Assembly (NCBI RefSeq): GCF_000817735.3
Contig: NZ_JTJC03000005.1
Coordinates: 186,001-250,000 of the forward strand
Direction of reading: 5' to 3'
Source: Scytonema millei VB511283
GTDB taxonomy: Bacteria; Cyanobacteriota; Cyanobacteriia; Cyanobacteriales; Chroococcidiopsidaceae
DNA length: 64,000 nt
Each line of letters starts with the position of its first letter. Positions within the stretch are counted from its first letter, which is position 1. The position numbers and the translations under genes were made by a program. Under the pieces are notes generated by a model, which was not told where the DNA came from, did not search any database, and saw only the letters and a list, made by a program, of their open reading frames with translations. Shown piece after piece: positions 1 through 64,000 of the stretch.

Positions 1-329
1 ATTCCGGCTTCTAAGTCGTTACAGACACCTTTTGCGGCTGCGATATTAGTTTCTGGAGATTGCTGAATATTAGCGATCAAATTATCGCGCACGTCAGCGT
101 GCGTCATGGCTTGCTGTTTGTAAGCTTCGATAAATGCTTTGTCTAGAGCTGCAATTGTCGATTTTGTGGCTTTTTCAGCACATAGGGATTGAGATAAGTC
201 CAGCACGTCCCCCGCACCAGTGGTAACGAAGCAGAGGTAGTCTGGTTCGGAGGCAAAAGCTTGGAATTGGAAACCAGAAACTAGAACAATAGCAGCAGCA
301 GCGATAGTTGCATTGAAGCGGAAGTTCAT
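1..329 (-). CDS. Secreted hypothetical protein, 3' part cut by window edge
   Basis: The reading frame opens at an ATG at 329 and runs off the left edge, giving 109 residues. It begins with a clear Sec signal peptide: Arg4, a hydrophobic Ala/Val core to about residue 20, and an AFA cleavage site before Ser27. The mature part starts SEPDYLCFV and has Cys at 33, 50 and 103, which suggests a disulfide-bonded periplasmic protein. I do not recognise the family. It is transcribed away from the repeat-rich gap that follows. The C-terminus is missing, so length cannot be compared with a family. Confidence 0.75.
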   Translation of the reverse strand, partial: MNFRFNATIAAAAIVLVSGFQFQAFASEPDYLCFVTTGAGDVLDLSQSLCAEKATKSTIAALDKAFIEAYKQQAMTHADVRDNLIANIQQSPETNIAAAKGVCNDLEAG

Positions 330-709
330 AACGTCACCGAGGTAGATTTCTATATTTGTTATGCCCAACCTTAGTGACGATCTAACAGAATTATAAAAAA
401 AATCTTAATTTTTTTCGTGCTTTTCTTAAGATTTACCCAAACCCTTGCTCAGACTAGGTTTCTCAAACTGAAGATTTTCTAAAAAGATCCTTAAGAAAAT
501 TTCGAGCTTGCTAAATCTGGATTCCAGCAACAGGAAGCAAGTTCGGCTATCTTTTCTGCCTTGAGATAGAAAAATATCAAATACCGAGAATGTACGGTAT
601 CGTATCTCATTTCAGATTTGATTTAGTTTTAAAGTAGGTTTTAACATAGCGGATCGATCCGTAAAGCTACTGGACTTTAGCGGCGATCGCTAAATCTACA
701 TAAACTTTA
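330..709. other. Intergenic stretch without a gene
   Basis: AT-rich DNA upstream of the secreted protein gene. It contains poly-A/T tracts near 393-415 that could belong to the promoter of the minus-strand gene, and one HIP1-like GGCGATCGCT at 682-691. I see no open frame with a plausible start and no tRNA-like fold. Confidence 0.5.
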
Positions 710-839
710 TATAGAGAGCCTAAATGATTTGTGAATCTGGGATATTGCTGGTTGACGGTTAACGGTTAACGGTTAACAGTTGACAGTTAACCGTCAACCA
801 CCACAACGATCGGTTCATGACTCAAATAGAATCGCTATA
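710..839. repeat. 130-bp terminal-inverted-repeat element, copy 1
   Basis: This 130-bp block is the reverse complement of 16725-16854 with nearly identical outer sequence. The ends form short inverted repeats of the type TATAGCGA/TCGCTATA (one end is TATAGAGA here). The middle is an array of GTTAACG/GTTGACG heptads that is itself dyad-symmetric and differs in copy number and order from the other copy. No coding capacity. The layout resembles a MITE-like or foldback repeat. Confidence 0.75.
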
Positions 840-974
840 TGTACATCAACTTAAAACCCGAGCTATATCGGCATAGGATAGCGCAATATAGCAAGTTATG
901 CCTCATTTTCTAGATCGAGAAGCACAGGTAGGGACACACAGCTATATGCCCCTCACATGTTCTGTATCACTAGG

Positions 975-1394
975 TTACGCTTCATCCTCGGCGGAGATTT
1001 CGATTTCATCTTCCTTGTAGTCTGGCTCTAGATTGGCGGGGCGATCTTGATTGAGCCGATTAATCAGCGACAGCACTCTCGTCCCTCTTTCAATCGAACG
1101 ATCTTCGTGAAATACAACTTCTGGAGTGCGGCGGAGACGGATTCTTTGCCCTAACTCTCGGCGAACGTACCCTGTGGCTGACTTTAAACCTGCCATAGTT
1201 TGCTCTCTAGCATCGTCTGAACCGTATATTGATACGTAGATCTTGGCGTGTTGTAGATCGCCGGATACGTCTACATCGGTAACGCTAACCATACCTACAC
1301 CGACTCGATCGTCTTTGATGCCATTTAATAGCATCTGACTTACCTCGCGTTTGATTAATTCAGCAACGCGATCCACACGGCGACTTGTAGCCAT
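975..1394 (-). CDS. rbfA: Ribosome-binding factor A
   Basis: RbfA binds the 30S subunit and helps mature the 5' end of 16S rRNA, especially in the cold. The 139 residues match the usual length. The N-terminus [15 protein letters not shown] (residues 5-19), the [16 protein letters not shown] strand-helix around 40-55 and the [17 protein letters not shown] region near 88-104 are typical of the KH-like RbfA fold. An acidic tail ([12 protein letters not shown]) follows. The start ATG at 1394 leads directly into the conserved N-terminus. It lies 191 bp downstream of the DUF751 gene on the same strand, a pairing common in cyanobacteria, so the two may be co-transcribed. Confidence 0.95.
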
Positions 1395-1585
1395 AACAAT
1401 AACCCTTCCTCATACTTGAATCAAATCAGTAGAGCCAACTGCAATGGTTCTACCCAACTTTTCTAGTCTATTAGCTATTGCAAGAAGGCAGCAGGCAGAA
1501 GACAGAAGGTTATAATACTGATTCCATTGACTTTACAAGCTGGCGATCGGCTGTACGGTTGTTTTCGCCATATTTCATGATTTTA

Positions 1586-1792
1586 TTAAGATGGGCTTAA
1601 ACCTAGCATGGCGCGGAGGGTAAACAGGACGAACAAAGATAATCCAACGAACATACCAACGATCGCGATCGCCGTTGTGGGACGCTTAAATAGGGGAGTC
1701 AACGGAGATATGGCGTTTAAGAAAATCCCCAAGACAATCGTAACAAAGTAGCGGGGGTAGCGAGAGACGTTTTCCCAGAAGCCATCAAACAT
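1586..1792 (-). CDS. DUF751 (Ycf33-like) small membrane protein
   Basis: A 68-residue protein with two hydrophobic segments, about 16-34 and 42-62, separated by a short loop with KRPTT. The opening FWENVSRYPRYFVTI is characteristic of the DUF751 family of cyanobacteria and plastids (related to Ycf33). The function is unknown and membrane location is inferred from hydrophobicity. It precedes rbfA on the same strand, and this adjacency is conserved in cyanobacteria as far as I recall. The full family length is present. Confidence 0.85.
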   Translation of the reverse strand: MFDGFWENVSRYPRYFVTIVLGIFLNAISPLTPLFKRPTTAIAIVGMFVGLSLFVLFTLRAMLGLSPS

Positions 1793-1865
1793 TTGATTTA
1801 TAAGCCTTGTCTAGCTGTTAAATTTTTTTTCACTTGAATTACGTTTATTCTATAGCAATTTGTTA

Positions 1866-2014
1866 TTGGTCATTGGTCATTGGTCATTAGTGGTTGACGG
1901 TAAACGCTGCGCTACACGCACGTGTTGACGGTTGACGGTTGACGGTTGACGGTTGACGGTTGACTGATAACTGATAACTGATAACTGATAACTGATAACT
2001 GATAACTGATAACT
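1866..2014. repeat. Heptameric repeat tracts: TTGGTCA, GTTGACG and CTGATAA arrays
   Basis: Three different 7-bp repeats lie in series: about three TTGGTCA units (1866-1887), five full GTTGACG units (1924-1958), and seven exact CTGATAA units ending near 2013. The tract ends about 20 bp before the start of the dam gene, so it is part of that gene's upstream region. This is the densest of many heptad tracts in the window. Confidence 0.85.
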
Positions 2015-2035
2015 GTTCGCTACTCACTTTTTTGA

Positions 2036-2893
2036 ATGCTACGTCAGTCACTCCAGTCAAGTCTTCCACGTCCGTTTTTAAAATGGGCAGGTGGTAAAAG
2101 TCAGTTGATTTCTCAATATATCCCTTTCTTTCCTCAAAAATTTGCTACGTACTACGAGCCATTTTTGGGAGGAGGGGCAATCTTTTTTTACTTGTATGGA
2201 GTGGCTAGAAATAATAACCCTACACAAAAGTTTCCAGCAGTACTGACAGATATTAATCCTGAATTGGTTAATGTATATTGTTGCGTGCGCGATCGCGTTG
2301 AGGAATTAATTGAGTTGTTGGCACGGCATCAAGAACAGCACGATCGCGATTATTACTATCGGGTGCGATCGCAGTTCACGGGAACGCCTGAAGAAATGGC
2401 AGCACGATTAATTTATTTGAATAAAACTTGTTTTAACGGTTTATACCGCGAAAACTCTAAAGGCGAATTTAATGTCCCAATGGGGAGATATAAAAATCCT
2501 ACTATTTGTAATGCAGAGTTATTACGTTTAGTTTCAGATTCTCTTCAATCTGTAAAAATTGAAGTTAGACCTTTTGACACTATTTTAGAATTTGCTAAAA
2601 CGGCAGAGGATTTTGTTTATTTCGATCCACCTTATCATCCTCTGAGTGACACTAGTAGTTTCACGGGCTATAGTCGTTACTCTTTTAACGTAAAGGATCA
2701 GATTAGATTGAGAGATACATTTGCAGAATTAGCTCGGCGTGGGGTTAAGGTCATGTTATCTAACTCTGATTGTTCATTGGTTCGAGAGTTATATAAAGAT
2801 TTTCATATTCATGAAATTTTAGCAGCTAGGACAATTAATTCTCAAGCCCAAAAGAGAGGTAAGATTACTGAAATATTAGTGATGGCAAATTGA
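2036..2893 (+). CDS. Dam-type DNA adenine N6-methyltransferase
   Basis: The 285-residue protein has the D12-class alpha-type methylase layout: FLKWAGGKSQL (residues 14-24), the SAM motif EPFLGGGA (41-48), TDINPELV (71-78), NGLYREN (134-140) and the catalytic DPPY (197-200). By homology to cyanobacterial DmtA-type orphan enzymes it probably methylates adenine in GATC; that site is the centre of HIP1, so it would modify this genome very heavily. No restriction nuclease gene is adjacent, which supports an orphan regulatory role. No clear ribosome-binding site precedes the ATG, because a heptad array fills the upstream DNA. Specificity is inferred, not shown. Confidence 0.93.
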   Translation: MLRQSLQSSLPRPFLKWAGGKSQLISQYIPFFPQKFATYYEPFLGGGAIFFYLYGVARNNNPTQKFPAVLTDINPELVNVYCCVRDRVEELIELLARHQEQHDRDYYYRVRSQFTGTPEEMAARLIYLNKTCFNGLYRENSKGEFNVPMGRYKNPTICNAELLRLVSDSLQSVKIEVRPFDTILEFAKTAEDFVYFDPPYHPLSDTSSFTGYSRYSFNVKDQIRLRDTFAELARRGVKVMLSNSDCSLVRELYKDFHIHEILAARTINSQAQKRGKITEILVMAN

Positions 2894-3169
2894 GAATAAC
2901 TATTTCAACAACATCAACCACGAAAAAAAAGAGAGCTTGAACTCCATCAAACATCTATGTTTGTCTCATTTTTATAAAAGATAGGCATAACCTACTCTAC
3001 ATTACTAAAATTTCTTTGAAATAATCCTTCTCAAGATAGAGGAATAGCTTGAAAGAGATCCCTTCTAGGGATAGAGTGACTCCTTTGATTTCAGGGATTA
3101 TGCTGATTTCATCCAAACTCAAGTATCAAATAAAACAATAGTTAACTTGAAAGGAGTTTTATTGAAATC

Positions 3170-3781
3170 ATGTCTAATCTAAATTCTGGCAACAACTATA
3201 ATCGTGAAGTCCGTCAAGAGTCTTACCAAGATGCTAGCGGTAACACCCACGTTAATGTAACAAAGACGACTGAATCTCACGATCCTTATCAACACGGATA
3301 CGTACATGGGCGAGTTGCAGAACGCAGTAGTCAAGAGAGAGCATCAGTTGTAAGAGATAATGAAAATGCGGCGCGAGGTCTGCTTTTGGGCATTCTGCTG
3401 ACAACAATTGCTGCTTTAAGTGCGGGAGTCATTTGGTATTTGAATCAATCTCCTCAAGCATCTACATCGACACCACAACCCGTTCTCGTTCCCGTACCTA
3501 GCGATAAACCAAATACAGAATCTTCTACGGTCGATCGCAGTTCGGAAAAACAAACGATAATTGAGAAAATTAAGGAAGTACCAGTTCCAGTTCTGCAACC
3601 GCCAGCATCGACTCCACAGCAGAACGAAAACACGATAACTCCCGTTCCTACACAGCCTGAAACTGAAGCTGAGACCACTCAACTCCAACAGAATAACGGT
3701 GCTACTACCGAATCTCAAACACCATCTGCTGAGAGTACGTTAGGTCAAGATACAACAACAAGCGAAAGTTCTTCTCAGTAG
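3170..3781 (+). CDS. Single-pass membrane protein with Pro/Thr/Gln-rich exported tail
   Basis: A 203-residue protein preceded by a good Shine-Dalgarno (AAGGAG, 13 bp before ATG). Residues 1-68 are polar and rich in Asn, His and Arg. One transmembrane helix follows (about 70-90, LLLGILLTTIAALSAGVIWYL-like). The rest is low complexity, rich in Pro, Thr, Ser, Glu and Gln, with repeated VPVP motifs. I do not recognise the family; similar membrane-anchored disordered proteins are common in cyanobacteria. A Gly-rich inverted repeat just after the stop (3790-3812) may end transcription. Confidence 0.75.
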   Translation: MSNLNSGNNYNREVRQESYQDASGNTHVNVTKTTESHDPYQHGYVHGRVAERSSQERASVVRDNENAARGLLLGILLTTIAALSAGVIWYLNQSPQASTSTPQPVLVPVPSDKPNTESSTVDRSSEKQTIIEKIKEVPVPVLQPPASTPQQNENTITPVPTQPETEAETTQLQQNNGATTESQTPSAESTLGQDTTTSESSSQ

Positions 3782-3789
3782 ACAATGAT

Positions 3790-3812
3790 AAGGTGGGCAA
3801 CGCCCACCCTAC
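3790..3812. terminator. Palindrome between convergent genes
   Basis: GGTGGGC-AAC-GCCCACC forms a perfect 7-bp-arm hairpin ending in CCTAC. It lies between the converging stops at 3781 and 3815, so it could serve as a bidirectional terminator. It belongs to the GTAGGG/CCCTAC palindrome family also found near 28031 and 28111. Confidence 0.6.
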
Positions 3813-3814
3813 GG

Positions 3815-4102
3815 TTAAATTCTTTCAAAATGTTCGACTACTGGAAATGGATCGTAAAAGTGGTGTAATAGTTTTTTCCATTGTTGATATTCAGGAGATT
3901 TTCTAAATTCAACTGTATGAGCTTCTAAAGACTTCCATTTAACTAGTAACAAATATTTTCCTTTAACTTCTATACATTTATGTAATTCGTGGGATAAATA
4001 CCCGTTCATAGATGAAATAATCGTGGAAGCCTGTTTGAAAGTTGCCTCAAAATCACTTTCCATTTCCGACTTGACATTTAGCATCACTGCCTCAAGAATC
4101 AT
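3815..4102 (-). CDS. Antibiotic biosynthesis monooxygenase (ABM)-fold protein
   Basis: The 95 residues match the single-domain dimeric ABM/EthD-like ferredoxin fold: a first strand ILEAVMLNV, a long helix around 15-32, HELHKCIE, a strand KYLLLVKWKSLEAH (49-62) and a C-terminal HFYDPFPVVEHFE typical of this group. Family members include quinol monooxygenases and heme-degrading enzymes, but many have no known activity, and the residues here do not decide. The gene converges with the membrane protein gene and stands alone. Confidence 0.8.
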   Translation of the reverse strand: MILEAVMLNVKSEMESDFEATFKQASTIISSMNGYLSHELHKCIEVKGKYLLLVKWKSLEAHTVEFRKSPEYQQWKKLLHHFYDPFPVVEHFERI

Positions 4103-4195
4103 AAAATACCTCCTAAGAAGCTAGCTAATAATACAGTTTTTGTACTAAACAGCATATATGTAAAGACTGATAAACTAAATCACTAGGGGGTAAGA

Positions 4196-4981
4196 ATGCG
4201 GCTGAGTGCAGGGTGTCAAATTACATATGAAGTCAACGCGCCAACTCCACTCATTTTCATGCTTAGACCTCGTAGTGGATTGGGACAATGGGTGATGCGA
4301 GAGGAATACATCATCGAACCCAGCGCACAAGTTATAGAGTATACCGATAGTTATGGTAATTTGTGTCAGCGGATGGTAGCGCCTCCAGGTTCATTCCAGG
4401 TACAAACCACAGCTGAAGTAGATACCGCAGATACAATTGATACTCAACCTGGCGCGCCGTATGTATTAGTACAGGATTTACCGGAAAGTACGCTGCAATT
4501 TCTGTTACCCAGTCGCTATTGTCAAGCAGATTGCTTGGGAGATTTAGCAAATGAGATTGCTGGCAATGCTGCACCTGGATACGATCAAGTAGAGGCGATT
4601 CGCAGTTGGATTCAGCAAAATATAGAATATCGCTACGGTACGAGCGATGCTTCTACTTCTGCTGTGGATACAGCCGCGCAAAAAGTAGGGGTTTGTCGCG
4701 ATTTTACCCATTTGGGTATTGCCTTAAGCCGCAGTTTGAACATTCCAGCACGGATGGTAGTAGGATATCTTTACGAGTTAGATCCGATGGATCTACACGC
4801 TTGGTTTGAAGGGTTTGTAGGTGGACGTTGGTATACGTTTGATGCTACCCAAAAAGAACCAAGGGGTAATAGAATTGCGATCGCCTACGGACGAGATGCG
4901 GCTGATGTTGCCTTAGTTACCCAATTTGGTGCAGTACAATTAAAGAATATGAAAGTTTGGGTAGATAAAGTTAATACCTAA
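4196..4981 (+). CDS. Transglutaminase-like cysteine protease-fold protein
   Basis: A 261-residue cytosolic protein with an N-terminal beta-rich domain (1-110) and a transglutaminase core. The catalytic triad is visible: Cys167 in GVCRDFTHL, His201 in DLHAWFEG and Asp216 in FDATQ. This domain order is that of the bacterial transglutaminase family of putative proteases or amidases; substrates are unknown. There is no signal peptide. The stop lies only 26 bp before the DUF1350 gene, so the two probably form an operon. The ATG follows AGGGGGTAAGA, a suitable ribosome site. Confidence 0.88.
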   Translation: MRLSAGCQITYEVNAPTPLIFMLRPRSGLGQWVMREEYIIEPSAQVIEYTDSYGNLCQRMVAPPGSFQVQTTAEVDTADTIDTQPGAPYVLVQDLPESTLQFLLPSRYCQADCLGDLANEIAGNAAPGYDQVEAIRSWIQQNIEYRYGTSDASTSAVDTAAQKVGVCRDFTHLGIALSRSLNIPARMVVGYLYELDPMDLHAWFEGFVGGRWYTFDATQKEPRGNRIAIAYGRDAADVALVTQFGAVQLKNMKVWVDKVNT

Positions 4982-5007
4982 AGCCCTACTCCCCACTCCC
5001 TAAGCTC

Positions 5008-5781
5008 ATGGAATGGAAAGAAATTGCTGGGAACTGGGTTTTAGTTCCCCACAAACAAATCGGGATCGTGCATTTTTTAGGAGGTGCGTTTGTTGCCACT
5101 GCACCTCAACTTACATACCGTTGGCTGTTAGAACAACTCGCTGAAGAACATTACGTTGTCGTTGCTACGCCATTTGTTAACACTCTAGATCATACCGCGA
5201 TCGCCCGCTCGGTACTGAACGGTTTTGAAAATGCGATCGGACAACTTTACGCTAAGTCTCTCCTCCGCAGCCGCTATTTACCAATTTACGGCGTGGGGCA
5301 TAGTATGGGGTGTAAACTCCATCTATTGATCGGCAGTCTGTTTAATGTCGAACGCGCTGGTAATATCCTCATTTCTTTCAATAATTATGCAGCGCGAGAT
5401 GCTATCCCCTTGGTACAGCAGTTGAATTTTAATCCAGGCTTCTCTGTCGAGTTTACCCCTTCTCCTCTGGAAACCAATACTCTGTTGCAAACTCGTTATG
5501 AAGTCCGCCGCAACTTAGCGATCAAGTTTACCAATGACACGATCGATCAGTCTGAGGCTTTGGTGAAGTTGCTGCATCAACGCTTTCCGGGGATGGTGAC
5601 GTTAAAAACCCTCAGCGGTACTCATACCACACCTTTAAGTCAAGATTTGCAATGGCAAACTGGTTCTAACTTTACACCTCTCGATGCAGTAGGACAGTGG
5701 TTTAAGCAAGAGTTTTCTCGCGATTTAAGACAGCTAAGACAAACAATCGTACAGTGGCTTAATCCTGTTTCTATGTTGTGA
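5008..5781 (+). CDS. DUF1350 alpha/beta-hydrolase-like protein
   Basis: A 257-residue protein of the cyanobacterial/plastid DUF1350 family. It opens with WKEIAGNWVLVP and FLGGAFVATAPQLTYRWLL (23-41), then carries a nucleophile elbow GVGHSMGCK with Ser99, as in alpha/beta hydrolases. A late Gly-Thr-His (SGTHTTPL) may provide the catalytic His. Activity is unknown. It follows the transglutaminase gene by 26 bp, which suggests co-expression. No signal peptide or membrane helix is evident. Confidence 0.87.
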   Translation: MEWKEIAGNWVLVPHKQIGIVHFLGGAFVATAPQLTYRWLLEQLAEEHYVVVATPFVNTLDHTAIARSVLNGFENAIGQLYAKSLLRSRYLPIYGVGHSMGCKLHLLIGSLFNVERAGNILISFNNYAARDAIPLVQQLNFNPGFSVEFTPSPLETNTLLQTRYEVRRNLAIKFTNDTIDQSEALVKLLHQRFPGMVTLKTLSGTHTTPLSQDLQWQTGSNFTPLDAVGQWFKQEFSRDLRQLRQTIVQWLNPVSML

Positions 5782-6352
5782 TGGTGGTGTTGCGATCGCG
5801 AGTGGATTGGGATACTACTGATTCAATCACACCTCTGTTGCATACATATAAAGTCAGTTAAAGTCAGCTTTTTTAACCACATATAAAATTATTGTCTATA
5901 CTTAATTGTGTTTCCACCTAGCGATAGAGGAATTAAAGTTATGCAGTTCTTAACTTATTAGCATACAGGCAAATTGCTTCTATATTACGGCAGTATTTAT
6001 CTCTAAGTCAGCGTACAAATATGCAAATTTTACTTACGCCACCATAATAGTTATTTTCTAAGTTGGAATGACTCTAGGCATCTATACCTGACTTACAGAG
6101 TTAGAAATGTCGTGAATTGATATATTGTACTAAGCTTGAGCGCACACAATTTGTAGCGATAGAATTGCTCTTTATCGCCCAAATTTAAGCTAAATCTAGA
6201 GTTTTGCAATTCAGACAAATAGAGTCAATCTATTAAATATCAACTTTCAGTTTCAAGTACAGTATTGCCGAGCGATACACTATTTAACATTCCTAGATTT
6301 CTGAAATCGGAGATCTAGAAGTGTAGCTTTAATCAAATGAAGGAGATAGATT
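5782..6352. other. 570-bp intergenic stretch without a gene
   Basis: AT-rich DNA between the DUF1350 and methyltransferase genes. No frame longer than a few codons has a ribosome site, no heptad tract is present, and I see no strong hairpin. The last 20 bp hold the AAGGAG ribosome site of the next gene. It probably contains that gene's promoter, but I cannot point to boxes. Confidence 0.45.
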
Positions 6353-7138
6353 GTGAGCCAATTCGATAGTATTGGTCAGTTTTTGCCACCTCGTAAGAAA
6401 AGTTTTTTCGAGCAACTCAAGAAAGTCTTTAATAATGGAAAACAACTATTACCAAAGAGTTTTAAGCAATCTGCCAAGCAAGTATTAAAACCTTTATTCA
6501 TGCTCAAAACGAGAATAGAGTTACTACAGGCAGGCGTGCAGCCTTTAGCAGACAACTGGTGTGAGAGAGGAGTTAGCGCTCATCGCGTTTATTTAGATTG
6601 GTATTTCCAAAAATTCACGGCAGATATTAAAGGTCATTGTCTAGAATTTCAAGACGATACTTATACATCTCGTTTTAGGGATCGGATTACCAAGCTAGAT
6701 GTTTTAAACAAGGATTATATTCCAAATGCAACTATTGTTGCCGATTTAACTCAACCAAATAATCTACCTAGTAATACTTATGACTGTATTGTTTGTACGT
6801 ATGTTTTGCACATAATTGCAGAACCAGAAAAAATCGTTTCAGAAATGCATCGTATTTTGAAGCCAGGGGGTGTATTACTGATTGCCGTACCGAATATTAC
6901 AATCAATTATCCTGCCTATCCCGAATACTGGCGCTTTACAGCTCGCGGTTTGCACTACATCTTAGCTAAATCTTTTCTTGCCGAACAGATCGACATACAA
7001 ACTTACGGAAATTCTCTTGTAGCTGCTGGAGAACTCCGAGGCATGGTAGCTTTTGATTTTACTGAGGCGAAATTGGAATATAACGATCCGCGTTTCCCGC
7101 TGATTGTTTGCGCCAGAGCAGTCAAATTAGAGCAATAA
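6353..7138 (+). CDS. Class I SAM-dependent methyltransferase
   Basis: The gene starts at GTG, chosen because AAGGAG stands 7 bp upstream. The 261-residue protein has a basic N-terminal region (about 1-60, no signal peptide) and a methyltransferase domain: CLEFQDDTYTSRF near 100-112 in place of the usual glycine-rich SAM loop, then ATIVADLTQP, the DCIVCTYVLHII motif near 145-156 and the ILKPGGVLLIAVPN motif near 170-183. The LEF.DDTYTSRF variant is seen in methyltransferases of glycan and glycosyltransferase clusters, but no such genes are nearby. The substrate is unknown. Confidence 0.85.
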   Translation: MSQFDSIGQFLPPRKKSFFEQLKKVFNNGKQLLPKSFKQSAKQVLKPLFMLKTRIELLQAGVQPLADNWCERGVSAHRVYLDWYFQKFTADIKGHCLEFQDDTYTSRFRDRITKLDVLNKDYIPNATIVADLTQPNNLPSNTYDCIVCTYVLHIIAEPEKIVSEMHRILKPGGVLLIAVPNITINYPAYPEYWRFTARGLHYILAKSFLAEQIDIQTYGNSLVAAGELRGMVAFDFTEAKLEYNDPRFPLIVCARAVKLEQ

Positions 7139-7155
7139 TATTGGGAGAAATTCAT

Positions 7156-7773
7156 TTATTCAGAAATTCCTAATATCGCACAGGAAAGATTTGTATCTAA
7201 CTGTCGAATCACTAAACTATTTTGAGAACGACAACCTAACAGCAGTATGTCTGCTGTTTCAGTCTCTACAATATTTTTGAGTTCCGTAGCTAAAGAACCA
7301 AATCGTAGATGAGCCACAAACGTACCTTTCCATGCTTCAGCTAAACATCGCGCTCGCCATAAAATTTCGTCTGCTTGTGCCAATAAAATTGTTTTAGATT
7401 GAGTTGCGAGTGCTTGAGTTCCAGGGAGAGTGGCAACAGGTACAGATTTCTTTTGTCCCCGACGAAAAGTCTTTGAGGAACTGGAGCTATAAATTTTGGT
7501 CAGTAACTCTATTTGTACCTCATCTAAGACATAAACAACGTGAATTGTGACTTGGTTTTGAGTTGCCAAGCGAGTTTGATGAGCAATTAATAAAGCTAGA
7601 TCTAACGCTGCTTGGCTGTCAGGAGAACCGTCATAACCGACAACTAAATTTAGCGATCGCTCGGATGTATTATTCTGAGTTTGGTATCCAGTTGGCATCC
7701 GCAAAATCAGATTGTGTACGTCTTGACTACCTAGAGCATTTTGCAGCCGCGCCAGAATTGGTTTGAGATTCAC
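7156..7773 (-). CDS. Universal stress protein (UspA family)
   Basis: Start is set at GTG 7773, after AAAGGA. The open frame continues 29 codons upstream, but that part is translated heptad repeat (Ser/Pro/Leu-rich) and is unlikely to be protein. The 205 residues contain LNLVVGYDGSPDSQAALDLA near 42-61, a strand TIHVVYVLDEV and an alpha/beta fold ending ADILLLGCRSQNS. The typical G-2x-G-9x-G(S/T) ATP loop is not evident. It is the last gene after the NrtABD-like importer, 134 bp from the ATPase gene, and may be carried by the same riboswitch-led transcript. Confidence 0.85.
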   Translation of the reverse strand: MNLKPILARLQNALGSQDVHNLILRMPTGYQTQNNTSERSLNLVVGYDGSPDSQAALDLALLIAHQTRLATQNQVTIHVVYVLDEVQIELLTKIYSSSSSKTFRRGQKKSVPVATLPGTQALATQSKTILLAQADEILWRARCLAEAWKGTFVAHLRFGSLATELKNIVETETADILLLGCRSQNSLVIRQLDTNLSCAILGISE

Positions 7774-7907
7774 GGTTTTTCCTTTGGGTGAGTGGGAGAG
7801 GGGAAGACAAGGGAGAGGGGGAGACAAGGGAGAGGGGGGAGAATCTAGATAGGGATACACTTTTCTATTTTCCGACTCCTGACTTCTGGCTCTTGACTCC
7901 TGAAAAA

Positions 7908-8747
7908 TTATTCGTCTTGGGTAAAATAGCGATCGAGAAAATCTAAGGCGCGATCGCGTAATTCCATGTATTCTGATGAATGTCTCATAGCATGGCGATC
8001 GCGTGGGTGAGGAAAGGGAACGTCGATAATTTCACCAATTTTAGCGTTTGGTCCATTGGTCATTAAAACAATGCGATCGGACATATAAATTGCCTCTTCT
8101 ACGTCATGAGTAATCATCATCACTGCTTGCCGTTGATTTTCCCAAATATCTAAAACTTGTCTTTGTAATTTTCCGCGAGTGAGAGCATCTAATGCTCCGA
8201 AAGGTTCGTCCATTAGTAGCATTTTCGGACGAGTTGCTAAAGCTCTAGCAATTCCTACTCGCTGCTTCATTCCTCCCGATATTTCATCAGGATACTTATC
8301 TGCTGCTGCTGTTAAATTCACCATTGCTAAGTGTTCGTTAACAATGCTAATTTTTTCGGCACGGCTAGCATTTTTTATCACTTCATCTACTGCGAGCCTA
8401 ACATTTTCCCTTACTGTTAACCACGGTAATAGGGAATATTGTTGAAACACCATCATTCTTTCTGCGCCTGGTTTGCGGATTTCTTTCCCTTCCAGTCTTA
8501 CCGATCCGGCAGTCGCTTTTTCTAACCCAGCCACAATTTTTAGTAGGGTTGATTTACCGCAGCCAGAGTGACCGATAACAGAAATATACTCGTCTTCTGC
8601 AATAGTCAGATCGATGCCATCGAGAACGACAAATTCACTGCCATTGGGATTGCGGTAAGCTTTGACGAGGTTTTTAATTTCTAGAAAGTTGCGAGCATCA
8701 TAGTCAAGCTCGTTTTGGTTAGGATAAAAAGTTGTAGATTTGGTCAT
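7908..8747 (-). CDS. ABC transporter ATPase, NrtD/CynD/SsuB type
   Basis: A 279-residue ATP-binding subunit of a NitT/TauT-family importer. It has Walker A GHSGCGKST (59-67), the Q-loop MVFQQYSLLPWLTV, signature SGGMKQRVGIARAL, Walker B LLMDEPFGALD and the H-loop MITHDVEEA. It is a single-domain NrtD-like subunit; there is no NrtC-like regulatory fusion. It is third in the order permease, binding protein, ATPase on the minus strand. GGGAGTA heptads fill the 56-bp gap upstream. Substrate cannot be set from this subunit. Confidence 0.92.
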   Translation of the reverse strand: MTKSTTFYPNQNELDYDARNFLEIKNLVKAYRNPNGSEFVVLDGIDLTIAEDEYISVIGHSGCGKSTLLKIVAGLEKATAGSVRLEGKEIRKPGAERMMVFQQYSLLPWLTVRENVRLAVDEVIKNASRAEKISIVNEHLAMVNLTAAADKYPDEISGGMKQRVGIARALATRPKMLLMDEPFGALDALTRGKLQRQVLDIWENQRQAVMMITHDVEEAIYMSDRIVLMTNGPNAKIGEIIDVPFPHPRDRHAMRHSSEYMELRDRALDFLDRYFTQDE

Positions 8748-8803
8748 AGGTTTATAGGGAGTAGGGAGTAGGGAGTAGGGGAAATACCAACTACTAACTA
8801 CTA

Positions 8804-10204
8804 TTAACTAGACATAAAAAAAGATTTGGGGCGATTTGCTCTAATTTCAAAACTGTTGAGATATCCGACTGGATCGCTAGGATCGAAGGCTTTTTTGTCA
8901 ATAAAAGCTGTGGCTGGTTCTACCTTGTAATCTTCTTGCGGGCATTCAATTCCCATTTCGGCAGCAATTTCGCGGTATAAATCAGTCCTCCACGCTTTTC
9001 GGGCTACAGCTTCGGCATTTTTGGGAACTTCTGGGATTTGTCCCCACCGTACTGATTGAGTCATCAACCACAGGCTTTGAGACTGCCATAAAAAAGTGGA
9101 ATGGTCGTTTGGGATTGTGGCAAGGTGAGCTGGATAATCGAAAAAGACTGTTGTTTCCGGCGCTTTGACAAGCCGCTTTTCACCATCAAAACCACCGTAG
9201 TTGTATTCCCCGACGATCGCCGCGCGGGTCAATTTCGGCTTAGCCGCAGTAAAGGAACGTTGTGAGATTAATTTAGCAACTTCTTCCCGATTTTCTGGTC
9301 TACTGCAATACTGACAGGCTTCAATCATTGCCTTAACGAGCGATCGATAGGTTCTTGGATAGTTGGTAATAAAGCTTTCCATCACCCCCAGCAAGCGATC
9401 TGGATGTCCTTGCCAAATTTCTCTACCTTGGGCAAAGGTAAAGCCTACACCCTCATTACCAGTAATGGCGCGAGTGTTCCAAGGTTCGGCAACCATATAA
9501 GCTTGCATCGCCCCAATCCGCACGTTCGTCACCATCTGAGGTGGAGGAATGATAATAATCCGAAATTCTTTGGTCGGATCTACACCCGCCGCCGCTGAGA
9601 GGTAGCGGACGAAATATTCATAAATAGCAGAACTTAACACGACTGCCCAGACTCGCTTTTCTGAAGCCAAGTTGTCGAAATAGTTGCGAAAATCGCGCCC
9701 GAATTCTTCTAAATTGCCGTTGTACTCTCGCCAAGGACGCAAACCAGCATCCCACATGGCGCGGTTCATGGTCATAGCGTTGCCGTGGCGGTGGATTGTC
9801 ATTGCCGCACATAGGGGGGCATGACGTGCGCCTTCTGCCCCTGTCCTAGCATTGGTAACAGCGCCGCTGACAACGGGAGCAGCATCGGTACGTCCGAAGA
9901 TGATGCCATCTCGTGAAGTTCCCCAGCTAGCTTCGCGGTTGAGTTTGACATTTAGTCCATACTTGCGGAAAAATCCTTTCTGCCAAGCGATCGCAAATGG
10001 GGCGCAGTCGTTGACTGGTACGTAACCTACAGTCAAATTTGGTTTTTCTAAGGTTTTCGGATCGACTATTTGTTCGATCGCTGCGGCTTCTGCTGTGAGT
10101 CCTGTAGCACTTCTGTCACCGCTTATCGCGCAACCACCCAGCGACATTCCCGCCGCTGTCGCGCCTATTCCTGCTAAAAACTCGCGTCGCGTCCAGTTGT
10201 TCAT
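8804..10204 (-). CDS. NrtA/CmpA/CynA-family substrate-binding lipoprotein or Tat protein
   Basis: The 466-residue protein begins with a twin-arginine signal, NWTRREFLAGIGA, followed by LGGCAISG, which could also be a lipobox, so it may be a Tat-exported lipoprotein. The mature domain opens LTVGYVPVNDCAPFAIAWQK and is a periplasmic-binding-protein type 2 fold of the nitrate/bicarbonate/cyanate group, with the expected length. Nitrate, cyanate, bicarbonate and guanidine binders all share this family. No cyanase, nitrate reductase or guanidine hydrolase gene is nearby, so the ligand is open. It lies between the permease and the ATPase. Confidence 0.9.
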   Translation of the reverse strand: MNNWTRREFLAGIGATAAGMSLGGCAISGDRSATGLTAEAAAIEQIVDPKTLEKPNLTVGYVPVNDCAPFAIAWQKGFFRKYGLNVKLNREASWGTSRDGIIFGRTDAAPVVSGAVTNARTGAEGARHAPLCAAMTIHRHGNAMTMNRAMWDAGLRPWREYNGNLEEFGRDFRNYFDNLASEKRVWAVVLSSAIYEYFVRYLSAAAGVDPTKEFRIIIIPPPQMVTNVRIGAMQAYMVAEPWNTRAITGNEGVGFTFAQGREIWQGHPDRLLGVMESFITNYPRTYRSLVKAMIEACQYCSRPENREEVAKLISQRSFTAAKPKLTRAAIVGEYNYGGFDGEKRLVKAPETTVFFDYPAHLATIPNDHSTFLWQSQSLWLMTQSVRWGQIPEVPKNAEAVARKAWRTDLYREIAAEMGIECPQEDYKVEPATAFIDKKAFDPSDPVGYLNSFEIRANRPKSFFMSS

Positions 10205-10207
10205 AGT

Positions 10208-10240
10208 TATTTGTCATTGGTCATTGGTCATTGGTCATTT
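10208..10240. repeat. TCATTGG heptad tract
   Basis: About four TCATTGG units lie just upstream of the binding protein gene, inside the transporter operon. Nothing else is seen in the 112-bp gap. Confidence 0.65.
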
Positions 10241-10316
10241 GCCATTTGCCGGACAAACAACAAAAATCGTGCTTAATTCTTTCCCTCACCTCTCACTCCT
10301 CACTCCTCACCCCTTC

Positions 10317-11159
10317 CTAAGCAGGGCGGCGGTGGATGACTAGAGATTCAATTTTGGCAACGGCAAAGTCTAATAGTAAGCCTGTTAAGCCAATGACCAA
10401 GACTGCGAGGAAGACAGAACTGAGATTGAGGCGACTCCATTCATCCCAGACAAAAAAGCCAATGCCAACACCACCTGTGAGCATTTCTACGGCAACAATT
10501 ACCAGCCAAGCGATACCTAAACTAATGCGCAAGCCTGTAAAAATATAAGGTAAGCTGGCGGGCAAAATAATTTTAGTTATCTGTCTCCAGCGTGGCATTT
10601 CCAGAACTCTAGCCACGTTGATATAGTCTTTCGATACGCTCGAAACACCCAAGGCTGTATTAATAATTGTGGGCCACAAAGAAGTAATAAAAATTACAAA
10701 AATTGCCGAGGGATCTGCCAAATTAAAAATAGCTAGGGCGATCGGCAACCACGCTAAAGGCGATACAGGTTTGAAGATTTGAATAATGGGATTGAGTGCC
10801 ATCATTGCTGGCTTTGACATTCCAATCAAGAAGCCAACAGGAATTGCTACTGCTGCGCCTAAAGCAAATCCAAGTAACACTCGTCGCAGACTTGCCAACA
10901 ACAGCCAGCCAATGCCTAAATCGCCTGGACCGCGTTGGTAAAATGGGTTGAGAATGTAGTCTAAATTCGCTACTAATGCTTGTGGTGGCGTAGGCATTAA
11001 TTCAGGATTGACAAGGGCGATCGCCCACCACAAAATAATGATGCCTAAGAAACCAGCGGCAGGTAACAAAACGGCATCCCTGATGACAATCGGTCTAACC
11101 CTTTTCCACGCAGCTTGTCCGGCTACTGCTAGAGTAGCAAGATTTAACTGAAATATCAT
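10317..11159 (-). CDS. ABC transporter permease, NrtB/CynB type
   Basis: The 280-residue protein has about six transmembrane helices. The EAA loop is visible in the segment ARVLEMPRWRQITKIILPASLPYIFTGLR (central part near residue 180-205), where it contacts the ATPase. Family and length fit NrtB-like permeases of the NitT/TauT class. It is the first gene of the importer operon and is preceded by a roughly 100-bp leader and the c-di-AMP riboswitch at 11258-11402. That makes it the direct target of the riboswitch. Confidence 0.92.
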   Translation of the reverse strand: MIFQLNLATLAVAGQAAWKRVRPIVIRDAVLLPAAGFLGIIILWWAIALVNPELMPTPPQALVANLDYILNPFYQRGPGDLGIGWLLLASLRRVLLGFALGAAVAIPVGFLIGMSKPAMMALNPIIQIFKPVSPLAWLPIALAIFNLADPSAIFVIFITSLWPTIINTALGVSSVSKDYINVARVLEMPRWRQITKIILPASLPYIFTGLRISLGIAWLVIVAVEMLTGGVGIGFFVWDEWSRLNLSSVFLAVLVIGLTGLLLDFAVAKIESLVIHRRPA

Positions 11160-11257
11160 ATTGATACTCCTCAGAGTCGATCGCAGGTACGTAAAATCGA
11201 GCAGTACCAGACAGGAACACTGATGAGTTCAAAACATTAATCAAATAATGCTTACTC

Positions 11258-11402
11258 TTCAGTCTCCTCTCAATGCCTACGAAGTTAGCTGACGGGCTAG
11301 GGCTGAGAGATGCCCCTCTTAAATCAAGATAAGCCCCTTACAATTGGTTCCTCCGCTCTAGTCTCATCTATGTGCAGATGAAGGACTAGATTAGGCTGAC
11401 TT
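11258..11402 (-). ncRNA. c-di-AMP (ydaO-yuaA) riboswitch upstream of the NrtABD-like importer
   Basis: Read on the minus strand, the DNA holds the hallmark blocks of the ydaO-yuaA class in order: a 5' P1 strand with CCTAATC, GCGGAGGAACC, GGGGCTTATC, then CCGTCAGCTAACTTCGTAGG and a 3' strand GAGAGGAG. The CCGTCAGCTAAC..CGTAGGC block is essentially diagnostic. The aptamer ends about 100 bp before the permease ATG. In this class, ligand binding usually turns genes off. I could not identify the expression platform with certainty. Confidence 0.9.
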
Positions 11403-11635
11403 ACTCTAATCTTTTCCAAGATATCATCGCCATTTCTCTACCGTCAATCATTCTATAGATATATGTATTTATTTGGTAATTGGTAGTTGGTAATTGGTAG
11501 ATGGTAAAGGAGTGCTGATAGTTTTTTGGGTGGCGATCGTAAATGACAAGTGAGTCATGAGTCGTGAGAGGAAGTGTGTAGTAGAAATTGCGACTGCCAA
11601 TGACAAATGACGCATGACAAATGACAAATGACCAA

Positions 11636-12973
11636 TTAAATCAAAAACCGAATTGTAACGTATATAGCAGCAGTTACTAATTGGACTGCCATCACGGGTA
11701 AACCATATTTAAGAAAGGTTTTAAATGAAATTCGCCGTCCGTGTTGTTCGGCAATTCCGGCAGCAACTATGTTAGAAGAAGCTCCAACCAAAGTTCCGTT
11801 TCCGCCTAACGTTGCACCAAACATCATGGCGTAAAACAGGGGTAAGGCTTCTGCTGGCAACTCTCCTGTAAAACTTTTTTCTAGAATTGCTGGCGATGCT
11901 AAACCAATATTGACTACATACTGTTTGAGTAACGGAACCATTGCCACAACCAAAGGAATGTTTGGCACGACACTAGAGACTATACCAACAAAAAAGAGTA
12001 ACGCTAGCGAACCTAAAGCAATATTTTTCCCTAAAATTGCTGCTAGAACACCAGAGAGGCTAGTTACGACTCCAGTTTTCTCTAGTCCACCAATTAAGAC
12101 AAAAATGGACATAAAGAATATTAACGTACTCCAATCGACATCTCGCAAAATATTATTAACTGTATCAATTTTGCTATGATGCGACAGTAACAATGCTAAA
12201 GCTGCACCTAATAAAGCTACCGCAGCAGGAGAAATTGGAATTGGCAGCATCTCCCCAATAACAAAAAATATTAAAACGCCTGCGATTAAAACAATTCCTA
12301 ATGTTAAAACTTGAGGATGGTTGATTTTTGGATGGGGGAGATGTTCTAAATCTTCTAAATCTTTATGCCAAATCTTACGAAATAGAAATGGTAGCATTGC
12401 AACCACAGTAATAACTGCAACAACTCCACCTAAACTGAGGCGCGCCAGGTAATCAATAAAGCTGACGTTTACGGCATCTCCAACAATAAATGTAGCTGGA
12501 TCTCCTACCAATGTTAGTAATCCGGCACTGTTGGCTACGAATACCATTAAAATAAGTAGCGGTACAAAGTTTACCCCTACTTCCTCTGCAATCGGAGGAA
12601 TCAGCGGTGCTAGTAACATAACTGTTGTAGCATTGGGCAAAAAGGCGCAAATTGGAGTTGTAATTGCCACAATTCCCAGTAGTAAGCGCTTGCCTTGTCC
12701 TTTAGCTAAAATAACAATTTGGGTGGCTAAGTATTCAAAAACTTTTGTAGGTTCAAATGCTCGTACCAACACCATTACACCAAAAAACAAAGCAATAGTA
12801 GAGTAGCTATTACCAATATACCCAATTGCTTCATTTAGTGTTAGCACATTTGTAAAAACAAGAATTAATGCTCCTAAAAACGCCGCGATAGTCAAGTGTA
12901 TCCATTCTGTCATCACGAAAAAGATGACAGTAAGGAAAGTAATAGTGCTAGCGATCGCCTGCCAGTTTTCCAT
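11636..12973 (-). CDS. ArsB/NhaD-type ion permease (SLC13/IT superfamily)
   Basis: A 445-residue protein with about 11-12 membrane helices. Two conserved hairpin-like segments, PNATTVMLLAPL near 114 and GNGTLVGASSNIVAAG near 394, match the repeated reentrant motifs of the ion transporter superfamily (ArsB, NhaD, citrate permeases). NhaD-type Na+/H+ exchange is a reasonable guess; arsenite export is less likely, as no ars genes adjoin. The gene is on the minus strand 370 bp downstream of the second c-di-AMP riboswitch, with a short reading frame and a hairpin in between, consistent with control of ion flux by c-di-AMP. Confidence 0.88.
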   Translation of the reverse strand: MENWQAIASTITFLTVIFFVMTEWIHLTIAAFLGALILVFTNVLTLNEAIGYIGNSYSTIALFFGVMVLVRAFEPTKVFEYLATQIVILAKGQGKRLLLGIVAITTPICAFLPNATTVMLLAPLIPPIAEEVGVNFVPLLILMVFVANSAGLLTLVGDPATFIVGDAVNVSFIDYLARLSLGGVVAVITVVAMLPFLFRKIWHKDLEDLEHLPHPKINHPQVLTLGIVLIAGVLIFFVIGEMLPIPISPAAVALLGAALALLLSHHSKIDTVNNILRDVDWSTLIFFMSIFVLIGGLEKTGVVTSLSGVLAAILGKNIALGSLALLFFVGIVSSVVPNIPLVVAMVPLLKQYVVNIGLASPAILEKSFTGELPAEALPLFYAMMFGATLGGNGTLVGASSNIVAAGIAEQHGRRISFKTFLKYGLPVMAVQLVTAAIYVTIRFLI

Positions 12974-13016
12974 GTTTTTGCTACTGGTTTTAGTATTGAT
13001 TATTTTAGCTAAACTC

Positions 13017-13046
13017 GTAGAGCTTTACATTCATGTAAAGCTCTAC
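13017..13046 (-). terminator. Perfect 14-bp-arm hairpin ahead of the permease gene
   Basis: GTAGAGCTTTACAT and its exact reverse complement are separated by two bases. It sits between the riboswitch-linked short frame and the permease start at 12973. It may attenuate read-through into the permease, or be a member of the GTAG..CTAC palindrome family. There is no clear T-run after it on the minus strand, so it may not be an intrinsic terminator. Confidence 0.5.
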
Positions 13047-13085
13047 TAATGCACTCGATATTTGTGGGTAGTTAGCTACATACGG

Positions 13086-13244
13086 CTAAGGTAATGAAGC
13101 GATCGCATCTGTCGGCGATTCTGAAACTACAGCAGCCCTATCTGATGCTTGAAATTCAAGTGTAGTAGAGTGGACGTTACCCGCCTGACAATTCCTCAAG
13201 GCGAATTGCTTGATTTTTGCAAGCGATGTTTGTTGGATTTTCAT
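13086..13244 (-). CDS. Short 52-residue frame behind the second riboswitch
   Basis: ATG at 13244 opens a frame of 52 residues starting MKIQQTSLAKIKQF and ending at TAG 13086. I do not recognise it. It continues in the same frame as the 31-codon stretch immediately upstream (13248-13343), from which it is separated by TAG and one CAG codon, so the two may be halves of one interrupted gene. It lies directly behind the c-di-AMP riboswitch. Composition (Ala, Ser, Gln, Thr) does not resemble a random intergenic frame, but evidence for translation is weak. Confidence 0.4.
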   Translation of the reverse strand: MKIQQTSLAKIKQFALRNCQAGNVHSTTLEFQASDRAAVVSESPTDAIASLP

Positions 13245-13247
13245 CTG

Positions 13248-13343
13248 CTATTTTTCAGTCTCTTTAAGTGCAGGTACAACAGGCTTAACAGTACGAGCCT
13301 TAGAAGCTGAACCAAGCAGAACATTATTGATAATGTTGCTTAT
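13248..13343 (-). pseudogene. Frame without ATG immediately after riboswitch, possible decayed leader protein
   Basis: The riboswitch's 3' strand GAGAGGAG sits six bases before an ATA codon at 13343. From there the frame reads ISNIINNVLLGSASKARTVK and stops after 31 codons at TAG 13248. ATA stands exactly where a start codon would be expected. The next 52-codon frame is in phase. A related but more decayed sequence follows the first riboswitch (11225-11257). A small gene once placed behind this riboswitch and now degenerate is a fair reading. Confidence 0.35.
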
Positions 13344-13345
13344 TT

Positions 13346-13556
13346 CAGTCTCCTCTCAACGCCTACGGAGTTAGCTGACGGGCTAGAACTGAGAGATGTT
13401 CTTCTTGTCAAGGATGAACTATGAAGCTCTGAACTCGATACTCGTTCTTGCTAATTCATCTTTGAACCAGATAAGCCCCAGATTTTGGTTCCTCCGCTCC
13501 AGTTTTACTAACGATTTGAACTCCTCAACACAGACAACACTGGATTAGGCTAACTG
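13346..13556 (-). ncRNA. c-di-AMP (ydaO-yuaA) riboswitch upstream of the ArsB/NhaD-type permease
   Basis: The minus strand carries the same conserved blocks as the first copy: CCTAATCC, GAGCGGAGGAACC, GGGGCTTATC, CCGTCAGCTAACTCCGTAGG and GAGAGGAG. It is about 65 bp longer because of an enlarged variable arm between GGGGCTTATC and the TCTCTCAGTTCTAGCC segment, which contains GATGAA and its complement TTCATC. Downstream in the same direction are the short frames at 13343-13086 and the permease at 12973. Confidence 0.9.
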
Positions 13557-13735
13557 TTTTCAAACTATTGAAGAGAAATTTAACATTCTTACTCAAATTC
13601 GTCAAATTATTTCGGGCAACGTTCAATATTTTGCAGTCAAATACAATAATATCAAGCCAGATTCTTCAGCAGATGAATTAAAAAACATTAAAAAACTATG
13701 CGTGTCGAAAAGCTTTGCCGCTAAATCCACGACAT
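13557..13735 (+). pseudogene. Start-less coding-like fragment
   Basis: A plus-strand frame reads IEEKFNILTQIRQIISGNVQ and continues about 60 codons to TAG at 13735. It has coding-like composition but no ATG, GTG or TTG start and begins within the riboswitch flank. It may be a gene remnant. I cannot name the family, and it could be chance. Confidence 0.25.
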
Positions 13736-13839
13736 AGGAGTGCGGAGAAACAACTTGCGGACTACCACCATAGCATCGCTACCAAGGTATCGAACGATAG
13801 AGTGGTTACACCGTCTGGCAAGTTCCTATAAACTGAAGA

Positions 13840-15063
13840 TTGCCATGCTTACCTCTATGCGTACTTGAAGTGATGCAAGATTTCAGTCAACTGCTGCTCG
13901 ATCGAAGCGATACGATTTTGAAGGACTGGATTGCTGCCATTCGTGCAGATAACCAAATTGAAACAGCTAACGAGCTGCCGTACAAGTCTTTACAAGACAG
14001 CATACCGCGCGTGATTCAAGCGATGGCAACAGTGCTTTCTCAATCGCAAAATAGCGATTTGAAGACACTAGTAGAGGTGAGTTTAGAACACGGTGTCATC
14101 AGGGCAGAACAAGGATTTGAGGCTGGGGAAATTGCCCGAGAGTATCGAATTCTGCGTCATGTTATTTTCTCTACCATTGAGACAAGCTTGCAAACAAGCT
14201 CAGCGTTAGAGGTAATTCGTGCTTTTCGATTAATTGATACTGTCATTGATGAAGCGATCGCGCGCTGCTTTAAAAGCTACACCGAGCAACGATTGGCAGA
14301 ACTACAACAGCTACAAAGTCAACTGACACTCAACAACCAGGAATTAACGCGGCTGGTGCGGGCAAATCGCGAAAACCTTTCTCATCTCGCCCACGAACTG
14401 AAATCTCCTTTGACTTCGATTATTGGCTATGCCGATCTATTTTTGCGCCTACAACGAAAAGACAGAGTTGAAGTCAAAGATAGCTACGCCAATATAGAAC
14501 ATATCGAACGGGTGCTAAGCGGTGGTAGGCATTTATTGCACCTGATTAACGATGCTTTAGAAATCTCGCGATACGAAGCAGGGCAAATGCAACTCCAGCC
14601 CGCAACAGTCGAGATTCGCGAGTTAACAAGCGATCTTGTTGCTATGATGCAACCTGCGGCACAAGCGAAGGAACTCAAATTGATCCTCGACTTAGCATCA
14701 GCCCCAGAAAAAGTTGTGACAGATTCGTTACGAATGCAGCAAATTGTGACAAATCTGATTAGTAATGCGATTCGTTACACGCTAGATGGAAAGATTTCGG
14801 TGAAATGTTGGACGCTCGATCGCGAACGATGGGCGATCGCAGTTGCCGATACAGGCGTGGGAATTGCGCCAGAAGCACAGCAGCGCGTGTTTGAACCCTA
14901 TTTTCAAGCCGGAACGATCGCCATACCCAACAGCACGGGTTTAGGGCTGGCGATCGTTTCACGTTTAGTCAAGCTGTTGCAAGGAAAGATTGAATTAGCC
15001 TCTGAGGTTGGAGTTGGCTCAACGTTTACAGTGACTTTTCCGCTAAAAGTTAAGACAAGTTAA
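13840..15063 (+). CDS. Histidine kinase with RsbRD-type N-terminal domain
   Basis: A 407-residue soluble kinase. Residues about 15-150 match the RsbRD N-terminal domain (LLLDRSDTILKDWI, then HGVIRAEQGF). A short coiled coil (147-175) leads to the HisKA box NLSHLAHELKSPLTSIIGY with His185, and then a HATPase domain with N box NLISNAIRYT, DTGVGIAPEAQ and GLGLAIVSRLV. No membrane helix. A second ATG at 13873 (Met12) begins nearer the conserved domain and may be the true start. No response regulator gene adjoins, so it is an orphan kinase. Confidence 0.9.
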   Translation: MPCLPLCVLEVMQDFSQLLLDRSDTILKDWIAAIRADNQIETANELPYKSLQDSIPRVIQAMATVLSQSQNSDLKTLVEVSLEHGVIRAEQGFEAGEIAREYRILRHVIFSTIETSLQTSSALEVIRAFRLIDTVIDEAIARCFKSYTEQRLAELQQLQSQLTLNNQELTRLVRANRENLSHLAHELKSPLTSIIGYADLFLRLQRKDRVEVKDSYANIEHIERVLSGGRHLLHLINDALEISRYEAGQMQLQPATVEIRELTSDLVAMMQPAAQAKELKLILDLASAPEKVVTDSLRMQQIVTNLISNAIRYTLDGKISVKCWTLDRERWAIAVADTGVGIAPEAQQRVFEPYFQAGTIAIPNSTGLGLAIVSRLVKLLQGKIELASEVGVGSTFTVTFPLKVKTS

Positions 15064-15408
15064 CACTCTGCAATCGATAATTTATAATTTATTATTTTTG
15101 ACTGTTAAGCTGAAATCATCTTAGTTAATTGTCATTGATTAAGAAATATTAGACAATTGCTAAAACTTTCTATCATTGAGCTAGATTTCCTCAAATTTTT
15201 TTAAATTGATAATTGCGCTCGCTTAGCGAAAATCGGCAAAAGTATTTATGCCGTTCTGAGTGTATCTACAGAAGACATGAAGCTACACAGTCAAAGCGAG
15301 ACGATATTTAATTCCGGGTGTAGCTATTAAAGTATGCTCTAATCGCTTAAGTATAGAGCATATTTTAATTGACTAGGTTGCTATAAAAAAGCATGAGGAA
15401 CTCGAAAA
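15064..15408. other. Intergenic stretch without a gene
   Basis: AT-rich 345 bp between the kinase and the secreted protein gene. No repeat tract, no convincing small frame, no clear hairpin. TTGACTAG near 15368 might be a -35-like box for the downstream gene, but no matching -10 box is clear. Confidence 0.4.
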
Positions 15409-15993
15409 ATGAAACTCGATCGTCGTTATTTATCTTTTGGACTCGTCTTACTGTTGCAAACAATCTGGCTGGCTCCAGTTGGCTCGGAGCCAGTAAAGTT
15501 GCGTGACTCAGAACTAAAATTAGAGCGATCGCAGATGCTCATGGCGAAAAAGCTAACATTAGCGTCAGGAACTAAACTGCAATTAGAACTAGCTGAAGAA
15601 ATTAGCTCAAAAACAGCACAAGAAGGAGATATTGTTGTTTACTATGCAGCAACAAATGTCCTTTCACCAACCAAAGAAATTTTGATTAGAAAAGGAGCGC
15701 GAGCGACGGGGAAAGTTACCGAAGCAAAACGCGCTCGGATGTTTGGTAAAAAAGGGCAATTAAACTTTACTGTAGAAGAAATTGAAGCAGTCGATGGTAC
15801 TAAGATTCCGTTGCGATCGACCGTGGAGAAAAATGGTAAAGGTCGGGGTGCAACTATGGTAGCAGTGGCAGCACTTGTCAGCGTATTTGGCGTATTTATT
15901 AAAGGCAAAAATATCACCGTAAAACCAGGTACGCTGGTAGAAGCCTACGTAGATTATGACACGGTAGTTGAGACAGCCAGTCGCGCGCTATAA
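15409..15993 (+). CDS. Secreted hypothetical protein with beta-rich domain
   Basis: The 194-residue protein has a signal peptide (KLDRRYLSFGLVLLLQ core, probable cleavage near GSEP at 25-28). A beta-rich region follows, with LASGTKLQLELAEEISSKT (51-69) and an ILIRKGARATGKVTEAK stretch; this pattern recalls periplasmic proteins of the TrbI/VirB10-like or surface type that list a property and protect it from stimulus, but I cannot assign a family. A second hydrophobic stretch (about 149-164) may be a membrane anchor. A perfect hairpin (16016-16034) follows the stop. Confidence 0.7.
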   Translation: MKLDRRYLSFGLVLLLQTIWLAPVGSEPVKLRDSELKLERSQMLMAKKLTLASGTKLQLELAEEISSKTAQEGDIVVYYAATNVLSPTKEILIRKGARATGKVTEAKRARMFGKKGQLNFTVEEIEAVDGTKIPLRSTVEKNGKGRGATMVAVAALVSVFGVFIKGKNITVKPGTLVEAYVDYDTVVETASRAL

Positions 15994-16015
15994 GGAAGTA
16001 ATAGCAGATTCGTGG

Positions 16016-16034
16016 GGTGCGTTATCAACGCACC
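16016..16034. terminator. Hairpin between convergent genes
   Basis: GGTGCGTT-ATC-AACGCACC is a perfect 8-bp-arm stem loop lying between stops at 15993 (+) and 16042 (-). CCTAC follows, as in the other palindromes. It is a likely shared terminator. Confidence 0.6.
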
Positions 16035-16041
16035 CTACCAG

Positions 16042-16521
16042 CTATTGTATCCAGCCCCAGCTGTTGCCTTGTCCTGTAAATAGAGTTGAGCGATCGCTGT
16101 TATTTTGAGCCAAGTTCAAGCTCAGGTTATGAATAGCTTGTTGTTCGGACTTGACTTCTAGCAGTTTCATAAATACATTAAACTCTTGCTGATAACTTGG
16201 TTTTTCTAAAATTCTCTGATATACAGTCCTCAATTCCTTTTCAGTAATTTGTTGAGCTTTAGCATCATCTTTAATTGGCTCTAATTGTACTTGAATTGAT
16301 TTGAGTTCCTCTCGCAATACTTGTGTTTCCTCAGAAATAGGCAATCGACTCAGCATATTAGCAAGCTTAATTTGAACTTGTTTTGCCAACGGCTTATTTT
16401 GAGTTTGTTGATACTGCATTTTAGGGATATTAGCAGTATTTGAGCTAGCTGGATTTGGTGTTTCTGTTACGGGTGTAAACAGTGTTAAGCCAGAAAAGAA
16501 CACTCCACATACAATACACAT
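16042..16521 (-). CDS. Secreted or membrane-anchored hypothetical protein
   Basis: A 159-residue protein with an N-terminal hydrophobic stretch (CIVCGVFFSGLTLF, 2-15) that may be a short signal or lipobox-like segment (IVCG). The rest is Gln/Glu/Leu-rich and helical, with many charged residues between 45 and 130, ending GNSWGWIQ. I do not recognise the family. The start region lacks an obvious ribosome site, so the N-terminus is uncertain. Confidence 0.6.
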   Translation of the reverse strand: MCIVCGVFFSGLTLFTPVTETPNPASSNTANIPKMQYQQTQNKPLAKQVQIKLANMLSRLPISEETQVLREELKSIQVQLEPIKDDAKAQQITEKELRTVYQRILEKPSYQQEFNVFMKLLEVKSEQQAIHNLSLNLAQNNSDRSTLFTGQGNSWGWIQ

Positions 16522-16724
16522 AATATGATTTTTACCTATGAAATTAGCGGATTAAGTATATACGTATATAGTTTAGTTATTGAATTCATTTTCTAGGTAA
16601 AGAAGGCGCAAAGATAGAGGGAAAATGTATTAAAGATATATTAACTATCGCGAGTTTTTACGTAATTTGACTCAAGCTTTACAAACCCTTGAAATATGAA
16701 AATTACATTTAAATTGCAAATATA

Positions 16725-16854
16725 TATAGCGATTCTATTTGAGTCATGAACCGATCGTTGTGGTGGTTGACGGTTAACGGTTAACTGTCAACTGTTAACC
16801 GTCAACCGTCAACCAGCAATATCCCAGATTCACAAATCATTTAGGCTCGCTATA
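16725..16854. repeat. 130-bp terminal-inverted-repeat element, copy 2
   Basis: The ends are TATAGCGA and TCGCTATA, perfect inverted repeats. Outer sequences (TTCTATTTGAGTCATGAACC on the left; ATCCCAGATTCACAAATC on the right) match the reverse complement of 710-839 nearly base for base. The centre holds GTTAACG/GTCAACC units in a dyad. Both copies are 130 bp. More heptads of the same kind continue at 16874-16945 toward chlD. Confidence 0.78.
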
Positions 16855-16873
16855 GAAGGGCGATCGCTATCCG

Positions 16874-16948
16874 GTTAAACGATAACTGTCAACCGTCTTC
16901 ACGGAGTGTAGCGCAGCGTTTACCGTCAACCGTCAACTGTCAACTGCC
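16874..16948. repeat. GTCAACC/GTCAACT heptad tract upstream of chlD
   Basis: Repeated GTCAACC and GTCAACT heptads flank a short unique segment (TTCACGGAGTGTAGCGCAGCG). They lie about 65 bp before the chlD start and take up most of its apparent upstream region. Confidence 0.7.
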
Positions 16949-17012
16949 ATCTTTATCAGTAAGGGACAAAGAATTGATATGCTAGAAGGCTGGAAGCTCA
17001 AAGATTGAAACC

Positions 17013-19175
17013 ATGCCTGCGTCGTCTACTGCAACCGTTACCAGTTTTCCCTTAACTGCTGTCGTGGGACAAGAAGCCATTAAAATAGCCCTGCTGCTAG
17101 CAGCCATCGATCCTGGTTTGGGAGGAGTCGCGATCGCGGGTCGTCGCGGTACGGCAAAATCAGTCATGGCGCGGGCAATACATACCCTTCTACCACCGAT
17201 TGAAGTTGTTAAAGGTTCTTTTTGTAACTGCGATCCCAATCGCCCTGAAGAATGGGATGACGAACTAAGTAGGGGCGCACAGCTGTGCGCCCCCACAGAA
17301 CAGCTGCGCGTCCCTACAGAAGTGATTCCCGCACCATTCGTACAAATTCCCTTGGGAGTCACAGAAGACAGACTCTTAGGTTCGGTGGATGTAGAACAAT
17401 CGGTCAAACAGGGAGAAACCGTATTTCAACCAGGACTGCTGGCACTTGCTCATCGTGGCGTGTTGTATGTCGATGAAATTAACTTACTCGACGACAGTAT
17501 TAGCAACCAACTGCTGACGGTTTTAACCGAGGGACGCAACCAAATCGAACGGGAAGGAATCAGTTTTGGGCATCCCTGTCAGCCTTTATTTATCGCTACG
17601 TATAACCCAGAAGAAGGAGCGTTGCGGGAACACCTACTCGATCGCATCGCGATCGCTCTTTCTGCGGATGGCGTGCTAGGTCTAGACGAACGAGTACAAG
17701 CAGTAGAACAGGCGATCGCTTACACCACCTCACCACAGCAGTTTCTCCAGCAATACGCCGAAGATCTCGACAATCTCAAAACTCAAATTATCTTGGCGCG
17801 AGAGTGGCTCAAAGACGTACAAATTACCCACGAGCAAATTGCCTATTTAGTCGATGAAGCAGTACGCGCTAGAGTCCAGGGACACCGCGCCGAACTTTAC
17901 GCCGTGCGAGTCGCCAAAGCCGCCGCCGCTTTAGAAGGCAGAACCACCGTTACAGCCGAAGATTTGCGTCGCGCCGTAGAATTAGTCATCGTCCCGAGAG
18001 CAACAGTCGTACAAACTCCACCCGAAGAACCACCACCCCCGCCACCTCCGCCACCCCAAAACCAAGACGAACCCGAAGATGAGTCTAACCAGGAACAGGA
18101 GGAGCAAGAAGAGAAGGACGAACAGGAAGAACCTGACAACGAGCAAACACCGCCCAATATTCCTGAAGAATTTGTTTTTGATGCCGAAGGTGTAATTCTC
18201 GACGACAGCGTGCTTTACTTCGCACAGATGGCACAGCGACGTGGTAAGTCCGGCAGTCGCAGTTTAATTTTCTCCGAAGATCGGGGACGATACGTCAAAC
18301 CGATGTTACCCAAAGGTCCAGTGCGACGAATTGCAGTAGATGCCACGTTAAGAGCAGCTGCACCTTATCAGAAGGCAAGGCGGGAGAGGCAGGGAGTAGG
18401 GAGCAGGGAGCAGGGAGCAGGGGGGAAGAGAGCTGGGAGAACTAGGGAGGCTGGGGGAGTAATTCCAGCCACTAACCACCAGTCACTAGCCACTAGCTAC
18501 TCTCCCGACTCCCGCCAAAAAAGAGTATTTGTCGAGCAGGGAGATATTCGCTCCAAGCGTCTCGTCCGCAAAGCGGGAGCGTTGATCGTGTTTGTGGTTG
18601 ATGCTTCTGGCTCGATGGCGTTGAATCGGATGCAATCGGCTAAGGGAGCAGTTTTTCAGCTCTTGACAGAAGCATATGAAAATCGCGACCAAGTGGCATT
18701 GATCCCGTTTCGTGGCGAACAGGCAGAGGTGTTGTTGCCTCCTACCCGTTCGATCGCTTTGGCGCGTAAACGATTGGAATTGTTGCCTTGCGGTGGTGGT
18801 TCGCCCCTAGCGCATGGTTTGACGCAAGCGGTACGGGTGGGAATTAATGCTCAAATGGCAGGAGATATCGGGCAAGTGGTCGTTGTGGCAATTACCGATG
18901 GACGGGGGAATATTCCTCTGGCGCGATCGCTAGGCGAACCCTTACCAGAGGGAGAAAAACCCGATATCAAGAAAGAACTGCTGGAAATCGCCGCTAGAAT
19001 TCGCGGATTGGGAATACAACTGTTGGTCATCGACACTGAAAATAAATTTATCTCTACGGGTTTTGCTAAAGAACTAGCTCAAACCGCGGGAGGCAAATAC
19101 TATCACCTACCCAAAGCTACCGATTCCGCGATCGCTGGTGTGGCTAAAAGTGCAATTAATGCGATTAGGGGTTAG
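17013..19175 (+). CDS. chlD: Magnesium chelatase ATPase subunit D
   Basis: ChlD works with ChlI and ChlH to insert Mg2+ into protoporphyrin IX, the first committed step to chlorophyll. Residues 1-320 form the AAA+ domain ([35 protein letters not shown]). A Pro run and an acidic Glu/Asp/Gln linker follow (about 333-380). The C-terminal VWA domain has the MIDAS motif DASGS at 530-534. At 720 residues it is longer than usual. Two segments look foreign: residues about 86-102, coded by a palindromic repeat, and about 461-500, coded by heptad repeats. Both keep the frame, so the protein is probably functional. Confidence 0.95.
17269..17318. repeat. Palindromic repeat inside chlD
   Basis: GTAGGGGCGCACAGCTGTGC begins a near-perfect palindrome, followed by a second partial arm ending GCGTCCCTAC. 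The first half is shared with the intergenic repeat at 53534-53561. Here it is translated in frame into the AAA+ domain of ChlD just before [14 protein letters not shown], a site where ChlD proteins normally have a short loop. Confidence 0.75.
18391..18512. repeat. Heptad-repeat insertion inside chlD
   Basis: GGGAGTA and GGGAGCA heptads, then CCACTAG/CCAGTCA-type and CTCCCGA units, run through the coding strand. They are the same units seen between genes elsewhere (for example 8760, 49680, 62430). Translation adds about 40 Gly/Arg/Ala/Ser-rich residues between KARRERQ and [11 protein letters not shown], just ahead of the VWA domain. The frame is kept. Confidence 0.8.
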
Positions 19176-19199
19176 GGAGTAGGGACAAGGGGGACAAGG

Positions 19200-19276
<77 letters not shown>

Positions 19277-19363
19277 TCTCCACTCACTTTTAACTAGATT
19301 TAACTTCTATCTGCTAGCAATCCAGATATATTAAGAGGATTGTGTAGCTATTTGTGGCTGCTT

Positions 19364-21142
19364 ATGGATAAAGTAGGCGACCCAGCTACCAAGTATGCCA
19401 TATATGTAGCTACGGCAGTCTTGGTACTGGGTTTTATCATTACGCTCGTCCGCAACGGAATACAAATTCTTGCTGATGTCAGTTTCTGGTTGGGTTTGTA
19501 TGGCTGGTTGGCTGCCGGGATCGTTGTCGGCTATTTAGTTTATCTGGGACTGCGAATTTTAGGATGGCGCTCTTCAGAAGAAGCGGAGCCAAATGTCACG
19601 GATACTTCAGGGATTATCTATAGAGCGATCGCTCCAACCGCAACTGAAAGAGGAGCTGGGGCGATCGCCACTCGTTCTAAAATCTCGGCGGGCGAACTTC
19701 CACCCTGGGAAGTTGCCGATCTCCCCGCACCGCCGCCATTTAGTTTTAATAATGCGATCGCTCTAATTGGACCTGGAGCAATTCTCTTGGGGACTTCGAT
19801 TGGTAGCGGTGAATGGTTGCTGGGTCCAGCGGTGACGGCTCAGTATGGTGGTTTTATGTTGTGGATTGCCACAACTTCGATTATTCTCCAAGTCGTCATG
19901 AACATGGAGTTTATTCGCTACACCCTGTACACGGGCGAACCGATCTATACGGGTTTTATGCGGACTAAACCAGGACCCCGCTTCTGGGCAATTTTTTATT
20001 CTGTCCTGGCGTTTTTGCAACTAGGATGGCCTGGGTGGGCTTCTTCGGCGGCTACGGCTCTGACTGCAATGTTTGTCGGCGATATCCCAGGACCAGAACA
20101 CGCAGAAACGATCGAAGCATTTGGCTTATTCTGGTTCCTATCTACAGTGGCGATCGTTGCTTTTGGAGCCAAAATTGAGCGGACGATGGAAGTCGTGCAA
20201 TGGTTTTTTGTTGGGGCAATCCTCCTGTTCTTAACCGTCATTGCTCTGGGTTTTACTGCTCCCGAGACCTGGGGTCGAGCGGTTACGGGTTTTCTCCGCT
20301 TCGGCACGATTCCGCCCAATGTTGATTGGCTGAAAGTGGGAGGCTTTGCGGCTTTTGCTGGTGCGGGAGGAGTCTTAAATGGAACGCTAAGTAACTGGTT
20401 TCGCGACAAGGGATTGGGCATGGGGGGCGTAGTGGGATACATTCCGGCACTGATTGGCGGTCGCCGTATGTCTCTGACTCCCACGGGTAAAGTCTTTCCC
20501 TTAACTACCGAAAACAAGAAGCGTTGGCGCGAATGGTGGAAGTATGCCATTACCGACCAATATGGTGTTTGGGTGCTGGGATGTTTCTTAGGAATGGGAC
20601 TGCCAGCCTTGTTGACTTTGCAGTTTATTCCGCCTGGAACTCGCTTTGACAACCAATTTGCGATCGCGGTCTATCAAGCGCAATACCTATCGCGGGAAGA
20701 TACCACTAGCATTATGTGGTTTATTACTCTATTGGTAGGCTTTTGGATTCTCTACAGTACCCAACTTGGGATCACGGATGTCTTTGCGCGTATGGTGACA
20801 GATATGGTGTGGTCGGGCAGCAGCCACATTCGCGCTTGGCGAGGGGGAGATATTCGTTTTGTTTACTACAGCGTCCTCTCTTTGTTTACTCTGTGGGGGG
20901 TTTTTATTCTCTTGTCGGGGATCAAGCCCTTTTTCTTAATTCTCCTGAGTGCGAACATTGCAGGCTTAAATTTTGTCTTTCTAGGTTTGCACGCTCTCTA
21001 TGTCAATCGCAAATTTCTCCCTGCCGAATTGCGATCGCCGCTATGGCGAGAGGCGATCGTCTTACTCTCAGTCGTGTTTTTCGGTTTTTTCTTCTGCCAA
21101 GCCTTACCGAGTATTATCGGACAGTTTACCCAAGGAGGATAA
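19364..21142 (+). CDS. Nramp-like membrane transporter lacking the DPGN metal motif
   Basis: Start is set at ATG 19364; a TTG at 19340 would add eight residues. The roughly 592-residue protein has two N-terminal helices (about 11-35 and 45-64), a polar linker, then about 11 helices. The core opens IGPGAILLGTSIGSGEWLLG, which aligns with helix 1 of Nramp transporters (GPG...) but has SGEW where metal transporters have DPGN. The helix 6 region reads FAGAGGVLNGTLSNW, with no MPH motif. It therefore belongs to the wider Nramp/LeuT-fold group, but metal transport is doubtful. The substrate is unknown. Confidence 0.78.
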   Translation: MDKVGDPATKYAIYVATAVLVLGFIITLVRNGIQILADVSFWLGLYGWLAAGIVVGYLVYLGLRILGWRSSEEAEPNVTDTSGIIYRAIAPTATERGAGAIATRSKISAGELPPWEVADLPAPPPFSFNNAIALIGPGAILLGTSIGSGEWLLGPAVTAQYGGFMLWIATTSIILQVVMNMEFIRYTLYTGEPIYTGFMRTKPGPRFWAIFYSVLAFLQLGWPGWASSAATALTAMFVGDIPGPEHAETIEAFGLFWFLSTVAIVAFGAKIERTMEVVQWFFVGAILLFLTVIALGFTAPETWGRAVTGFLRFGTIPPNVDWLKVGGFAAFAGAGGVLNGTLSNWFRDKGLGMGGVVGYIPALIGGRRMSLTPTGKVFPLTTENKKRWREWWKYAITDQYGVWVLGCFLGMGLPALLTLQFIPPGTRFDNQFAIAVYQAQYLSREDTTSIMWFITLLVGFWILYSTQLGITDVFARMVTDMVWSGSSHIRAWRGGDIRFVYYSVLSLFTLWGVFILLSGIKPFFLILLSANIAGLNFVFLGLHALYVNRKFLPAELRSPLWREAIVLLSVVFFGFFFCQALPSIIGQFTQGG

Positions 21143-21224
21143 TGTCTCTTTCTTAACTAAGTAGGAGAAATTAGTTTCTTTGAGTTCTTTCGACCCATTC
21201 AGCAATCGGAATACAATATAGTGC

Positions 21225-21430
21225 GATCGCGCGGTTACAACCTCAAACAAGTTCTCGTGGCGCTAGGAGGTATTGCCTTCTACAGCCATCCAGGAGTAAG
21301 GTTTCTATCCACTGATTCGCCGGATCTTCGTAGTTTATCGCGAGGATGGCAGTTTAGATGAAGTGGCTGGAAGAGCTTACGCTAACCTGCTGCTATCCAC
21401 AAAAGGTCAAAAACTTGTCGATCGAGTGGG
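21225..21430 (+). pseudogene. Remnant of a PstS-like substrate-binding protein gene
   Basis: Broken frames here resemble the C-terminal part of the intact protein at 22225-23409. GGIAFYS matches its ATPGAISYSS region, and after a deletion and frame change YPLIRRIFVVYREDGSLDEV followed by AGRAYANLLLSTKGQKLVDR matches its YPITRRLFIVIRRDRTPDER and AGVAYTNLLLSHEGQQIVEK. The frame has lost its start and an in-frame stop and shift separate the pieces. It is a decayed paralogue about 1 kb from the living copy. Heptads follow directly. Confidence 0.75.
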
Positions 21431-21563
21431 GTGTGGGGTGTAGGGTGTGGAGATTATAAATTTCTTTCTCCGCGACTCTCCGCGACTCTCCCTCAGCCTC
21501 CTCAGCTCTCTTCTCTCCCTTGTCCCCTCTTACTCGCTCCTCGCTCCTCGCTCCTCGCTCCTA
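21431..21563. repeat. GGGGTGT, CTCTCCG and CGCTCCT heptad tracts
   Basis: Tandem 7-bp units (GTGGGGT, CGACTCTC-type, TCGCTCC x4) fill the gap between the PstS remnant and the next gene. The open frame extends into this tract, but the true start of the next gene is downstream of it. Confidence 0.7.
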
Positions 21564-21594
21564 TAAAATCTACACAAATAAAATTAGGTGCATT

Positions 21595-22104
21595 ATGTCG
21601 TCGCAAAATCATCCTTTACCCCGTTTGATTCTCGCTTTTGTAGCTGGATTTTTATCAGTTTTACTATTTCATCAACTGGCACTATTGTTGTTACACAGTA
21701 TTGGTTTTGCACCTGCTAAGTTAACAGCTTATGCAATGAAGGCAACACAACCTTTCGGTATTCCCCGCGTCTGGTCGCTTGCTTTTTGGGGTGGAGTTTG
21801 GGGAATTGTATTGGTTTTATTTGTTTCTTTTTTTCGGCAAGGGTTGGGAATTTGGGGGACAGCACTGCTGTTTGGCGCGATCGCACCTAGTCTTGTCAGT
21901 TGGTTTATCGCCATGCCCCTAAGAGGGGAACCCGTCGGTGGTGGCTGGCAACCCAACGGTATTGCTACAGCCTTAATTCTCAATGGTATTTGGGGTTTAG
22001 GTACAATTTTGCTCTACCGCTTAATTTCGTTAAGCGTACTCGGTCGCAAGCGACGTAGCACCAACGGTTTAGAGTCGGGAGAAAAAGAGAGAATTCGCCA
22101 CTAG
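21595..22104 (+). CDS. Small multi-pass membrane protein, unknown function
   Basis: The start is ATG 21595, since the frame upstream is heptad repeat. The 169-residue protein has four hydrophobic segments: about 10-35 (LILAFVAGFLSVLLFHQ), 58-82 (WSLAFWGGVWGIVLVLFVSF), 87-105 and 122-142. It ends in a basic tail (GRKRRS). I do not recognise the family, although similar cyanobacterial inner-membrane proteins exist. It is followed by CAGTTAT heptads. Confidence 0.72.
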   Translation: MSSQNHPLPRLILAFVAGFLSVLLFHQLALLLLHSIGFAPAKLTAYAMKATQPFGIPRVWSLAFWGGVWGIVLVLFVSFFRQGLGIWGTALLFGAIAPSLVSWFIAMPLRGEPVGGGWQPNGIATALILNGIWGLGTILLYRLISLSVLGRKRRSTNGLESGEKERIRH

Positions 22105-22109
22105 AAGTC

Positions 22110-22146
22110 GGTTATCAGTTATCAGTTATCAGTTATCAGTTATCAG
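22110..22146. repeat. CAGTTAT heptad tract
   Basis: Four to five tandem GTTATCA units lie between the membrane protein gene and the zinc-ribbon fusion gene. It is the same unit, in reverse, as the array at 1963-2013. Confidence 0.75.
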
Positions 22147-22224
22147 GGAGCGCACGAGCAGTTAGTTCTGACTTACGACGTGCAGCTTACGACTTGCGAC
22201 TTGTCCCCACACACCACCTTTCTT

Positions 22225-23409
22225 ATGAAAGTTCATCAAACTAAAATTAATTGCCGTGTCTGTGGTTACGATGAAAATCCTGGTGATGCTGGTCATTGTC
22301 GGCGTTGCCACTCTACATTAAACCGCAGTTTTAACAAGTCCGCTAACAATTCTCAAACTAAAAACTCGTCTGCTTTTCCCTGGTCGGTCATACCGTTGAT
22401 TGCGTTACTTTTAGGAACGGGTGGGATGTACTGGTTCTACAGAAGTCATACAACTGCTACTTTGAAAGATAAACCGAGTGCAGTTGTTACGCCCACACAA
22501 CAACCGCTAGCAAAACAGCCTCCAGCAACAGCATCCAATGCGGCTGATATTCAAACCTATGCGTCGATGCAGGATGTTCCTAACGTTCCTACAGGTGTCT
22601 TTAACTTTGGTGGCGCAACCTGTTTTGCTGCCATGACTGCCCACGGAATGCACTCTAGTATTGCCAAGGTTCACCCAAATTTCCATCTACGCTACACCGA
22701 ACCACCGCTTAACGTTCCACCAGGTTGTAGTACGGGAATCGGTATGTTGCTTGATGGCGAACTCAGTTTTGCTCAAAATGGTCGCTCTGTGTCAGATGCA
22801 GAGTATCGCAAAGCCAAAGAACGTAACTTTACTCTGCAACAAGTGCCAGTGGCAATTGATGGGATTGTATTTTTTACCCACCGCAATGTTGCCTTACCTG
22901 GACTGTCGGTGAAACAACTTCAAGATATTTTCCTGGGCAAAGTGACTAACTGGAAACAGGTAGGGGGACCAGATCGAGCGATCGCGCCCATTTCTCAAGA
23001 CCCCAAGGTTCACGCTACGCTCAAATTACTGCTAAGCGATCGCATCAATAATTTGGGTCGTAATGTCAAGCTCGTGCGCGACTATACCACAGCCATGCGA
23101 CGAGTTGCTGCTACCCCGGGGGCGATCTCTTACAGTTCGGCTTCTATTGCTGCCGGACAGCGATCGATTCACCTGTTAAGCTTGGCTAGAGGTAGCTCTA
23201 AAAATTACGTTTCACCCGTAATCGCAGGCGAGCGCGTCAATGTTCCTGCCCTGCGAGATGGCTCTTATCCGATTACTCGCCGTCTCTTTATCGTCATTCG
23301 CCGCGACCGGACTCCTGACGAACGAGCAGGAGTTGCTTACACCAACTTGTTACTCTCGCATGAAGGACAGCAAATTGTTGAAAAAGCTGGATTTGCAGCA
23401 ATTCATTAA
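22225..23409 (+). CDS. Zinc-ribbon, membrane-anchored PstS-like substrate-binding protein
   Basis: Start set at ATG 22225; a GTG at 22180 is possible. The 394-residue protein starts with a zinc ribbon (CRVC at 8-11, CRRC at 22-25), has one membrane helix near 46-61, a Thr/Pro/Ala linker, and then a periplasmic-binding domain of the PBP-like (phosphate-binding PstS) type: FNFGGATCFAA, GIGMLLDGELSFAQNGRS, and VKQLQDIFLGKVTNWKQVGG. Such proteins fuse a cytoplasmic zinc finger to an outward-facing binding domain. The ligand is not certain to be phosphate. A decayed paralogue lies upstream at 21225-21430. Confidence 0.85.
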   Translation: MKVHQTKINCRVCGYDENPGDAGHCRRCHSTLNRSFNKSANNSQTKNSSAFPWSVIPLIALLLGTGGMYWFYRSHTTATLKDKPSAVVTPTQQPLAKQPPATASNAADIQTYASMQDVPNVPTGVFNFGGATCFAAMTAHGMHSSIAKVHPNFHLRYTEPPLNVPPGCSTGIGMLLDGELSFAQNGRSVSDAEYRKAKERNFTLQQVPVAIDGIVFFTHRNVALPGLSVKQLQDIFLGKVTNWKQVGGPDRAIAPISQDPKVHATLKLLLSDRINNLGRNVKLVRDYTTAMRRVAATPGAISYSSASIAAGQRSIHLLSLARGSSKNYVSPVIAGERVNVPALRDGSYPITRRLFIVIRRDRTPDERAGVAYTNLLLSHEGQQIVEKAGFAAIH

Positions 23410-23465
23410 AACTTATTTGCAAAACATACTTGCAAGTCGCCATGCGACTTGCAAACATTCTCTCC

Positions 23466-24710
23466 TCAACTCACAGTCACGGGATGGCTGACAACCGCAT
23501 TGTACAAATAGCCTTTGGCGTTGAAAGGCACTGAAACTGGTTGGGTATTGCCTTTAGTATCTGTAGCCTTTGCCTGAAGCTGATATTTGCCAGGACGAGC
23601 ATTCCAATCAACATCCCATCTCACCCATGCTCCATCAAGATTAGGCTCTCGGAGTCGTGCCGCTTGCCAGGTTTTGCCACCATCAAGGCTTACCTCAACT
23701 TTGGCAATTTTACCGCCAGCAGACCAAGAACGCCCTCGCAATAAATGTTCTCCTGCGGGCATCTTGGCATCCCAAGCTAGCTCGAAAGCACTTTTGATAT
23801 TTTGCGCCGTGATAATCGTGCCTTTAGCAGGGGGATTAGGTTGATAGTCGGAGCCGATTAAGACATAACTTTCCGTGTTCCAAGTGGAAAACAGAGGTTT
23901 TTCTGAAACTTCAATCCGCCCTACCCATTTAATACTAGCCGCACCCAGCCAGCCTGGAACGAAGGCACGGATGGGAAAACCGTGGTCGGCTGGTAGAGTT
24001 TGCCCGTTCATCGCATAGACGAGCAATGTATCTTCCTCTAATGCCTTCGCCAGGGACATCGGACGGCGAACTTTCTTTTCGTCTAATCCTTCTGGCATTA
24101 CGTCTTTTGCGGTGCGTTTGACTCCTGCGAGTTGCAGCACCTCCCGCAGAGGTACGCCCGTCCATTCTGCCACACCGATTGCGCCCAGTTTCCACGGCGC
24201 TCCATCAGCTTTTTTCCCCTGGACGGATTCAAAAAAGCTGCGACCGTTACCAGCACACTCTAGCGCTCGAATCACCGAGACTGACGGCAGAGAAAGGAGT
24301 TCGTCGTAAGTAAACTCCCTCGGACGAGAAACCCCAGACCCTTCAACCCGCAAGCGCCATGTTTTCCGATCGATTTTAGGGGTAGCCGTGTGGTTGCGGA
24401 CGTAGAACAGCTCGTTGGGAACTAGATAGCCTCGATCGTACATGGCTTCCCAACGCATTTCTTGTTGAATGCCTTTGTAATCGTAAAAAAGTTCTGGAGG
24501 AACTGATTTAACTACCTCCCCAGCAGCTAGAGCGGGTTCTTCTAGCCGTAAGCGTGGTAAACCGCTACCAATTGCTATTCCTGCACCGACAGTCATAAAT
24601 TGCAGGAATTTCTGGCGCGACATACCTAAAGTTTTCGCTTTCTGCCAGACAAATTCATCGGCTCTAGCTTGCTGGTAAACTTTTTCGACTAGCAGATCGT
24701 CTTCTCTCAT
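23466..24710 (-). CDS. Sulfite oxidase-type molybdopterin oxidoreductase
   Basis: The 414-residue protein has the molybdopterin fold of the sulfite oxidase family: FYVRNHTATPKID (102-114), the Mo-ligand Cys152 in RALECAGNGR, WTGVPLREVL and GFPIRAFVPGWLGAASIKW. A Mo-co dimerisation domain with immunoglobulin fold (about 300-405) ends the chain. An N-terminal MSRQKFLQFMTVGAG resembles a Tat signal, but has RQ in place of RR, so export is unsure. There is no heme domain. Sulfite is the likely substrate, with an unknown electron acceptor. The gene stands alone. Confidence 0.88.
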   Translation of the reverse strand: MREDDLLVEKVYQQARADEFVWQKAKTLGMSRQKFLQFMTVGAGIAIGSGLPRLRLEEPALAAGEVVKSVPPELFYDYKGIQQEMRWEAMYDRGYLVPNELFYVRNHTATPKIDRKTWRLRVEGSGVSRPREFTYDELLSLPSVSVIRALECAGNGRSFFESVQGKKADGAPWKLGAIGVAEWTGVPLREVLQLAGVKRTAKDVMPEGLDEKKVRRPMSLAKALEEDTLLVYAMNGQTLPADHGFPIRAFVPGWLGAASIKWVGRIEVSEKPLFSTWNTESYVLIGSDYQPNPPAKGTIITAQNIKSAFELAWDAKMPAGEHLLRGRSWSAGGKIAKVEVSLDGGKTWQAARLREPNLDGAWVRWDVDWNARPGKYQLQAKATDTKGNTQPVSVPFNAKGYLYNAVVSHPVTVS

Positions 24711-25204
24711 GCCTTATATCTCCAGTCGAGTAAATAAGAACAATATAAAGCTAATTAGCAAATTTTCAAGTAAACAAACAGTTAAGATGACAAATGAAAT
24801 TTCTGAAAAACACTGGGCATTTAAATATAGCTATTTCGCTAGATAACAGATTAGTTTTAATGTAGTAATTCCAAACTGAGACGGACTTATACCAGTTCTT
24901 TGCAACTATATGTCACAGACTATATGTCACAAAGATATGCCGCAGCAAATACCCTAACTCTCCTTGTAAAAAAGGGAACCAGTGGAGAGCGAATTTTGGA
25001 CAAAAATAAAGAGAAATAGTATCGGTATTAAGACTGTCATCGATCGCTGATTAGTTATTGGTCATCGACCAAATACGAATCGTAGTAAAAGCGTTTTTTA
25101 ATTAGATGTTTTATGACTCAAATCAGCATTGTATTTATGTCTTAGCTGTAAAACTTAAACAAAGACCTACAAAGTCAAGACGCGGAATTTTACGCCTCCA
25201 TCCC
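24711..25204. other. Intergenic stretch without a gene
   Basis: About 490 bp between divergent genes. It has a near-repeat TATATGTCACA at 24906-24928 and a short CCCTAACTCTCC/AAAGGGAACC dyad near 24952-24984. No small gene or RNA was recognised. Promoters for the sulfite oxidase-type gene must lie here, but no boxes are clear. Confidence 0.4.
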
Positions 25205-25257
25205 TTGACATTTAAGTAAAAGCTTATATATTCTATTATTTAAGTAAATGCTTAAAT
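25205..25257 (+). promoter_or_regulatory. Sigma-70-type promoter with two ArsR-family operators
   Basis: TTGACA (25205-25210) and TATATT (25227-25232) are spaced 16 bp. Two near-identical sites overlap the promoter: TTTAAGTAAAAGCTTA (25211-25226) in the spacer, and ATTTAAG-TAAATG-CTTAAAT (25238-25257), a perfect 7-bp dyad, around the likely start of transcription. Both lie just before the ArsR-family gene at 25263, so autorepression is likely. Confidence 0.75.
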
Positions 25258-25262
25258 AAAGT

Positions 25263-25598
25263 ATGAGTAGACCCGCGGCGGGTGGAGATATTTTTCAGGC
25301 GATCGCCGATCCGACACGACGAGCGTTGTTGGATCGCTTACGTGACGGCGAACAACCAGTGAAACAACTGGCTGAACCTTTTGCCATGTCTCTACCAGCC
25401 ATCTCTCAGCATTTGCAGGTGTTGTGTGAAGTCGGCTTAGTTACCCAACGGCGGGAAGGACGGCAGCGCCTCTATCAGTTAAATCCTGCACCTTTAAAAC
25501 AGGTGTCGGAATGGGTGTCGCATTACGAACAGTTCTGGCAAGAGAAATTAGCCGCTCTCGGTGCATATTTGGAGAATAACCCATGCTCAGAGGATTAA
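25263..25598 (+). CDS. ArsR-family winged-helix regulator
   Basis: The 111 residues form a winged helix-turn-helix: FQAIADPTRRALLDRLRDGE (11-30), the recognition region PFAMSLPAISQHLQVLCEVG (about 39-58) and a wing TQRREGRQRLYQLNP. No metal-binding CxC motif is seen, which places it in the group of ArsR regulators that partner with SRPBCC/AHSA1 proteins. It overlaps the next gene by 16 bp, and the two form an operon. Two operator-like dyads just upstream suggest autoregulation. Confidence 0.92.
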   Translation: MSRPAAGGDIFQAIADPTRRALLDRLRDGEQPVKQLAEPFAMSLPAISQHLQVLCEVGLVTQRREGRQRLYQLNPAPLKQVSEWVSHYEQFWQEKLAALGAYLENNPCSED

Positions 25599-26194
25599 AG
25601 ACCGAAGTTTTCTATCCTTACTCACCGCAGCAAGTTTGGCGGGGACTCACCGAGAGGCGATCGCTTGCCACATGGTTGATGGACAATGATTTTGAGCCGC
25701 AGATCGGTCACAAATTTCAATTTCACACCCATTCCCTACCAGGCTTAGATGGTGTTATCTGCTGCGAAGTTTTAGAAATTGACGCACCAAAACGACTTTC
25801 TTACACTTGGCAGGATAGTTATATGAATCAGCCTTCGATTGTGATTTGGACGCTGACACCTGTTGATGGTGGGACGCAACTTCAACTAGAACACCGCGAG
25901 TTGAGTTACGCAACACCTCAGTTACAGGAGGTACGCATTTGTAACCAGAGATCTCGATCTCCCCTAAATCCCATTAACAAGGGGGAGACAGATGCTTTCT
26001 TTTTAAAGAGGTTGGGGAATCTCAATGCAGTGCCTCAAGCTGTAGAGGCGATCGCACCAAGTTGTACGTTTTCATCTACGCATATTGGTGTTTTTCAAAT
26101 TTCCGCAAGTGTCATTTTCCATTCTTTGCTGAACGGTGGTTGGAATGACAAGCTCGATCGACAATTGCCAAATGTTTTGGCAAGCCTTTTTTGA
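25583..26194 (+). CDS. SRPBCC/AHSA1-domain protein with a repeat-derived insertion
   Basis: A 203-residue START-like protein: VFYPYSPQQVWRGLTERRSL, WLMDNDFEPQIGHKFQFHT and LSYTWQDS are typical of AHSA1 proteins, which bind hydrophobic ligands. Such proteins are normally about 150-160 residues. After EHRELSYATPQLQEV (about residue 115), some 45 residues interrupt the domain, and they include translated repeat DNA (25958-25988). The normal C-terminal helix (SLLNGGWNDKLDRQLPNVL) follows. The fold may be disturbed, so it may be partly inactivated. It forms an operon with the ArsR gene. Confidence 0.85.
   Translation: MLRGLKTEVFYPYSPQQVWRGLTERRSLATWLMDNDFEPQIGHKFQFHTHSLPGLDGVICCEVLEIDAPKRLSYTWQDSYMNQPSIVIWTLTPVDGGTQLQLEHRELSYATPQLQEVRICNQRSRSPLNPINKGETDAFFLKRLGNLNAVPQAVEAIAPSCTFSSTHIGVFQISASVIFHSLLNGGWNDKLDRQLPNVLASLF
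25958..25988. repeat. Inverted repeat inside the SRPBCC gene
   Basis: TCTCCCCT ... AGGGGGAGA arms surround AAATCCCATTAACA. The form is related to the intergenic palindrome at 50730-50756 (CCCCCCAACTCC ... AAGGGGGG). Here it is translated in frame. Confidence 0.6.
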
Positions 26195-26316
26195 CGATCG
26201 CGAGTAACTAAATTCGACTATCTATTACTTTCATCGCCGATCGAGTCATTACAAATTTAGAGTTTTAACTATCCGCCTCAAGGCAAGATTTAAGCTTGAA
26301 TCAAGAGGTTATAAAA

Positions 26317-26916
26317 ATGAGTTTTTCTGAGCGATCGCATATTTTTTTTTCTCAAACTTCAGATGGTCGAGAGTTCGATTTCAATATTTACTCTACCTTG
26401 TTAGCTAAAAGAGTTATTTTTTTAAGAGGGGAGGTTACAGAAGAAATAGCTAATTCAATTGTGGCACAGATGCTATTTCTCGATACAGAAGATGCAGAAC
26501 GAGATATTTTTCTATATATCAACAGTTCAGATGGTTTAGCTCCGGCTGCATTGACTATCTACGATACAATGACTCAAATTCAGGCGGATATATGTACCGT
26601 CTGTATTGGAACCGCAAAGGGAATGGCTACATTATTACTTTCTTCCGGCACTAAAGGGAAAAGATCGGCTTTACCAAATGCACGAATTGCAATCGCACAA
26701 CCATTAGGTAACACTCAAGGAATAACTAACGATATTGAAGTCGCAGCTAGAGAAATTGCGCATTTAAGAGAAACAGTTAATCGCATACTTGCTGCTAACA
26801 CTGGTCAGTCAATAGCACAAATCAAATTCGATACAGCACGAGACTTTTATCTTGACGCTGAAGCAGCAAAAGATTATGGATTAATTGACAATGTCATTCA
26901 AAAAACACCTAGATAG
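26317..26916 (+). CDS. Catalytically dead ClpP-like protein
   Basis: Start at ATG 26317 after AAGAGG; a TTG at 26296 is possible. The 199-residue chain has the whole ClpP fold: LAKRVIFLRGEV, LYINSSDGLAPAALTIYDTM, ICTVCIGTAKGMATLLLSSG, NARIAIAQPLGN and DFYLDAEAAKDYGLID. The catalytic Ser is replaced by Gly102 and the His by Ala127; only Asp176 remains. It cannot be a serine protease. It is not the classic cyanobacterial ClpR sequence and has no clpP next to it. It may form mixed rings with active ClpP, act as a scaffold, or have another role. Confidence 0.88.
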   Translation: MSFSERSHIFFSQTSDGREFDFNIYSTLLAKRVIFLRGEVTEEIANSIVAQMLFLDTEDAERDIFLYINSSDGLAPAALTIYDTMTQIQADICTVCIGTAKGMATLLLSSGTKGKRSALPNARIAIAQPLGNTQGITNDIEVAAREIAHLRETVNRILAANTGQSIAQIKFDTARDFYLDAEAAKDYGLIDNVIQKTPR

Positions 26917-26996
26917 GTCATTGGTCATCGATCGTTGGTAATCTGTCGTTTTGCCTTTTAACTTTTGACTTTTGACTTTTTTATCAAGGAGTAAAT

Positions 26997-28022
26997 ATGA
27001 AAATTTTAGCGCTCGGAGGAACGAATTTTATTGGTCCTCCTGTAGTCAGGCAATTGTCCGCAATGGGACACGAAGTCGCCGTTTTCCATCGGGGAAAAAC
27101 AGCAGCAGAGTTACCCGAGGGAATACAGCATTTACTAGGCGATCGCTCCGAGCTTACCCAGATGAAAAGCGAATTCGAGCGCCTTTCGCCTCAAGTTGTC
27201 GTCGATATGTTTCCCTACACCGAGGCAGATGCGATCGCGCTGATGAATGTATTTCAGAATATTGCAGAGCGCGTTGTTGCTATTAGTAGTATGGATGTCT
27301 ATCGCGCTTATGCAGTATTTTTGCAAATTGAATCGACTCCAGTTGAGTCGGTTCCCCTAACTGAAAATTCAGCCTTGCGCCAGCAACTACATTTATTTCG
27401 GGAAATGGCTGAAAGACCGCTGAACGCTCCCGCAGATTATGAAAAGATTTTGGTCGAACGGGTGGTGATGAATTATCCCGATTTACCTGGTACAATTGTA
27501 CGGTTACCAATGGTTTATGGGACGCAAGATCCTCTCAACCGTCTATTTCCCTACTTAAAGCGAATGGATGAAAACCGTCCGGCGATCGTCTTGCCAGAAA
27601 GCCTAGCTCAATGGCGCGGTTCCTATGGGTATGTAGAGAATGTTGCTCACGCGATCGCTTTGGCAGCCACAAACGAACATGCTAAGGGACGTATTTATCA
27701 TGTTGCAGATACAGAATTAACCGAGGCGGAAAGACTGAGCAGAGTTGGACGAGTCGCAGGCTGGCAAGGCAAAATCGTAACTGTTGCCACAGAATCTTTA
27801 CCGACAGACTGGAACCTACCATACAACACGGCTCAACACTGGTTTGTAGATACAACCCGCATTCGGCAAGAACTCGGTTATAGCGAAATTGTCTCACTAG
27901 AGCAGGCGCTCAAAACAACAATTGACTGGCAGCGATCGCACCCACCAACAGAAATTTCTCCGTGGACTGGAAAAGAATTACTAGACTATGCTACCGAAGA
28001 CCAAATTTTGAAAAGTATTTAA
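26997..28022 (+). CDS. NAD-dependent epimerase/dehydratase (extended SDR)
   Basis: The 341-residue protein opens with the Rossmann motif LALGGTNFIGPPVVRQL (4-20), a GGxNFIG variant typical of the atypical extended SDRs that includes CSP41-like and mRNA-binding members as well as epimerases. YxxxK is not clear (PADYEKILVE near 141-150 supplies Tyr and Lys, spaced YEK). The C-terminal domain has TIVRLPMVYGTQDP and a substrate lobe. The ATG follows AAGGAG. The 3' end, including its stop, has been copied as an 80-bp tandem duplication after the gene. Confidence 0.87.
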   Translation: MKILALGGTNFIGPPVVRQLSAMGHEVAVFHRGKTAAELPEGIQHLLGDRSELTQMKSEFERLSPQVVVDMFPYTEADAIALMNVFQNIAERVVAISSMDVYRAYAVFLQIESTPVESVPLTENSALRQQLHLFREMAERPLNAPADYEKILVERVVMNYPDLPGTIVRLPMVYGTQDPLNRLFPYLKRMDENRPAIVLPESLAQWRGSYGYVENVAHAIALAATNEHAKGRIYHVADTELTEAERLSRVGRVAGWQGKIVTVATESLPTDWNLPYNTAQHWFVDTTRIRQELGYSEIVSLEQALKTTIDWQRSHPPTEISPWTGKELLDYATEDQILKSI

Positions 28023-28146
28023 TATCAATTGTAAGGTGGGCGTTGCCCACCCTACACACTACACAATATGCTACCGAAGACCAAATTTTGAAAAGTATTT
28101 AATATCAATTGTAGGGTGGGCGTTGCTCACCCTACACACTAATTTT
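27987..28146. repeat. 80-bp tandem duplication spanning the epimerase 3' end
   Basis: 27987-28066 and 28067-28146 are direct copies with two or three changes. Each has the last codons of the epimerase, the stop TAA, and a GTAGGTGGGC...GCCCACCCTAC hairpin. In the second copy a C-to-T change weakens the hairpin. The extra copy ends at the start of the ABC gene at 28149. Confidence 0.88.
28031..28055. terminator. Palindromic hairpin after the epimerase gene
   Basis: GGTGGGC-GTT-GCCCACC with a following CCTAC is a strong stem loop just after the stop codon, repeated at 28111-28135. It fits a terminator and belongs to the GTAGGG/CCCTAC family. Confidence 0.6.
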
Positions 28147-28148
28147 TT

Positions 28149-29075
28149 ATGAAAGCCTTAGAAGCGTATAATCTCAAAAAAACTTTCCGCCGCAACAAAC
28201 AAAATGTACCAGCAGTGAAGGATGTTTCCTTAACCATCTACCCAGGAGAAATATTAGCTTTTCTTGGTCCCAATGGTGCAGGTAAAACAACGAGTATCAA
28301 AATGATGGCAGGTTTAATTCAGCCTGATTCTGGTTCGGTCAGAATTGTAGGTAGAGATCCTCACCGTAATGCTTCAGCGTTACAAAACCTGGGTGCAGTT
28401 TTAGAAGGGAATCGCAACCTTTACTGGCGATTAACTCCAGAGGAAAATTTAGAATATTTTGGCGTATTAAAAGGACTAACTCGACGCGAAGCACGTTTTG
28501 CCGGAAGAGATCTTTTAGAAAAATTTGACTTATTAGCTAAGCGCCGTACGCCAGTAGAACAACTTTCACGGGGAATGCAACAGAAATTAGCATTTGCTGT
28601 AGCCTTAGTTCATCGTCCTAAACTTTTATTATTAGATGAACCGACTTTAGGATTAGATGTAGAAGCAACTGAGGATGTAAAAATTCTCGTTCGCGAAATT
28701 GCTGCCACTGGTTGTGCTATCTTGCTGACAACTCACCAATTACAAATAGCAGAAATTTTATCAGACCGAATTGCTATTATTCAAAAAGGCGAGATCTTAG
28801 CAGAAGCACCCACACAAAAATTGATTCAACAATTTTCTGGTACGGCTTACAAAATTGAAATGGAAGCCGCTTTAGATGAAACAAGAATGTTGGAATTAGA
28901 AACACTTGGGTTAGAGATTGAATCCAGAAGATTTATTTATATCGATCGCTCGGAATTACTATATAAAGTTTTTACTATTCTCCAGCCTTTACCAATTCAA
29001 TCTGTGGTAAAACAAGCTAATTTGACAGAAATATTTTTACAGATTGTGAAACAAGGTAATAACATTAATGATTGA
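28149..29075 (+). CDS. ABC-2 type exporter ATPase
   Basis: The 308-residue ATPase has Walker A GPNGAGKTT (39-47), signature LSRGMQQKLA, where Arg replaces the usual second Gly, Walker B LLLLDEPTLGLD, and a H-loop TTHQL. A C-terminal region (about 235-305) is typical of ABC-2 drug/lipid/polysaccharide exporters. It overlaps the permease gene by 8 bp, so the two are one unit. The substrate is unknown. No sensor kinase or regulator gene is adjacent. Confidence 0.92.
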   Translation: MKALEAYNLKKTFRRNKQNVPAVKDVSLTIYPGEILAFLGPNGAGKTTSIKMMAGLIQPDSGSVRIVGRDPHRNASALQNLGAVLEGNRNLYWRLTPEENLEYFGVLKGLTRREARFAGRDLLEKFDLLAKRRTPVEQLSRGMQQKLAFAVALVHRPKLLLLDEPTLGLDVEATEDVKILVREIAATGCAILLTTHQLQIAEILSDRIAIIQKGEILAEAPTQKLIQQFSGTAYKIEMEAALDETRMLELETLGLEIESRRFIYIDRSELLYKVFTILQPLPIQSVVKQANLTEIFLQIVKQGNNIND

Positions 29076-29841
29076 GTTATTTTTTGCAGAATTAAAACGA
29101 ACTTGGATTTTACAACGTCGCTATCCAATCGAAGTTGTTGGTATTATTATAGTTACTGTTTCGATTTTTTATGGATTATTTTTGAGCGCTCGTTACGTTG
29201 CTGGTGCGAATTTTCAACTAGGCGATCGCTTAGATTCAATAGTCATTGGCTACGTACTTTGGAGCTTAGTTTTATTTATTATGGGCAACGTTGCTAATAG
29301 AATTCAGTATGAAGCTCAAACTGGTACGCTCGAACAACTTTTTCTATCTCAATTCGGGGCAGTCAAAGTATTTTTAATTCGCTCGCTAGCAGCGGTAACG
29401 TTGCAAGTAGCTTTTGTTTTGAGTATTTTATTAACTATAATGCTCTTAACTGGCAGCCGTCTCGATTTTCCTCCTACGTTACTTTTACCTCTCATAACTG
29501 TATTGATGGGAGCGAATGGGATTGCTTTTATAATTGGAGCTTTAGCTTTATTATTTAAGCAGGTGAGCCAATTACAAGTCATATTTCAATTTGGCTTATT
29601 ATTTCTCCTAGCTACTCCCATAGAAGCATCGACGGGATTTTCCCAAGTTTTAGCAAATCTATTACCAATTACTCCAAGTGCAGGCATATTACGAGCTTTG
29701 ATGGCACGCGGAGAAAGTTTAAATTTAACTCAATTAGCGATCGCTTTCATCAATGGAGTCGTATATTTTGCTATAGGATTAGCACTATTCCGACTAGCAG
29801 AACGCCAAGCCAAGAAACGCGGAATTTTAGGCGGATATTAA
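29068..29841 (+). CDS. ABC-2 type permease
   Basis: The 257-residue protein has six likely membrane helices and the ABC-2 permease pattern, including RIQYEAQTGTLEQLFLSQFG (about 75-94) in the cytoplasmic coupling region. It overlaps the ATPase gene by 8 bp, which is translational coupling. CAGTTAT heptads follow the stop. No signal for a specific substrate is visible. Confidence 0.88.
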   Translation: MIELFFAELKRTWILQRRYPIEVVGIIIVTVSIFYGLFLSARYVAGANFQLGDRLDSIVIGYVLWSLVLFIMGNVANRIQYEAQTGTLEQLFLSQFGAVKVFLIRSLAAVTLQVAFVLSILLTIMLLTGSRLDFPPTLLLPLITVLMGANGIAFIIGALALLFKQVSQLQVIFQFGLLFLLATPIEASTGFSQVLANLLPITPSAGILRALMARGESLNLTQLAIAFINGVVYFAIGLALFRLAERQAKKRGILGGY

Positions 29842-29868
29842 TCAGTTATCAGTTATCAGTTATCAGTG
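29842..29868. repeat. CAGTTAT heptads after the ABC-2 operon
   Basis: Three tandem CAGTTAT units begin just after the permease stop at 29841. Confidence 0.65.
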
Positions 29869-29922
29869 ACCTCTGCTCACGCACCACGCACCACTCTCTT
29901 ACTGTCTACTGTCAACCAATGA

Positions 29923-31830
29923 CTAACAACCAACTGGTTGCGAGCATAGAGCTTGTTTAATTGTTTGCAATAATTCTTGAGCGGTGTAGGGTTTTGCTAA
30001 AAAGGCTTTTACTTCTACGTCTGTCATTCCATGAAACTTGTCTTGAGCGGCTAAACCACTGGTGGCAATAATTTTAGTTTGGGGATTGAGTTTTTGGATA
30101 GTACGTATTGTGGTAATACCGTCCATTGCAGGCATGAGCATATCAATTAAGATTAAATCTATCCGATCGCGGTGTTCGGCGTAGGTGGCGATCGCCTCTA
30201 TTCCGTCACTAGCAGTAACAACTTTATAATTAAAAGTCTCTAGAGAAGTTTTTGTTGCCTCGCGCACGCCAGCTTCATCATCTACAACCAAAATTAACTC
30301 ACCGTCCCCGTAAGGCGTGTTTTGTTCTGTCTGACGCTGATATTCTACAACTGCTACTGCTGGTAGGTAGATTTGAAATTCCGTGCCTCTACCGAGTTCG
30401 CTCCAAACATGAATAAATCCGTTGTGACCTTTGACAATACCCATGACAGTGGATAATCCCAGTCCCGTACCTTTACCGAGTTCTTTTGTCGTGAAAAATG
30501 GCTCAAAAATTCTTTCCTGGGTTTCCAGTGACATTCCCATACCTGTATCGCTTACGGTAACGACGATATAGGAGCCAGCTTTTGCCTCCAAGTTCATCCT
30601 GGCGTAGTGTTCGTCTGCTGTAAAGTTTTCGGCAGAAATTGTCAACATTCCACCATTGGGCATGGCATCGCGAGCGTTGACGCAGAGATTCATTAAAACT
30701 TGATGCAGTTGAGTCGCATCCCCAGAGACAGACCACAAATTAGAGGCAATGTTAGTCTGAATCTCGATCGATTTTGGAAAGGTTTGTTTGGCGATTTGGC
30801 GAATTTCTGATATTAAGTGCTTGATTTGTAAGTTTGTATACGTTCCCTCCAAACCCCGTGCAAAAGAGAGTACCTGTTTGACTAGAGCCGCACCCCGTTT
30901 GGCATTGGTAATCACGATTGGCAAAAGTCGCTGACTGCGCTCGTCGTGCATCTGAGATTCCAATAGCTGAGCCGTCATCAAAATTGGCGCTAAGACATTG
31001 TTTAAATCATGAGCAATGCCACTGGCAAGAGTGCCGATACTTTCCAAACGTTGAGCGCGTAAAAATTGAGCTTCTAAGAGTTTTTTCTCAGTAATATCAG
31101 TATTGACGACAAGAATCGACTTAGGCTGAGCGTGGCGATCGCGTACTAAAGTCCAACGACTGTAGACGACAATTGGTTTCTCGTTTTTAGTGACTTGATG
31201 TAACTCGCCTTGCCAAGTGTCTGTTTGCTTTAAGGCTGAGTGAATCTCTAGCAGCTGATCGACGAGACTCTCGTTGTAGATTAACAAGTTAGGATTTTGC
31301 CCGATCGCCTCTTGTGCTTGCCAACCATAGAGACGTTCTGCTCCCTTGTTCCAATATAAAACTTTGTCATCCAGCGACCTAACAATAATGGCATCGGTGG
31401 CGACATCGAGCAATTCGGCTTGGGCGCGGATTTGTTGCTGAGTGTGCTGGCGTTCGAGGGCGTAGCGAATGGAACGCTCTAGTAAAGGTGCGCTCAACTG
31501 AGTTTTTTCTAGATAGTCGGCTGCTCCTGCCTTCATCGCCTCGATATCGATTTCGCGATCGCCTTTGCCCGTAAGTAAAATAATTGGTGCGGCACAACCT
31601 TCAGCTACGGCAGCTTGAAGCAATTCTAAACCATTGCGATCGCCCAAACGGTAGTCGAGCAAGTAAATGTCATGTTGACGCTGGGCGATCGTCTCGATTG
31701 CCGCATCATAAGAACTTACCCAGTCTAAATCGAAGGTCGTGCCTTGAGCTGCTGCCAACCAGTCCCGCGTCAAGACATAATCATCCTCGTCGTCATCAAC
31801 TAAAAGTACTTTGACTCGCTCAGTGTCCAT
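29923..31830 (-). CDS. Hybrid histidine kinase REC-PAS-HisKA-HATPase-REC
   Basis: The 635-residue protein starts with a receiver ([10 protein letters not shown] at 9-18; phosphoacceptor in [10 protein letters not shown]), a PAS domain (about 130-255), the HisKA box [16 protein letters not shown] with the phospho-His near residue 275, a HATPase with [16 protein letters not shown] and [11 protein letters not shown], and a C-terminal receiver ([13 protein letters not shown]). No membrane helix. It overlaps the response regulator gene (its start at 31830 lies inside that gene's 3' end), so all three genes to 35142 are one operon. It may receive phosphate from the upstream light-sensor kinase. Confidence 0.92.
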
Positions 31831-32293
31831 GCCCGTTTCCCACCGATCGCAGTGGTAGTTCTACAATTTCAAACCAATATTTGCCGATAGTCCTCATGAC
31901 CTCTACTAAGGAAGCAAAAGTAACTGGTTTCGTGATGTAAGAGTTAGCGCCTAATTCATAACTACGATAAATATCTTCCTCTGCTTTGGAAGTTGTCAAT
32001 ACCACTACTGGTATATGTTTTAACTGCGGGTCTGCCTTAATTTCCCGTAGTGCCTCGCGTCCGTCTTTCTTGGGCATGTTGAGATCGAGTAAAATCAACC
32101 CTGGACGAGGGGCAAGCTTCAGGTCAGTATATTGACCGCGCTGATGTAGGTAATCCATTAATTCCTCACCATCGCGCACGAGATAGAGATCGTTAGCCAA
32201 GCGACTTTCTGCCAGCGCTTCTCTTGCCAACATGCAATCGTCTTCGTCATCGTCAGCCATGAGAATTGTGACAGTGGTGCGTCGCCCTTTCAC
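31820..32293 (-). CDS. Single-domain response regulator, Rcp1-like
   Basis: A 157-residue stand-alone receiver. It has acidic ADDDEDDCML, the phosphoacceptor Asp in LLDLNMPKKDG, the conserved Thr in VVLTTSKAEED and Lys in SYITKPVTF. The spacing and the long C-terminal helix (YWFEIVELP) are those of Rcp1, the regulator paired with cyanobacterial phytochrome Cph1. It starts 4 bp inside the 3' end of the large photosensor-like kinase gene, and its own 3' end overlaps the next kinase. It has no output domain, so it acts through protein contact or phosphorelay. Confidence 0.94.
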   Translation of the reverse strand: MKGRRTTVTILMADDDEDDCMLAREALAESRLANDLYLVRDGEELMDYLHQRGQYTDLKLAPRPGLILLDLNMPKKDGREALREIKADPQLKHIPVVVLTTSKAEEDIYRSYELGANSYITKPVTFASLVEVMRTIGKYWFEIVELPLRSVGNGHGH

Positions 32294-35142
32294 TCCGAGT
32301 TATCTCCTACGAGTTGTTTAATTGGCAGAGTAACACTAAATTTAGCTCCTTGCCCTGGACTACTTTGAGCTGTAATATTGCCCTGATGCCGTTCGACAAT
32401 TTTACGGCAAATTGCTAGTCCTATTCCTGTACCCTCGTATTGACTGCGACTGTGCAGGCGTTGAAAGACATTGAAGATCCGATCGAGATACTTTTGCTCA
32501 AAACCAATACCATTATCCTCCACCATAATTTGACACGATGTGGCGATCGCCCCATCTGTAACTGGTTGTTGTTGGGAATCGAATAGTTGGCTGGAAAGCT
32601 TAACCACTGGAGGCGCGTCTTGTTTGTGAAACTTCAGTGCATTACTCAACAGATTTTGTAATAACTGCTGCATCTGTACTGGGTCGGCATCAATTTTAGG
32701 CAGGGTATTAACTTCCACCTTACCCCCAGTCTGCTGTATCCTCACCTCTAGATCGGATAATACTTCTTTTACGACTCGATTGAGATCGACAGTTACAAAA
32801 GGTTGCGCTTTAGTCGTGACGCGGGACAGCGTCAAGAGATCGTCAATCAGAGTTTGCATCCGTCCGGCTGCATTCTGCATTCGTTCTAGAGAATCTCGTC
32901 CTTGCTCGTTGAGAAGATCTCCACAACTGGCTTTCAAGCGGTTGCCAAAGGCTTGAATTTTGCGCAGTGGCTCTTGCAAATCGTGGGAAGCAACCGAGGC
33001 AAATTGTTGCAGTTCCGCGTTAGAACGGGCGAGTTCTTGCGCGTAGCGGGTTTCTTCAGCTAGCATTTGAGCTTGGGCGAGAGCAATACCAATTTGATCG
33101 CTCAATTGGCGCAATAATTCGGTTTCAAAACTGCTCCAAACACGGGAACCACTACATTGATGAGCAATCAGCAAACCCCAGAGTTCTCGCTTGAGGAAAA
33201 TCGGCACGACAAGATTAGCTCGAACTCCATATCGTTGGAGAAGTTCTTTGTGACAAGCGTGCATTTCTGCTTGCTCGACATCGTGAATAGCGCTGATGCG
33301 TCCTTGTCTGTATTTCTGAATGTATTCCTCCCCAAAGCAAGGATCGTAGATGTGTTGTCCTAAAATGGCTGGATAGCCGTTGACTACGGCTTCCCGCACG
33401 ACATTTCCAGAACCATCCAACCATAAGCGAAAAATAATCACCCGATCTGCTCGCAGGAATTTTTGAATTTCGTTAACGGTCGTTTGGAGGATCGATTCCA
33501 ATTGGAGCGATTGACGAATCTTCAGGGTAATTTCGGCAAATAATTGCGATCGCAAATTTTGACGTTGCAGTTCTACTTCGGCTTGCTTGCGTTCGGTGAT
33601 GTCGCTCCCAATACCTAAAAACCCGGTAATCTTACCGTTAGCATCGTACATGGCGCTAATTGACAGTAAAACGGGGAAACGGCTGCCATCTTTGCGAATG
33701 TAAGTCCATTCTTGTTCGGTTGGTTCTCCCCGTCTTGCCTTAGCAACAAATACCTCAAATCCAGGTTCGATTATCACTCCCAGCTCTTGAGTTAATTCTC
33801 GCGCCCGACTGACGACTTCTTCGCGATCGTGAATAATTACGGGTGTCGTTTTACCGACAATTTCTGAGGCGGAATAGCCCAATAATTTCTCGGCAGCAGC
33901 ATTAAAAGTAAGGACTGTACCGTCAACATTGGTAGAAATTATCGTATAGTTAGCGCTATTGAGAATCGCTTGTTGCAACTGCATAGTTTGTTGCAGTTGA
34001 GTTTCCATCCGCTTGCGATCGGTGATATCGCGTGTAAAGCAGCGTGTATGGACAAATTGCTTGTCTTTCCAAAAAACGTTAGAGCCGATCGATACATCCC
34101 GGGTTGAACCATCTTTACATACCAACCGCGCCTCGTAGTCGCACAATGTCTCGCCAGCATTGAGGCGTTGCAAAATATCATCAATGACTTCTCGATTGGC
34201 GTGAAATTTGGCAATGTGTTGTCCGACGTACTCTTCGCGAGTGTAACCGAGCAGATTTAATTCAGCTTGGTTTGCCCAGACAATAATTCCATCTGCTCCT
34301 ACCCAGTGTATGCCGACACTGGCATTCTCTAGGAAGTCAGCCAGTTCTTGTTCTCGCGTGCGGGCGATCGCCTCTAATCGTTTGCGATCGTTGATGTTTT
34401 GAAAATAGACTGATATGCCATTTTTAGCAGGATAGGCATGAACGGCAAACCAAGTGTTGAGCGGGGGATAAAACTCTTCAAAAGCAACTGCAATTTGTTG
34501 CGCTCTGACTTGGCGATATTCTTGGTCAAAAGTAGACCCCACTGCTTCGGGAAACTCATCCCAAATATTTTTACCAATTAACTCTGCTCGCGTTTTTTGT
34601 AGAAATACTTGGGCGTGTTGATTGATGTAGGTGAATCGCCACTCATTATCTAAGGCAAAAAAGCCATCGCTGATACTTTCTAAAATGTTAGTGACTTGTT
34701 GGCGCGATGCTTGGGCTGCGTTCGTAGAAGCGCGTAATTCTGCCATTGTCCGACTAGCTTGTAATAAATGCCGGACTCGCTGCCGTAAAACTATGTCGTT
34801 AATTGGTTTGGTAATAAAATCAGTTGCACCCGCATCAAAAGCGAGTTGCAGCGATTCTGCATCATCTAACCTCGTAACGATTAATATTGGCACGCTATCG
34901 CCATCGGGAAAACTACGCAAGTGCCGACAGCAGACAAACCCATCCATCACAGGCATAACGGCATCTAGCAGTACGAGACTGGGACGAAACTGAGTGTAAG
35001 CTGCTATTGCCTGTTCGCCATTCTGCGCTTCTACGACCTGATATCCAGCCTGCTCCATCACTCGGCGCATGTGCTGCCGCATGAGTTTATCGTCGTCTAC
35101 AACCAGAATCGTAATAGCATTGAGAATGGGAGCGTTATCCAT
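32290..35142 (-). CDS. Receiver-PAS3-cyanobacteriochrome GAF-histidine kinase
   Basis: The 950-residue soluble protein has a receiver (1-130, Asp60 in LVLLDAVMP), three PAS domains (about 150-525), a GAF (about 540-700), HisKA (HDLQEPLRKIQAF near 735) and HATPase (DNGIGFEQK, GTGIGLAICRKIV). The GAF has a DXCF motif, DPCF with Cys602, and the canonical bilin Cys630 in HACHKELLQ, 28 residues apart, the spacing I recall for TePixJ. It is therefore predicted to be a DXCF-type cyanobacteriochrome, sensing blue/green or similar light. It leads a three-gene operon with an Rcp1-like regulator and a hybrid kinase. Chromophore binding is inferred. Confidence 0.9.
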   Translation of the reverse strand: MDNAPILNAITILVVDDDKLMRQHMRRVMEQAGYQVVEAQNGEQAIAAYTQFRPSLVLLDAVMPVMDGFVCCRHLRSFPDGDSVPILIVTRLDDAESLQLAFDAGATDFITKPINDIVLRQRVRHLLQASRTMAELRASTNAAQASRQQVTNILESISDGFFALDNEWRFTYINQHAQVFLQKTRAELIGKNIWDEFPEAVGSTFDQEYRQVRAQQIAVAFEEFYPPLNTWFAVHAYPAKNGISVYFQNINDRKRLEAIARTREQELADFLENASVGIHWVGADGIIVWANQAELNLLGYTREEYVGQHIAKFHANREVIDDILQRLNAGETLCDYEARLVCKDGSTRDVSIGSNVFWKDKQFVHTRCFTRDITDRKRMETQLQQTMQLQQAILNSANYTIISTNVDGTVLTFNAAAEKLLGYSASEIVGKTTPVIIHDREEVVSRARELTQELGVIIEPGFEVFVAKARRGEPTEQEWTYIRKDGSRFPVLLSISAMYDANGKITGFLGIGSDITERKQAEVELQRQNLRSQLFAEITLKIRQSLQLESILQTTVNEIQKFLRADRVIIFRLWLDGSGNVVREAVVNGYPAILGQHIYDPCFGEEYIQKYRQGRISAIHDVEQAEMHACHKELLQRYGVRANLVVPIFLKRELWGLLIAHQCSGSRVWSSFETELLRQLSDQIGIALAQAQMLAEETRYAQELARSNAELQQFASVASHDLQEPLRKIQAFGNRLKASCGDLLNEQGRDSLERMQNAAGRMQTLIDDLLTLSRVTTKAQPFVTVDLNRVVKEVLSDLEVRIQQTGGKVEVNTLPKIDADPVQMQQLLQNLLSNALKFHKQDAPPVVKLSSQLFDSQQQPVTDGAIATSCQIMVEDNGIGFEQKYLDRIFNVFQRLHSRSQYEGTGIGLAICRKIVERHQGNITAQSSPGQGAKFSVTLPIKQLVGDNSE

Positions 35143-35321
35143 AGCTTACGCCTAATCTAAATTCTTTGGCGTTTTCTTTGCAGAGCTATTTATACTCTAT
35201 TAAATATTAAATTCGTTACGTTTGAGCGATCGTCAATGTAACATCCATCTTAAGACTGATGATTTCTTTTCGATCGCTGTGACAAATATTACAGTGCATA
35301 AAATCTTCTCACTGTCAACTG

Positions 35322-35948
35322 TCAGCCGTCAACTTTATACGCCATTTGCCAGAAATCTTTTTCTAATCTAGCAATATTCAAGAAAGCTGCTGTGGCTTGT
35401 TGCTGCACCTCCTCTGAGGCTTCGCTTAAGGCTGCGTCTGCTTGCTGTTCTAGGTAGCCTACGTAAGTCGTAAAATCGGGGTTGCCCCAGCGATCGGCAA
35501 ATTCGGTGTAGGGTGGGGGCATGGCTCCAGGTAACTGCCAACCTTGATTGTATGCTAACTCGATCGCCCAAAGTGCCGTAGCTTGTACGGCATAGGGCAT
35601 TGCAGATAAGCTTTGCATATAATTGCAATACTCAACACAAGTAGTCTGTTTGTCAATATTGAGTTGCAGTTGGCGTTCGGCGGCTTTAGCTTGGAACCAG
35701 TTGAGTTCGTCTTTGAGGGCGCTCAACCCCGCCAAAAGAATATCGAAATCGTGCGGGGGTGCGATCGCCAAAATTCTCGCCACAAAACGGGTAAAATCTA
35801 CCACAAATAAATAGTCTTGTACCAACCAAGTATTAAACTGTTGTGGCTGAATTGTCCCTTGCTGGCATTCTTGCAGGAAAGGATGTATCGTTGCTTCCTG
35901 CCATGCTTGGGTATGTTCTTGCAGTAATTGTTGACAAGTTAAGCTCAT
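35322..35948 (-). CDS. TenA-family protein
   Basis: The 208-residue all-helical protein fits the TenA/thiaminase II family: HTQAWQEATIHPFLQECQQG (12-31), FNTWLVQDYLFVVDFTRF (38-55) and ALWAIELAYNQGW (124-136). The family salvages the thiamine pyrimidine or has other roles. I cannot place the catalytic Cys confidently; C94 or C98 lie near a different position, so it may be the TenA_E (Glu-using) subgroup. There are no thi genes and no TPP riboswitch in the upstream 75 bp, so its part in thiamine salvage is open. Confidence 0.85.
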   Translation of the reverse strand: MSLTCQQLLQEHTQAWQEATIHPFLQECQQGTIQPQQFNTWLVQDYLFVVDFTRFVARILAIAPPHDFDILLAGLSALKDELNWFQAKAAERQLQLNIDKQTTCVEYCNYMQSLSAMPYAVQATALWAIELAYNQGWQLPGAMPPPYTEFADRWGNPDFTTYVGYLEQQADAALSEASEEVQQQATAAFLNIARLEKDFWQMAYKVDG

Positions 35949-36019
35949 AAAAATAGACGTTGCAGATAATGCCGCGAAAGACTAAATATAACTGTTACCT
36001 TAACTTTGACAGCCTTAAT

Positions 36020-36376
36020 TTACAGATATTCTTGCTCAAGAATTAGCCTAATTTCAGCGTCCAATACAGGAACTTTATTGACTACAACATCCCAAACAAT
36101 GTCATAATCAACGCCGAAGTAGTTGTGAATTAATCGATCGCGCATTCCTGCCATAGCCCGCCACTCAACGGCATTGTATTTTTGACGCAACCCATCCGGT
36201 AGCTGTTTAACTGCTTCCCCAATGACTTCAATACTCCGAACGTAAGGGCGTTTCAGTGTTTCATCTCGCACAAATGCTGCCTTGTCTAAATTCTGAGAAC
36301 TCGTCATGATGTAGGTCGTTTCATCAAGAATGTGCTGTAAATACTCACAAGCCGACGGAGACATACTCGACCTCAT
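36020..36376 (-). CDS. HepT-like (DUF86) toxin
   Basis: The 118-residue helical protein has the HEPN motif R79-x4-H84-N-Y86 (RDRLIHNYFGVDY), which in HepT toxins cuts RNA. The family is the partner of minimal nucleotidyltransferases (MNT); MntA neutralises HepT by adding AMP to the HNY Tyr. It overlaps the MNT gene by 32 bp, as expected for a toxin-antitoxin pair. An alternative start at Met5 (MSPSACEYL) shortens the overlap. The motif is intact, so activity is plausible. Confidence 0.92.
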   Translation of the reverse strand: MRSSMSPSACEYLQHILDETTYIMTSSQNLDKAAFVRDETLKRPYVRSIEVIGEAVKQLPDGLRQKYNAVEWRAMAGMRDRLIHNYFGVDYDIVWDVVVNKVPVLDAEIRLILEQEYL

Positions 36377-36668
36377 TCAAAATCTGCGGACCAATGTAAG
36401 GGCTTAATGACTCGATAGTAATAAGATCGACAGGTCTGCCAAAAAGATCTTCTAGAAAAAAAGAAAGGTGTATAAAGTTATCAAATGTTTTCTGGTCTGG
36501 CTCAAAAGCAACCAAAATATCGACATCACTTCGAGCGTGGATCGCGGTGTCACGTACAAATGAGCCAAAAACACCACAACGTCTAACTCCAAAGCGGTGT
36601 AGCTCCTGTTGATATTTTTGGAGGAGAGACAGCACTTCAGCTTTTGTTTGTACAGGCATTGCTGGCAT
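36345..36668 (-). CDS. MntA-like minimal nucleotidyltransferase antitoxin
   Basis: The 107-residue protein has the nucleotidyltransferase motif GVFGSFVRDTAIHARSDVDI (GSFVRD at 35-40; SDVD at 47-50) with the catalytic Asp pair. It is upstream of and overlaps the HEPN gene by 32 bp, so the two are one operon, antitoxin first. The protein is expected to AMPylate its partner. MPAMP gives two possible starts. Upstream DNA shows no dyad that I could call an operator. Confidence 0.92.
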   Translation of the reverse strand: MPAMPVQTKAEVLSLLQKYQQELHRFGVRRCGVFGSFVRDTAIHARSDVDILVAFEPDQKTFDNFIHLSFFLEDLFGRPVDLITIESLSPYIGPQILNEVEYVSVGL

Positions 36669-36722
36669 AGGCTACTCATCTGATGCTGAGTCTATCACAA
36701 CCTTATGGACTCACAGACAGCA

Positions 36723-36980
36723 TTAATGGTTAATCATCCAAGGACGACCATTGTTATGACTTCTCAAGCGGGGTTGTTCTGGTTCGCGATCGCGTTTCAC
36801 CAACTTTGGTTCTGATTCCTGTTTCAGGCGAATAGAATTAGATAATAGCATCGGTGGCGCAAAAACTTTTTTGGCGGGTTCTTCACAAGTCGGACAATTG
36901 GCAGGATTATTGCATTCGGCGATCGCGCGCCACTCATCAAATACACCACAATCATCGCACCGAAATTCGTATAAAGGCAT
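36723..36980 (-). CDS. FmdB-type zinc-ribbon protein
   Basis: The 85-residue protein has the FmdB zinc ribbon YEFRCDDCG (C8, C11) and CPTCEEPAKK (C29, C32) in the first 40 residues. The rest is basic and disordered, ending in RSHNNGRPW. FmdB was first noted as a putative regulator next to formamidase FmdA. Here it lies 236 bp downstream of the fmdA-like gene on the same strand, with a tandem repeat in between, which keeps that association. Confidence 0.9.
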   Translation of the reverse strand: MPLYEFRCDDCGVFDEWRAIAECNNPANCPTCEEPAKKVFAPPMLLSNSIRLKQESEPKLVKRDREPEQPRLRSHNNGRPWMINH

Positions 36981-37000
36981 AATCAGTTATCAGTTATCAG

Positions 37001-37156
37001 AATTTGTAGGGGCGGGTTTTGCCGAAGCTCCTTGTATTGTCACCAATAATTCTGCGGTTAAACCCACCCGTACGGGAATCAAAATTTGTAGGGGCGGGTT
37101 TTGCCGAAGCTCCTTGTATTGTCACCAATAATTCTGCGGTTAAACCCACCCGTACT
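37001..37156. repeat. 82-bp tandem duplication of a GTAGGG palindromic repeat
   Basis: 37001-37082 and 37083-37156 are identical apart from the end. Each unit begins AATTTGTAGGGGCGGGTTTT and ends AAACCCACCCGTAC, a long-range dyad. They separate the FmdB-like and FmdA-like genes on the minus strand, and may act as an attenuating hairpin. Confidence 0.88.
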
Positions 37157-37216
37157 GAAGAAATTTAGTCAGTTGTCAGCAACCGTCAACCGTCAACTAA
37201 CAACCAACAACCAATT

Positions 37217-38422
37217 TCAAACAGGTAAAATGTTTTTATCGAAAATCTCTGTTGGAATTGCTAACGTACAGCAAGCATTGGGAATATCAACGATGCCGCT
37301 GACTCTTCCTTCTACTGGCGCACAACTGAGTAATAAATAAGCTTGTTCGCCTGTAAAACCGAATTTTTTCAGATATTCGATCGCATTCAAACAGGCGCGA
37401 CGATAGGCAATATGTACGTCCATGAAGTATTGTTTGCCCGTATATTCGTCTACAGAAATTCCTTCAAATACGAGATACTCCGAATAGCGCGGTTCTACGG
37501 GACCTGGCTTGAAAATCGGGTTGACCATACCATATTTTTCCACGCCACCCTTGATGATGTCTACATGCAGGTCGATATAACCAGACATCTCAATTGCACC
37601 ACAGAATGAGATTTCACCGTCTCCTTGCGAGAAATGAATATCTCCCATTGACAATTTTGCCCCTTCCACGTAAACGGGGAAATAAATCCGCGTCCCTTTG
37701 GAAAGGTTTTTGATATCGCAGTTACCACCGTGTTCGCGAGGGGGAACAGTACGCGCACCTTCAGCCGCAATGCGATCGAAGTCCCCTGGTGCTACCTGTC
37801 CTAAAATGGCATTTTTGGGGTTCGGTAGAGCCGCATAAACTGGCATATTCGCCGCTAATCCCGCTCCATACGTCCGTAAATCGGGAGCTGTTGAAACTAA
37901 CTCTGCTTCCCGCTTGTTCCATGTTGCCAGTAAGTCGTGTGAGGGAGCGCAACCAATTAAACCAGGGTGAGTAATACCAGCAAACCGCACGCCTGGGATG
38001 TGACGGGAACTGGTATAAATGCCCTCCAGATCCCAAATTGCCTTAGCATGATTGGGGTAGTGGTCGGTCAGAAAGCCACCACCGTTGTCTTTGGCAAAAA
38101 TGCCCGTAAAGCCCCACTCATCACCCTGTAAAGCGCCAATATCGAGCAAATCGACAACCAAGATGTCTCCTGGTTGAGCGCCGTTGACCCAGATGGGACC
38201 GCTCAAGACGTGGACGACCGTTAAATCGACATCGCGGATATCGTCAGGATTATCGTTATTTTTAATCTGTCCGTCCGTCCAATCTTTGCATTCAATGCGG
38301 AAGACATCACCTGGGTTCACCGAAACCACGGCAGGAATATCAGGATGCCAGCGGTTGTGTCCAGGGAGTTCCTGCTGATCCATTGGCTTAGTTAGATCGA
38401 CTTTGAAAAGCGTTTTCGGCAT
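37217..38422 (-). CDS. fmdA: Formamidase/acetamidase
   Basis: The 401-residue protein is a full-length FmdA/AmdA-family amidase: VDLTKPMDQQELPGHNRWHP, WTDGQI, SGPIWVNGAQPGDILVVDLLD, PGVRFAGITHPGLIGCAPSH and SMGDIHFSQGDGE. Formamidase makes formate and ammonia from formamide, an intracellular nitrogen scavenging step. FmdB-type zinc-ribbon gene follows on the same strand. About 66-100 bp upstream is a pair of 15-bp direct repeats 20 bp apart, a possible regulator site. FrmA, another one-carbon enzyme, is about 900 bp upstream on the other strand. Confidence 0.93.
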   Translation of the reverse strand: MPKTLFKVDLTKPMDQQELPGHNRWHPDIPAVVSVNPGDVFRIECKDWTDGQIKNNDNPDDIRDVDLTVVHVLSGPIWVNGAQPGDILVVDLLDIGALQGDEWGFTGIFAKDNGGGFLTDHYPNHAKAIWDLEGIYTSSRHIPGVRFAGITHPGLIGCAPSHDLLATWNKREAELVSTAPDLRTYGAGLAANMPVYAALPNPKNAILGQVAPGDFDRIAAEGARTVPPREHGGNCDIKNLSKGTRIYFPVYVEGAKLSMGDIHFSQGDGEISFCGAIEMSGYIDLHVDIIKGGVEKYGMVNPIFKPGPVEPRYSEYLVFEGISVDEYTGKQYFMDVHIAYRRACLNAIEYLKKFGFTGEQAYLLLSCAPVEGRVSGIVDIPNACCTLAIPTEIFDKNILPV

Positions 38423-38487
38423 TCAAATCCCCCTAAAGCTGCGCGGACATAGCGCATCATAAGGATTAGAACGCAGAACAATTTGTA

Positions 38488-38522
38488 TCAAAAATAACCA
38501 ACCATTGTCAAAAATAATCAAC
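38488..38522 (-). promoter_or_regulatory. 20-bp-spaced direct repeats upstream of fmdA
   Basis: TCAAAAATAACCAAC at 38488-38502 and TCAAAAATAATCAAC at 38508-38522 differ at one base and start exactly 20 bp apart, close to two helical turns. They lie 66-100 bp upstream of the formamidase ATG. This fits binding by a regulator dimer or two adjacent dimers. The protein is unknown. Confidence 0.5.
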
Positions 38523-38727
38523 GTTACATAACACCAAATCTCTTGGAGTCAAAATTGTGTTTTATTTAACAAAAAATTAAGAAAAAATTTAACAACTTAG
38601 GCGTATATAAAATTCGTATTTAATTTTTGAAATCTACATAGGATGCGTTAGCACGATCGCGTAACGCATCACTCTCAGTTCTTGGTGCGTTACGCGCTTA
38701 CGTAACACACTAGAACGACATAAGCCT

Positions 38728-38940
38728 TTACTTCTTTGCCAGCAATTCCAAGAACTCAGATGTTGTTTGCAACTCCTCTAAGACTACATCTTTCGGCATC
38801 AGAGATAAAACACTACTCTTAACACCCGACGTACACAGAGGATTTACATAACAAGCTCCCTGACGGCAGAATGCCACTACACCACCATTATGAGCTTCAA
38901 AGACGATCGCACTTCCAGATTCTCGCTTCGTAATAGACAC
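38728..38940 (-). CDS. Small hypothetical protein
   Basis: A 70-residue frame from ATG 38940, beginning MSITKRESGSAIVFEAHNGG and with Cys at 25, 30 and 36, ending FLELLAKK. It has coding-like composition and stands alone between fmdA and frmA, next to palindromic repeats. I do not recognise it. No strong ribosome site is seen, so it could be a spurious frame. Confidence 0.45.
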   Translation of the reverse strand: MSITKRESGSAIVFEAHNGGVVAFCRQGACYVNPLCTSGVKSSVLSLMPKDVVLEELQTTSEFLELLAKK

Positions 38941-39119
38941 TTTAGCAGCCCCCTACGCATAAATGCAGGTATAAAATTGGTAAACTTTAGCGATAGACAA
39001 TTAGTGATGCTACGCAATTGAGCGCTGGAAATATCTGTATTCAATCTGTATTCAAAATGACAAAATAGCCCCCCGTTCTCCTCTTTCTTTGGATAGATTA
39101 CTAATAAGTCGTAAGTCAT

Positions 39120-39276
39120 AAGTCGTAAGTTGGAATTAACCGATAACTGACAACTGACAACTGATAACTGATAACTGATTCCTGTACGGGCGGGTTTAAC
39201 CGCAGAACTGTTGATCTTAGTACAGCTATGCTCAAAAAACCCGCCCCTACGACAACTGACAACTGATAACTGACAA
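39120..39276. repeat. CTGATAA/CTGACAA heptads around a GTACGGGCGGG palindrome
   Basis: Heptads GTCGTAA, CTGATAA and CTGACAA flank a long inverted repeat (39184-39250, GTACGGGCGGGTTTA ... AAACCCGCCCCTAC). It belongs to the same family as 37006-37073 and 48692-48755. The block lies upstream of the frmA-like gene. Confidence 0.75.
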
Positions 39277-39311
39277 CTGTAAGCTAGTCATAGCGATCGC
39301 GAGGATGAATT

Positions 39312-40421
39312 ATGGATGTCAGAGCAGCTGTTGCCTACGAACCTGGAAAACCATTGCAGCTGGAAACCGTACAGCTAGAAGGACCACAAGCAGGGGAAGT
39401 TTTAGTCGAAATCAAAGCGACTGGGGTTTGTCATACCGATGCTTATACTCTTTCTGGGAAAGACCCAGAGGGCTTGTTTCCGGCAATTTTAGGACATGAA
39501 GGGGCTGGGGTTGTCGTAGAAGTAGGGGAAGGAGTCAAGAGCGTTAAAGTGGGCGATCGCGTCATTCCGCTTTATACTCCCGAATGCCGTCAGTGCGAAT
39601 ATTGTCTCAGTCGTAAAACAAATCTCTGTCAAGCCATTCGCGTGACTCAAGGCAAAGGGTTGATGCCCGATGGTACGAGTCGATTTTCCTTAAATAGCAC
39701 AAAGCTCCACCACTACATGGGAACATCGACTTTCGCTAACTATACAGTACTACCAGAAATTGCTGTTGCCAAGATCCGTGAAGATGCACCTTTTGACAAA
39801 GTTTGTTACATCGGTTGTGGTGTAACTACGGGTATTGGTGCAGTTGTTTATACGGCAAAAGTCGAACCAGGCTCAAAGGTTGTCGTTTTTGGTTTGGGTG
39901 GAATTGGTTTAAACGTCATCCAAGGAGCGCGCATGGTAGGCGCAGAGATGATTGTTGGCGTAGATGTTAATCCTAGTAAACGGGCGATCGCTGAAAAGTT
40001 TGGGATGACGCATTTTGTCAATCCAAAAGAAGTGGAAGGCGATTTAGTTCCTTATTTAGTAGATTTAACCAAAGGCGGAGCTGATTATAGTTTTGAATGT
40101 ATTGGCAACGTCAATGTGATGCGTCAAGCATTAGAATGCTGCCATAAAGGTTGGGGTGAAAGTATTATTATTGGCGTTGCGGCTGCGGGTGAAGAAATTC
40201 GCACTCGTCCGTTTCAATTAGTCACAGGGAGGGTTTGGAAAGGCTCGGCTTTTGGTGGTGCGAGAGGACGCACAGATGTACCTAAAATTGTCGATTGGTA
40301 TATGGAAGGAAAAATTAATATTGACGATTTAATTACTCACACAATGCCAATAGAAAAGATTAATGATGCCTTCGATTTGATGCACAAAGGGGAATCAATT
40401 CGTACCGTATTGACGTTTTAG
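39312..40421 (+). CDS. frmA: S-(hydroxymethyl)glutathione dehydrogenase / class III alcohol dehydrogenase
   Basis: The 369-residue zinc enzyme oxidises S-hydroxymethylglutathione in formaldehyde detoxification and reduces S-nitrosoglutathione. Catalytic zinc ligands are C40 (TGVCHTDAY), H62 (GHEGAG) and C169 ([11 protein letters not shown]). The structural zinc ligands are C92, C95, C98 and C106 (ECRQCEYC ... C). [16 protein letters not shown] is the NAD-binding loop. Length matches the class III family. Expected frmB (formylglutathione hydrolase) is not in the window. Start at ATG 39312. Formamidase nearby is divergently oriented. Confidence 0.95.
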
Positions 40422-40464
40422 TTATCATGATACTAAGTGTGAGGAGTCCAAAGGAGTAGAAGTT

Positions 40465-40638
40465 ATTCCTACAACAGCGCAATTGTTTACTTGTTTCGTC
40501 CTCAGCTATTGGGCGACAAAAATGTACTTGCCTATATACATAATCCGTGTAGACGAACGCACAGGAGAAGTGTTCTTTTTGGTAGGAGAAGAAACAGCAG
40601 TTTTAATCTTTAGTAATGGACTTTGGAGATTTATATGA
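40465..40638 (+). CDS. DUF6888-like small protein with a non-standard ATT start
   Basis: A 57-residue frame: IPTTAQLFTCFVLSYWATKM followed by YLPIYIIRVDERTGEVFFLV, then GEETAVLIFSNGLWRFI. It resembles the cyanobacterial DUF6888 family, whose members end ...NGxWRF(I/L). No ATG, GTG or suitable TTG is found at the family start, but an ATT stands 8 bp after AAGGAG. Either ATT is used, or the start has mutated and the gene is silent. Its TGA overlaps the ATG of the next gene (ATGA). The two families are regularly neighbours. Confidence 0.65.
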   Translation: MPTTAQLFTCFVLSYWATKMYLPIYIIRVDERTGEVFFLVGEETAVLIFSNGLWRFI

Positions 40639-40856
40639 CAATACCTAATTTTCAAGCTATGACTCGCAAAGAGTTATTAGCATATATGCTCGAACACCGA
40701 GATGACGATGAAGCATTTCGCGTTTTTATGGATAAAGTTCATGCTGAACCCCCTACAGAAGTATATCCCGCACCACAATCAATTGACGATTTGAAACATT
40801 TTCCTCAATTGCTAGAAAAACACCGTCAACAGCAAAAAGATAATTCCGATAAGTAA
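40635..40856 (+). CDS. DUF6887-like small protein
   Basis: ATG 40635 is chosen because it overlaps the stop of the DUF6888-like gene. The 73 residues begin MTIPNFQAMTRKELLAYML and include EHRDDDEAFRVFMDKV, the pattern of the DUF6887 family, with a Pro-rich mid segment and a charged tail. The function is unknown. The small size, the 4-bp overlap and the frequent pairing suggest a two-component module, perhaps toxin-antitoxin-like; that is inference. Confidence 0.75.
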   Translation: MTIPNFQAMTRKELLAYMLEHRDDDEAFRVFMDKVHAEPPTEVYPAPQSIDDLKHFPQLLEKHRQQQKDNSDK

Positions 40857-40908
40857 GCTAGAGAAAACTTTTACGCAACCAGGGACTCACGCAAGGAAAT
40901 TTCAAGCA

Positions 40909-42435
40909 GTGAAAACAGATGTCATTGTCATCGGTAGCGGTATTGGTGGTTTGAGCTGTGCGGCAACTTTGGCACGGTATGGATTTGATGTTGTTGTCTG
41001 CGAAAGCTACTCAACACCTGGGGGTGCGGCGCACGGTTTTGAACGCAACGGTTTTCAATTTGATTCTGGACCTTCCCTCTACTCCGGTTTATCTTACAGC
41101 CCTTCACCTAACCCACTGCGACAAGTTTTAGATGCAATTGGCGAAGATTTACCTTGTGTCAATTACGATACCTGGGGTTGCTGTTTGCCTGAAGGTGACT
41201 TCGATACAACGGTAGGTGCAGATCAATTTTGCGATGTGTTGGCAAGGTTGCGAGGAGATAAAGCTGTAGCCGAGTGGCGCGAACTTCAGCGAGTTATAGA
41301 ACCTCTAGCCAAGGCTGCTACGGCAATTCCTCCTACTGCTTTACGCTTCGACTTAGGTGCAATAGTGTCTCTAGGGCAATATCTGCCTGCAATGCTACCT
41401 CATATTGGTAGTGCTTTTAAACTGACGGGTGCATTCAGTCAGATTATGGATGGTGTCGTTACCGATCCGTTTGTGCGTAACTGGCTAGATCTATTGTGTT
41501 TTCTCCTCTCTGGGCTACCTGCAAGCGGCACGAGTGCGGCAGAAACGGCATTTATGTTTGCCGACTGGTACAAACCTGGAGTGATGTTAGATTACCCTTT
41601 AGGTGGTAGTGGGGCGTTGGTTGATGCCTTAGTACGGGGATTAGAAAAACATGGGGGTAAATTGATGCTGAATACCCATGTTGAGGAAATTTTAGTAGCG
41701 GGACGCGCTTCAGGTGTCCGATTGCGTGGTGGTGAAGAATTACATGCAAGACGAGCCGTCGTCTCGAACACTTCTATCTGGGACACGCTGAAATTACTTC
41801 CCCAGAATGCCATCCCCAAATCCTTGCAAGCAAGACAGGCAACTCCAGAGTGTGACAGTTTCATGCACCTACATTTGGGAATTGATGCTACAAATATTCG
41901 GGCAGATTTAGCATGTCATTACATTGTAGTCAACGATTGGGAACGGGGAGTCACAGCACCGCAAAATGTCGTATTGGTATCGATTCCATCAGTTTTAGAT
42001 CCGTCCCTAGCACCACTAGGAAAGCACGTCATTCATGCTTACACTCCTGGTAGCGAACCTTATAGTTTATGGCAGGAAATGGATCGCAAAGGTGAAGAGT
42101 ATACCCGTCAAAAACAAGCACGGGCAGAAGTCATGTGGCAAGCTTTAAGACGCATTATTCCCGATATCGATAACCGTTGCGAGGTAACTTTGGTAGGTAC
42201 ACCCCTAACTCACGCTCGTTACTTGCGCCGTCATCGAGGTTCTTACGGTCCCGCCATTGCTGCGGGGAAAGGTTTGTTTCCTGGTGCAACTACACCGATT
42301 CCAGGGTTATTGTGTTGCGGTGATTCTACCTTTCCTGGTATCGGTTTACCCGCCGTCGCCGCCAGTGGTGCGATCGCAGCAAATACCCTTGCCCCATTAT
42401 CCCAGCATTTGCAGTTATTGCGGGAAATTCAGTAA
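40909..42435 (+). CDS. CrtH/CRTISO-like FAD-dependent carotenoid oxidoreductase
   Basis: A 508-residue flavoprotein that starts at GTG 40909 after AAGGA. The FAD fold opens VIVIGSGIGGLSCAATLA (5-22) and continues ESYSTPGGAAHGFERNGFQF. The C-terminal motif CCGDSTFPGIGLPAVAASG is characteristic of phytoene desaturase/CRTISO enzymes. Cyanobacteria often have several paralogues of carotenoid isomerase and ketolase (CrtO). The sequence fits the isomerase-like group, but the exact substrate is not assignable. It stands alone, with heptads after the stop. Confidence 0.85.
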   Translation: MKTDVIVIGSGIGGLSCAATLARYGFDVVVCESYSTPGGAAHGFERNGFQFDSGPSLYSGLSYSPSPNPLRQVLDAIGEDLPCVNYDTWGCCLPEGDFDTTVGADQFCDVLARLRGDKAVAEWRELQRVIEPLAKAATAIPPTALRFDLGAIVSLGQYLPAMLPHIGSAFKLTGAFSQIMDGVVTDPFVRNWLDLLCFLLSGLPASGTSAAETAFMFADWYKPGVMLDYPLGGSGALVDALVRGLEKHGGKLMLNTHVEEILVAGRASGVRLRGGEELHARRAVVSNTSIWDTLKLLPQNAIPKSLQARQATPECDSFMHLHLGIDATNIRADLACHYIVVNDWERGVTAPQNVVLVSIPSVLDPSLAPLGKHVIHAYTPGSEPYSLWQEMDRKGEEYTRQKQARAEVMWQALRRIIPDIDNRCEVTLVGTPLTHARYLRRHRGSYGPAIAAGKGLFPGATTPIPGLLCCGDSTFPGIGLPAVAASGAIAANTLAPLSQHLQLLREIQ

Positions 42436-42436
42436 G

Positions 42437-42515
42437 CAGTTATCAGTTATCAGTTATCAGTTATCAGTTATCAGTTGTCAGTTAATTCCGACTTACGACT
42501 TACGACTTACGACTT
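42437..42515. repeat. CAGTTAT and ACTTACG heptad tracts
   Basis: Five CAGTTAT units followed by CAGTTGT and three CTTACGA units. They fill the gap after the carotenoid oxidoreductase gene. Confidence 0.8.
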
Positions 42516-42623
42516 CTCATGATTTCACAAGAAAATTACACATTACCACCGCGTAATTACAGTAAACAGTTGAGGTGGCTGCGGGCAAACTAAATGTAAC
42601 TAAGCTAGCAGCTGCCAAACTTG

Positions 42624-43955
42624 ATGAAACTCTGCTGGGGTTCGAGTACCTCCATCCGCAATCGCTTCGCCTTTGGTATGGGAGCTATGCTGCTGCCGTT
42701 GATTTTGCTTGGTTGTGGAACTTTTATTTCGGTAGAAGGAGCGTTAAATCGGTTTGAAAAAAATGAAAACGCAACTTTAGAGGAACTATTTCCTGTTACC
42801 GAGTTAGAATCACTGATTGTCCTGGCATCAACTTCTGCTGATGATTATCTCAGTTACGGTACGCCAAATGCTCGCGATCGCTTTGTGCGGATAAGTGGTG
42901 AAATAGATAAAGCTTTTGTGACAATTCTAAATACCTCGACCGATACGCCAGAAAAAACAGCCTTGTTGTTCGTAGCTCAAAAAGCATGGCAACAAGCTAA
43001 AATCAGCGGTGAGGCGATTTTTACTAATTCCCATCCAGCTAGAACTAAGTTGACTGCCCAAGAAAAGAAGCGTTTGGACGTACAGCTCGAACAGGCTACA
43101 GAAGCTCTAGATCGATTGCAAGAACTCCTCACTCATTTGCAAATATCTGATAACATCGCTCAAGCGCAAAACACCAAACTTTGGGTGAAGGGAATTGTTG
43201 TTGTTGTGTTTGGTTTAGGATTGGGAGTAGCGGCGATCGCGAGTTTAACTTTAGCTCGTTCTGTATTAATCCCATTGCAAATTTTAGCAGAGGGAGTTAA
43301 ACATCTAGCTGAGGAAGATCTTTCTTACCGGATTGTCCTAGCGAATCAAGATGAGTTGGGACAACTAGCAACGATGTTTAATCAAATGGCGGAAAAACTC
43401 GAACAGAGTCAGGCAGCCTTGAGAAATTTAGCAACTTTGGATGGATTAACTGGAGTTTTTAACCGTCGCGAGTTTAACCAAAAACTCAAAACAGAGATCG
43501 AGCGATCGCATCGCTACATGCATCCTTGCTCTTTAATTATGTTAGATATCGATTATTTCAAAAAGCTCAACGACACCCACGGACACCAGGGAGGAGACGA
43601 AGCACTCAAAGTCGTTGCTGATATCATTAAACGCGAAATTCGCCCCGTGGACGTAGTAGCGCGTTATGGCGGTGAAGAGTTTGCCGTGATTCTACCTGAA
43701 ACTTTCAACGATAGTGCAGCAATTGTCGCAGAACGATTGCGTCATGCTGTGGCTGCTGAAGCGATCGCAATTTCTCCCGAACTTTCGATTCATGTCACTG
43801 TCAGCGTCGGTCATGCAACTTTTCCAATAGATGCAATCTTAGAGGAAAAATTACTCGGTGCTGCCGATCGAGCCTTATATGCTGCTAAACATTCCGGTCG
43901 CGATCGAGTCGTGAGTTACAGTAGCTTGCAGCAAACAGTAGAACAAGCAGGATGA
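42624..43955 (+). CDS. Membrane diguanylate cyclase with HAMP domain
   Basis: The 443-residue protein has an N-terminal helix (GAMLLPLILLGCGTFISV, about 20-38), a periplasmic helical sensor, a second helix (IVVVVFGLGLGVAAIASL, about 191-208), HAMP and GGDEF. The active site is GGEEF and the inhibitory site RPVD, eight residues upstream, is intact. It should make c-di-GMP from two GTP. ATG 42624 is used; TTG lies one codon upstream. It ends a few bases before the IDI-2 gene region, and no partner is obvious. Confidence 0.92.
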   Translation: MKLCWGSSTSIRNRFAFGMGAMLLPLILLGCGTFISVEGALNRFEKNENATLEELFPVTELESLIVLASTSADDYLSYGTPNARDRFVRISGEIDKAFVTILNTSTDTPEKTALLFVAQKAWQQAKISGEAIFTNSHPARTKLTAQEKKRLDVQLEQATEALDRLQELLTHLQISDNIAQAQNTKLWVKGIVVVVFGLGLGVAAIASLTLARSVLIPLQILAEGVKHLAEEDLSYRIVLANQDELGQLATMFNQMAEKLEQSQAALRNLATLDGLTGVFNRREFNQKLKTEIERSHRYMHPCSLIMLDIDYFKKLNDTHGHQGGDEALKVVADIIKREIRPVDVVARYGGEEFAVILPETFNDSAAIVAERLRHAVAAEAIAISPELSIHVTVSVGHATFPIDAILEEKLLGAADRALYAAKHSGRDRVVSYSSLQQTVEQAG

Positions 43956-44021
43956 AAACTTACCTGCATCTTCTCCCCAAGACTGAGAAAATGGTAGTAA
44001 AAGATGCTCTAATTCAAACTT

Positions 44022-45071
44022 GTGAACCTTCCTACCAATTTGCCCGCAGCCACCCAATCTCGCAAAGCCGACCACCTACGAATTTGCATCGAACAAGACG
44101 TGCAATGCCAGTCTATTACAAATGGATTAGAACGCTATCGCTTTACCCATACCTGTTTACCCGAACTGAATCGCAGTGACATTAACTTAACGACTACCTT
44201 CTTAGGTAAGAAACTAGGCGCACCCTTGCTAATTTCTTCCATGACTGGGGGTACGGAGCAAGCAGGCATCATCAATCGACGCTTGGCTGAAGTTGCCCAA
44301 CACTACAAAATCGCGATGGGTGTAGGTTCTCAACGGGTGGCAGTGGAAAAACCGCAAGTTGCCGATACATTCGCCGTGCGATCGCTAGCTCCCGATATTC
44401 CCTTATTCGCTAACTTGGGTGCAGTGCAACTCAACTACGAATATGGCTTAGAACAATGCTTGCGGGTAGTAGACATCCTCGAAGCCGATGCCTTGATTTT
44501 GCATCTCAATCCCCTACAAGAGTGCATTCAACCCAGAGGTGATGTCAACTTCTGCGGCTTACTTGACAAAATTGAAAAACTGTGTAAGAAGTTGCCTGTA
44601 CCTGCGATCGCCAAAGAAGTCGGTAATGGGATTTCAGGCGACATGGCGCAAAAACTAATCAATGCTGGAATTGCAGCCATTGACGTAGCGGGTGCAGGTG
44701 GTACGTCCTGGGCAAAAGTAGAAAGCGAACGAGCAGAAACAGCCATGCAACGCCGCCTCGGACTCACCTTTGCCGATTGGGGTATTCCTACAGCAGAATG
44801 CATTACCAACGTGCGACAGGTTGCCCCCAATATTCCTCTGATTGCCTCTGGTGGGTTGAGACATGGCTTAGAAGTTGCTAAAGCGATCGCCCTGGGAGCA
44901 GATCTGGCAGGTCTTGCCATGCCTTTTCTCAGAGCAGCTGCCGACTCCGAATCAACCCTACACGCCCTTGCAGAAGTCTTAATTGCCGAAATTACCACCG
45001 TCCTCTTTTGTACTGGTAGCGCTAACTTACAACAACTCAAACAATCTCAAACATTGCAGCGTGTAGCATGA
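44022..45071 (+). CDS. fni: Type 2 isopentenyl-diphosphate delta-isomerase
   Basis: IDI-2 interconverts IPP and DMAPP with reduced FMN, an essential step in isoprenoid, carotenoid and chlorophyll-tail synthesis. The 349-residue protein has [17 protein letters not shown] near 14-30, [12 protein letters not shown] (about 71-82), [13 protein letters not shown] and [18 protein letters not shown] and [19 protein letters not shown]. This is the expected length. It starts at GTG 44022, which fits the family N-terminus. An ATG at 43991 is out of frame. Confidence 0.95.
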
Positions 45072-45094
45072 GCGATCGTTGTGGGAAAAATAAA

Positions 45095-45210
45095 TCAGTT
45101 GTCAGTTGTCAGTTATCAGTTATCAGTAAAGAGTGGTAGTTGGTAGTTGGTAGTTGTCTCCCTTGTTCCCCTTGTCTCCCTTGTCCCCCTTGTCCCTCTC
45201 CTGACTCCCT
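45095..45210. repeat. CAGTTGT, GGTAGTT and TCCCTTG heptad tracts
   Basis: CAGTTGT/CAGTTAT, then three GGTAGTT units, then TTGTCTCCCTTGT-like units, between fni and sppA. Almost the whole 150-bp gap is repeat, so the sppA promoter is hard to see. Confidence 0.78.
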
Positions 45211-45223
45211 ACTCCCTAGTTAA

Positions 45224-47071
45224 ATGCGTAACTTCCTCAAACAAACTTTTGCTAGTGCCATTGGAACCTTGCTCGGACTGCTACTATTTTTTGGTCTGAG
45301 TATATCTGGAATGCTTGTCATCTTGGTGGCTTTGGCTGCTCAAGATAACGAACCGCAAGTTAAGGATAGATCGGTTTTAGTTTACGATCTATCTCTCAAC
45401 ATCACCGATGCCCCGCGTAACTCTAGTACCAGCGCTTTGATTCAGAATGCTCTTTCAGGAGAAAGTAACCGTACAATCGCCCTTCGCACGGTGCTAGATA
45501 CCCTGGAAAAGGCAAGACGCGACCCTAAAATTATTGGGATTTATCTCGATGGCAGCAATGGCGCAGAGGATGGCAGCAGTGGCTACGCCAAATTTAAAGA
45601 AGTGCGGGGAGCCTTGGAAAAGTTCCGTGCTGCTGGCAAAAAAATTATTGCTTACAGCTCAAGTTGGGGTGAGAAAGAATATTATCTCAGTTCCGTGGCG
45701 GATACTGTAGTGCTGAACCCCCTTGGCGCAATGGAGATTAATGGTTTGGGTGCTTCAACTCCATTCTTAACGGGGGCACTGGAGAAATTTGGCGTTGGAA
45801 TACAGGTGATTCGGGTAGGTAAGTTTAAAGCCGCCGTAGAACCATTAATTCGCAAAAATCTCAGTCCAGAAAATCGGCAACAGACAGAGAAATTATTAAA
45901 CGATCTGTGGGGAGAGTGGCGCGCGGCAGTTGGTCAAAGCCGGAAAATTAGCCCCAACCAGTTACAAGCGATCGCAGACGGTCAAGGTTTCTTGTTGGCA
46001 GAAACAGCCCAAAAACAAGGATTAGTGGACAAAGTAGACTATTTCGATCGCGTTTTGGCGCAGTTAAAGCAGCTAACTGGTGAGGAAAAAGAAAATAAAA
46101 CCTTCCGCCAAATTAGCTTGAGTGCATACGCTGGAGTTTCTGGTAAAGCGTTGGGCGTAGAACGTAACTCAGAGAATAAAGTGGCGATTGTCTACGCTGA
46201 AGGTGATATTGTTGACGGTCAAGGAGAGGCGGGACAAGTAGGAGGCGATCGCTTTGCCCGGATTTTCCGCCAACTGCGACAGAATCCCAATGTCAAAGCT
46301 GTTGTCTTACGGGTAAATAGTCCTGGTGGAAGTGCCACAGCTTCAGAAATCATTCAACGCGAGATCCGCCTGACGCGGGAAGCCAAAAAACCAGTCGTTG
46401 TTTCTATGGGCGATGTTGCAGCTTCCGGCGGTTACTGGATTGTCACCGATGCCAATCGGATTTTTGCCGAACCTAATACGATTACGGGTTCTATCGGCGT
46501 ATTTGGACTGCTGCCAAATTTTCAAAAGCTGGCAAATAACAACGGTGTGACCTGGGATGTGGTGAAAACCGGAAAATATGCTGACAGTCAAACTGTTTCT
46601 CGCCCTAAATCTCCCGCAGAATTAGCAGTCTATCAACGCGCGGTCGATCGCATCTACAGTACATTCTTATCAAAAGTTGTTGAGGGACGAGATTTACCGC
46701 AACAGAAAGTCGAGGAAATTGCCCAAGGTCGAGTTTGGTCGGGTGTCAGTGCCAAACAGATCGGATTAGTCGATGAAATTGGTGGCTTGGATGCAGCAAT
46801 TGACTACGCCACAAAGCAAGCAAAGTTAGGCGATGACTGGGAAGTAGCAGAATATCCCGAAACCCGTTCTTTAGAAGAACGCTTATTTGGGCAAGTCTCT
46901 GATGGAGTCAGAACCGCGTTGGGTCACAATACTGCTGCAAACCAACTCGCACTGCCAGCCCCGATCGCGGTTGAAGTTGCTAAAATGCGCGACGAGCTTG
47001 CGATTCTGCAAGCAATGAACGATCCTTTAGGAGTTTATGCCCGTTTGCCTTTCAATCTAAAGATTGAGTAA
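45224..47071 (+). CDS. sppA: Signal peptide peptidase SppA, 67 kDa type
   Basis: The 615-residue protein is the long SppA form, with two tandem S49 domains that make a membrane-bound protease degrading cleaved signal peptides. An N-terminal helix anchors it (LLGLLLFFGLSISGMLVILV, about 16-35). The Lys of the catalytic dyad is in VIRVGKFKAAVE, and the nucleophile Ser is in GDVAASGGYWIV in the C-terminal domain. NSPGGSATASE also fits. In cyanobacteria a SppA homologue has a role in light acclimation. No partner gene is coupled. Confidence 0.94.
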   Translation: MRNFLKQTFASAIGTLLGLLLFFGLSISGMLVILVALAAQDNEPQVKDRSVLVYDLSLNITDAPRNSSTSALIQNALSGESNRTIALRTVLDTLEKARRDPKIIGIYLDGSNGAEDGSSGYAKFKEVRGALEKFRAAGKKIIAYSSSWGEKEYYLSSVADTVVLNPLGAMEINGLGASTPFLTGALEKFGVGIQVIRVGKFKAAVEPLIRKNLSPENRQQTEKLLNDLWGEWRAAVGQSRKISPNQLQAIADGQGFLLAETAQKQGLVDKVDYFDRVLAQLKQLTGEEKENKTFRQISLSAYAGVSGKALGVERNSENKVAIVYAEGDIVDGQGEAGQVGGDRFARIFRQLRQNPNVKAVVLRVNSPGGSATASEIIQREIRLTREAKKPVVVSMGDVAASGGYWIVTDANRIFAEPNTITGSIGVFGLLPNFQKLANNNGVTWDVVKTGKYADSQTVSRPKSPAELAVYQRAVDRIYSTFLSKVVEGRDLPQQKVEEIAQGRVWSGVSAKQIGLVDEIGGLDAAIDYATKQAKLGDDWEVAEYPETRSLEERLFGQVSDGVRTALGHNTAANQLALPAPIAVEVAKMRDELAILQAMNDPLGVYARLPFNLKIE

Positions 47072-47212
47072 TTGGTCATTGGTCAAGAGTCATTAGTAAG
47101 AGAGTGAGTGGCTGGTGACTAGATAAAGAATTTAACAACTAGCCACCAGCCACTAGTCACTAATCACTGACAACTGATAACTGTTAACTGTTAACTGATA
47201 ATTGAGAAAGTG
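47068..47212. repeat. CTAGTCA/CACTAGC and AACTGTT heptad tracts
   Basis: Tracts of TTGGTCA, CACTAGC-type and CTGATAA/CTGTTAA units fill the 156-bp gap between sppA and the antiporter. Confidence 0.72.
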
Positions 47213-47227
47213 ACTTGAGGTTAAAGC

Positions 47228-48670
47228 ATGAATTTTGGTGGACTGATTTCCGCAGCACCAGTATTTGACGCGATCGCCTGGTTCGAGTCGATCCGTATCG
47301 GTAGCACTTCTCTACTTGCGAGTGCGTCAACAGCAGACAATTCCCCCTTCATTTTCGCTGGCATCTTAGCTAGTCTGGTTGTGATTTACTTAGCCAGTAC
47401 CATTGGCGGGGAAGTATGCGCGCGGCTGAATTTACCACCAGTTTTAGGGCAACTGATTGGCGGCTTGGTGGTAGGGATCTCGGCTTTACATCTGTTGGTA
47501 TTTCCCGAAGGTGGTGGCGACAGTTCTAATTCGCTGTTAATGAGATTTCTAGAAGCTACGGCGGGATTGAGTGTAGATGGAGTAACGACAACATTTCAGA
47601 TAGACAGCGAAGTGATTTCGGTTCTGTCGGAAATTGGTGTGGTGATTTTGCTATTTGAAATTGGGTTAGAGTCCAATTTACAAGAATTGCTGCGCGTTGG
47701 AACTCAAGCTACAATCGTCGCGATCGTGGGAGTCGTGACACCGTTTCTATTTGGTACTTTGGGCTTAATTGCCTTCTTCCACATCTCCACCGTACCAGCT
47801 GTTTTTGCAGGGGCAGCTTTGACGGCAACTAGCATCGGTATTACGGCTAAAGTTTTGGCAGAACTCAACTATCTCAACCGTTCGGAAGGACAGATCATTA
47901 TCGGGGCGGCGGTGCTGGATGATGTTTTAGGTATCATCGTGCTAGCCGTAGTTGCTAGTCTTGCCAAAACTGGAGAAGTCGAATTGACGAATATCATTTA
48001 TTTGATTCTCAGTTCAGTCGTCTTCTTAGTAGGAGCAATTTTAATCGGACGCTGGTTAAATCCCTACTTCGTCCAGTTAGTCGATGCACTCAAAACTCGC
48101 GGTCAATTATTAATTCCAGCACTCATTTTCGCTTTTGCCTTATCTTACATTGCCACTGTCATCAAATTAGAGGCAATTTTGGGTGCTTTTACTGCTGGGT
48201 TAGTATTAGCAGAAACGCAAAAATGTCGCGAATTGAAAAATCAGGTCGTACCGATCGCAGATATTCTCGTGCCGATTTTCTTTGTGGTTGTTAGTGCCAA
48301 AACAGACATCGGTGTTTTAAACCCAGCTGTCCCAGCAAATCGGGAAGGGCTGATTATGGCAAGCTTTCTGATTGTTGTCGCAATTCTGGGTAAAGTCGTC
48401 ACTGGCTTCACCGTCTTCGGGCAAGAAAAAGTCAATCGTTTAGCGATCGGCGTGGGTATGATTCCTAGAGGTGAAGTCGGACTTGTTTTTGCTGGAATTG
48501 GTTCTGCGACTGGGGTGTTACCCCCTGCCTTAGATGCAGCAATTATTGTCATGGTCATTGTCACCACATTTATCGCCCCACCACTATTACAAATTGTGTT
48601 TCAGCGATCGCCCCAACAGAATTTACCACAACCAGAAGCGATCGCATCTGTATCTGAATCAAAACAATAA
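47228..48670 (+). CDS. CPA2-type cation:proton antiporter
   Basis: The 480-residue protein has 12-13 helices and the KefB/NapA pattern: LPPVLGQLIGGLVVGI near 79-94, then EIGVVILLFEIGLESNLQEL (about 137-156), and DDVLGIIVLAVVA with the likely ion-binding Asp pair near residue 236. The domain is truncated after the transporter core: there is no C-terminal RCK or TrkA domain. Ion could be Na+ or K+. A palindrome follows the stop. Confidence 0.9.
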   Translation: MNFGGLISAAPVFDAIAWFESIRIGSTSLLASASTADNSPFIFAGILASLVVIYLASTIGGEVCARLNLPPVLGQLIGGLVVGISALHLLVFPEGGGDSSNSLLMRFLEATAGLSVDGVTTTFQIDSEVISVLSEIGVVILLFEIGLESNLQELLRVGTQATIVAIVGVVTPFLFGTLGLIAFFHISTVPAVFAGAALTATSIGITAKVLAELNYLNRSEGQIIIGAAVLDDVLGIIVLAVVASLAKTGEVELTNIIYLILSSVVFLVGAILIGRWLNPYFVQLVDALKTRGQLLIPALIFAFALSYIATVIKLEAILGAFTAGLVLAETQKCRELKNQVVPIADILVPIFFVVVSAKTDIGVLNPAVPANREGLIMASFLIVVAILGKVVTGFTVFGQEKVNRLAIGVGMIPRGEVGLVFAGIGSATGVLPPALDAAIIVMVIVTTFIAPPLLQIVFQRSPQQNLPQPEAIASVSESKQ

Positions 48671-48691
48671 ACCTCTGACACGCATATGTCT

Positions 48692-48755
48692 GTACGGGCG
48701 GGTTTACCAAAAATATTTGTCGTCAAAATTGAGATCTCGGTAAACCCGCCCCTAA
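48692..48755. terminator. Long palindrome between antiporter and rhomboid genes
   Basis: GTACGGGCGGGTTTACC ... GGTAAACCCGCCCC with a 30-bp loop. It lies between converging stops at 48670 and 48758, so it may terminate both. It belongs to the GTAGGG/CCCTAC family. Confidence 0.65.
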
Positions 48756-48757
48756 GG

Positions 48758-49495
48758 TTAATCGCGTTTCAATAGTCCAAACATTGGGGCGAGAATTGCC
48801 CCAAATACAAATCCTCCGGCGTGCGCCCAATAAGCTACACCGCCACTTTCCATCCCAATATTGCTAGGAACTTGTAAGCTGGCAACACCATATAAAGCTT
48901 GTTGAACAAACCACAATCCTAAGAAAAAAACTGCCGGAATTTGCAAGGTAGTCACGAAGAACCCCAGAAACACTAAAGTCAATACCCTTGCTTGGGGATA
49001 GCGCAAAATGTACGCGCCCATCACTCCTGCGATCGCCCCACTTGCACCTAATGAGGGAATAGTTGAATTTGGCGAGAAAAACCACTGAGATAACGCTGCC
49101 AAAACTCCACAAGTAAGATAAAAAATCAAAAATTTTACATGCCCCAAACGATCTTCTACGTTATTACCAAAAATCCAGAGAAACAGCATATTTCCGGCAA
49201 TATGTAAGAAGCCGCCATGCAAAAATTGAGATGAAATTAACGTCATCCATTCTGGTAATTGCTGCGGCGTTGGAATGGGACATCTACTTACTATATTTCC
49301 TGATAATTGGCAAGGTACGACGGCAGCCGAATAGAAAAATTCTTGTAATTGTTGTTGGTTCAGAGTTAATTGGTAAAGAAAAATACCAATATTTGCACCG
49401 ATTAATCCATAGGTAATATAAGGTGTAATTGACGTAGGAACATCATCGCGCAAAGGGAACACGGCATTTTTCCTTATCGTGAAACTGCTTGTCAA
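48758..49495 (-). CDS. Rhomboid-family intramembrane serine protease
   Basis: The 245-residue protein has about six helices. The catalytic dyad is visible: Ser152 in LGASGAIAGVMGAY, and His225 in AYWAHAGGFVFG. HGGFLHIAGNMLFLWIFG (93-110) is the conserved L1/helix-2 region with HIAGN. The substrate is unknown. Length fits a basic bacterial rhomboid with no added domain. Confidence 0.93.
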   Translation of the reverse strand: MTSSFTIRKNAVFPLRDDVPTSITPYITYGLIGANIGIFLYQLTLNQQQLQEFFYSAAVVPCQLSGNIVSRCPIPTPQQLPEWMTLISSQFLHGGFLHIAGNMLFLWIFGNNVEDRLGHVKFLIFYLTCGVLAALSQWFFSPNSTIPSLGASGAIAGVMGAYILRYPQARVLTLVFLGFFVTTLQIPAVFFLGLWFVQQALYGVASLQVPSNIGMESGGVAYWAHAGGFVFGAILAPMFGLLKRD

Positions 49496-49529
49496 AATTC
49501 TAGCTTAAGTATTTTTTACCACAATAGAG

Positions 49530-49697
49530 GAAGTCAAAAGTCAAAACTCAGAAGTCAGAAGTCAAAAGTCAGAAGTCAAAACTGAGGAGATAGAAGACAG
49601 AAGACAGGAGACAAAAGTAGTTTTTCTCCCCCAACTTCCAAGCGCGACCCTACGCTGGGTGACTCTCTCTTTTCCCTGCTCCCTGCTCCCTGCTCCC
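49530..49697. repeat. AAGTCAA/AAGTCAG and CTCCCTG heptad tracts
   Basis: About nine AAGTCAA/AAGTCAG units, GAAGACA units and CTCCCTG units. They make up most of the roughly 320-bp gap between the rhomboid gene and the small protein gene. Confidence 0.75.
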
Positions 49698-49818
49698 CTC
49701 CACAAAATTACTCCTAAAGGTAGAGCAAAAGTTAAATCAAACTACATGTAAGAGAGAGGAGATTGAATTTCATTGCTGTATAGAATGATGCCAAATTAGC
49801 ATGAATTTGGAAAAAATT

Positions 49819-49998
49819 ATGTCAGAAGAAAAAAATACGTCATCAGCTTCCGGCGGCTATCAAACCCCCGTTGAGGAAGACATTCGCAAAACTGGTAATG
49901 CAGTTCAAACCGATGCTAAACCCTCTGCTGTACCGGAATCTGGCAGCAGCGATCAAATGGCTGAAGGTGGTGGCAATCAAGGCACTGAAAAGCGCTAA
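49819..49998 (+). CDS. Small disordered protein
   Basis: Start ATG 49819 is preferred; an ATG at 49801 adds six residues. The 59-residue protein is almost all polar (SEEKNTSSASGGYQTPVEED at the start), with Gly, Ser, Glu and Asp dominating. It looks like small stress-type hydrophilic proteins of cyanobacteria. Family not recognised. Heptads flank it on both sides. Confidence 0.6.
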   Translation: MSEEKNTSSASGGYQTPVEEDIRKTGNAVQTDAKPSAVPESGSSDQMAEGGGNQGTEKR

Positions 49999-50105
49999 CA
50001 TTTATCAGTGGCTAGTGGTTGGTGACTGGTGACTAGAAGAATTACTTTCTCGCCTCCCTTATATCCCATGTTCCCCTTGTCTCCCTTGTCTCCCATTCCC
50101 CGAAG

Positions 50106-50675
50106 ATGGACACCATAGAAGGTATTAGTATCGGTATAGCTCTCAGTGCTGCTTGTGGCTTTCGGATTTTTATTCCACCATTAGTCATGAGTATTGCAGC
50201 TATTTTCGGTCATTTGCCCCTGGCTTCAGGATTTGCCTGGGTGGGGACTTATCCCGCACTCATTGCTTTTGCTGTGGCGACGGTGGTGGAAGTGGGAGCT
50301 TACTATATTCCTTTATTAGACCATTTGCTAGATACTGTTGCTACTCCAACGGCGATCGCAATTGGTACTGCTATTACCGCTGCTTTTCTACCCGATACCG
50401 ATCCTTTGCTTAAGTGGACTTTAGCCGCGATCGCAGGTGGTGGTACAGCTGGTACAATTCAAGGCTTAACGGGACTTGCTCGTATATCTTCTACGGCTTT
50501 GACAATTGGACTCGGTAATTCAGTCGTAGCAACACTTGAATCTTTCGGTGCATTTGTCTTGTCAATCTTGGCGCTCGTATTACCTTTCTTAGCTGTTAGC
50601 TTAGCTGTGGTTTTAATTGTAGTTAGCTTGAGTAAAATAATTCAGATCTTTTATAGTAAAAAGCAGGTTGAATAG
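50106..50675 (+). CDS. DUF4126 membrane protein
   Basis: The 189-residue protein has about five helices and the DUF4126 signatures: GISIGIALSAACGFRIFIPP (5-24), PLASGFAWVGTYPALIAFAV (about 36-55) and the GGGTAGTIQGLTGLARISST segment (about 116-135). Function is unknown; the family is widespread in bacteria. It has no signal peptide other than the first helix. Heptads (CTCCCTT-type) precede it at 50040-50098. Confidence 0.85.
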   Translation: MDTIEGISIGIALSAACGFRIFIPPLVMSIAAIFGHLPLASGFAWVGTYPALIAFAVATVVEVGAYYIPLLDHLLDTVATPTAIAIGTAITAAFLPDTDPLLKWTLAAIAGGGTAGTIQGLTGLARISSTALTIGLGNSVVATLESFGAFVLSILALVLPFLAVSLAVVLIVVSLSKIIQIFYSKKQVE

Positions 50676-50729
50676 TTCGCATTTTTAAGTTGCGATCGTC
50701 TATTTTCTTTCAACTACGTCATAGAAGAT

Positions 50730-50756
50730 CCCCCCAACTCCCCTTTTTAAGGGGGG
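50730..50756. terminator. Palindrome CCCCCCAACTCCCC...AAGGGGGG
   Basis: A stem of C-run and G-run around a T-rich loop lies after DUF4126 and before the next gene. It is related to the inverted repeat found inside the SRPBCC gene at 25958-25988. It may end DUF4126 transcription. Confidence 0.5.
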
Positions 50757-50803
50757 CGATGAAATTGGATATATGGCAAATGACAAATGACAAATGACAA
50801 TTT

Positions 50804-51124
50804 ATGACAATTAAAAATATTGCGATCGCTTTTCTTCTTTTGACAAGTTTTGCTGTGCCAGTTAAGGCGCAAACCCAACCATCTGAATCAAAGTCGCCTT
50901 CAAAGTCTCCTACTGAGATCGCACCATCTGCGCCTAACCAAATTGCTGAGGCTTGCATTCAAAATCGGGCTGAAACGCTACCATCTCCTTTTACCGATAT
51001 ACCGCAAAATCACTGGGCTTTTAAAGCTGTAATGACCATGCATTATTGCGGAGCATTTCGTCAAGCTGCATCCCTAGAACTATTTGAAAAAACAACACCA
51101 GCACCAGATCGGCAGCCTGAGTAA
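50804..51124 (+). CDS. Small secreted protein with partial SLH-like motif
   Basis: A 106-residue protein with a signal peptide (IKNIAIAFLLLTSFAVPVKA, cleavage near residue 22) and a Ser/Pro linker. Residues about 64-85 read SPFTDIPQNHWAFKAVMTMH, matching the first half of an S-layer homology motif (F-DI--NHWA--A), then YCGAF. One motif only is present. Related short secreted proteins occur in cyanobacteria. Function is unknown. Confidence 0.75.
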   Translation: MTIKNIAIAFLLLTSFAVPVKAQTQPSESKSPSKSPTEIAPSAPNQIAEACIQNRAETLPSPFTDIPQNHWAFKAVMTMHYCGAFRQAASLELFEKTTPAPDRQPE

Positions 51125-51170
51125 GTTACACATAACATTTTTAAACGCTTAACCTAGATGGAGGAATGCA

Positions 51171-52181
51171 ATGAAGGTATATGAAATTCAGAATTCCTTC
51201 GGTTTAGACTCTCTAAACATTGCAGAACGTCCAGATCCTAGCCCTAGTTACGGACAAGTATTAATTAAAGTCCGGGCAGTATCTCTAAATTACCGCGATC
51301 TGATGGTGGTGAAAGGGCTATACAATCCCAATATTCCTTTACCTTTAATTCCCTTTTCTGATGGCGCGGGAGAGGTGGTAGCAGTAGGGGAAGGAGTGAC
51401 CCGAGTGAAAGTAGGCGATCGCGTGGCGGGTATTTTCTTCCAAGACTGGATCGCCGGAAAACTAACCGCAGCAAAAACTAACTCCGCTTTGGGTGGAGCT
51501 ATAAACGGAATGCTGGCAGAATATGTAGTATTGCACGAAGATGGCTTAGTACACGTCCCAGCGCACCTCACAGACGCAGAAGCAGCTACATTACCCTGCG
51601 CCGCCGTCACCGCTTGGAATGCCTTATTTCACTCCGGTAGCCTCCAAGCTGGCGAGACAATCCTCGTACAAGGTACAGGTGGGGTTTCGATTTTTGCCCT
51701 TCAGTTTGCCAAAATTGCCGGGGCGCGAGTTATTGCTACCTCCAGTAGCGATGAAAAAATAGAAAAAGTCAAGCAGTTGGGTGCTTCAGCAACAATTAAT
51801 TACAAACAAACTCCCCAGTGGGGTAAAACAGTCAAAGAATTAGCTGGCGGTGAGGGTGTCGATTTAGTTGTAGAAGTTGGCGGCTCGGGAACTTTAAACG
51901 AATCTTTACGGGCTGTACGTATAGGGGGACAAATTAGTTTAATCGGCGTTCTCAGCGGTGGTAGTGGCGAGATTAGCACCGTGTCAATATTAATGAAAAG
52001 CGTGCGCGTACGCGGAATTTATGTTGGTTCGCGAGAAATGTTTGAAGCCATGAATCAAGCAATTACACTACATCAAATGAAGCCAATTATCGATCGCGTT
52101 TTTCCTGTTTCTGAAGCACGAGAAGCTTTGAAATACATGGAAAGCGGTTCTCACTTCGGGAAAATCTGCCTCCAATTCTAA
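51171..52181 (+). CDS. Zinc-independent NAD(P)-dependent MDR alcohol/quinone oxidoreductase
   Basis: A 336-residue medium-chain dehydrogenase/reductase. Features: SLNYRDLMVVKGLYNP (39-54), PLIPFSDGAGEVVAVGEGV (62-80), ILVQGTGGVSIFALQFAK with a GTGGVS NADP loop (about 166-183), and the C-terminal VRVRGIYVGSREMFE. Catalytic and structural zinc Cys are lacking, which fits the quinone reductase-like/YhdH-like groups. Substrate is not known. DinB and SDR genes follow closely in the same direction (17 and 31 bp), so a possible operon. Confidence 0.88.
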   Translation: MKVYEIQNSFGLDSLNIAERPDPSPSYGQVLIKVRAVSLNYRDLMVVKGLYNPNIPLPLIPFSDGAGEVVAVGEGVTRVKVGDRVAGIFFQDWIAGKLTAAKTNSALGGAINGMLAEYVVLHEDGLVHVPAHLTDAEAATLPCAAVTAWNALFHSGSLQAGETILVQGTGGVSIFALQFAKIAGARVIATSSSDEKIEKVKQLGASATINYKQTPQWGKTVKELAGGEGVDLVVEVGGSGTLNESLRAVRIGGQISLIGVLSGGSGEISTVSILMKSVRVRGIYVGSREMFEAMNQAITLHQMKPIIDRVFPVSEAREALKYMESGSHFGKICLQF

Positions 52182-52197
52182 AAATATTGTTTCACCA

Positions 52198-52707
52198 ATG
52201 ACAAATGACAGCCATATGCTTGTCGAACATTTTCAAATGCTTGCCCGCTACAACAGTTTGGCAAATCACAAATTATATCAAGTCTGTTCCCAGTTAAGCG
52301 ATGCAGAACGCAAGCAAAACCGACCTGCATTTTTTAAGAGCATTCATGGCACGCTCAATCATATTTTAGTGGGAGATCGCATTTGGCTGACACGGTTTGC
52401 AGGCGATCGCATACCATCAACTATGCTCGATGCAATTCTTTACGAAGATTTTGACGAATTATGGATGGCACGTCAAGTAGAAGATGAGCGAATTGCAGCT
52501 TTTGTTAGCGCTCTAACTGTGGAGTTTTTGCACGGGACGATCGAGTATGTCAATAATGCCGGAAAAACTTGTAGAGATCCGGTCAATTTATTAGTCGCTC
52601 ACTTTTTCAACCATCAAACTCACCACCGAGGACAGATTCACGACATGGTGACACAGACTACAATTTCACCACCATCTTTAGATATGCATCGCTTGATTAG
52701 ACCTTAA
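52198..52707 (+). CDS. DinB-family protein
   Basis: A 169-residue four-helix protein. HFQMLARYNSLANHKLYQVC (10-29), FFKSIHGTLNHILVGDRIWL (46-65) and HFFNHQTHHRGQIHDMVTQ (about 137-155) supply the three His of the DinB/YfiT metal site (His52 or 56, His140, His144). Many DinB proteins are thiol-dependent enzymes or damage inducible. It stands in a tight run, 16 bp after the MDR gene and 31 bp before the SDR gene. Confidence 0.9.
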   Translation: MTNDSHMLVEHFQMLARYNSLANHKLYQVCSQLSDAERKQNRPAFFKSIHGTLNHILVGDRIWLTRFAGDRIPSTMLDAILYEDFDELWMARQVEDERIAAFVSALTVEFLHGTIEYVNNAGKTCRDPVNLLVAHFFNHQTHHRGQIHDMVTQTTISPPSLDMHRLIRP

Positions 52708-52738
52708 TCTGCGACCTTAATTTGTAAGGAGCGAGCGA

Positions 52739-53533
52739 ATGGATCTTCAACTAACGGACAAAATCGCCCTAATTAGTGGTTCTACTGCTGGAATTGGCTT
52801 GGCGATCGCCACGATTTTAGCCCAAGAGGGAGCAACTGTGGCGATTAATGGCAGAAAACCAGAACGAGTTGGTAGTGCGATGGATAAAATTAGGCAGATT
52901 TATCCAGAGGCAAAATTACAGGGCGTAACGGCAGATTTATCTACTGCTGTCGGTGCTGAGTTAACGTTTCAGCAAGTACCAGTTGTAGACATTTTGGTGA
53001 ATAATCTGGGAATTTATCAAGCCAAGGAATTTGGCGAAATCACAGATGTAGATTGGATGGAAATTATCGAAACTAACGTCATGAGTGGCGTGCGGTTATC
53101 GCGGCATTACTTACCACTCATGCTGCAACAAAACTGGGGACGGATTATTTTTATCTCCAGCGAATCAGCTGTGAATATTCCCGCTGAAATGATCCATTAT
53201 GGCGTAACCAAAACCGCACAGCTTGCTTTAGCCCGAGGAATGGCAGAAACTACAGTTGGTAGTAACGTTACGGTAAATTCGATTCTGGCAGGTCCCACCA
53301 AGTCAGAAGGTGTAGAAACTTTCGTGCAAGATATGGCGCAGTTTCAAGATATCGATCCTAGCCAGGTAGAAAAAGAGTTTTTCGAGAATACTCGCCCTTC
53401 TTCTTTGATTAAACGCTTCGCCACGCCGGAGGAAGTTGCGGCTTTAGTTGCTTTCGTAGCCAGTCCCTTAGCGTCTGCTATTAACGGCGCAGCTTTGCGG
53501 GTTGAGGGGGGAGTGGTGCGATCGATTGTTTAA
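52739..53533 (+). CDS. Short-chain dehydrogenase/reductase
   Basis: A 264-residue classic SDR: ISGSTAGIGLAIATIL (13-28) is the NAD(P) loop, DILVNNLGIYQAKEFGEI holds the NNxG motif, and YGVTKTAQLALARGMA supplies the catalytic Tyr and Lys (YxxxK). Ser is in FISSESAVN. The C-terminus INGAALRVEGGVVRSIV is typical. The substrate is unknown. It is the last gene of the MDR-DinB-SDR run. A GTAGGGGCGC palindrome (53534-53561) follows the stop and may terminate it. Confidence 0.92.
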   Translation: MDLQLTDKIALISGSTAGIGLAIATILAQEGATVAINGRKPERVGSAMDKIRQIYPEAKLQGVTADLSTAVGAELTFQQVPVVDILVNNLGIYQAKEFGEITDVDWMEIIETNVMSGVRLSRHYLPLMLQQNWGRIIFISSESAVNIPAEMIHYGVTKTAQLALARGMAETTVGSNVTVNSILAGPTKSEGVETFVQDMAQFQDIDPSQVEKEFFENTRPSSLIKRFATPEEVAALVAFVASPLASAINGAALRVEGGVVRSIV

Positions 53534-53561
53534 GTAGGGGCGCACAGCTGTGCGCCCGTAC
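53534..53561. terminator. GTAGGGGCGCACAG palindrome
   Basis: GTAGGGGCGCACAGCTGTGC followed by GCCCGTAC is a nearly perfect palindrome, right after the SDR stop. It is the same repeat that sits inside chlD at 17269. Confidence 0.65.
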
Positions 53562-53662
53562 AAATATTGTATAAACGATGATTGTATAAACAATCTTTAT
53601 ATAGTTTTTTCAGTTGCGAATTGGAGTGACATAGGATGTAGGATGTGGTGAATTAAGGAACA

Positions 53663-55069
53663 ATGCTAATGGAACCCATGACTGCTCAAATCGGCACTCG
53701 GACTGAAACCGATAGTATGGGGACAATTGAAGTACCGAACGATCGCTACTGGGGCGCACAAACCCAGCGATCGCTAATTTACTTCGCCATTGGCAACGAT
53801 ACCATGCCACGGGAAATGATTCGGGCGATCGGCATCTTGAAACAAGCAGCGGCGGTTGTCAATCAAGAATTGGGACAATTGCCGGAAGATAAAGCGAGTT
53901 TAATCGTGCAAGCCGCAGAAGAGGTAATTTCTGGCAAGCTAGACGACCATTTTCCGTTACGAATTTGGCAGACGGGAAGCGGCACTCAGACCAACATGAA
54001 TGCAAATGAAGTTATTGCCAATCGCGCGATCGAGCTAGCTGGGGGAGTATTGGGCAGTAAAAAGCCAATTCACCCCAACGACCACGTAAATATGTCCCAA
54101 TCTTCCAACGATACGTTTCCGACAGCAATGCACATTGCCGCAGCCGAAGAGATTTACCATCGGTTGCTGCCAATGGTGAAGAAATTACGACATGCATTGG
54201 CGGCTAAAGCTGAGGAATTTCAGGAAATTGTCAAAATCGGTCGCACTCACTTGATGGATGCCGTACCGTTGACTTTAGAACAAGAATTTTCTGGTTATAT
54301 CGCTCAATTAGAAAAAGATTTAATTCGCATTCAAGCTGCACTACCAGATTTATATGAATTAGCAATTGGTGGTACAGCAGTAGGTACGGGATTGAATACG
54401 CATCCAGAATTTGCCGATCGCGTGGCGGCGAAAATTAGCGATCGCACCCAATTACCATTTATCTCTGCACCAAATAAATTTGCCGCTTTAGCGGCTCACG
54501 ATGCGATCGTTGCTGCCAGTGGGACGCTGAAAACCCTAGCAACTTCGTTAATGAAAATTGCTAACGATCTGCGCTGGTTGGGTTCTGGTCCCCGTTGTGG
54601 CTTGGGAGAGCTGATTTTACCTGCGAATGAACCTGGATCGTCAATTATGCCGGGAAAAGTCAATCCCACTCAGTGTGAAGCGATGACAATGGTATGCGTA
54701 CAAGTGATGGGAAACGACACCGCGATCGCAGTTGCCGGATCTCAAGGTAACTTCGAGCTAAACGTGTTTAAACCTGTCATGATACACAACTTACTGCACT
54801 CCATCCGGTTATTAGCCGATGCTTGCTCCTCATTTACGGAGCATTTAGTCATTGGTATTGAGCCAAATCGAGAACAAATTCAGCATTTTCTCACCAATTC
54901 CCTGATGCTAGTCACAGCACTGAACCCGCATATTGGTTACGATCGCGCTGCTGCTGTCGCGAAAAAAGCATATAGCGATCGCACCACCTTACGCCAAGCC
55001 TGTGTCGAATTGGGTTTTCTCACCGAAGCCGAATTCGATCGCCTCGTCCGACCGGAGAAAATGATTTAG
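53663..55069 (+). CDS. fumC: Class II fumarate hydratase
   Basis: The tetrameric, iron-independent fumarase, 468 residues, interconverts fumarate and malate. Signatures are [19 protein letters not shown] (about 103-121), the catalytic [14 protein letters not shown] (about 147-160), and [11 protein letters not shown] (325-335) with the mobile loop Ser. Start could be Met1, Met3 or Met6; [12 protein letters not shown] from Met6 matches the usual N-terminus closely. Downstream is heptad DNA. No operon partner. Confidence 0.95.
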
Positions 55070-55070
55070 T

Positions 55071-55240
55071 CAGTTATCAGTTATCAGTTATCAGTGAAGA
55101 AAGGGTGTGGGGTGTGGGGTGTGGGGTGTAAGAATTTTGAATTTTGAATTGTTTTGCTCCCTCAGCTCCCTCAGCTCCCTGCTCCTCTGCCCCTCTGCTC
55201 TCTTCCCCCGACTCCCGACTCCCGACTCCCGATCCGTACA
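55071..55240. repeat. CAGTTAT, GGGGTGT, CTCCCTC and GACTCCC heptad tracts
   Basis: Four types of heptad units in series occupy about half of the 380-bp gap between fumC and the SPOR-like gene. The rest (55241-55452) shows no gene or RNA that I can name. Confidence 0.78.
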
Positions 55241-55452
55241 TCTACCGAAGATAAAATTGCAGCGAACCCGACTCAGAAAAAGTTTCCGCAGAAATGCTCT
55301 GGGGGTAAGAGTGAGGGTGGGTTAATTTTTTCTTTGTATTTTTGTTGCTCGCACACAGCTCAAAAGCTATTTTTCAGCTCAGTGGGTGGGAATGCAGCAA
55401 AAATTGTTTTATATTCAATAACTACTTGACTTGAAGCACAAGGCTAGCTACG

Positions 55453-56232
55453 ATGAAGCGGCAAATTCAATCTCCCATAATAGCCAAATTTTTTAATTTA
55501 GATATTAGTTGGAACCTGGCGATCGCCCCAGCCGTAACTCTATTAGTAGGGACATGGTTAACACTAGCTGCTAACGCTACTCAAACGCAACCCGTCGCTG
55601 AAAACAAAAAATCAATTCCGAATTCCGTAGCTCGCTTCTCTCCTGAAGGGCGAGTATTCCGAATTTCTAATTCTAATTTCACTCCCCGCGAACTTGACTT
55701 CCAAGCACCTTCATCTGCACCAGTAAATCCCCCACCAGTTAAACCTTTACCAGTAAATCCCGTACCTACTCCTCGCACTACGAGTTACTTGGTTTATGTG
55801 AATAATCCGAATGCATTGACGCTACAACGAATCAAACAGTTTGAGCCATCGGCATTCGTGCGCCAGTATCAACAAAGAAACGTGATTCAGGCAGGAATAT
55901 TTCAACAGACTGCTAATGCCCAAAAACTAGCGATCGCCCTAGAATCTCAAGGCATTGATGCACGAATTGTCAATCTTTCAACTGGAGAAGATACAGATTT
56001 TACAGGTAAATTTTATTTCGTAGTCATTCCTGCTAAACAAAATAAATTAGGTGCGATCGAGCAGAGAATCCAACAGCTAAGAATGGGAATGCCAGTCAGA
56101 GTCAGCCAGCGTCAGGAACCTCGGACTCACGTAAGAGTGGGACCATTTTTGGCAAAAGAACAAGCCGAAAATTGGCGGCGCTATCTACGAGCTTCGGGAC
56201 TGAGAAGGGCGCGAGTTTATTACGGACAATGA
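55453..56232 (+). CDS. SPOR-like domain membrane-anchored protein
   Basis: A 259-residue protein with a membrane helix about 20-43 (LAIAPAVTLLVGTWLTLAA), a Pro-rich linker (PVNPPPVKPLPVNPVPTP near 91-108), and a C-terminal region with two SPOR-like halves, as in IQAGIFQQTANAQKLAIALE and HVRVGPFLAKEQAENWRRYL. SPOR domains bind denuded peptidoglycan at the division site, but here the match is only by pattern. The cell-surface location and the linker fit a peptidoglycan-binding role. Confidence 0.75.
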   Translation: MKRQIQSPIIAKFFNLDISWNLAIAPAVTLLVGTWLTLAANATQTQPVAENKKSIPNSVARFSPEGRVFRISNSNFTPRELDFQAPSSAPVNPPPVKPLPVNPVPTPRTTSYLVYVNNPNALTLQRIKQFEPSAFVRQYQQRNVIQAGIFQQTANAQKLAIALESQGIDARIVNLSTGEDTDFTGKFYFVVIPAKQNKLGAIEQRIQQLRMGMPVRVSQRQEPRTHVRVGPFLAKEQAENWRRYLRASGLRRARVYYGQ

Positions 56233-56276
56233 GTATTTTGAGGCGATCGGTGAGGCGATCGCCACATCGAGCGGGC

Positions 56277-56582
56277 TTATCTAGTATTTACATCTGAATT
56301 GATTGCATCCACAATCTCCTGGAAAGATACGGATTGCAAGACAGATAGCAGATTCACTGCTTTAGTTAGTAAATAGAGCTTGTCTTCATAATCATCTCGA
56401 CTAGGCAGAACAATTTGAATCGGTTTGCCTCGATCGTCCACACCCTTCTCAAACACGAATAACCGTGGATTGGGATGATCGATCGCCATCCAGTGATTTT
56501 GTTGGAGATAGTTGACCACTTCAGCAAGGCGAAGCTCCTGAATTTGAGGATAATTTGATAAAACTTCAGGGGTCATGACCAC
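56277..56582 (-). CDS. Small protein coupled to DUF4365 gene
   Basis: A 101-residue protein, coupled by 10-bp overlap to the DUF4365 gene. It contains YLQQNHWMAIDHPNPRLFVF and an acidic segment LPSRDDYEDKLYLLTKAVNL (about 67-86). Such a fold of an N-terminal helix and beta hairpin recalls small partner proteins of nuclease-type genes. I do not recognise the family with certainty. It may be an immunity or regulatory partner of DUF4365, or a separate DNA-interacting protein. Confidence 0.6.
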   Translation of the reverse strand: MVMTPEVLSNYPQIQELRLAEVVNYLQQNHWMAIDHPNPRLFVFEKGVDDRGKPIQIVLPSRDDYEDKLYLLTKAVNLLSVLQSVSFQEIVDAINSDVNTR

Positions 56583-57085
56583 TCTCCTGTTTTGACATTC
56601 TCCATTAAAGTTAGCAAAGATTCTGGGGTGAGGCGTTGGGTTCGGGGAATGTAGATCCTGACAGACTGGCGATTTCCGCTAAGGTTGCCACTGAGATATT
56701 CCCAGTAGCAAGTTCCTTTCAATCTCAGTTCTGATTCTTCGCAAATGAGCCATTGTGTCGAATCGGGGGGTAATGCTAACAAAATGAGGATACAGGGTAT
56801 CGCGGCTCTTATGCTGCGTCTGAGAATCAAGTCATTGTAGGTTTTCGCTTCTAGGTCATAGATAACATGGGTGGAGTCGAGTTTCCATTGGGTTGAAGCT
56901 TTGAGTTGAAAACTGAGGGAAAAGCCAGATTCGACTCGGCGATTTTGCCGTACGATGACTTCATCGAAGCTACCATCTACACCATAGTCATATTCTCGAA
57001 TGGCTAAGTTGAGTCCGGCACGTCCAGCGATCGCGCGAATATAAGCACGGCTTAACGCTTCGGCGATATGTTGGTCAGTTAGCAC
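56573..57085 (-). CDS. DUF4365-domain protein
   Basis: The 170-residue protein opens LSRAYIRAIAGRAGLNLAIR and carries EYDYGVDGSF (near 32-41) and FQLKAST (about 59-65). The pattern of Glu, Asp-Gly-Val-Asp, and Gln-x-Lys resembles PD-(D/E)XK nuclease cores, which fits the DUF4365 family. Family members occur alone or in defence-linked sites. It overlaps the small partner gene. No transposase or restriction gene was found nearby, so a role in defence is conjecture. Confidence 0.7.
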   Translation of the reverse strand: MLTDQHIAEALSRAYIRAIAGRAGLNLAIREYDYGVDGSFDEVIVRQNRRVESGFSLSFQLKASTQWKLDSTHVIYDLEAKTYNDLILRRSIRAAIPCILILLALPPDSTQWLICEESELRLKGTCYWEYLSGNLSGNRQSVRIYIPRTQRLTPESLLTLMENVKTGEWS

Positions 57086-57136
57086 AGTTGCTTATGGCAG
57101 GTAGGATGGCTGCATCGTAGCAACTCCACAAGCAGC

Positions 57137-57493
57137 TTAGCAATCCGTTGCATTAGAGTTGTTATGCCGTGGCTGGGACAACAATTGTCTAATCTGCTGA
57201 TACCAATTCTTAAACCACTGTTTTGGTAACTCAACTCTGGAAAAGCAAAGTGTCTGAAGTTGTTCTAGACTATAAGTATTGGAAAGATATAAATCCCACT
57301 GTGCTGATACCTCTTCTGTGATATCTGCACACATTTTGAGCGTACTATCTTCATCAACAGGTCAATCACCGTACATAAACGCCATATGAGAGCGATCGCA
57401 CCAATGTGCAACATCTTGATGTGTATACGTTGTCATTTCCAAACCAGCACCTTGAGCAAGCAAAGATGCAAGATTTTCTGGTGAAAATGTCAA
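57137..57493 (-). pseudogene. Gene interrupted by an in-frame TGA
   Basis: A frame from TTG 57493, with AGGAA just upstream, reads LTFSPENLASLLAQGAGLEM and TYTHQDVAHWCDRSHMAF, then TGA after 43 codons (57362-57364). The same frame continues for 75 more codons (from MCADITEEVSAQWDLYLSNT) to a stop at 57137. The parts fit one protein of about 118 residues with a nonsense mutation; a restart at ATG 57334 is possible. I do not know the family. Located behind the DUF4365 pair. Confidence 0.6.
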
Positions 57494-57671
57494 TGGGATT
57501 TCCTACCAACTAGTTTCTCTCCAGCAGCCAACGTACTTATTTTTACTCTGGTTTTGTCCAGGCTGAAAAACATAATTACTCATAGCGATAAATTCGATAC
57601 ATAGAAAGTTACAAAAATTTGATTATTAGATAGAACTAGATAGAAGTAGTGGTAATAGATGTGACGGGAAC

Positions 57672-58088
57672 TTAGAAAACTGCTAATGCAATTAAGGCAA
57701 CCAAGCAAACAAACTGACTGCCTAAACAGAAAACTCGATACAACGGATTTAAGCCAGCGATGTGAATCAGCGAGTGTGCTAGCCGAAATCCGATGTACGC
57801 GACAACAAGTGAATCTACCACTGTTCCAGATACGCCTCGAACTGTTAGCAGAAACAGAACTCCTAAATATAAAGGTAGGTTCTCCACCAAGTTAGCTTGG
57901 ACGCGATATAAGCGCCAAAGCAAGCTTTCATCGTTTGGTGTGGCGAAATCTTTGACAGAGCCACCAGCAGAGAGATGCCGAATTCTCACGACAAGCAAAG
58001 AGACAACGACAGCGATCGTCCATACGATGAAAATTACTAAACCCCAGAGGGGCAAGGTCATATCCACAGTACGCATGACTGAATACAT
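57672..58088 (-). CDS. MAPEG-family membrane protein
   Basis: The 138-residue protein has four helices. YRVQANLVENLPLYLGVLFL (about 66-85) is the MAPEG motif with Gln/Glu-Asn-xx-Leu (ANLVENLPLY). The family includes microsomal glutathione S-transferases and eicosanoid enzymes. In cyanobacteria the substrates are not known. Convergent with the nnr gene region on the other strand. Full family length. Confidence 0.85.
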   Translation of the reverse strand: MYSVMRTVDMTLPLWGLVIFIVWTIAVVVSLLVVRIRHLSAGGSVKDFATPNDESLLWRLYRVQANLVENLPLYLGVLFLLTVRGVSGTVVDSLVVAYIGFRLAHSLIHIAGLNPLYRVFCLGSQFVCLVALIALAVF

Positions 58089-58259
58089 ACAATCTGTCCT
58101 GGTAAACTGCTGCTACTCTAGCGTTAATCTTACTAGATGTCTCAAACGGCGATCGCCACACGACCCGAAAAGCCGATCGCCTCAAGCTTTATAATTCAAG
58201 GTTAAGCTGTAGCTCGATAAGGCTGGTAGTCTAGATAAAGTAAGCTTTGGGTTTGAGCT

Positions 58260-59819
58260 TTGCTACCAGATCGCTCTAGACGCAAACAAATTGAGCAAGT
58301 CGTAGTTACGGCTGAGCAGATGCGCCAGATTGAGGCGCGGATATTTGCTGCGGGAATGCCAGTTGCAGCTTTGATGGAAAAGGTAGGGATATCGATCGCC
58401 CGACGAGTACAAACATTGTATCCCTATCCCCAAGTGCGACGGGTCGGCGTGCTGGTAGGACCAGGACATAACGGCGGTGATGCTTTAGTGGTGGCGCGAG
58501 AGTTACATTTCCAAGGGTATGAAGTTCTCATCTACCGTCCGATCGCCAAATTAAAAGAATTAACCAACCAACACGCACAGTATGCTGAGAGTTTAGGCAT
58601 CCCGCATTTTGAGGCGATCGCTCCCTTGCAAGATTGTGACTTGTTAATCGACGGCTTATTTGGGTTTGGCATGGAACGCCAAATCACCGAGCCAATCGCC
58701 TCAGATATTCACCAACTCGACCGCTGGTCTATGCCTATTCTCAGCATCGATCTCCCTTCTGGGTTGCATACAGATACAGGAGAAGTGCTGGGAAAGGCAG
58801 TTAAAGCAACGCGAACTTTTTGTTTGGGATTGTGGAAGCAAGGATTATTACAAGATCGAGCATTAGAGTATATCGGTACGGTAGAACTGATCGATTTTGA
58901 CATCCCCACAGCAGATATACATGCTGTTTTGGAAGCGCCCAAAGTCAAGCGCGTGACGAGTGACTTGGCGATCGCCACTCTTCCCCTGACTCGTCCGCCA
59001 GTCACTCACAAGTACAAACAAGGGCATTTGTTACTCATTTGCGGTTCGCGACGCTATGCTGGCGGTGCATTACTGACAGCTTTAGGTGCTAGAGCAAGTG
59101 GTGTCGGAATGCTGTCGATCGCCGTGCCTGAATCGCTCAAACCCCTGCTGAACGCGCAACTCCCTGAAGCATTAGTTGTAGGTTGTCCCGAAACCGATAA
59201 TGGCGCGATCGCCCAGCTCGATTTACCAGAAGGAACCGATTTAGAATCATTTCAAGCCATTGCCTGCGGTCCCGGTCTGACTTTAGAAGCTACGCCGATT
59301 ATCCAAGGAGTTTTGAACAACGATTGCCCCCTAGTTCTGGATGCAGACGGTTTGAATATTCTTGCCATTTTGGGGACGCAAAAGTTATCGCGGCGATCGT
59401 CGCCAACCGTCCTCACACCTCATGCAGGAGAGTTTAAGCGCTTATTTCCCGATGCTCCTAGCCCGATGCAAGACCGCATTAGTGCTGTACGAGAAGCAGC
59501 ACAGACGAGCAAAGCAGTGGTATTGCTCAAGGGAGCGAGAACGGCGATCGCCAATCCATCAGGTCAAGTCTGGATTAATCCTGAGAGTACGCCTGCATTA
59601 GCACGGGGTGGGAGTGGCGATGTTTTAACTGGATTACTAGGGGGACTGCTTGCCCAGGCAACCGCACAACATATCTCAGTAGATGCGATCGCGGCGTGTG
59701 CGGCATGGTGGCACTCCCAAGCGGGCATTTTAGCAGAACGAGAAAGAACTCAAATCGGAGTCGATGCATTTACATTGACGCAGTTTTTGATTCCAGTTCT
59801 GCATCAATCTGTAGGATAG
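58260..59819 (+). CDS. nnr: Bifunctional NAD(P)H-hydrate epimerase/dehydratase
   Basis: This fused enzyme repairs damaged NAD(P)H hydrates. The N-terminal half (to about 225) is the YjeF_N epimerase, with GPGHNGGDALVVARE and DLLIDGLFGFGM. The C-terminal half is the carbohydrate-kinase-like dehydratase, with THKYKQGHLLLICGSRRYAG, VLTPHAGEFKRLF, and GGSGDVLTGLLGG. The 519-residue length is typical. A TTG at 58260 is the only start that keeps the conserved N-terminal VVVTAEQMRQIE; an ATG at 58320 would cut it. No RBS is obvious. Confidence 0.93.
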   Translation: MLPDRSRRKQIEQVVVTAEQMRQIEARIFAAGMPVAALMEKVGISIARRVQTLYPYPQVRRVGVLVGPGHNGGDALVVARELHFQGYEVLIYRPIAKLKELTNQHAQYAESLGIPHFEAIAPLQDCDLLIDGLFGFGMERQITEPIASDIHQLDRWSMPILSIDLPSGLHTDTGEVLGKAVKATRTFCLGLWKQGLLQDRALEYIGTVELIDFDIPTADIHAVLEAPKVKRVTSDLAIATLPLTRPPVTHKYKQGHLLLICGSRRYAGGALLTALGARASGVGMLSIAVPESLKPLLNAQLPEALVVGCPETDNGAIAQLDLPEGTDLESFQAIACGPGLTLEATPIIQGVLNNDCPLVLDADGLNILAILGTQKLSRRSSPTVLTPHAGEFKRLFPDAPSPMQDRISAVREAAQTSKAVVLLKGARTAIANPSGQVWINPESTPALARGGSGDVLTGLLGGLLAQATAQHISVDAIAACAAWWHSQAGILAERERTQIGVDAFTLTQFLIPVLHQSVG

Positions 59820-59889
59820 TCGTTAAAAATCATACTTTTTGAGGGAGAAAAACTCTGCACTTAAATGGCAAGCTGAGAGAAATTAGCCT

Positions 59890-62409
59890 ATGGCAGGATT
59901 TTCTGCTGCCAAAATCTCAGCAGCGAGTATGGTAGATCGGGAAATAATTCAGATAAGTAGAGCCTTAAGCGCCACCTACGATCTGCGGGTGGTTTTTCTT
60001 TCGCTAGCGATCGCGATTTTTGGCGCTTACACAGCGCTAGATTTGGTGGGACAAGTTATTTATGCGCGGGGAATGGCACGGAAATTTTGGACAGTTGGCG
60101 GCGCGATCGCTTTAGGAATTAGTGTCTGGGCAATGCATTTTGTTGCCATGCTTGCCTATCAACTACCAATTCCCATCTCTTACAACTTTGAAATCGTCTT
60201 ACTGTCAATGGTAGTGGCGATCGCGACTGCTGGTTTGGGGCTATTTCTCGTCAGCCGCCTACCGTTGAATTGGCTGTTGTTGTCGTCTGGCAGTTTTTTT
60301 GTCGGGCTTGCGACAATCGGGATGCATTACACTGCCATGCAGGCGATGTTGGTAGCAGCAGAACCAACTTACGATTTGCGGTTCGTTGCTTTTTCTAATT
60401 TGTGTGCAGTTGGTTTATCCTTTTGTGGCTTATGGCTGACATTCCATCCGACTGCTAAAGTTCTGGTTCCGGCTGAGAGTTGGCGCAAGCTGGGAAGTGC
60501 GATCTTAGCGGGAACTGCGATTGATGGAATGCACTATCTGGCGATGGCGGGAGTCAATTTCTATCCTAGCGTCCAAAAATTAAGCAAGATACCTGCTGGC
60601 ATTGATAACTACGTGCTGGCAATTACGATTGGTGTGGCGACTTTGGCTATTTTATTATTAGGTGGCTTGGCTTCTTTTTTTGGTCAACAACTCAGAGCAG
60701 AAATCGCCAGAGTTGAAGCAATACGAGAAAGTGAAAAGCGATATCAAGAATTATTCGAGCTGGCTCCCGATGCCTATTTTTCCCTGACACCTGATGGCAC
60801 AATCCAATCGGCAAATCAGTTTAGTGCTGAATATTTAGGCTATAGCCAAGAAGAACTGATCGGTAGTTCGGCTTGGATGATAGTTTACGAAGCCGATCTT
60901 CCTTGGGCGCAGCAGTGGATGGAGAGCATGTTTCGCGACAGAGTGACGACGAGCGAAATCGAACTGCGAAAAGTGCGTAAAGATGGCTCGGTGTTTTGGA
61001 TTCGGGAACGCAGCAAATTAATTTTAGACGCAATGGGAACACCTGTAGGACTGAATACGATTTGCCGCGACATTACCCAATTGAAACAAGTAGAAGAACA
61101 ATTGCGGCAGAATGCGTTTCACGATCCGCTCACGGGTTTACCCAATCGCGTGCTGTTTATGGATCGCTTGCAATTAGCGATCGAGCATCACAAAAGGCAT
61201 CCAGAAAATTTTTTCGCCGTTTTGTTTCTAGATTTAGACCGCTTTAAAGTCATTAACGATAGTTTAGGGCATTTACTGGGCGATCGCTTACTCATGGCGA
61301 TCGGCGATCGCCTGAAAGAATGCCTGCGTCCTGTAGATACGGTAGCGCGGCTCGGGGGAGACGAATTTACAATTCTGATCGAGGATATTACCGATGTTAG
61401 CGATGCAATTCGCGTTGCCGAACGAGTTAATACTGCGCTTGCTGTGCCGTTTCATTTAGACGGACAGGAAGTCTTCACCGCCGCCAGTATTGGTATTGCC
61501 TTGAGTACCACTGGCTATGACAACTCCGAAGACGTACTGCGAGATGCCGATCTTGCCATGTATCGCGCCAAAAGTCAGGGAACGTCAGGCTATCAAATAT
61601 TTAACCCTGACATGCACGCTAGGGCAGTAGCACTGTTGCAATTGGAAACAGATCTGAGAAATGCTGTGGAACGACAAGAGTTTCGCCTGTACTATCAACC
61701 AATTATCTCGCTAGCTACAGGTAGAATTGTCGGTTTTGAGGCTCTGATTCGCTGGCAACATCCCCAATACGGTTTGCAAAACCCCAGCCAATTTATCCAC
61801 GCCGCAGAGGAGGCGGGACTGATTAACCGGATTTGTCAGTGGGTACTCTACACGGCTTGCGCTCAATTAGCTCAGTGGCAAAGGCAATTTTCCGCGATCG
61901 CACCTTTAACGATGAGTGTAAATATTTCTGGCAAGCAGTTCAGTCAACCTCAGCTCAGCCAGCAAGTACAGCAAGCTTTACAGGATACAGAATTAAGTGC
62001 CGAATGCTTGCACCTAGAGATTACTGAAGGTGCAATTATGGATGGAGCCGGAGCCGCGCCCGATCTCCTCTGGCAGTTACGAAATTTAGGCGTGCAATTA
62101 TGGATTGATGATTTTGGCACGGGATACTCATCTCTAGGGCGGCTCTACCACTTTCCGATTCACGGTTTAAAGGTCGATCGCTCCTTTGTGGCACAAATTG
62201 AAAACGCTGACAACGCCCCCCTTGTGGAAACTATCCTCACTCTCGCTCGCCAACTCGAACTAGAGGTGACAGCCGAAGGAGTAGAAACCGCAACACAACT
62301 TACCCGACTGCGAGCTTTACAGTCCGAGTACGCGCAAGGATACTTTTTCTCTCCTGCTGTAGATGGGGAAGCAGCAACAGCCTTACTGAGTCAAAATCTT
62401 CACTGGTAA
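59890..62409 (+). CDS. MHYT-PAS-GGDEF-EAL signalling protein
   Basis: The 839-residue membrane protein has an N-terminal MHYT sensor of seven helices with the three motifs MHFVAM, MHYTAM and MHYLAM (about residues 80-85, 145-150, 218-223), a PAS domain (about 284-400), GGDEF (LARLGGDEFTI) and EAL (FEALIRWQHP). Both catalytic sites look intact, so it may both make and break c-di-GMP. MHYT may bind copper and sense oxygen, CO or NO. It stands alone after nnr. Confidence 0.94.
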   Translation: MAGFSAAKISAASMVDREIIQISRALSATYDLRVVFLSLAIAIFGAYTALDLVGQVIYARGMARKFWTVGGAIALGISVWAMHFVAMLAYQLPIPISYNFEIVLLSMVVAIATAGLGLFLVSRLPLNWLLLSSGSFFVGLATIGMHYTAMQAMLVAAEPTYDLRFVAFSNLCAVGLSFCGLWLTFHPTAKVLVPAESWRKLGSAILAGTAIDGMHYLAMAGVNFYPSVQKLSKIPAGIDNYVLAITIGVATLAILLLGGLASFFGQQLRAEIARVEAIRESEKRYQELFELAPDAYFSLTPDGTIQSANQFSAEYLGYSQEELIGSSAWMIVYEADLPWAQQWMESMFRDRVTTSEIELRKVRKDGSVFWIRERSKLILDAMGTPVGLNTICRDITQLKQVEEQLRQNAFHDPLTGLPNRVLFMDRLQLAIEHHKRHPENFFAVLFLDLDRFKVINDSLGHLLGDRLLMAIGDRLKECLRPVDTVARLGGDEFTILIEDITDVSDAIRVAERVNTALAVPFHLDGQEVFTAASIGIALSTTGYDNSEDVLRDADLAMYRAKSQGTSGYQIFNPDMHARAVALLQLETDLRNAVERQEFRLYYQPIISLATGRIVGFEALIRWQHPQYGLQNPSQFIHAAEEAGLINRICQWVLYTACAQLAQWQRQFSAIAPLTMSVNISGKQFSQPQLSQQVQQALQDTELSAECLHLEITEGAIMDGAGAAPDLLWQLRNLGVQLWIDDFGTGYSSLGRLYHFPIHGLKVDRSFVAQIENADNAPLVETILTLARQLELEVTAEGVETATQLTRLRALQSEYAQGYFFSPAVDGEAATALLSQNLHW

Positions 62410-62505
62410 GTCGTAAGTCGGACAAGGGAGAGGGGGGAGACAAGGGAGACAGGGGAGTAATTCTGGTTCCACTAGTCACCAGCCACTAGCCACTAATAAC
62501 TGATA
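62410..62505. repeat. GACAAGG and CACTAGC heptad tracts
   Basis: AGTCGTA, GACAAGGGAGA-type and CACTAGCC units after the MHYT gene. The remainder to 62730 has no gene that I can support; a TTGACA at 62525-62530 may be a -35 box for the downstream secreted protein. Confidence 0.65.
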
Positions 62506-62730
62506 AATCTGTAACTTTTCATCTTGACACAGGCGATCGCCAAATTACGAGATTTTTATCAGTGTTTTTGACTTGTATTACTTGTTTACACTTCCCTATT
62601 AATACTTAACGATCGCTGGCTTCCAATTAAGAATATCTTAATTTCAGTAATTTTTCTGACCCAGAAAATGTGCGGATAAATTATGTTTGATTTGTCTGCT
62701 TCATGAAATTTTTTTGAACTTAAACGGAAA

Positions 62731-63039
62731 ATGCTGACTGGAAAGCAACTCACATACACACTTCTCTCTACTGCCACATTTTTCTTTCCTACATTGGTTC
62801 GAGCTGAAGCAAATACCAATGCATACCCGGTAGAAGTCGTACAAAGTTTTATGCAGGAATGCACGGAAAAAAGTGGTAAAAAACAAGTCTGTGCTTGCGT
62901 CCTCGATCGCATTCAAGACGAATACGATCTCGAACAGTTCTCTAAACTAGAAAGAAAGTACAGAGCGACTGGCAAAATTCCCAAAGAAGTCAAGAAGTTT
63001 ATGTTTGGCTGCGTTGCCAGCAATCTTGCTAATAATTGA
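62731..63039 (+). CDS. Small secreted protein with four cysteines
   Basis: The 102-residue protein starts with a signal peptide (LTYTLLSTATFFFPTLVRAE, cleavage near residue 26). The mature part contains FMQECTEKSGKKQVCACVLD (about 40-59) with Cys at 44, 54 and 56, IQDEYDLEQFSKLERKYR, and a last Cys in FMFGCVASN. This recalls a small secreted cyanobacterial family with a CxC and a helical IQxxYxLExF motif. Function unknown. The AATG start overlaps no other gene. Heptads follow. Confidence 0.8.
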   Translation: MLTGKQLTYTLLSTATFFFPTLVRAEANTNAYPVEVVQSFMQECTEKSGKKQVCACVLDRIQDEYDLEQFSKLERKYRATGKIPKEVKKFMFGCVASNLANN

Positions 63040-63043
63040 GTCA

Positions 63044-63214
63044 TTCGTCCTTAGTCATTTGTCATTTGTGAATAATTAGTCTTCTTAGTTACGACTTACG
63101 ACTTCTCTTTTGTCATCTCCAGACTTAACCAATAACCAATGAATCATTAGTCATTTGTCAATAGATATTTGTGCGTACCAATGACAAATGACAAATGACA
63201 AATGACAAACCATC
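63044..63214. repeat. GTCATTT/ACAAATG heptad tracts
   Basis: GTCATTT, CTTACGA and ACAAATG units in series fill the 190-bp gap between the secreted protein and the ndh gene. Four tandem GACAAAT units lie near 63181-63208. Confidence 0.78.
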
Positions 63215-63229
63215 AAGCCGATAACTTAA

Positions 63230-64000
63230 CTAGGTGTGAGTAGTAGCTACGTTCGAGCGATCGCCTGAGGGCGCGTAATAATTACCGTTTTCATCAATTC
63301 CCAACTGAAGTAAAGATTCTTCGCCAGTAATTAATCTCGCTCCTCGCTTGCGGGTAAAATAGTTCCAGCCCCACTGGAAAATTACTACCAACTTATTGTC
63401 AAATTCAATTAGGTAGTAAATATGGACGAATAACCAGATTAGCCAAGCGAAAATTCCCGAAAACTTGACGAATCGCAAATCTACCACTGCGGCATTACGT
63501 CCGATCACCGCTAAGCTGGCGATATCAACGTAGCGGAAAGGAATGACAGCTTGTCCCTGAAGCCTGCGTTGGATCAGTTCTGCTACATATTGCCCTTCTT
63601 GCATGGCTACGGGTGCGACTCCTGGTAAAGGCTTGTCATCTTGGTGCGAATAATTCGCCAAATCGCCAATGATGAAAATATTGGAATAGTTAGCCAGACT
63701 TAGATCGGGTTCGACAATGACTCGTCCCGCCCGATCGAGTTGCGCCCCCGTGCGTTGGGCGATCGCTTCTCCCATCGATGAAGCCTTCACACCCGCCGCC
63801 CATAAAACCGTTCGCGTGGGAATAGATTCAATATTCTCACCTTGACGGATCGTTACAGCATCCTCGGTGACGTTCGTAACCAAAGTTTTGGTTTTAATTG
63901 TCACGCCCAACCGCTCTAGAGAGTGCGCTGCTTGAGTCGATAACTTTGGATCGTAGGGTGGTAGGATACGATCCATACCCTCTATCAGCAAGATTTGGGT
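63230..64000 (-). CDS. ndh: Type II NADH dehydrogenase, 5' part cut by window edge
   Basis: A partial flavoprotein of the NDH-2 family, 256 codons seen, continuing beyond the edge. VLWAAGVKASSMGEAIAQRTGA, FIIGDLANYSHQDDKPLPGV and AQEGQYVAELI-type (MQEGQYVAELIQRR) motifs belong to the FAD-binding and second nucleotide region. A hydrophobic segment near the C-terminus (FAWLIWLFVHIYYLIEF) anchors it to the membrane, as in cyanobacterial NDH-2. The enzyme passes electrons from NADH to plastoquinone without pumping protons. Paralogues are common, so ndbA/B/C cannot be told apart. Confidence 0.9.
   Translation of the reverse strand, partial: TQILLIEGMDRILPPYDPKLSTQAAHSLERLGVTIKTKTLVTNVTEDAVTIRQGENIESIPTRTVLWAAGVKASSMGEAIAQRTGAQLDRAGRVIVEPDLSLANYSNIFIIGDLANYSHQDDKPLPGVAPVAMQEGQYVAELIQRRLQGQAVIPFRYVDIASLAVIGRNAAVVDLRFVKFSGIFAWLIWLFVHIYYLIEFDNKLVVIFQWGWNYFTRKRGARLITGEESLLQLGIDENGNYYAPSGDRSNVATTHT

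Follow-up and report, generated by a model that had tools for sequence, protein, structure and literature searches.

Two c-di-AMP riboswitches head adjacent transport units in Scytonema millei, one of them an importer operon that is a conserved riboswitch target in cyanobacteria

c-di-AMP is best known for potassium control, including that of the potassium transporters of Firmicutes, and its targets in cyanobacteria are, to our knowledge, largely open. Its riboswitches (ydaO/yuaA leaders, Rfam RF00379) are described as off-switches in the available portion of one source, in which the switch before a cell-wall peptidase gene of C. glutamicum is proposed to be a translational off-switch with competing CTCC/GGAG pairings (PMC9960051). 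Synechocystis slr0753 is given as a c-di-AMP riboswitch target and as a putative chloride exporter or chloride-efflux candidate in the accessible parts of two papers (PMC10117731, PMC9896922), and part of a third tabulates it as a probable transport protein preceded by a conserved ncRNA (PMC5386190). The described importers closest to the one considered here are the nitrate/nitrite system NrtABCD, whose nitrate-binding NrtA has His196 and Lys269 according to an excerpt of PMC8786288, and the bicarbonate system CmpABCD (BCT1).

In the window, the 64,000-nucleotide stretch of Scytonema millei VB511283 DNA analysed here, an earlier note had read two minus-strand leaders as ydaO-yuaA riboswitches heading adjacent transport units. 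The covariance-model search bore this out, as both leaders span RF00379 model positions 1-134 with 74.8 bits (E 1.5e-15) and 51.4 bits (E 5.3e-9), neither below the family gathering score of 38, and family models identify the downstream genes as described there. The elements of the two leaders are as follows.

11259..11407, minus strand: c-di-AMP riboswitch aptamer of leader 1, before the ABC operon
About 11394-11396 with 11275-11277, minus strand: P1 of leader 1, read from the sequence
11267..11309, minus strand: pseudoknot of leader 1, tail UGAGAG (11267-11272) with loop CUCUCA (11304-11309), from covariation at 180 of 184 sites
13345..13550, minus strand: c-di-AMP riboswitch aptamer of leader 2, before the permease (RF00379 match 13345-13532; 5' end re-registered by eye against leader 1)
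About 13548-13550, minus strand: P1 5' strand of leader 2, placed by eye against leader 1
13353..13395, minus strand: pseudoknot of leader 2, tail (13353-13358) with loop (13390-13395), from covariation at 180 of 184 sites

We think that Rfam misregisters the 5' end of the leader 2 match; by eye, the strand homologous to leader 1 (GCCUAAUCUAG in one leader, GCCUAAUCCAG in the other) starts at about 13550, in agreement with the end that the earlier note gave it. The CUCUCA/UGAGAG loop-tail pairing is present after P1 in both leaders, and it covaries across 184 cyanobacterial sites (the 182 best-scoring listed RF00379 matches plus the two of the window): at the 180 readable sites, which hold 127 distinct pairs, the native mean was 15.7, while 200 shuffles of the partners gave 13.9 (sd 0.19) and at most 14.4. 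Covariance search of the organism's own genome (5.97 Mb, 17 contigs, 99.95% complete) returned no third RF00379 match at E up to 0.001; the genome also holds one match to diadenylate cyclase (PF02457, 129 bits) and one to a phosphodiesterase-type 7TM-HD protein (PF07698). Judged by the model, the two leaders are genuine c-di-AMP riboswitches and, as far as the search shows, the genome's whole set. They resemble other RF00379 members in their full-length, over-threshold matches, their loop-tail pairing, and their place before transport genes, and differ in the cyanobacterial target set of ABC importer, permease, and universal stress protein (Usp), which is laid out below together with a neighbouring gene.

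10317..11159, minus strand: NrtB-like ABC permease (TIGR01183, 241.6 bits, cut-off 209)
8804..10204, minus strand: solute-binding protein of the NMT1_2 family (PF13379, 212.8 bits; alignment of 56 sequences)
7908..8747, minus strand: NrtC/D-type ATPase, 279 aa (TIGR01184, 357.4 bits, cut-off 291.8)
7156..7773, minus strand: Usp (PF00582, 40.3 bits, cut-off 24; start by alignment)
11636..12973, minus strand: CitMHS/ArsB-like permease, proposed to be Slr0753-type (PF03600, 211.3 bits)
13840..15063, plus strand: RsbRD_N-HisKA-HATPase sensor kinase, divergent from leader 2 and adjoining riboswitch operons in part of the relatives

The first four genes make up the operon under leader 1; its binding protein has an N-terminus that, by eye, carries twin-arginine and lipobox-like motifs, and a GTG at 7773 is the more likely Usp start than 7860. 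We consider it probable that these canonical riboswitches place the NrtB/A/D-type ABC importer, the Slr0753-type permease, and Usp under c-di-AMP as one functional module whose expression is lowered and whose anion flux is tuned. At high c-di-AMP, the bound aptamer and its pseudoknot tail would most likely reduce the output of each unit, chiefly through translation, and in this way the cell would tune anion flux and hence ionic and osmotic balance. A tie of the module to ion or osmotic balance is a reasonable reading by analogy with the slr0753 literature and with other targets of the riboswitch (antiporters, a cation ATPase).

The candidate signals that bear on the mode of control are the following.

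11214..11267, minus strand: stem-loop directly 3' of aptamer 1 (GGAGACUGA.../UCAGUGUUCC), a proposed part of the expression platform, with consensus pairs in nrtB leaders
11167..11172, minus strand: Shine-Dalgarno-like GAGGAG of the nrtB-like gene, read from the sequence
11418..11447, minus strand: promoter-like TTGACG-18-TATCTT with TG before the -10, just 5' of aptamer 1 (consensus scan)
13577..13605, minus strand: promoter-like TTGACG-17-TAAATT with TG before the -10, just 5' of aptamer 2 (consensus scan)

The promoter scan found 10 sites over 3 kb where 6.2 (sd 2.0) were expected, which leaves the two well-placed ones suggestive only. Across 59 distinct nrtB leaders, each of the seven consensus pairs of the stem-loop is canonical in 56-59, and shuffling of the spacers yields less stable leaders than the native nrtB ones. 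The 10900-13900 interval has no intrinsic terminator-like site on its coding strand (the one found there, against 2.5 expected, lies on the plus strand), and control may therefore be translational; our guess is that c-di-AMP acts here by reduced translation, much as in the off model proposed for C. glutamicum in the available text of PMC9960051, which concerns another phylum and another target. The Shine-Dalgarno of leader 1 is largely base-paired whichever the state (0.77 and 0.96), its partner in the minimum-energy fold being another segment, and leader 2 runs 371 nt from aptamer to permease without an evident Shine-Dalgarno. Among the 154 nrtB, usp, and perm (CitMHS/ArsB-like permease) sites, 70 leaders (69 distinct) with an ATG 40-140 nt 3' of the aptamer and a Shine-Dalgarno-like motif were compared with shuffled spacers. 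Locking the tail raised occlusion by more than 0.1 in 45% of nrtB leaders (shuffled, 29%) and 38% of perm leaders (26%); in usp leaders it did so in 27% (shuffled, 32%) and lowered occlusion in 20% (8% in shuffles), and locked occlusion in nrtB leaders was 0.75, not above the 0.78 of shuffles. Shine-Dalgarno occlusion was consequently dropped as proof of an off-switch, the test being weak, with modest support for nrtB and perm leaders and none for usp leaders.

The failure for usp leaders also lends something to the opposite reading, in which c-di-AMP binding raises expression, the post-aptamer hairpin forming alongside the pseudoknot and keeping the Shine-Dalgarno free, as does the layout of the pseudoknot tail UGAGAG and the hairpin 5' strand GGAGACUGA, which are adjacent and hardly overlap. 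We find this reading doubtful, since c-di-AMP riboswitches are described as off-switches and the C. glutamicum switch is modelled as a translational one (both from the accessible portion of PMC9960051), and since, in nrtB and perm leaders, locking of the tail hides the Shine-Dalgarno at a somewhat higher rate than it does with shuffled spacers. Lowered expression at high c-di-AMP is the direction that we infer.

With respect to its cargo, the importer resembles NrtABCD in its permease and ATPase models, both over cut-off, and in its binding-protein fold, and CmpABCD in superfamily and fold; among solved structures, the nearest relatives are the NrtC and CmpC regulatory domains, followed by NrtA and CmpA, and a fold search gave a similar outcome. 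These likenesses would suit a second nitrate or bicarbonate system, through which c-di-AMP would tie nitrogen or carbon uptake to a day-night signal. That account is nevertheless unlikely, because the genome has separate systems for both, an NrtA beside nitrite reductase (638 bits to 2g29) and a CmpA (635 bits to 2i48), because identity to the paralogs is 29-43%, and because the pocket has changed. His196 and Lys269 of NrtA, which the alignment locates in 2g29 through their spacing of 73, are absent from the binding protein; all 56 sequences of it, with that of the window among them, have Tyr195 and Arg270 in the same columns; the genome's own CmpA has Gln/Glu at these columns, and its Glu at the Lys269 column is likewise replaced by Arg. 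The structure model of the binding protein has a mean pLDDT of 69.4 and is low at parts of the pocket. The genome's NrtA and CmpA systems each have a long NrtC/CmpC-type ATPase (open frames of 691 and 688 aa), whereas the 279-aa importer ATPase is too short for the C-terminal regulatory domain of NrtC; 60 distinct orthologous ORFs at 60% identity or more, fragments included, span 103-351 aa. Together with its riboswitch control, the short ATPase and the Tyr/Arg pair set this importer apart from NrtABCD, and it differs from the genome's nitrate and bicarbonate systems, both located elsewhere. From the pocket, neither nitrate nor bicarbonate is the predicted substrate, and we infer that it is another anion.

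The earlier note had considered a NitT/TauT-class importer with a Usp to be an unusual target, and this part of its interpretation did not hold. At the 184 sites, the importer permease (nrtB) is the commonest first gene (60), followed by usp (51) and perm (43), as assigned from ORFs that we called at a length of 100 aa or more and within 1000 nt of the site, BLAST-matched to the window's proteins and with some starts wrong. Family-library searches on representatives of the 24 first genes classed as other found antiporters, a cation ATPase, cell-wall peptidases, and proteins of unclear role, and the regulon is therefore not only one of transport. RF00379 occurs in 110 of 117 genomes of the class with an ortholog of the binding protein and in 86 of 271 without one (Fisher p 4e-33, only indicative as the genomes are related). 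At further loci of this ortholog, a riboswitch lies upstream in 18 of 20, and the other two belong to genomes without an RF00379 match in the search. The importer with Usp is a conserved c-di-AMP riboswitch target in cyanobacteria, and these results point to it, with a probable anion as substrate, as a main c-di-AMP target; its occurrence with RF00379 and beneath the switch makes it a direct handle on the role of c-di-AMP there. In the literature searched, the importer was not found as a c-di-AMP riboswitch target; it may already figure in the regulon tables of Nelson 2013.

Importer, Usp, and permease often cluster, in the orders ABC-usp-perm, perm-ABC-usp, or with perm and ABC each under its own switch. 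An ortholog of the binding protein falls within the fetched stretch at 56 of the best 80 of 327 permease loci, in several gene orders, and a riboswitch, found there by motif, lies within 1 kb upstream of the permease at 9 of these 80. That the clustering reflects plain inheritance of neighbours without shared function is improbable, since the same members recur in orders that differ between lineages, even though one order is common to many loci within a lineage, the riboswitch elsewhere also precedes single genes, and the importer is missing from the fetched stretch at 24 of the best 80 permease loci, some of them on short contigs.

As a type of riboswitch target, the permease is already known by analogy with slr0753, which the accessible text of PMC10117731 likewise places under a c-di-AMP riboswitch; here it differs in adjoining the importer, with a second riboswitch in between. 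No Synechocystis record is among the 80 named permease loci (best 80 of 327). The label of ArsB/NhaD-type in the earlier note proved loose: the permease passes the Pfam cut-offs of both CitMHS and ArsB, and falls far short of the NCBIfam cut-offs for ArsB (PRK15445, 111 of 457 bits) and NhaD (TIGR00775, 56 of 577; NF038006, 36 of 80). By analogy with Slr0753, it probably exports an anion such as chloride. If the importer takes up such an anion as well, c-di-AMP would govern both sides of salt balance.

A further step, tentative though possible, is that the NrtABCD/CmpABCD family has a third branch, represented by this importer and spread widely among cyanobacteria, that serves ion balance and not nutrition and takes up an anion new to the family, possibly chloride or another osmotically relevant anion. 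With the Slr0753-type exporter, Usp, and, in part of the lineages, the RsbRD_N sensor kinase, the importer would then constitute a module for anion homeostasis governed by c-di-AMP, and would be for anions what the potassium transporters under c-di-AMP are in Firmicutes.

Two neighbours of leader 2 deserve mention. A 52-aa reading frame (13086-13244, minus strand), between leader 2 and the permease, resembled a hidden gene and is not claimed; among the loci compared, it occurs outside the window only in the two other genomes of the genus, with identities of 77 and 85% against 98% for the permease. The sensor kinase was rejected as a fixed member of the module, as it diverges from only part of the sites (15 of 60 nrtB, 4 of 43 perm, and 1 of 51 usp); where at least 1.6 kb of upstream sequence was present in named loci, it diverges from 0 of 24 usp, 0 of 7 perm, and 26 of 46 nrtB sites.

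The covariance check bore out the reading of both minus-strand leaders as c-di-AMP riboswitches (RF00379, the ydaO/yuaA leader), which the earlier note had drawn from their conserved blocks, as each match lies above the Rfam gathering score of 38. The features concerned are as follows:

11259-11407, minus strand: c-di-AMP riboswitch before the importer operon (leader 1); full-length Rfam covariance match, 74.8 bits
13345-13532, minus strand: c-di-AMP riboswitch before the permease gene (leader 2); full-length Rfam covariance match, 51.4 bits
13840-15063, plus strand: sensor kinase with an RsbRD_N domain (RsbRD_N-HisKA-HATPase), divergent from leader 2; profile match

Compared by eye with leader 1, the leader 2 match appears to be out of register at the 5' end, with the P1 strand near 13550. 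No third RF00379 match is listed for the organism's genome (5.97 Mb in 17 contigs, 99.95% complete). One match each was found there for diadenylate cyclase and for a 7TM-HD protein of the c-di-AMP phosphodiesterase type. By family profile searches, the genes downstream of leader 1 encode an NrtB-like permease, a PF13379 solute-binding protein, an ATPase of the NrtC/D type, and a universal stress protein (Usp); the permease and the ATPase score above the cut-offs of the NrtB and NrtC/D models, in agreement with the NrtABD-like operon including a Usp that had been proposed. Of the "ArsB/NhaD-type permease" proposed for leader 2, a CitMHS/ArsB-like match stands, but the narrower assignment does not, the scores falling far below the cut-offs of the NCBIfam ArsB and NhaD models. 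The stretch separating the permease gene from leader 2 holds a reading frame of 52 aa (13086-13244, minus strand), which is also present in the two other genomes of the genus and diverges faster than the permease across them.

The same targets recur across cyanobacteria. RF00379 is found in 196 of 388 genomes of the class and in all 19 of the family; surroundings were fetched for 182 listed matches (the stronger ones of the class), giving 184 sites with the two of the window. The first gene on the same strand within 1 kb downstream encodes an NrtB-like permease at 60 sites ("nrtB sites"), a Usp at 51 and a CitMHS/ArsB-like permease at 43 ("perm sites"), and more rarely a distant binding-protein relative (two sites, 28-29% identity), an ATPase ortholog (one) or another protein (24), with no such gene at three. 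These other genes include MshA-like glycosyltransferases at four sites (mutual identity 67-85%; family assigned on one representative, L117), and representatives of the remainder encode CPA2 antiporters that carry a Usp domain, ExoD, M23 peptidases, an S4-domain protein and, as second gene, a P-type cation ATPase. At two loci (L117 in G127, L135 in G263), the glycosyltransferase gene, 85% identical between both, lies between riboswitch and importer operon. At two others (L090 in G402, L158 in G184), the riboswitch precedes sodium/proton-exchanger-type proteins whose chain also contains a Usp domain, an arrangement reminiscent of the window, where the Usp is a gene of its own.

At each of the 45 nrtB sites for which 7 kb or more of downstream sequence is available, all three importer genes are matched (at three, at least one gene is in fragments by ORF calls), with a same-strand Usp at 16 and a same-strand permease at seven. 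Orthologs of the binding protein (E at most 1e-150) occur in 117 of the 388 genomes, and RF00379 is present in 110 of these 117, compared with 86 of the 271 genomes lacking such an ortholog (Fisher p 4e-33, indicative only because the compared genomes are related). Twenty ortholog loci were fetched, mostly without a listed riboswitch site nearby and two of them from genomes lacking RF00379; in 18, the binding-protein gene is preceded on its strand by a riboswitch at a distance of about 1-2 kb, a gap that could accommodate an nrtB-like gene, and in the remaining two (G151, G108) both locus and genome searches found no riboswitch. Among the best 80 of 327 permease relatives from named genomes, the binding protein is also present in 56 loci, with the order ABC, Usp, permease in many Nostocales and permease, ABC in several Microcoleus; a motif search places the riboswitch within 1 kb upstream of the permease in nine and anywhere in the locus in 61. 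Separate riboswitches for permease and ABC genes, as in the window, were found in Oscillatoria sp. PCC 10802 (L336), Microcoleus vaginatus (L338), and an Oscillatoria MAG (L285). Decayed importers were also encountered: in a congener (L092, G396) that has lost most of the importer, the leader is followed by a 263-aa permease frame, a fragment of the ATPase gene, and a Usp of full length; L076 (G398) has all three genes as fragments; and in L060 (G037), inspection by eye shows a remnant resembling nrtB after the riboswitch and before the permease.

The genome separately encodes an NrtA, adjoining ferredoxin-nitrite reductase and scoring 638 bits against the solved NrtA, and a CmpA, scoring 635 bits against its own solved counterpart; next to each are genes for a permease and for a long ATPase of the NrtC/CmpC type. 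The window binding protein is 29-43% identical to these NrtA/CmpA-type binding proteins and regulatory domains. Among solved structures, it is closest to the C-terminal regulatory domains of NrtC and CmpC, followed by NrtA and CmpA, and a fold search with a predicted model of middling confidence suggests similar relatives. Whereas His196 and Lys269 of NrtA are described as balancing the nitrate charge (PMC8786288), the window protein has Tyr195 and Arg270 in these columns, invariant in 56 of 56 aligned sequences (its own included), and the genome's CmpA has Gln and Glu; His138 and His140 are likewise invariant. PII and nitrate are reported to act on NrtC and CmpC via a regulatory domain (PMC13249358), for which the window ATPase is too short (103-351 aa among 60 distinct ortholog ORFs, fragments included). 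Given the separate NrtA and CmpA systems, the altered pocket residues, and the short ATPase, the importer is read as a putative third branch of the NrtABCD/CmpABCD family; its membership of this family, together with the conservation of Arg and His, leads us to infer that its substrate would be an anion.

With respect to the mode of control, the tail 3' of P1 pairs with the aptamer loop and both sides covary (180 of 184 sites; native mean 15.7, vs. 13.9 with partners shuffled). Directly 3' of this tail is a stem-loop with seven consensus pairs, each of them canonical in 56-59 of the 59 distinct nrtB leaders examined; nrtB leaders fold more stably than spacer shuffles (-38.5 vs. -31.6 kcal/mol). 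With the tail held ("locked") in the loop pairing, the stem-loop 3' strand is predicted to pair with the Shine-Dalgarno region in several leaders, resembling the competing pairings of an off-switch proposed for the C. glutamicum c-di-AMP riboswitch (PMC9960051); in leader 1, the predicted fold pairs this region with a different segment. In a weak test, Shine-Dalgarno occlusion rises upon locking in 45% of nrtB leaders (29% of shuffles) and 38% of perm leaders (26% of shuffles), is not raised above shuffles in usp leaders, and in locked nrtB leaders (0.75) does not exceed the shuffles (0.78); leader 2 lies 371 nt ahead of its permease, with no clear Shine-Dalgarno sequence. Both switches probably place importer, permease, and Usp under c-di-AMP and would lower their expression; the weak occlusion figures make this reading somewhat less probable and the opposite sign, in which c-di-AMP binding raises expression, somewhat more so, although the latter is the less likely of the two.

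The riboswitch class and its slr0753 target are already known: in Synechocystis, the c-di-AMP riboswitch is reported to regulate slr0753, described as a putative chloride efflux transporter (PMC10117731), and a photosystem II mutant that depends on chloride is reported to have suppressors in the same gene (PMC9896922). A Slr0753-type transporter is the most likely, though putative, identity of the permease in the window. In the literature library searched, no paper was found that names the importer as a target of c-di-AMP in cyanobacteria; Nelson 2013, which is cited for osmoprotectant synthesis and transport under cyanobacterial c-di-AMP riboswitches (PMC5986932), may list it.

Lastly, the divergent sensor kinase, the only RsbRD_N match in its genome, is a recurrent, inconstant partner of riboswitch operons. 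At 15 of 60 nrtB sites, 4 of 43 perm sites, and one of 51 usp sites, a relative (at least 45% identity) lies upstream of the riboswitch in divergent orientation, and a divergent kinase is present at 26 of 46, 0 of 7, and 0 of 24 such sites, respectively, in the named loci; the binding protein occurs in 62 of 105 genomes with RsbRD_N vs. 55 of 283 without. Two loci (L301, L326) have two kinase relatives each, one before the permease and the other before the importer.
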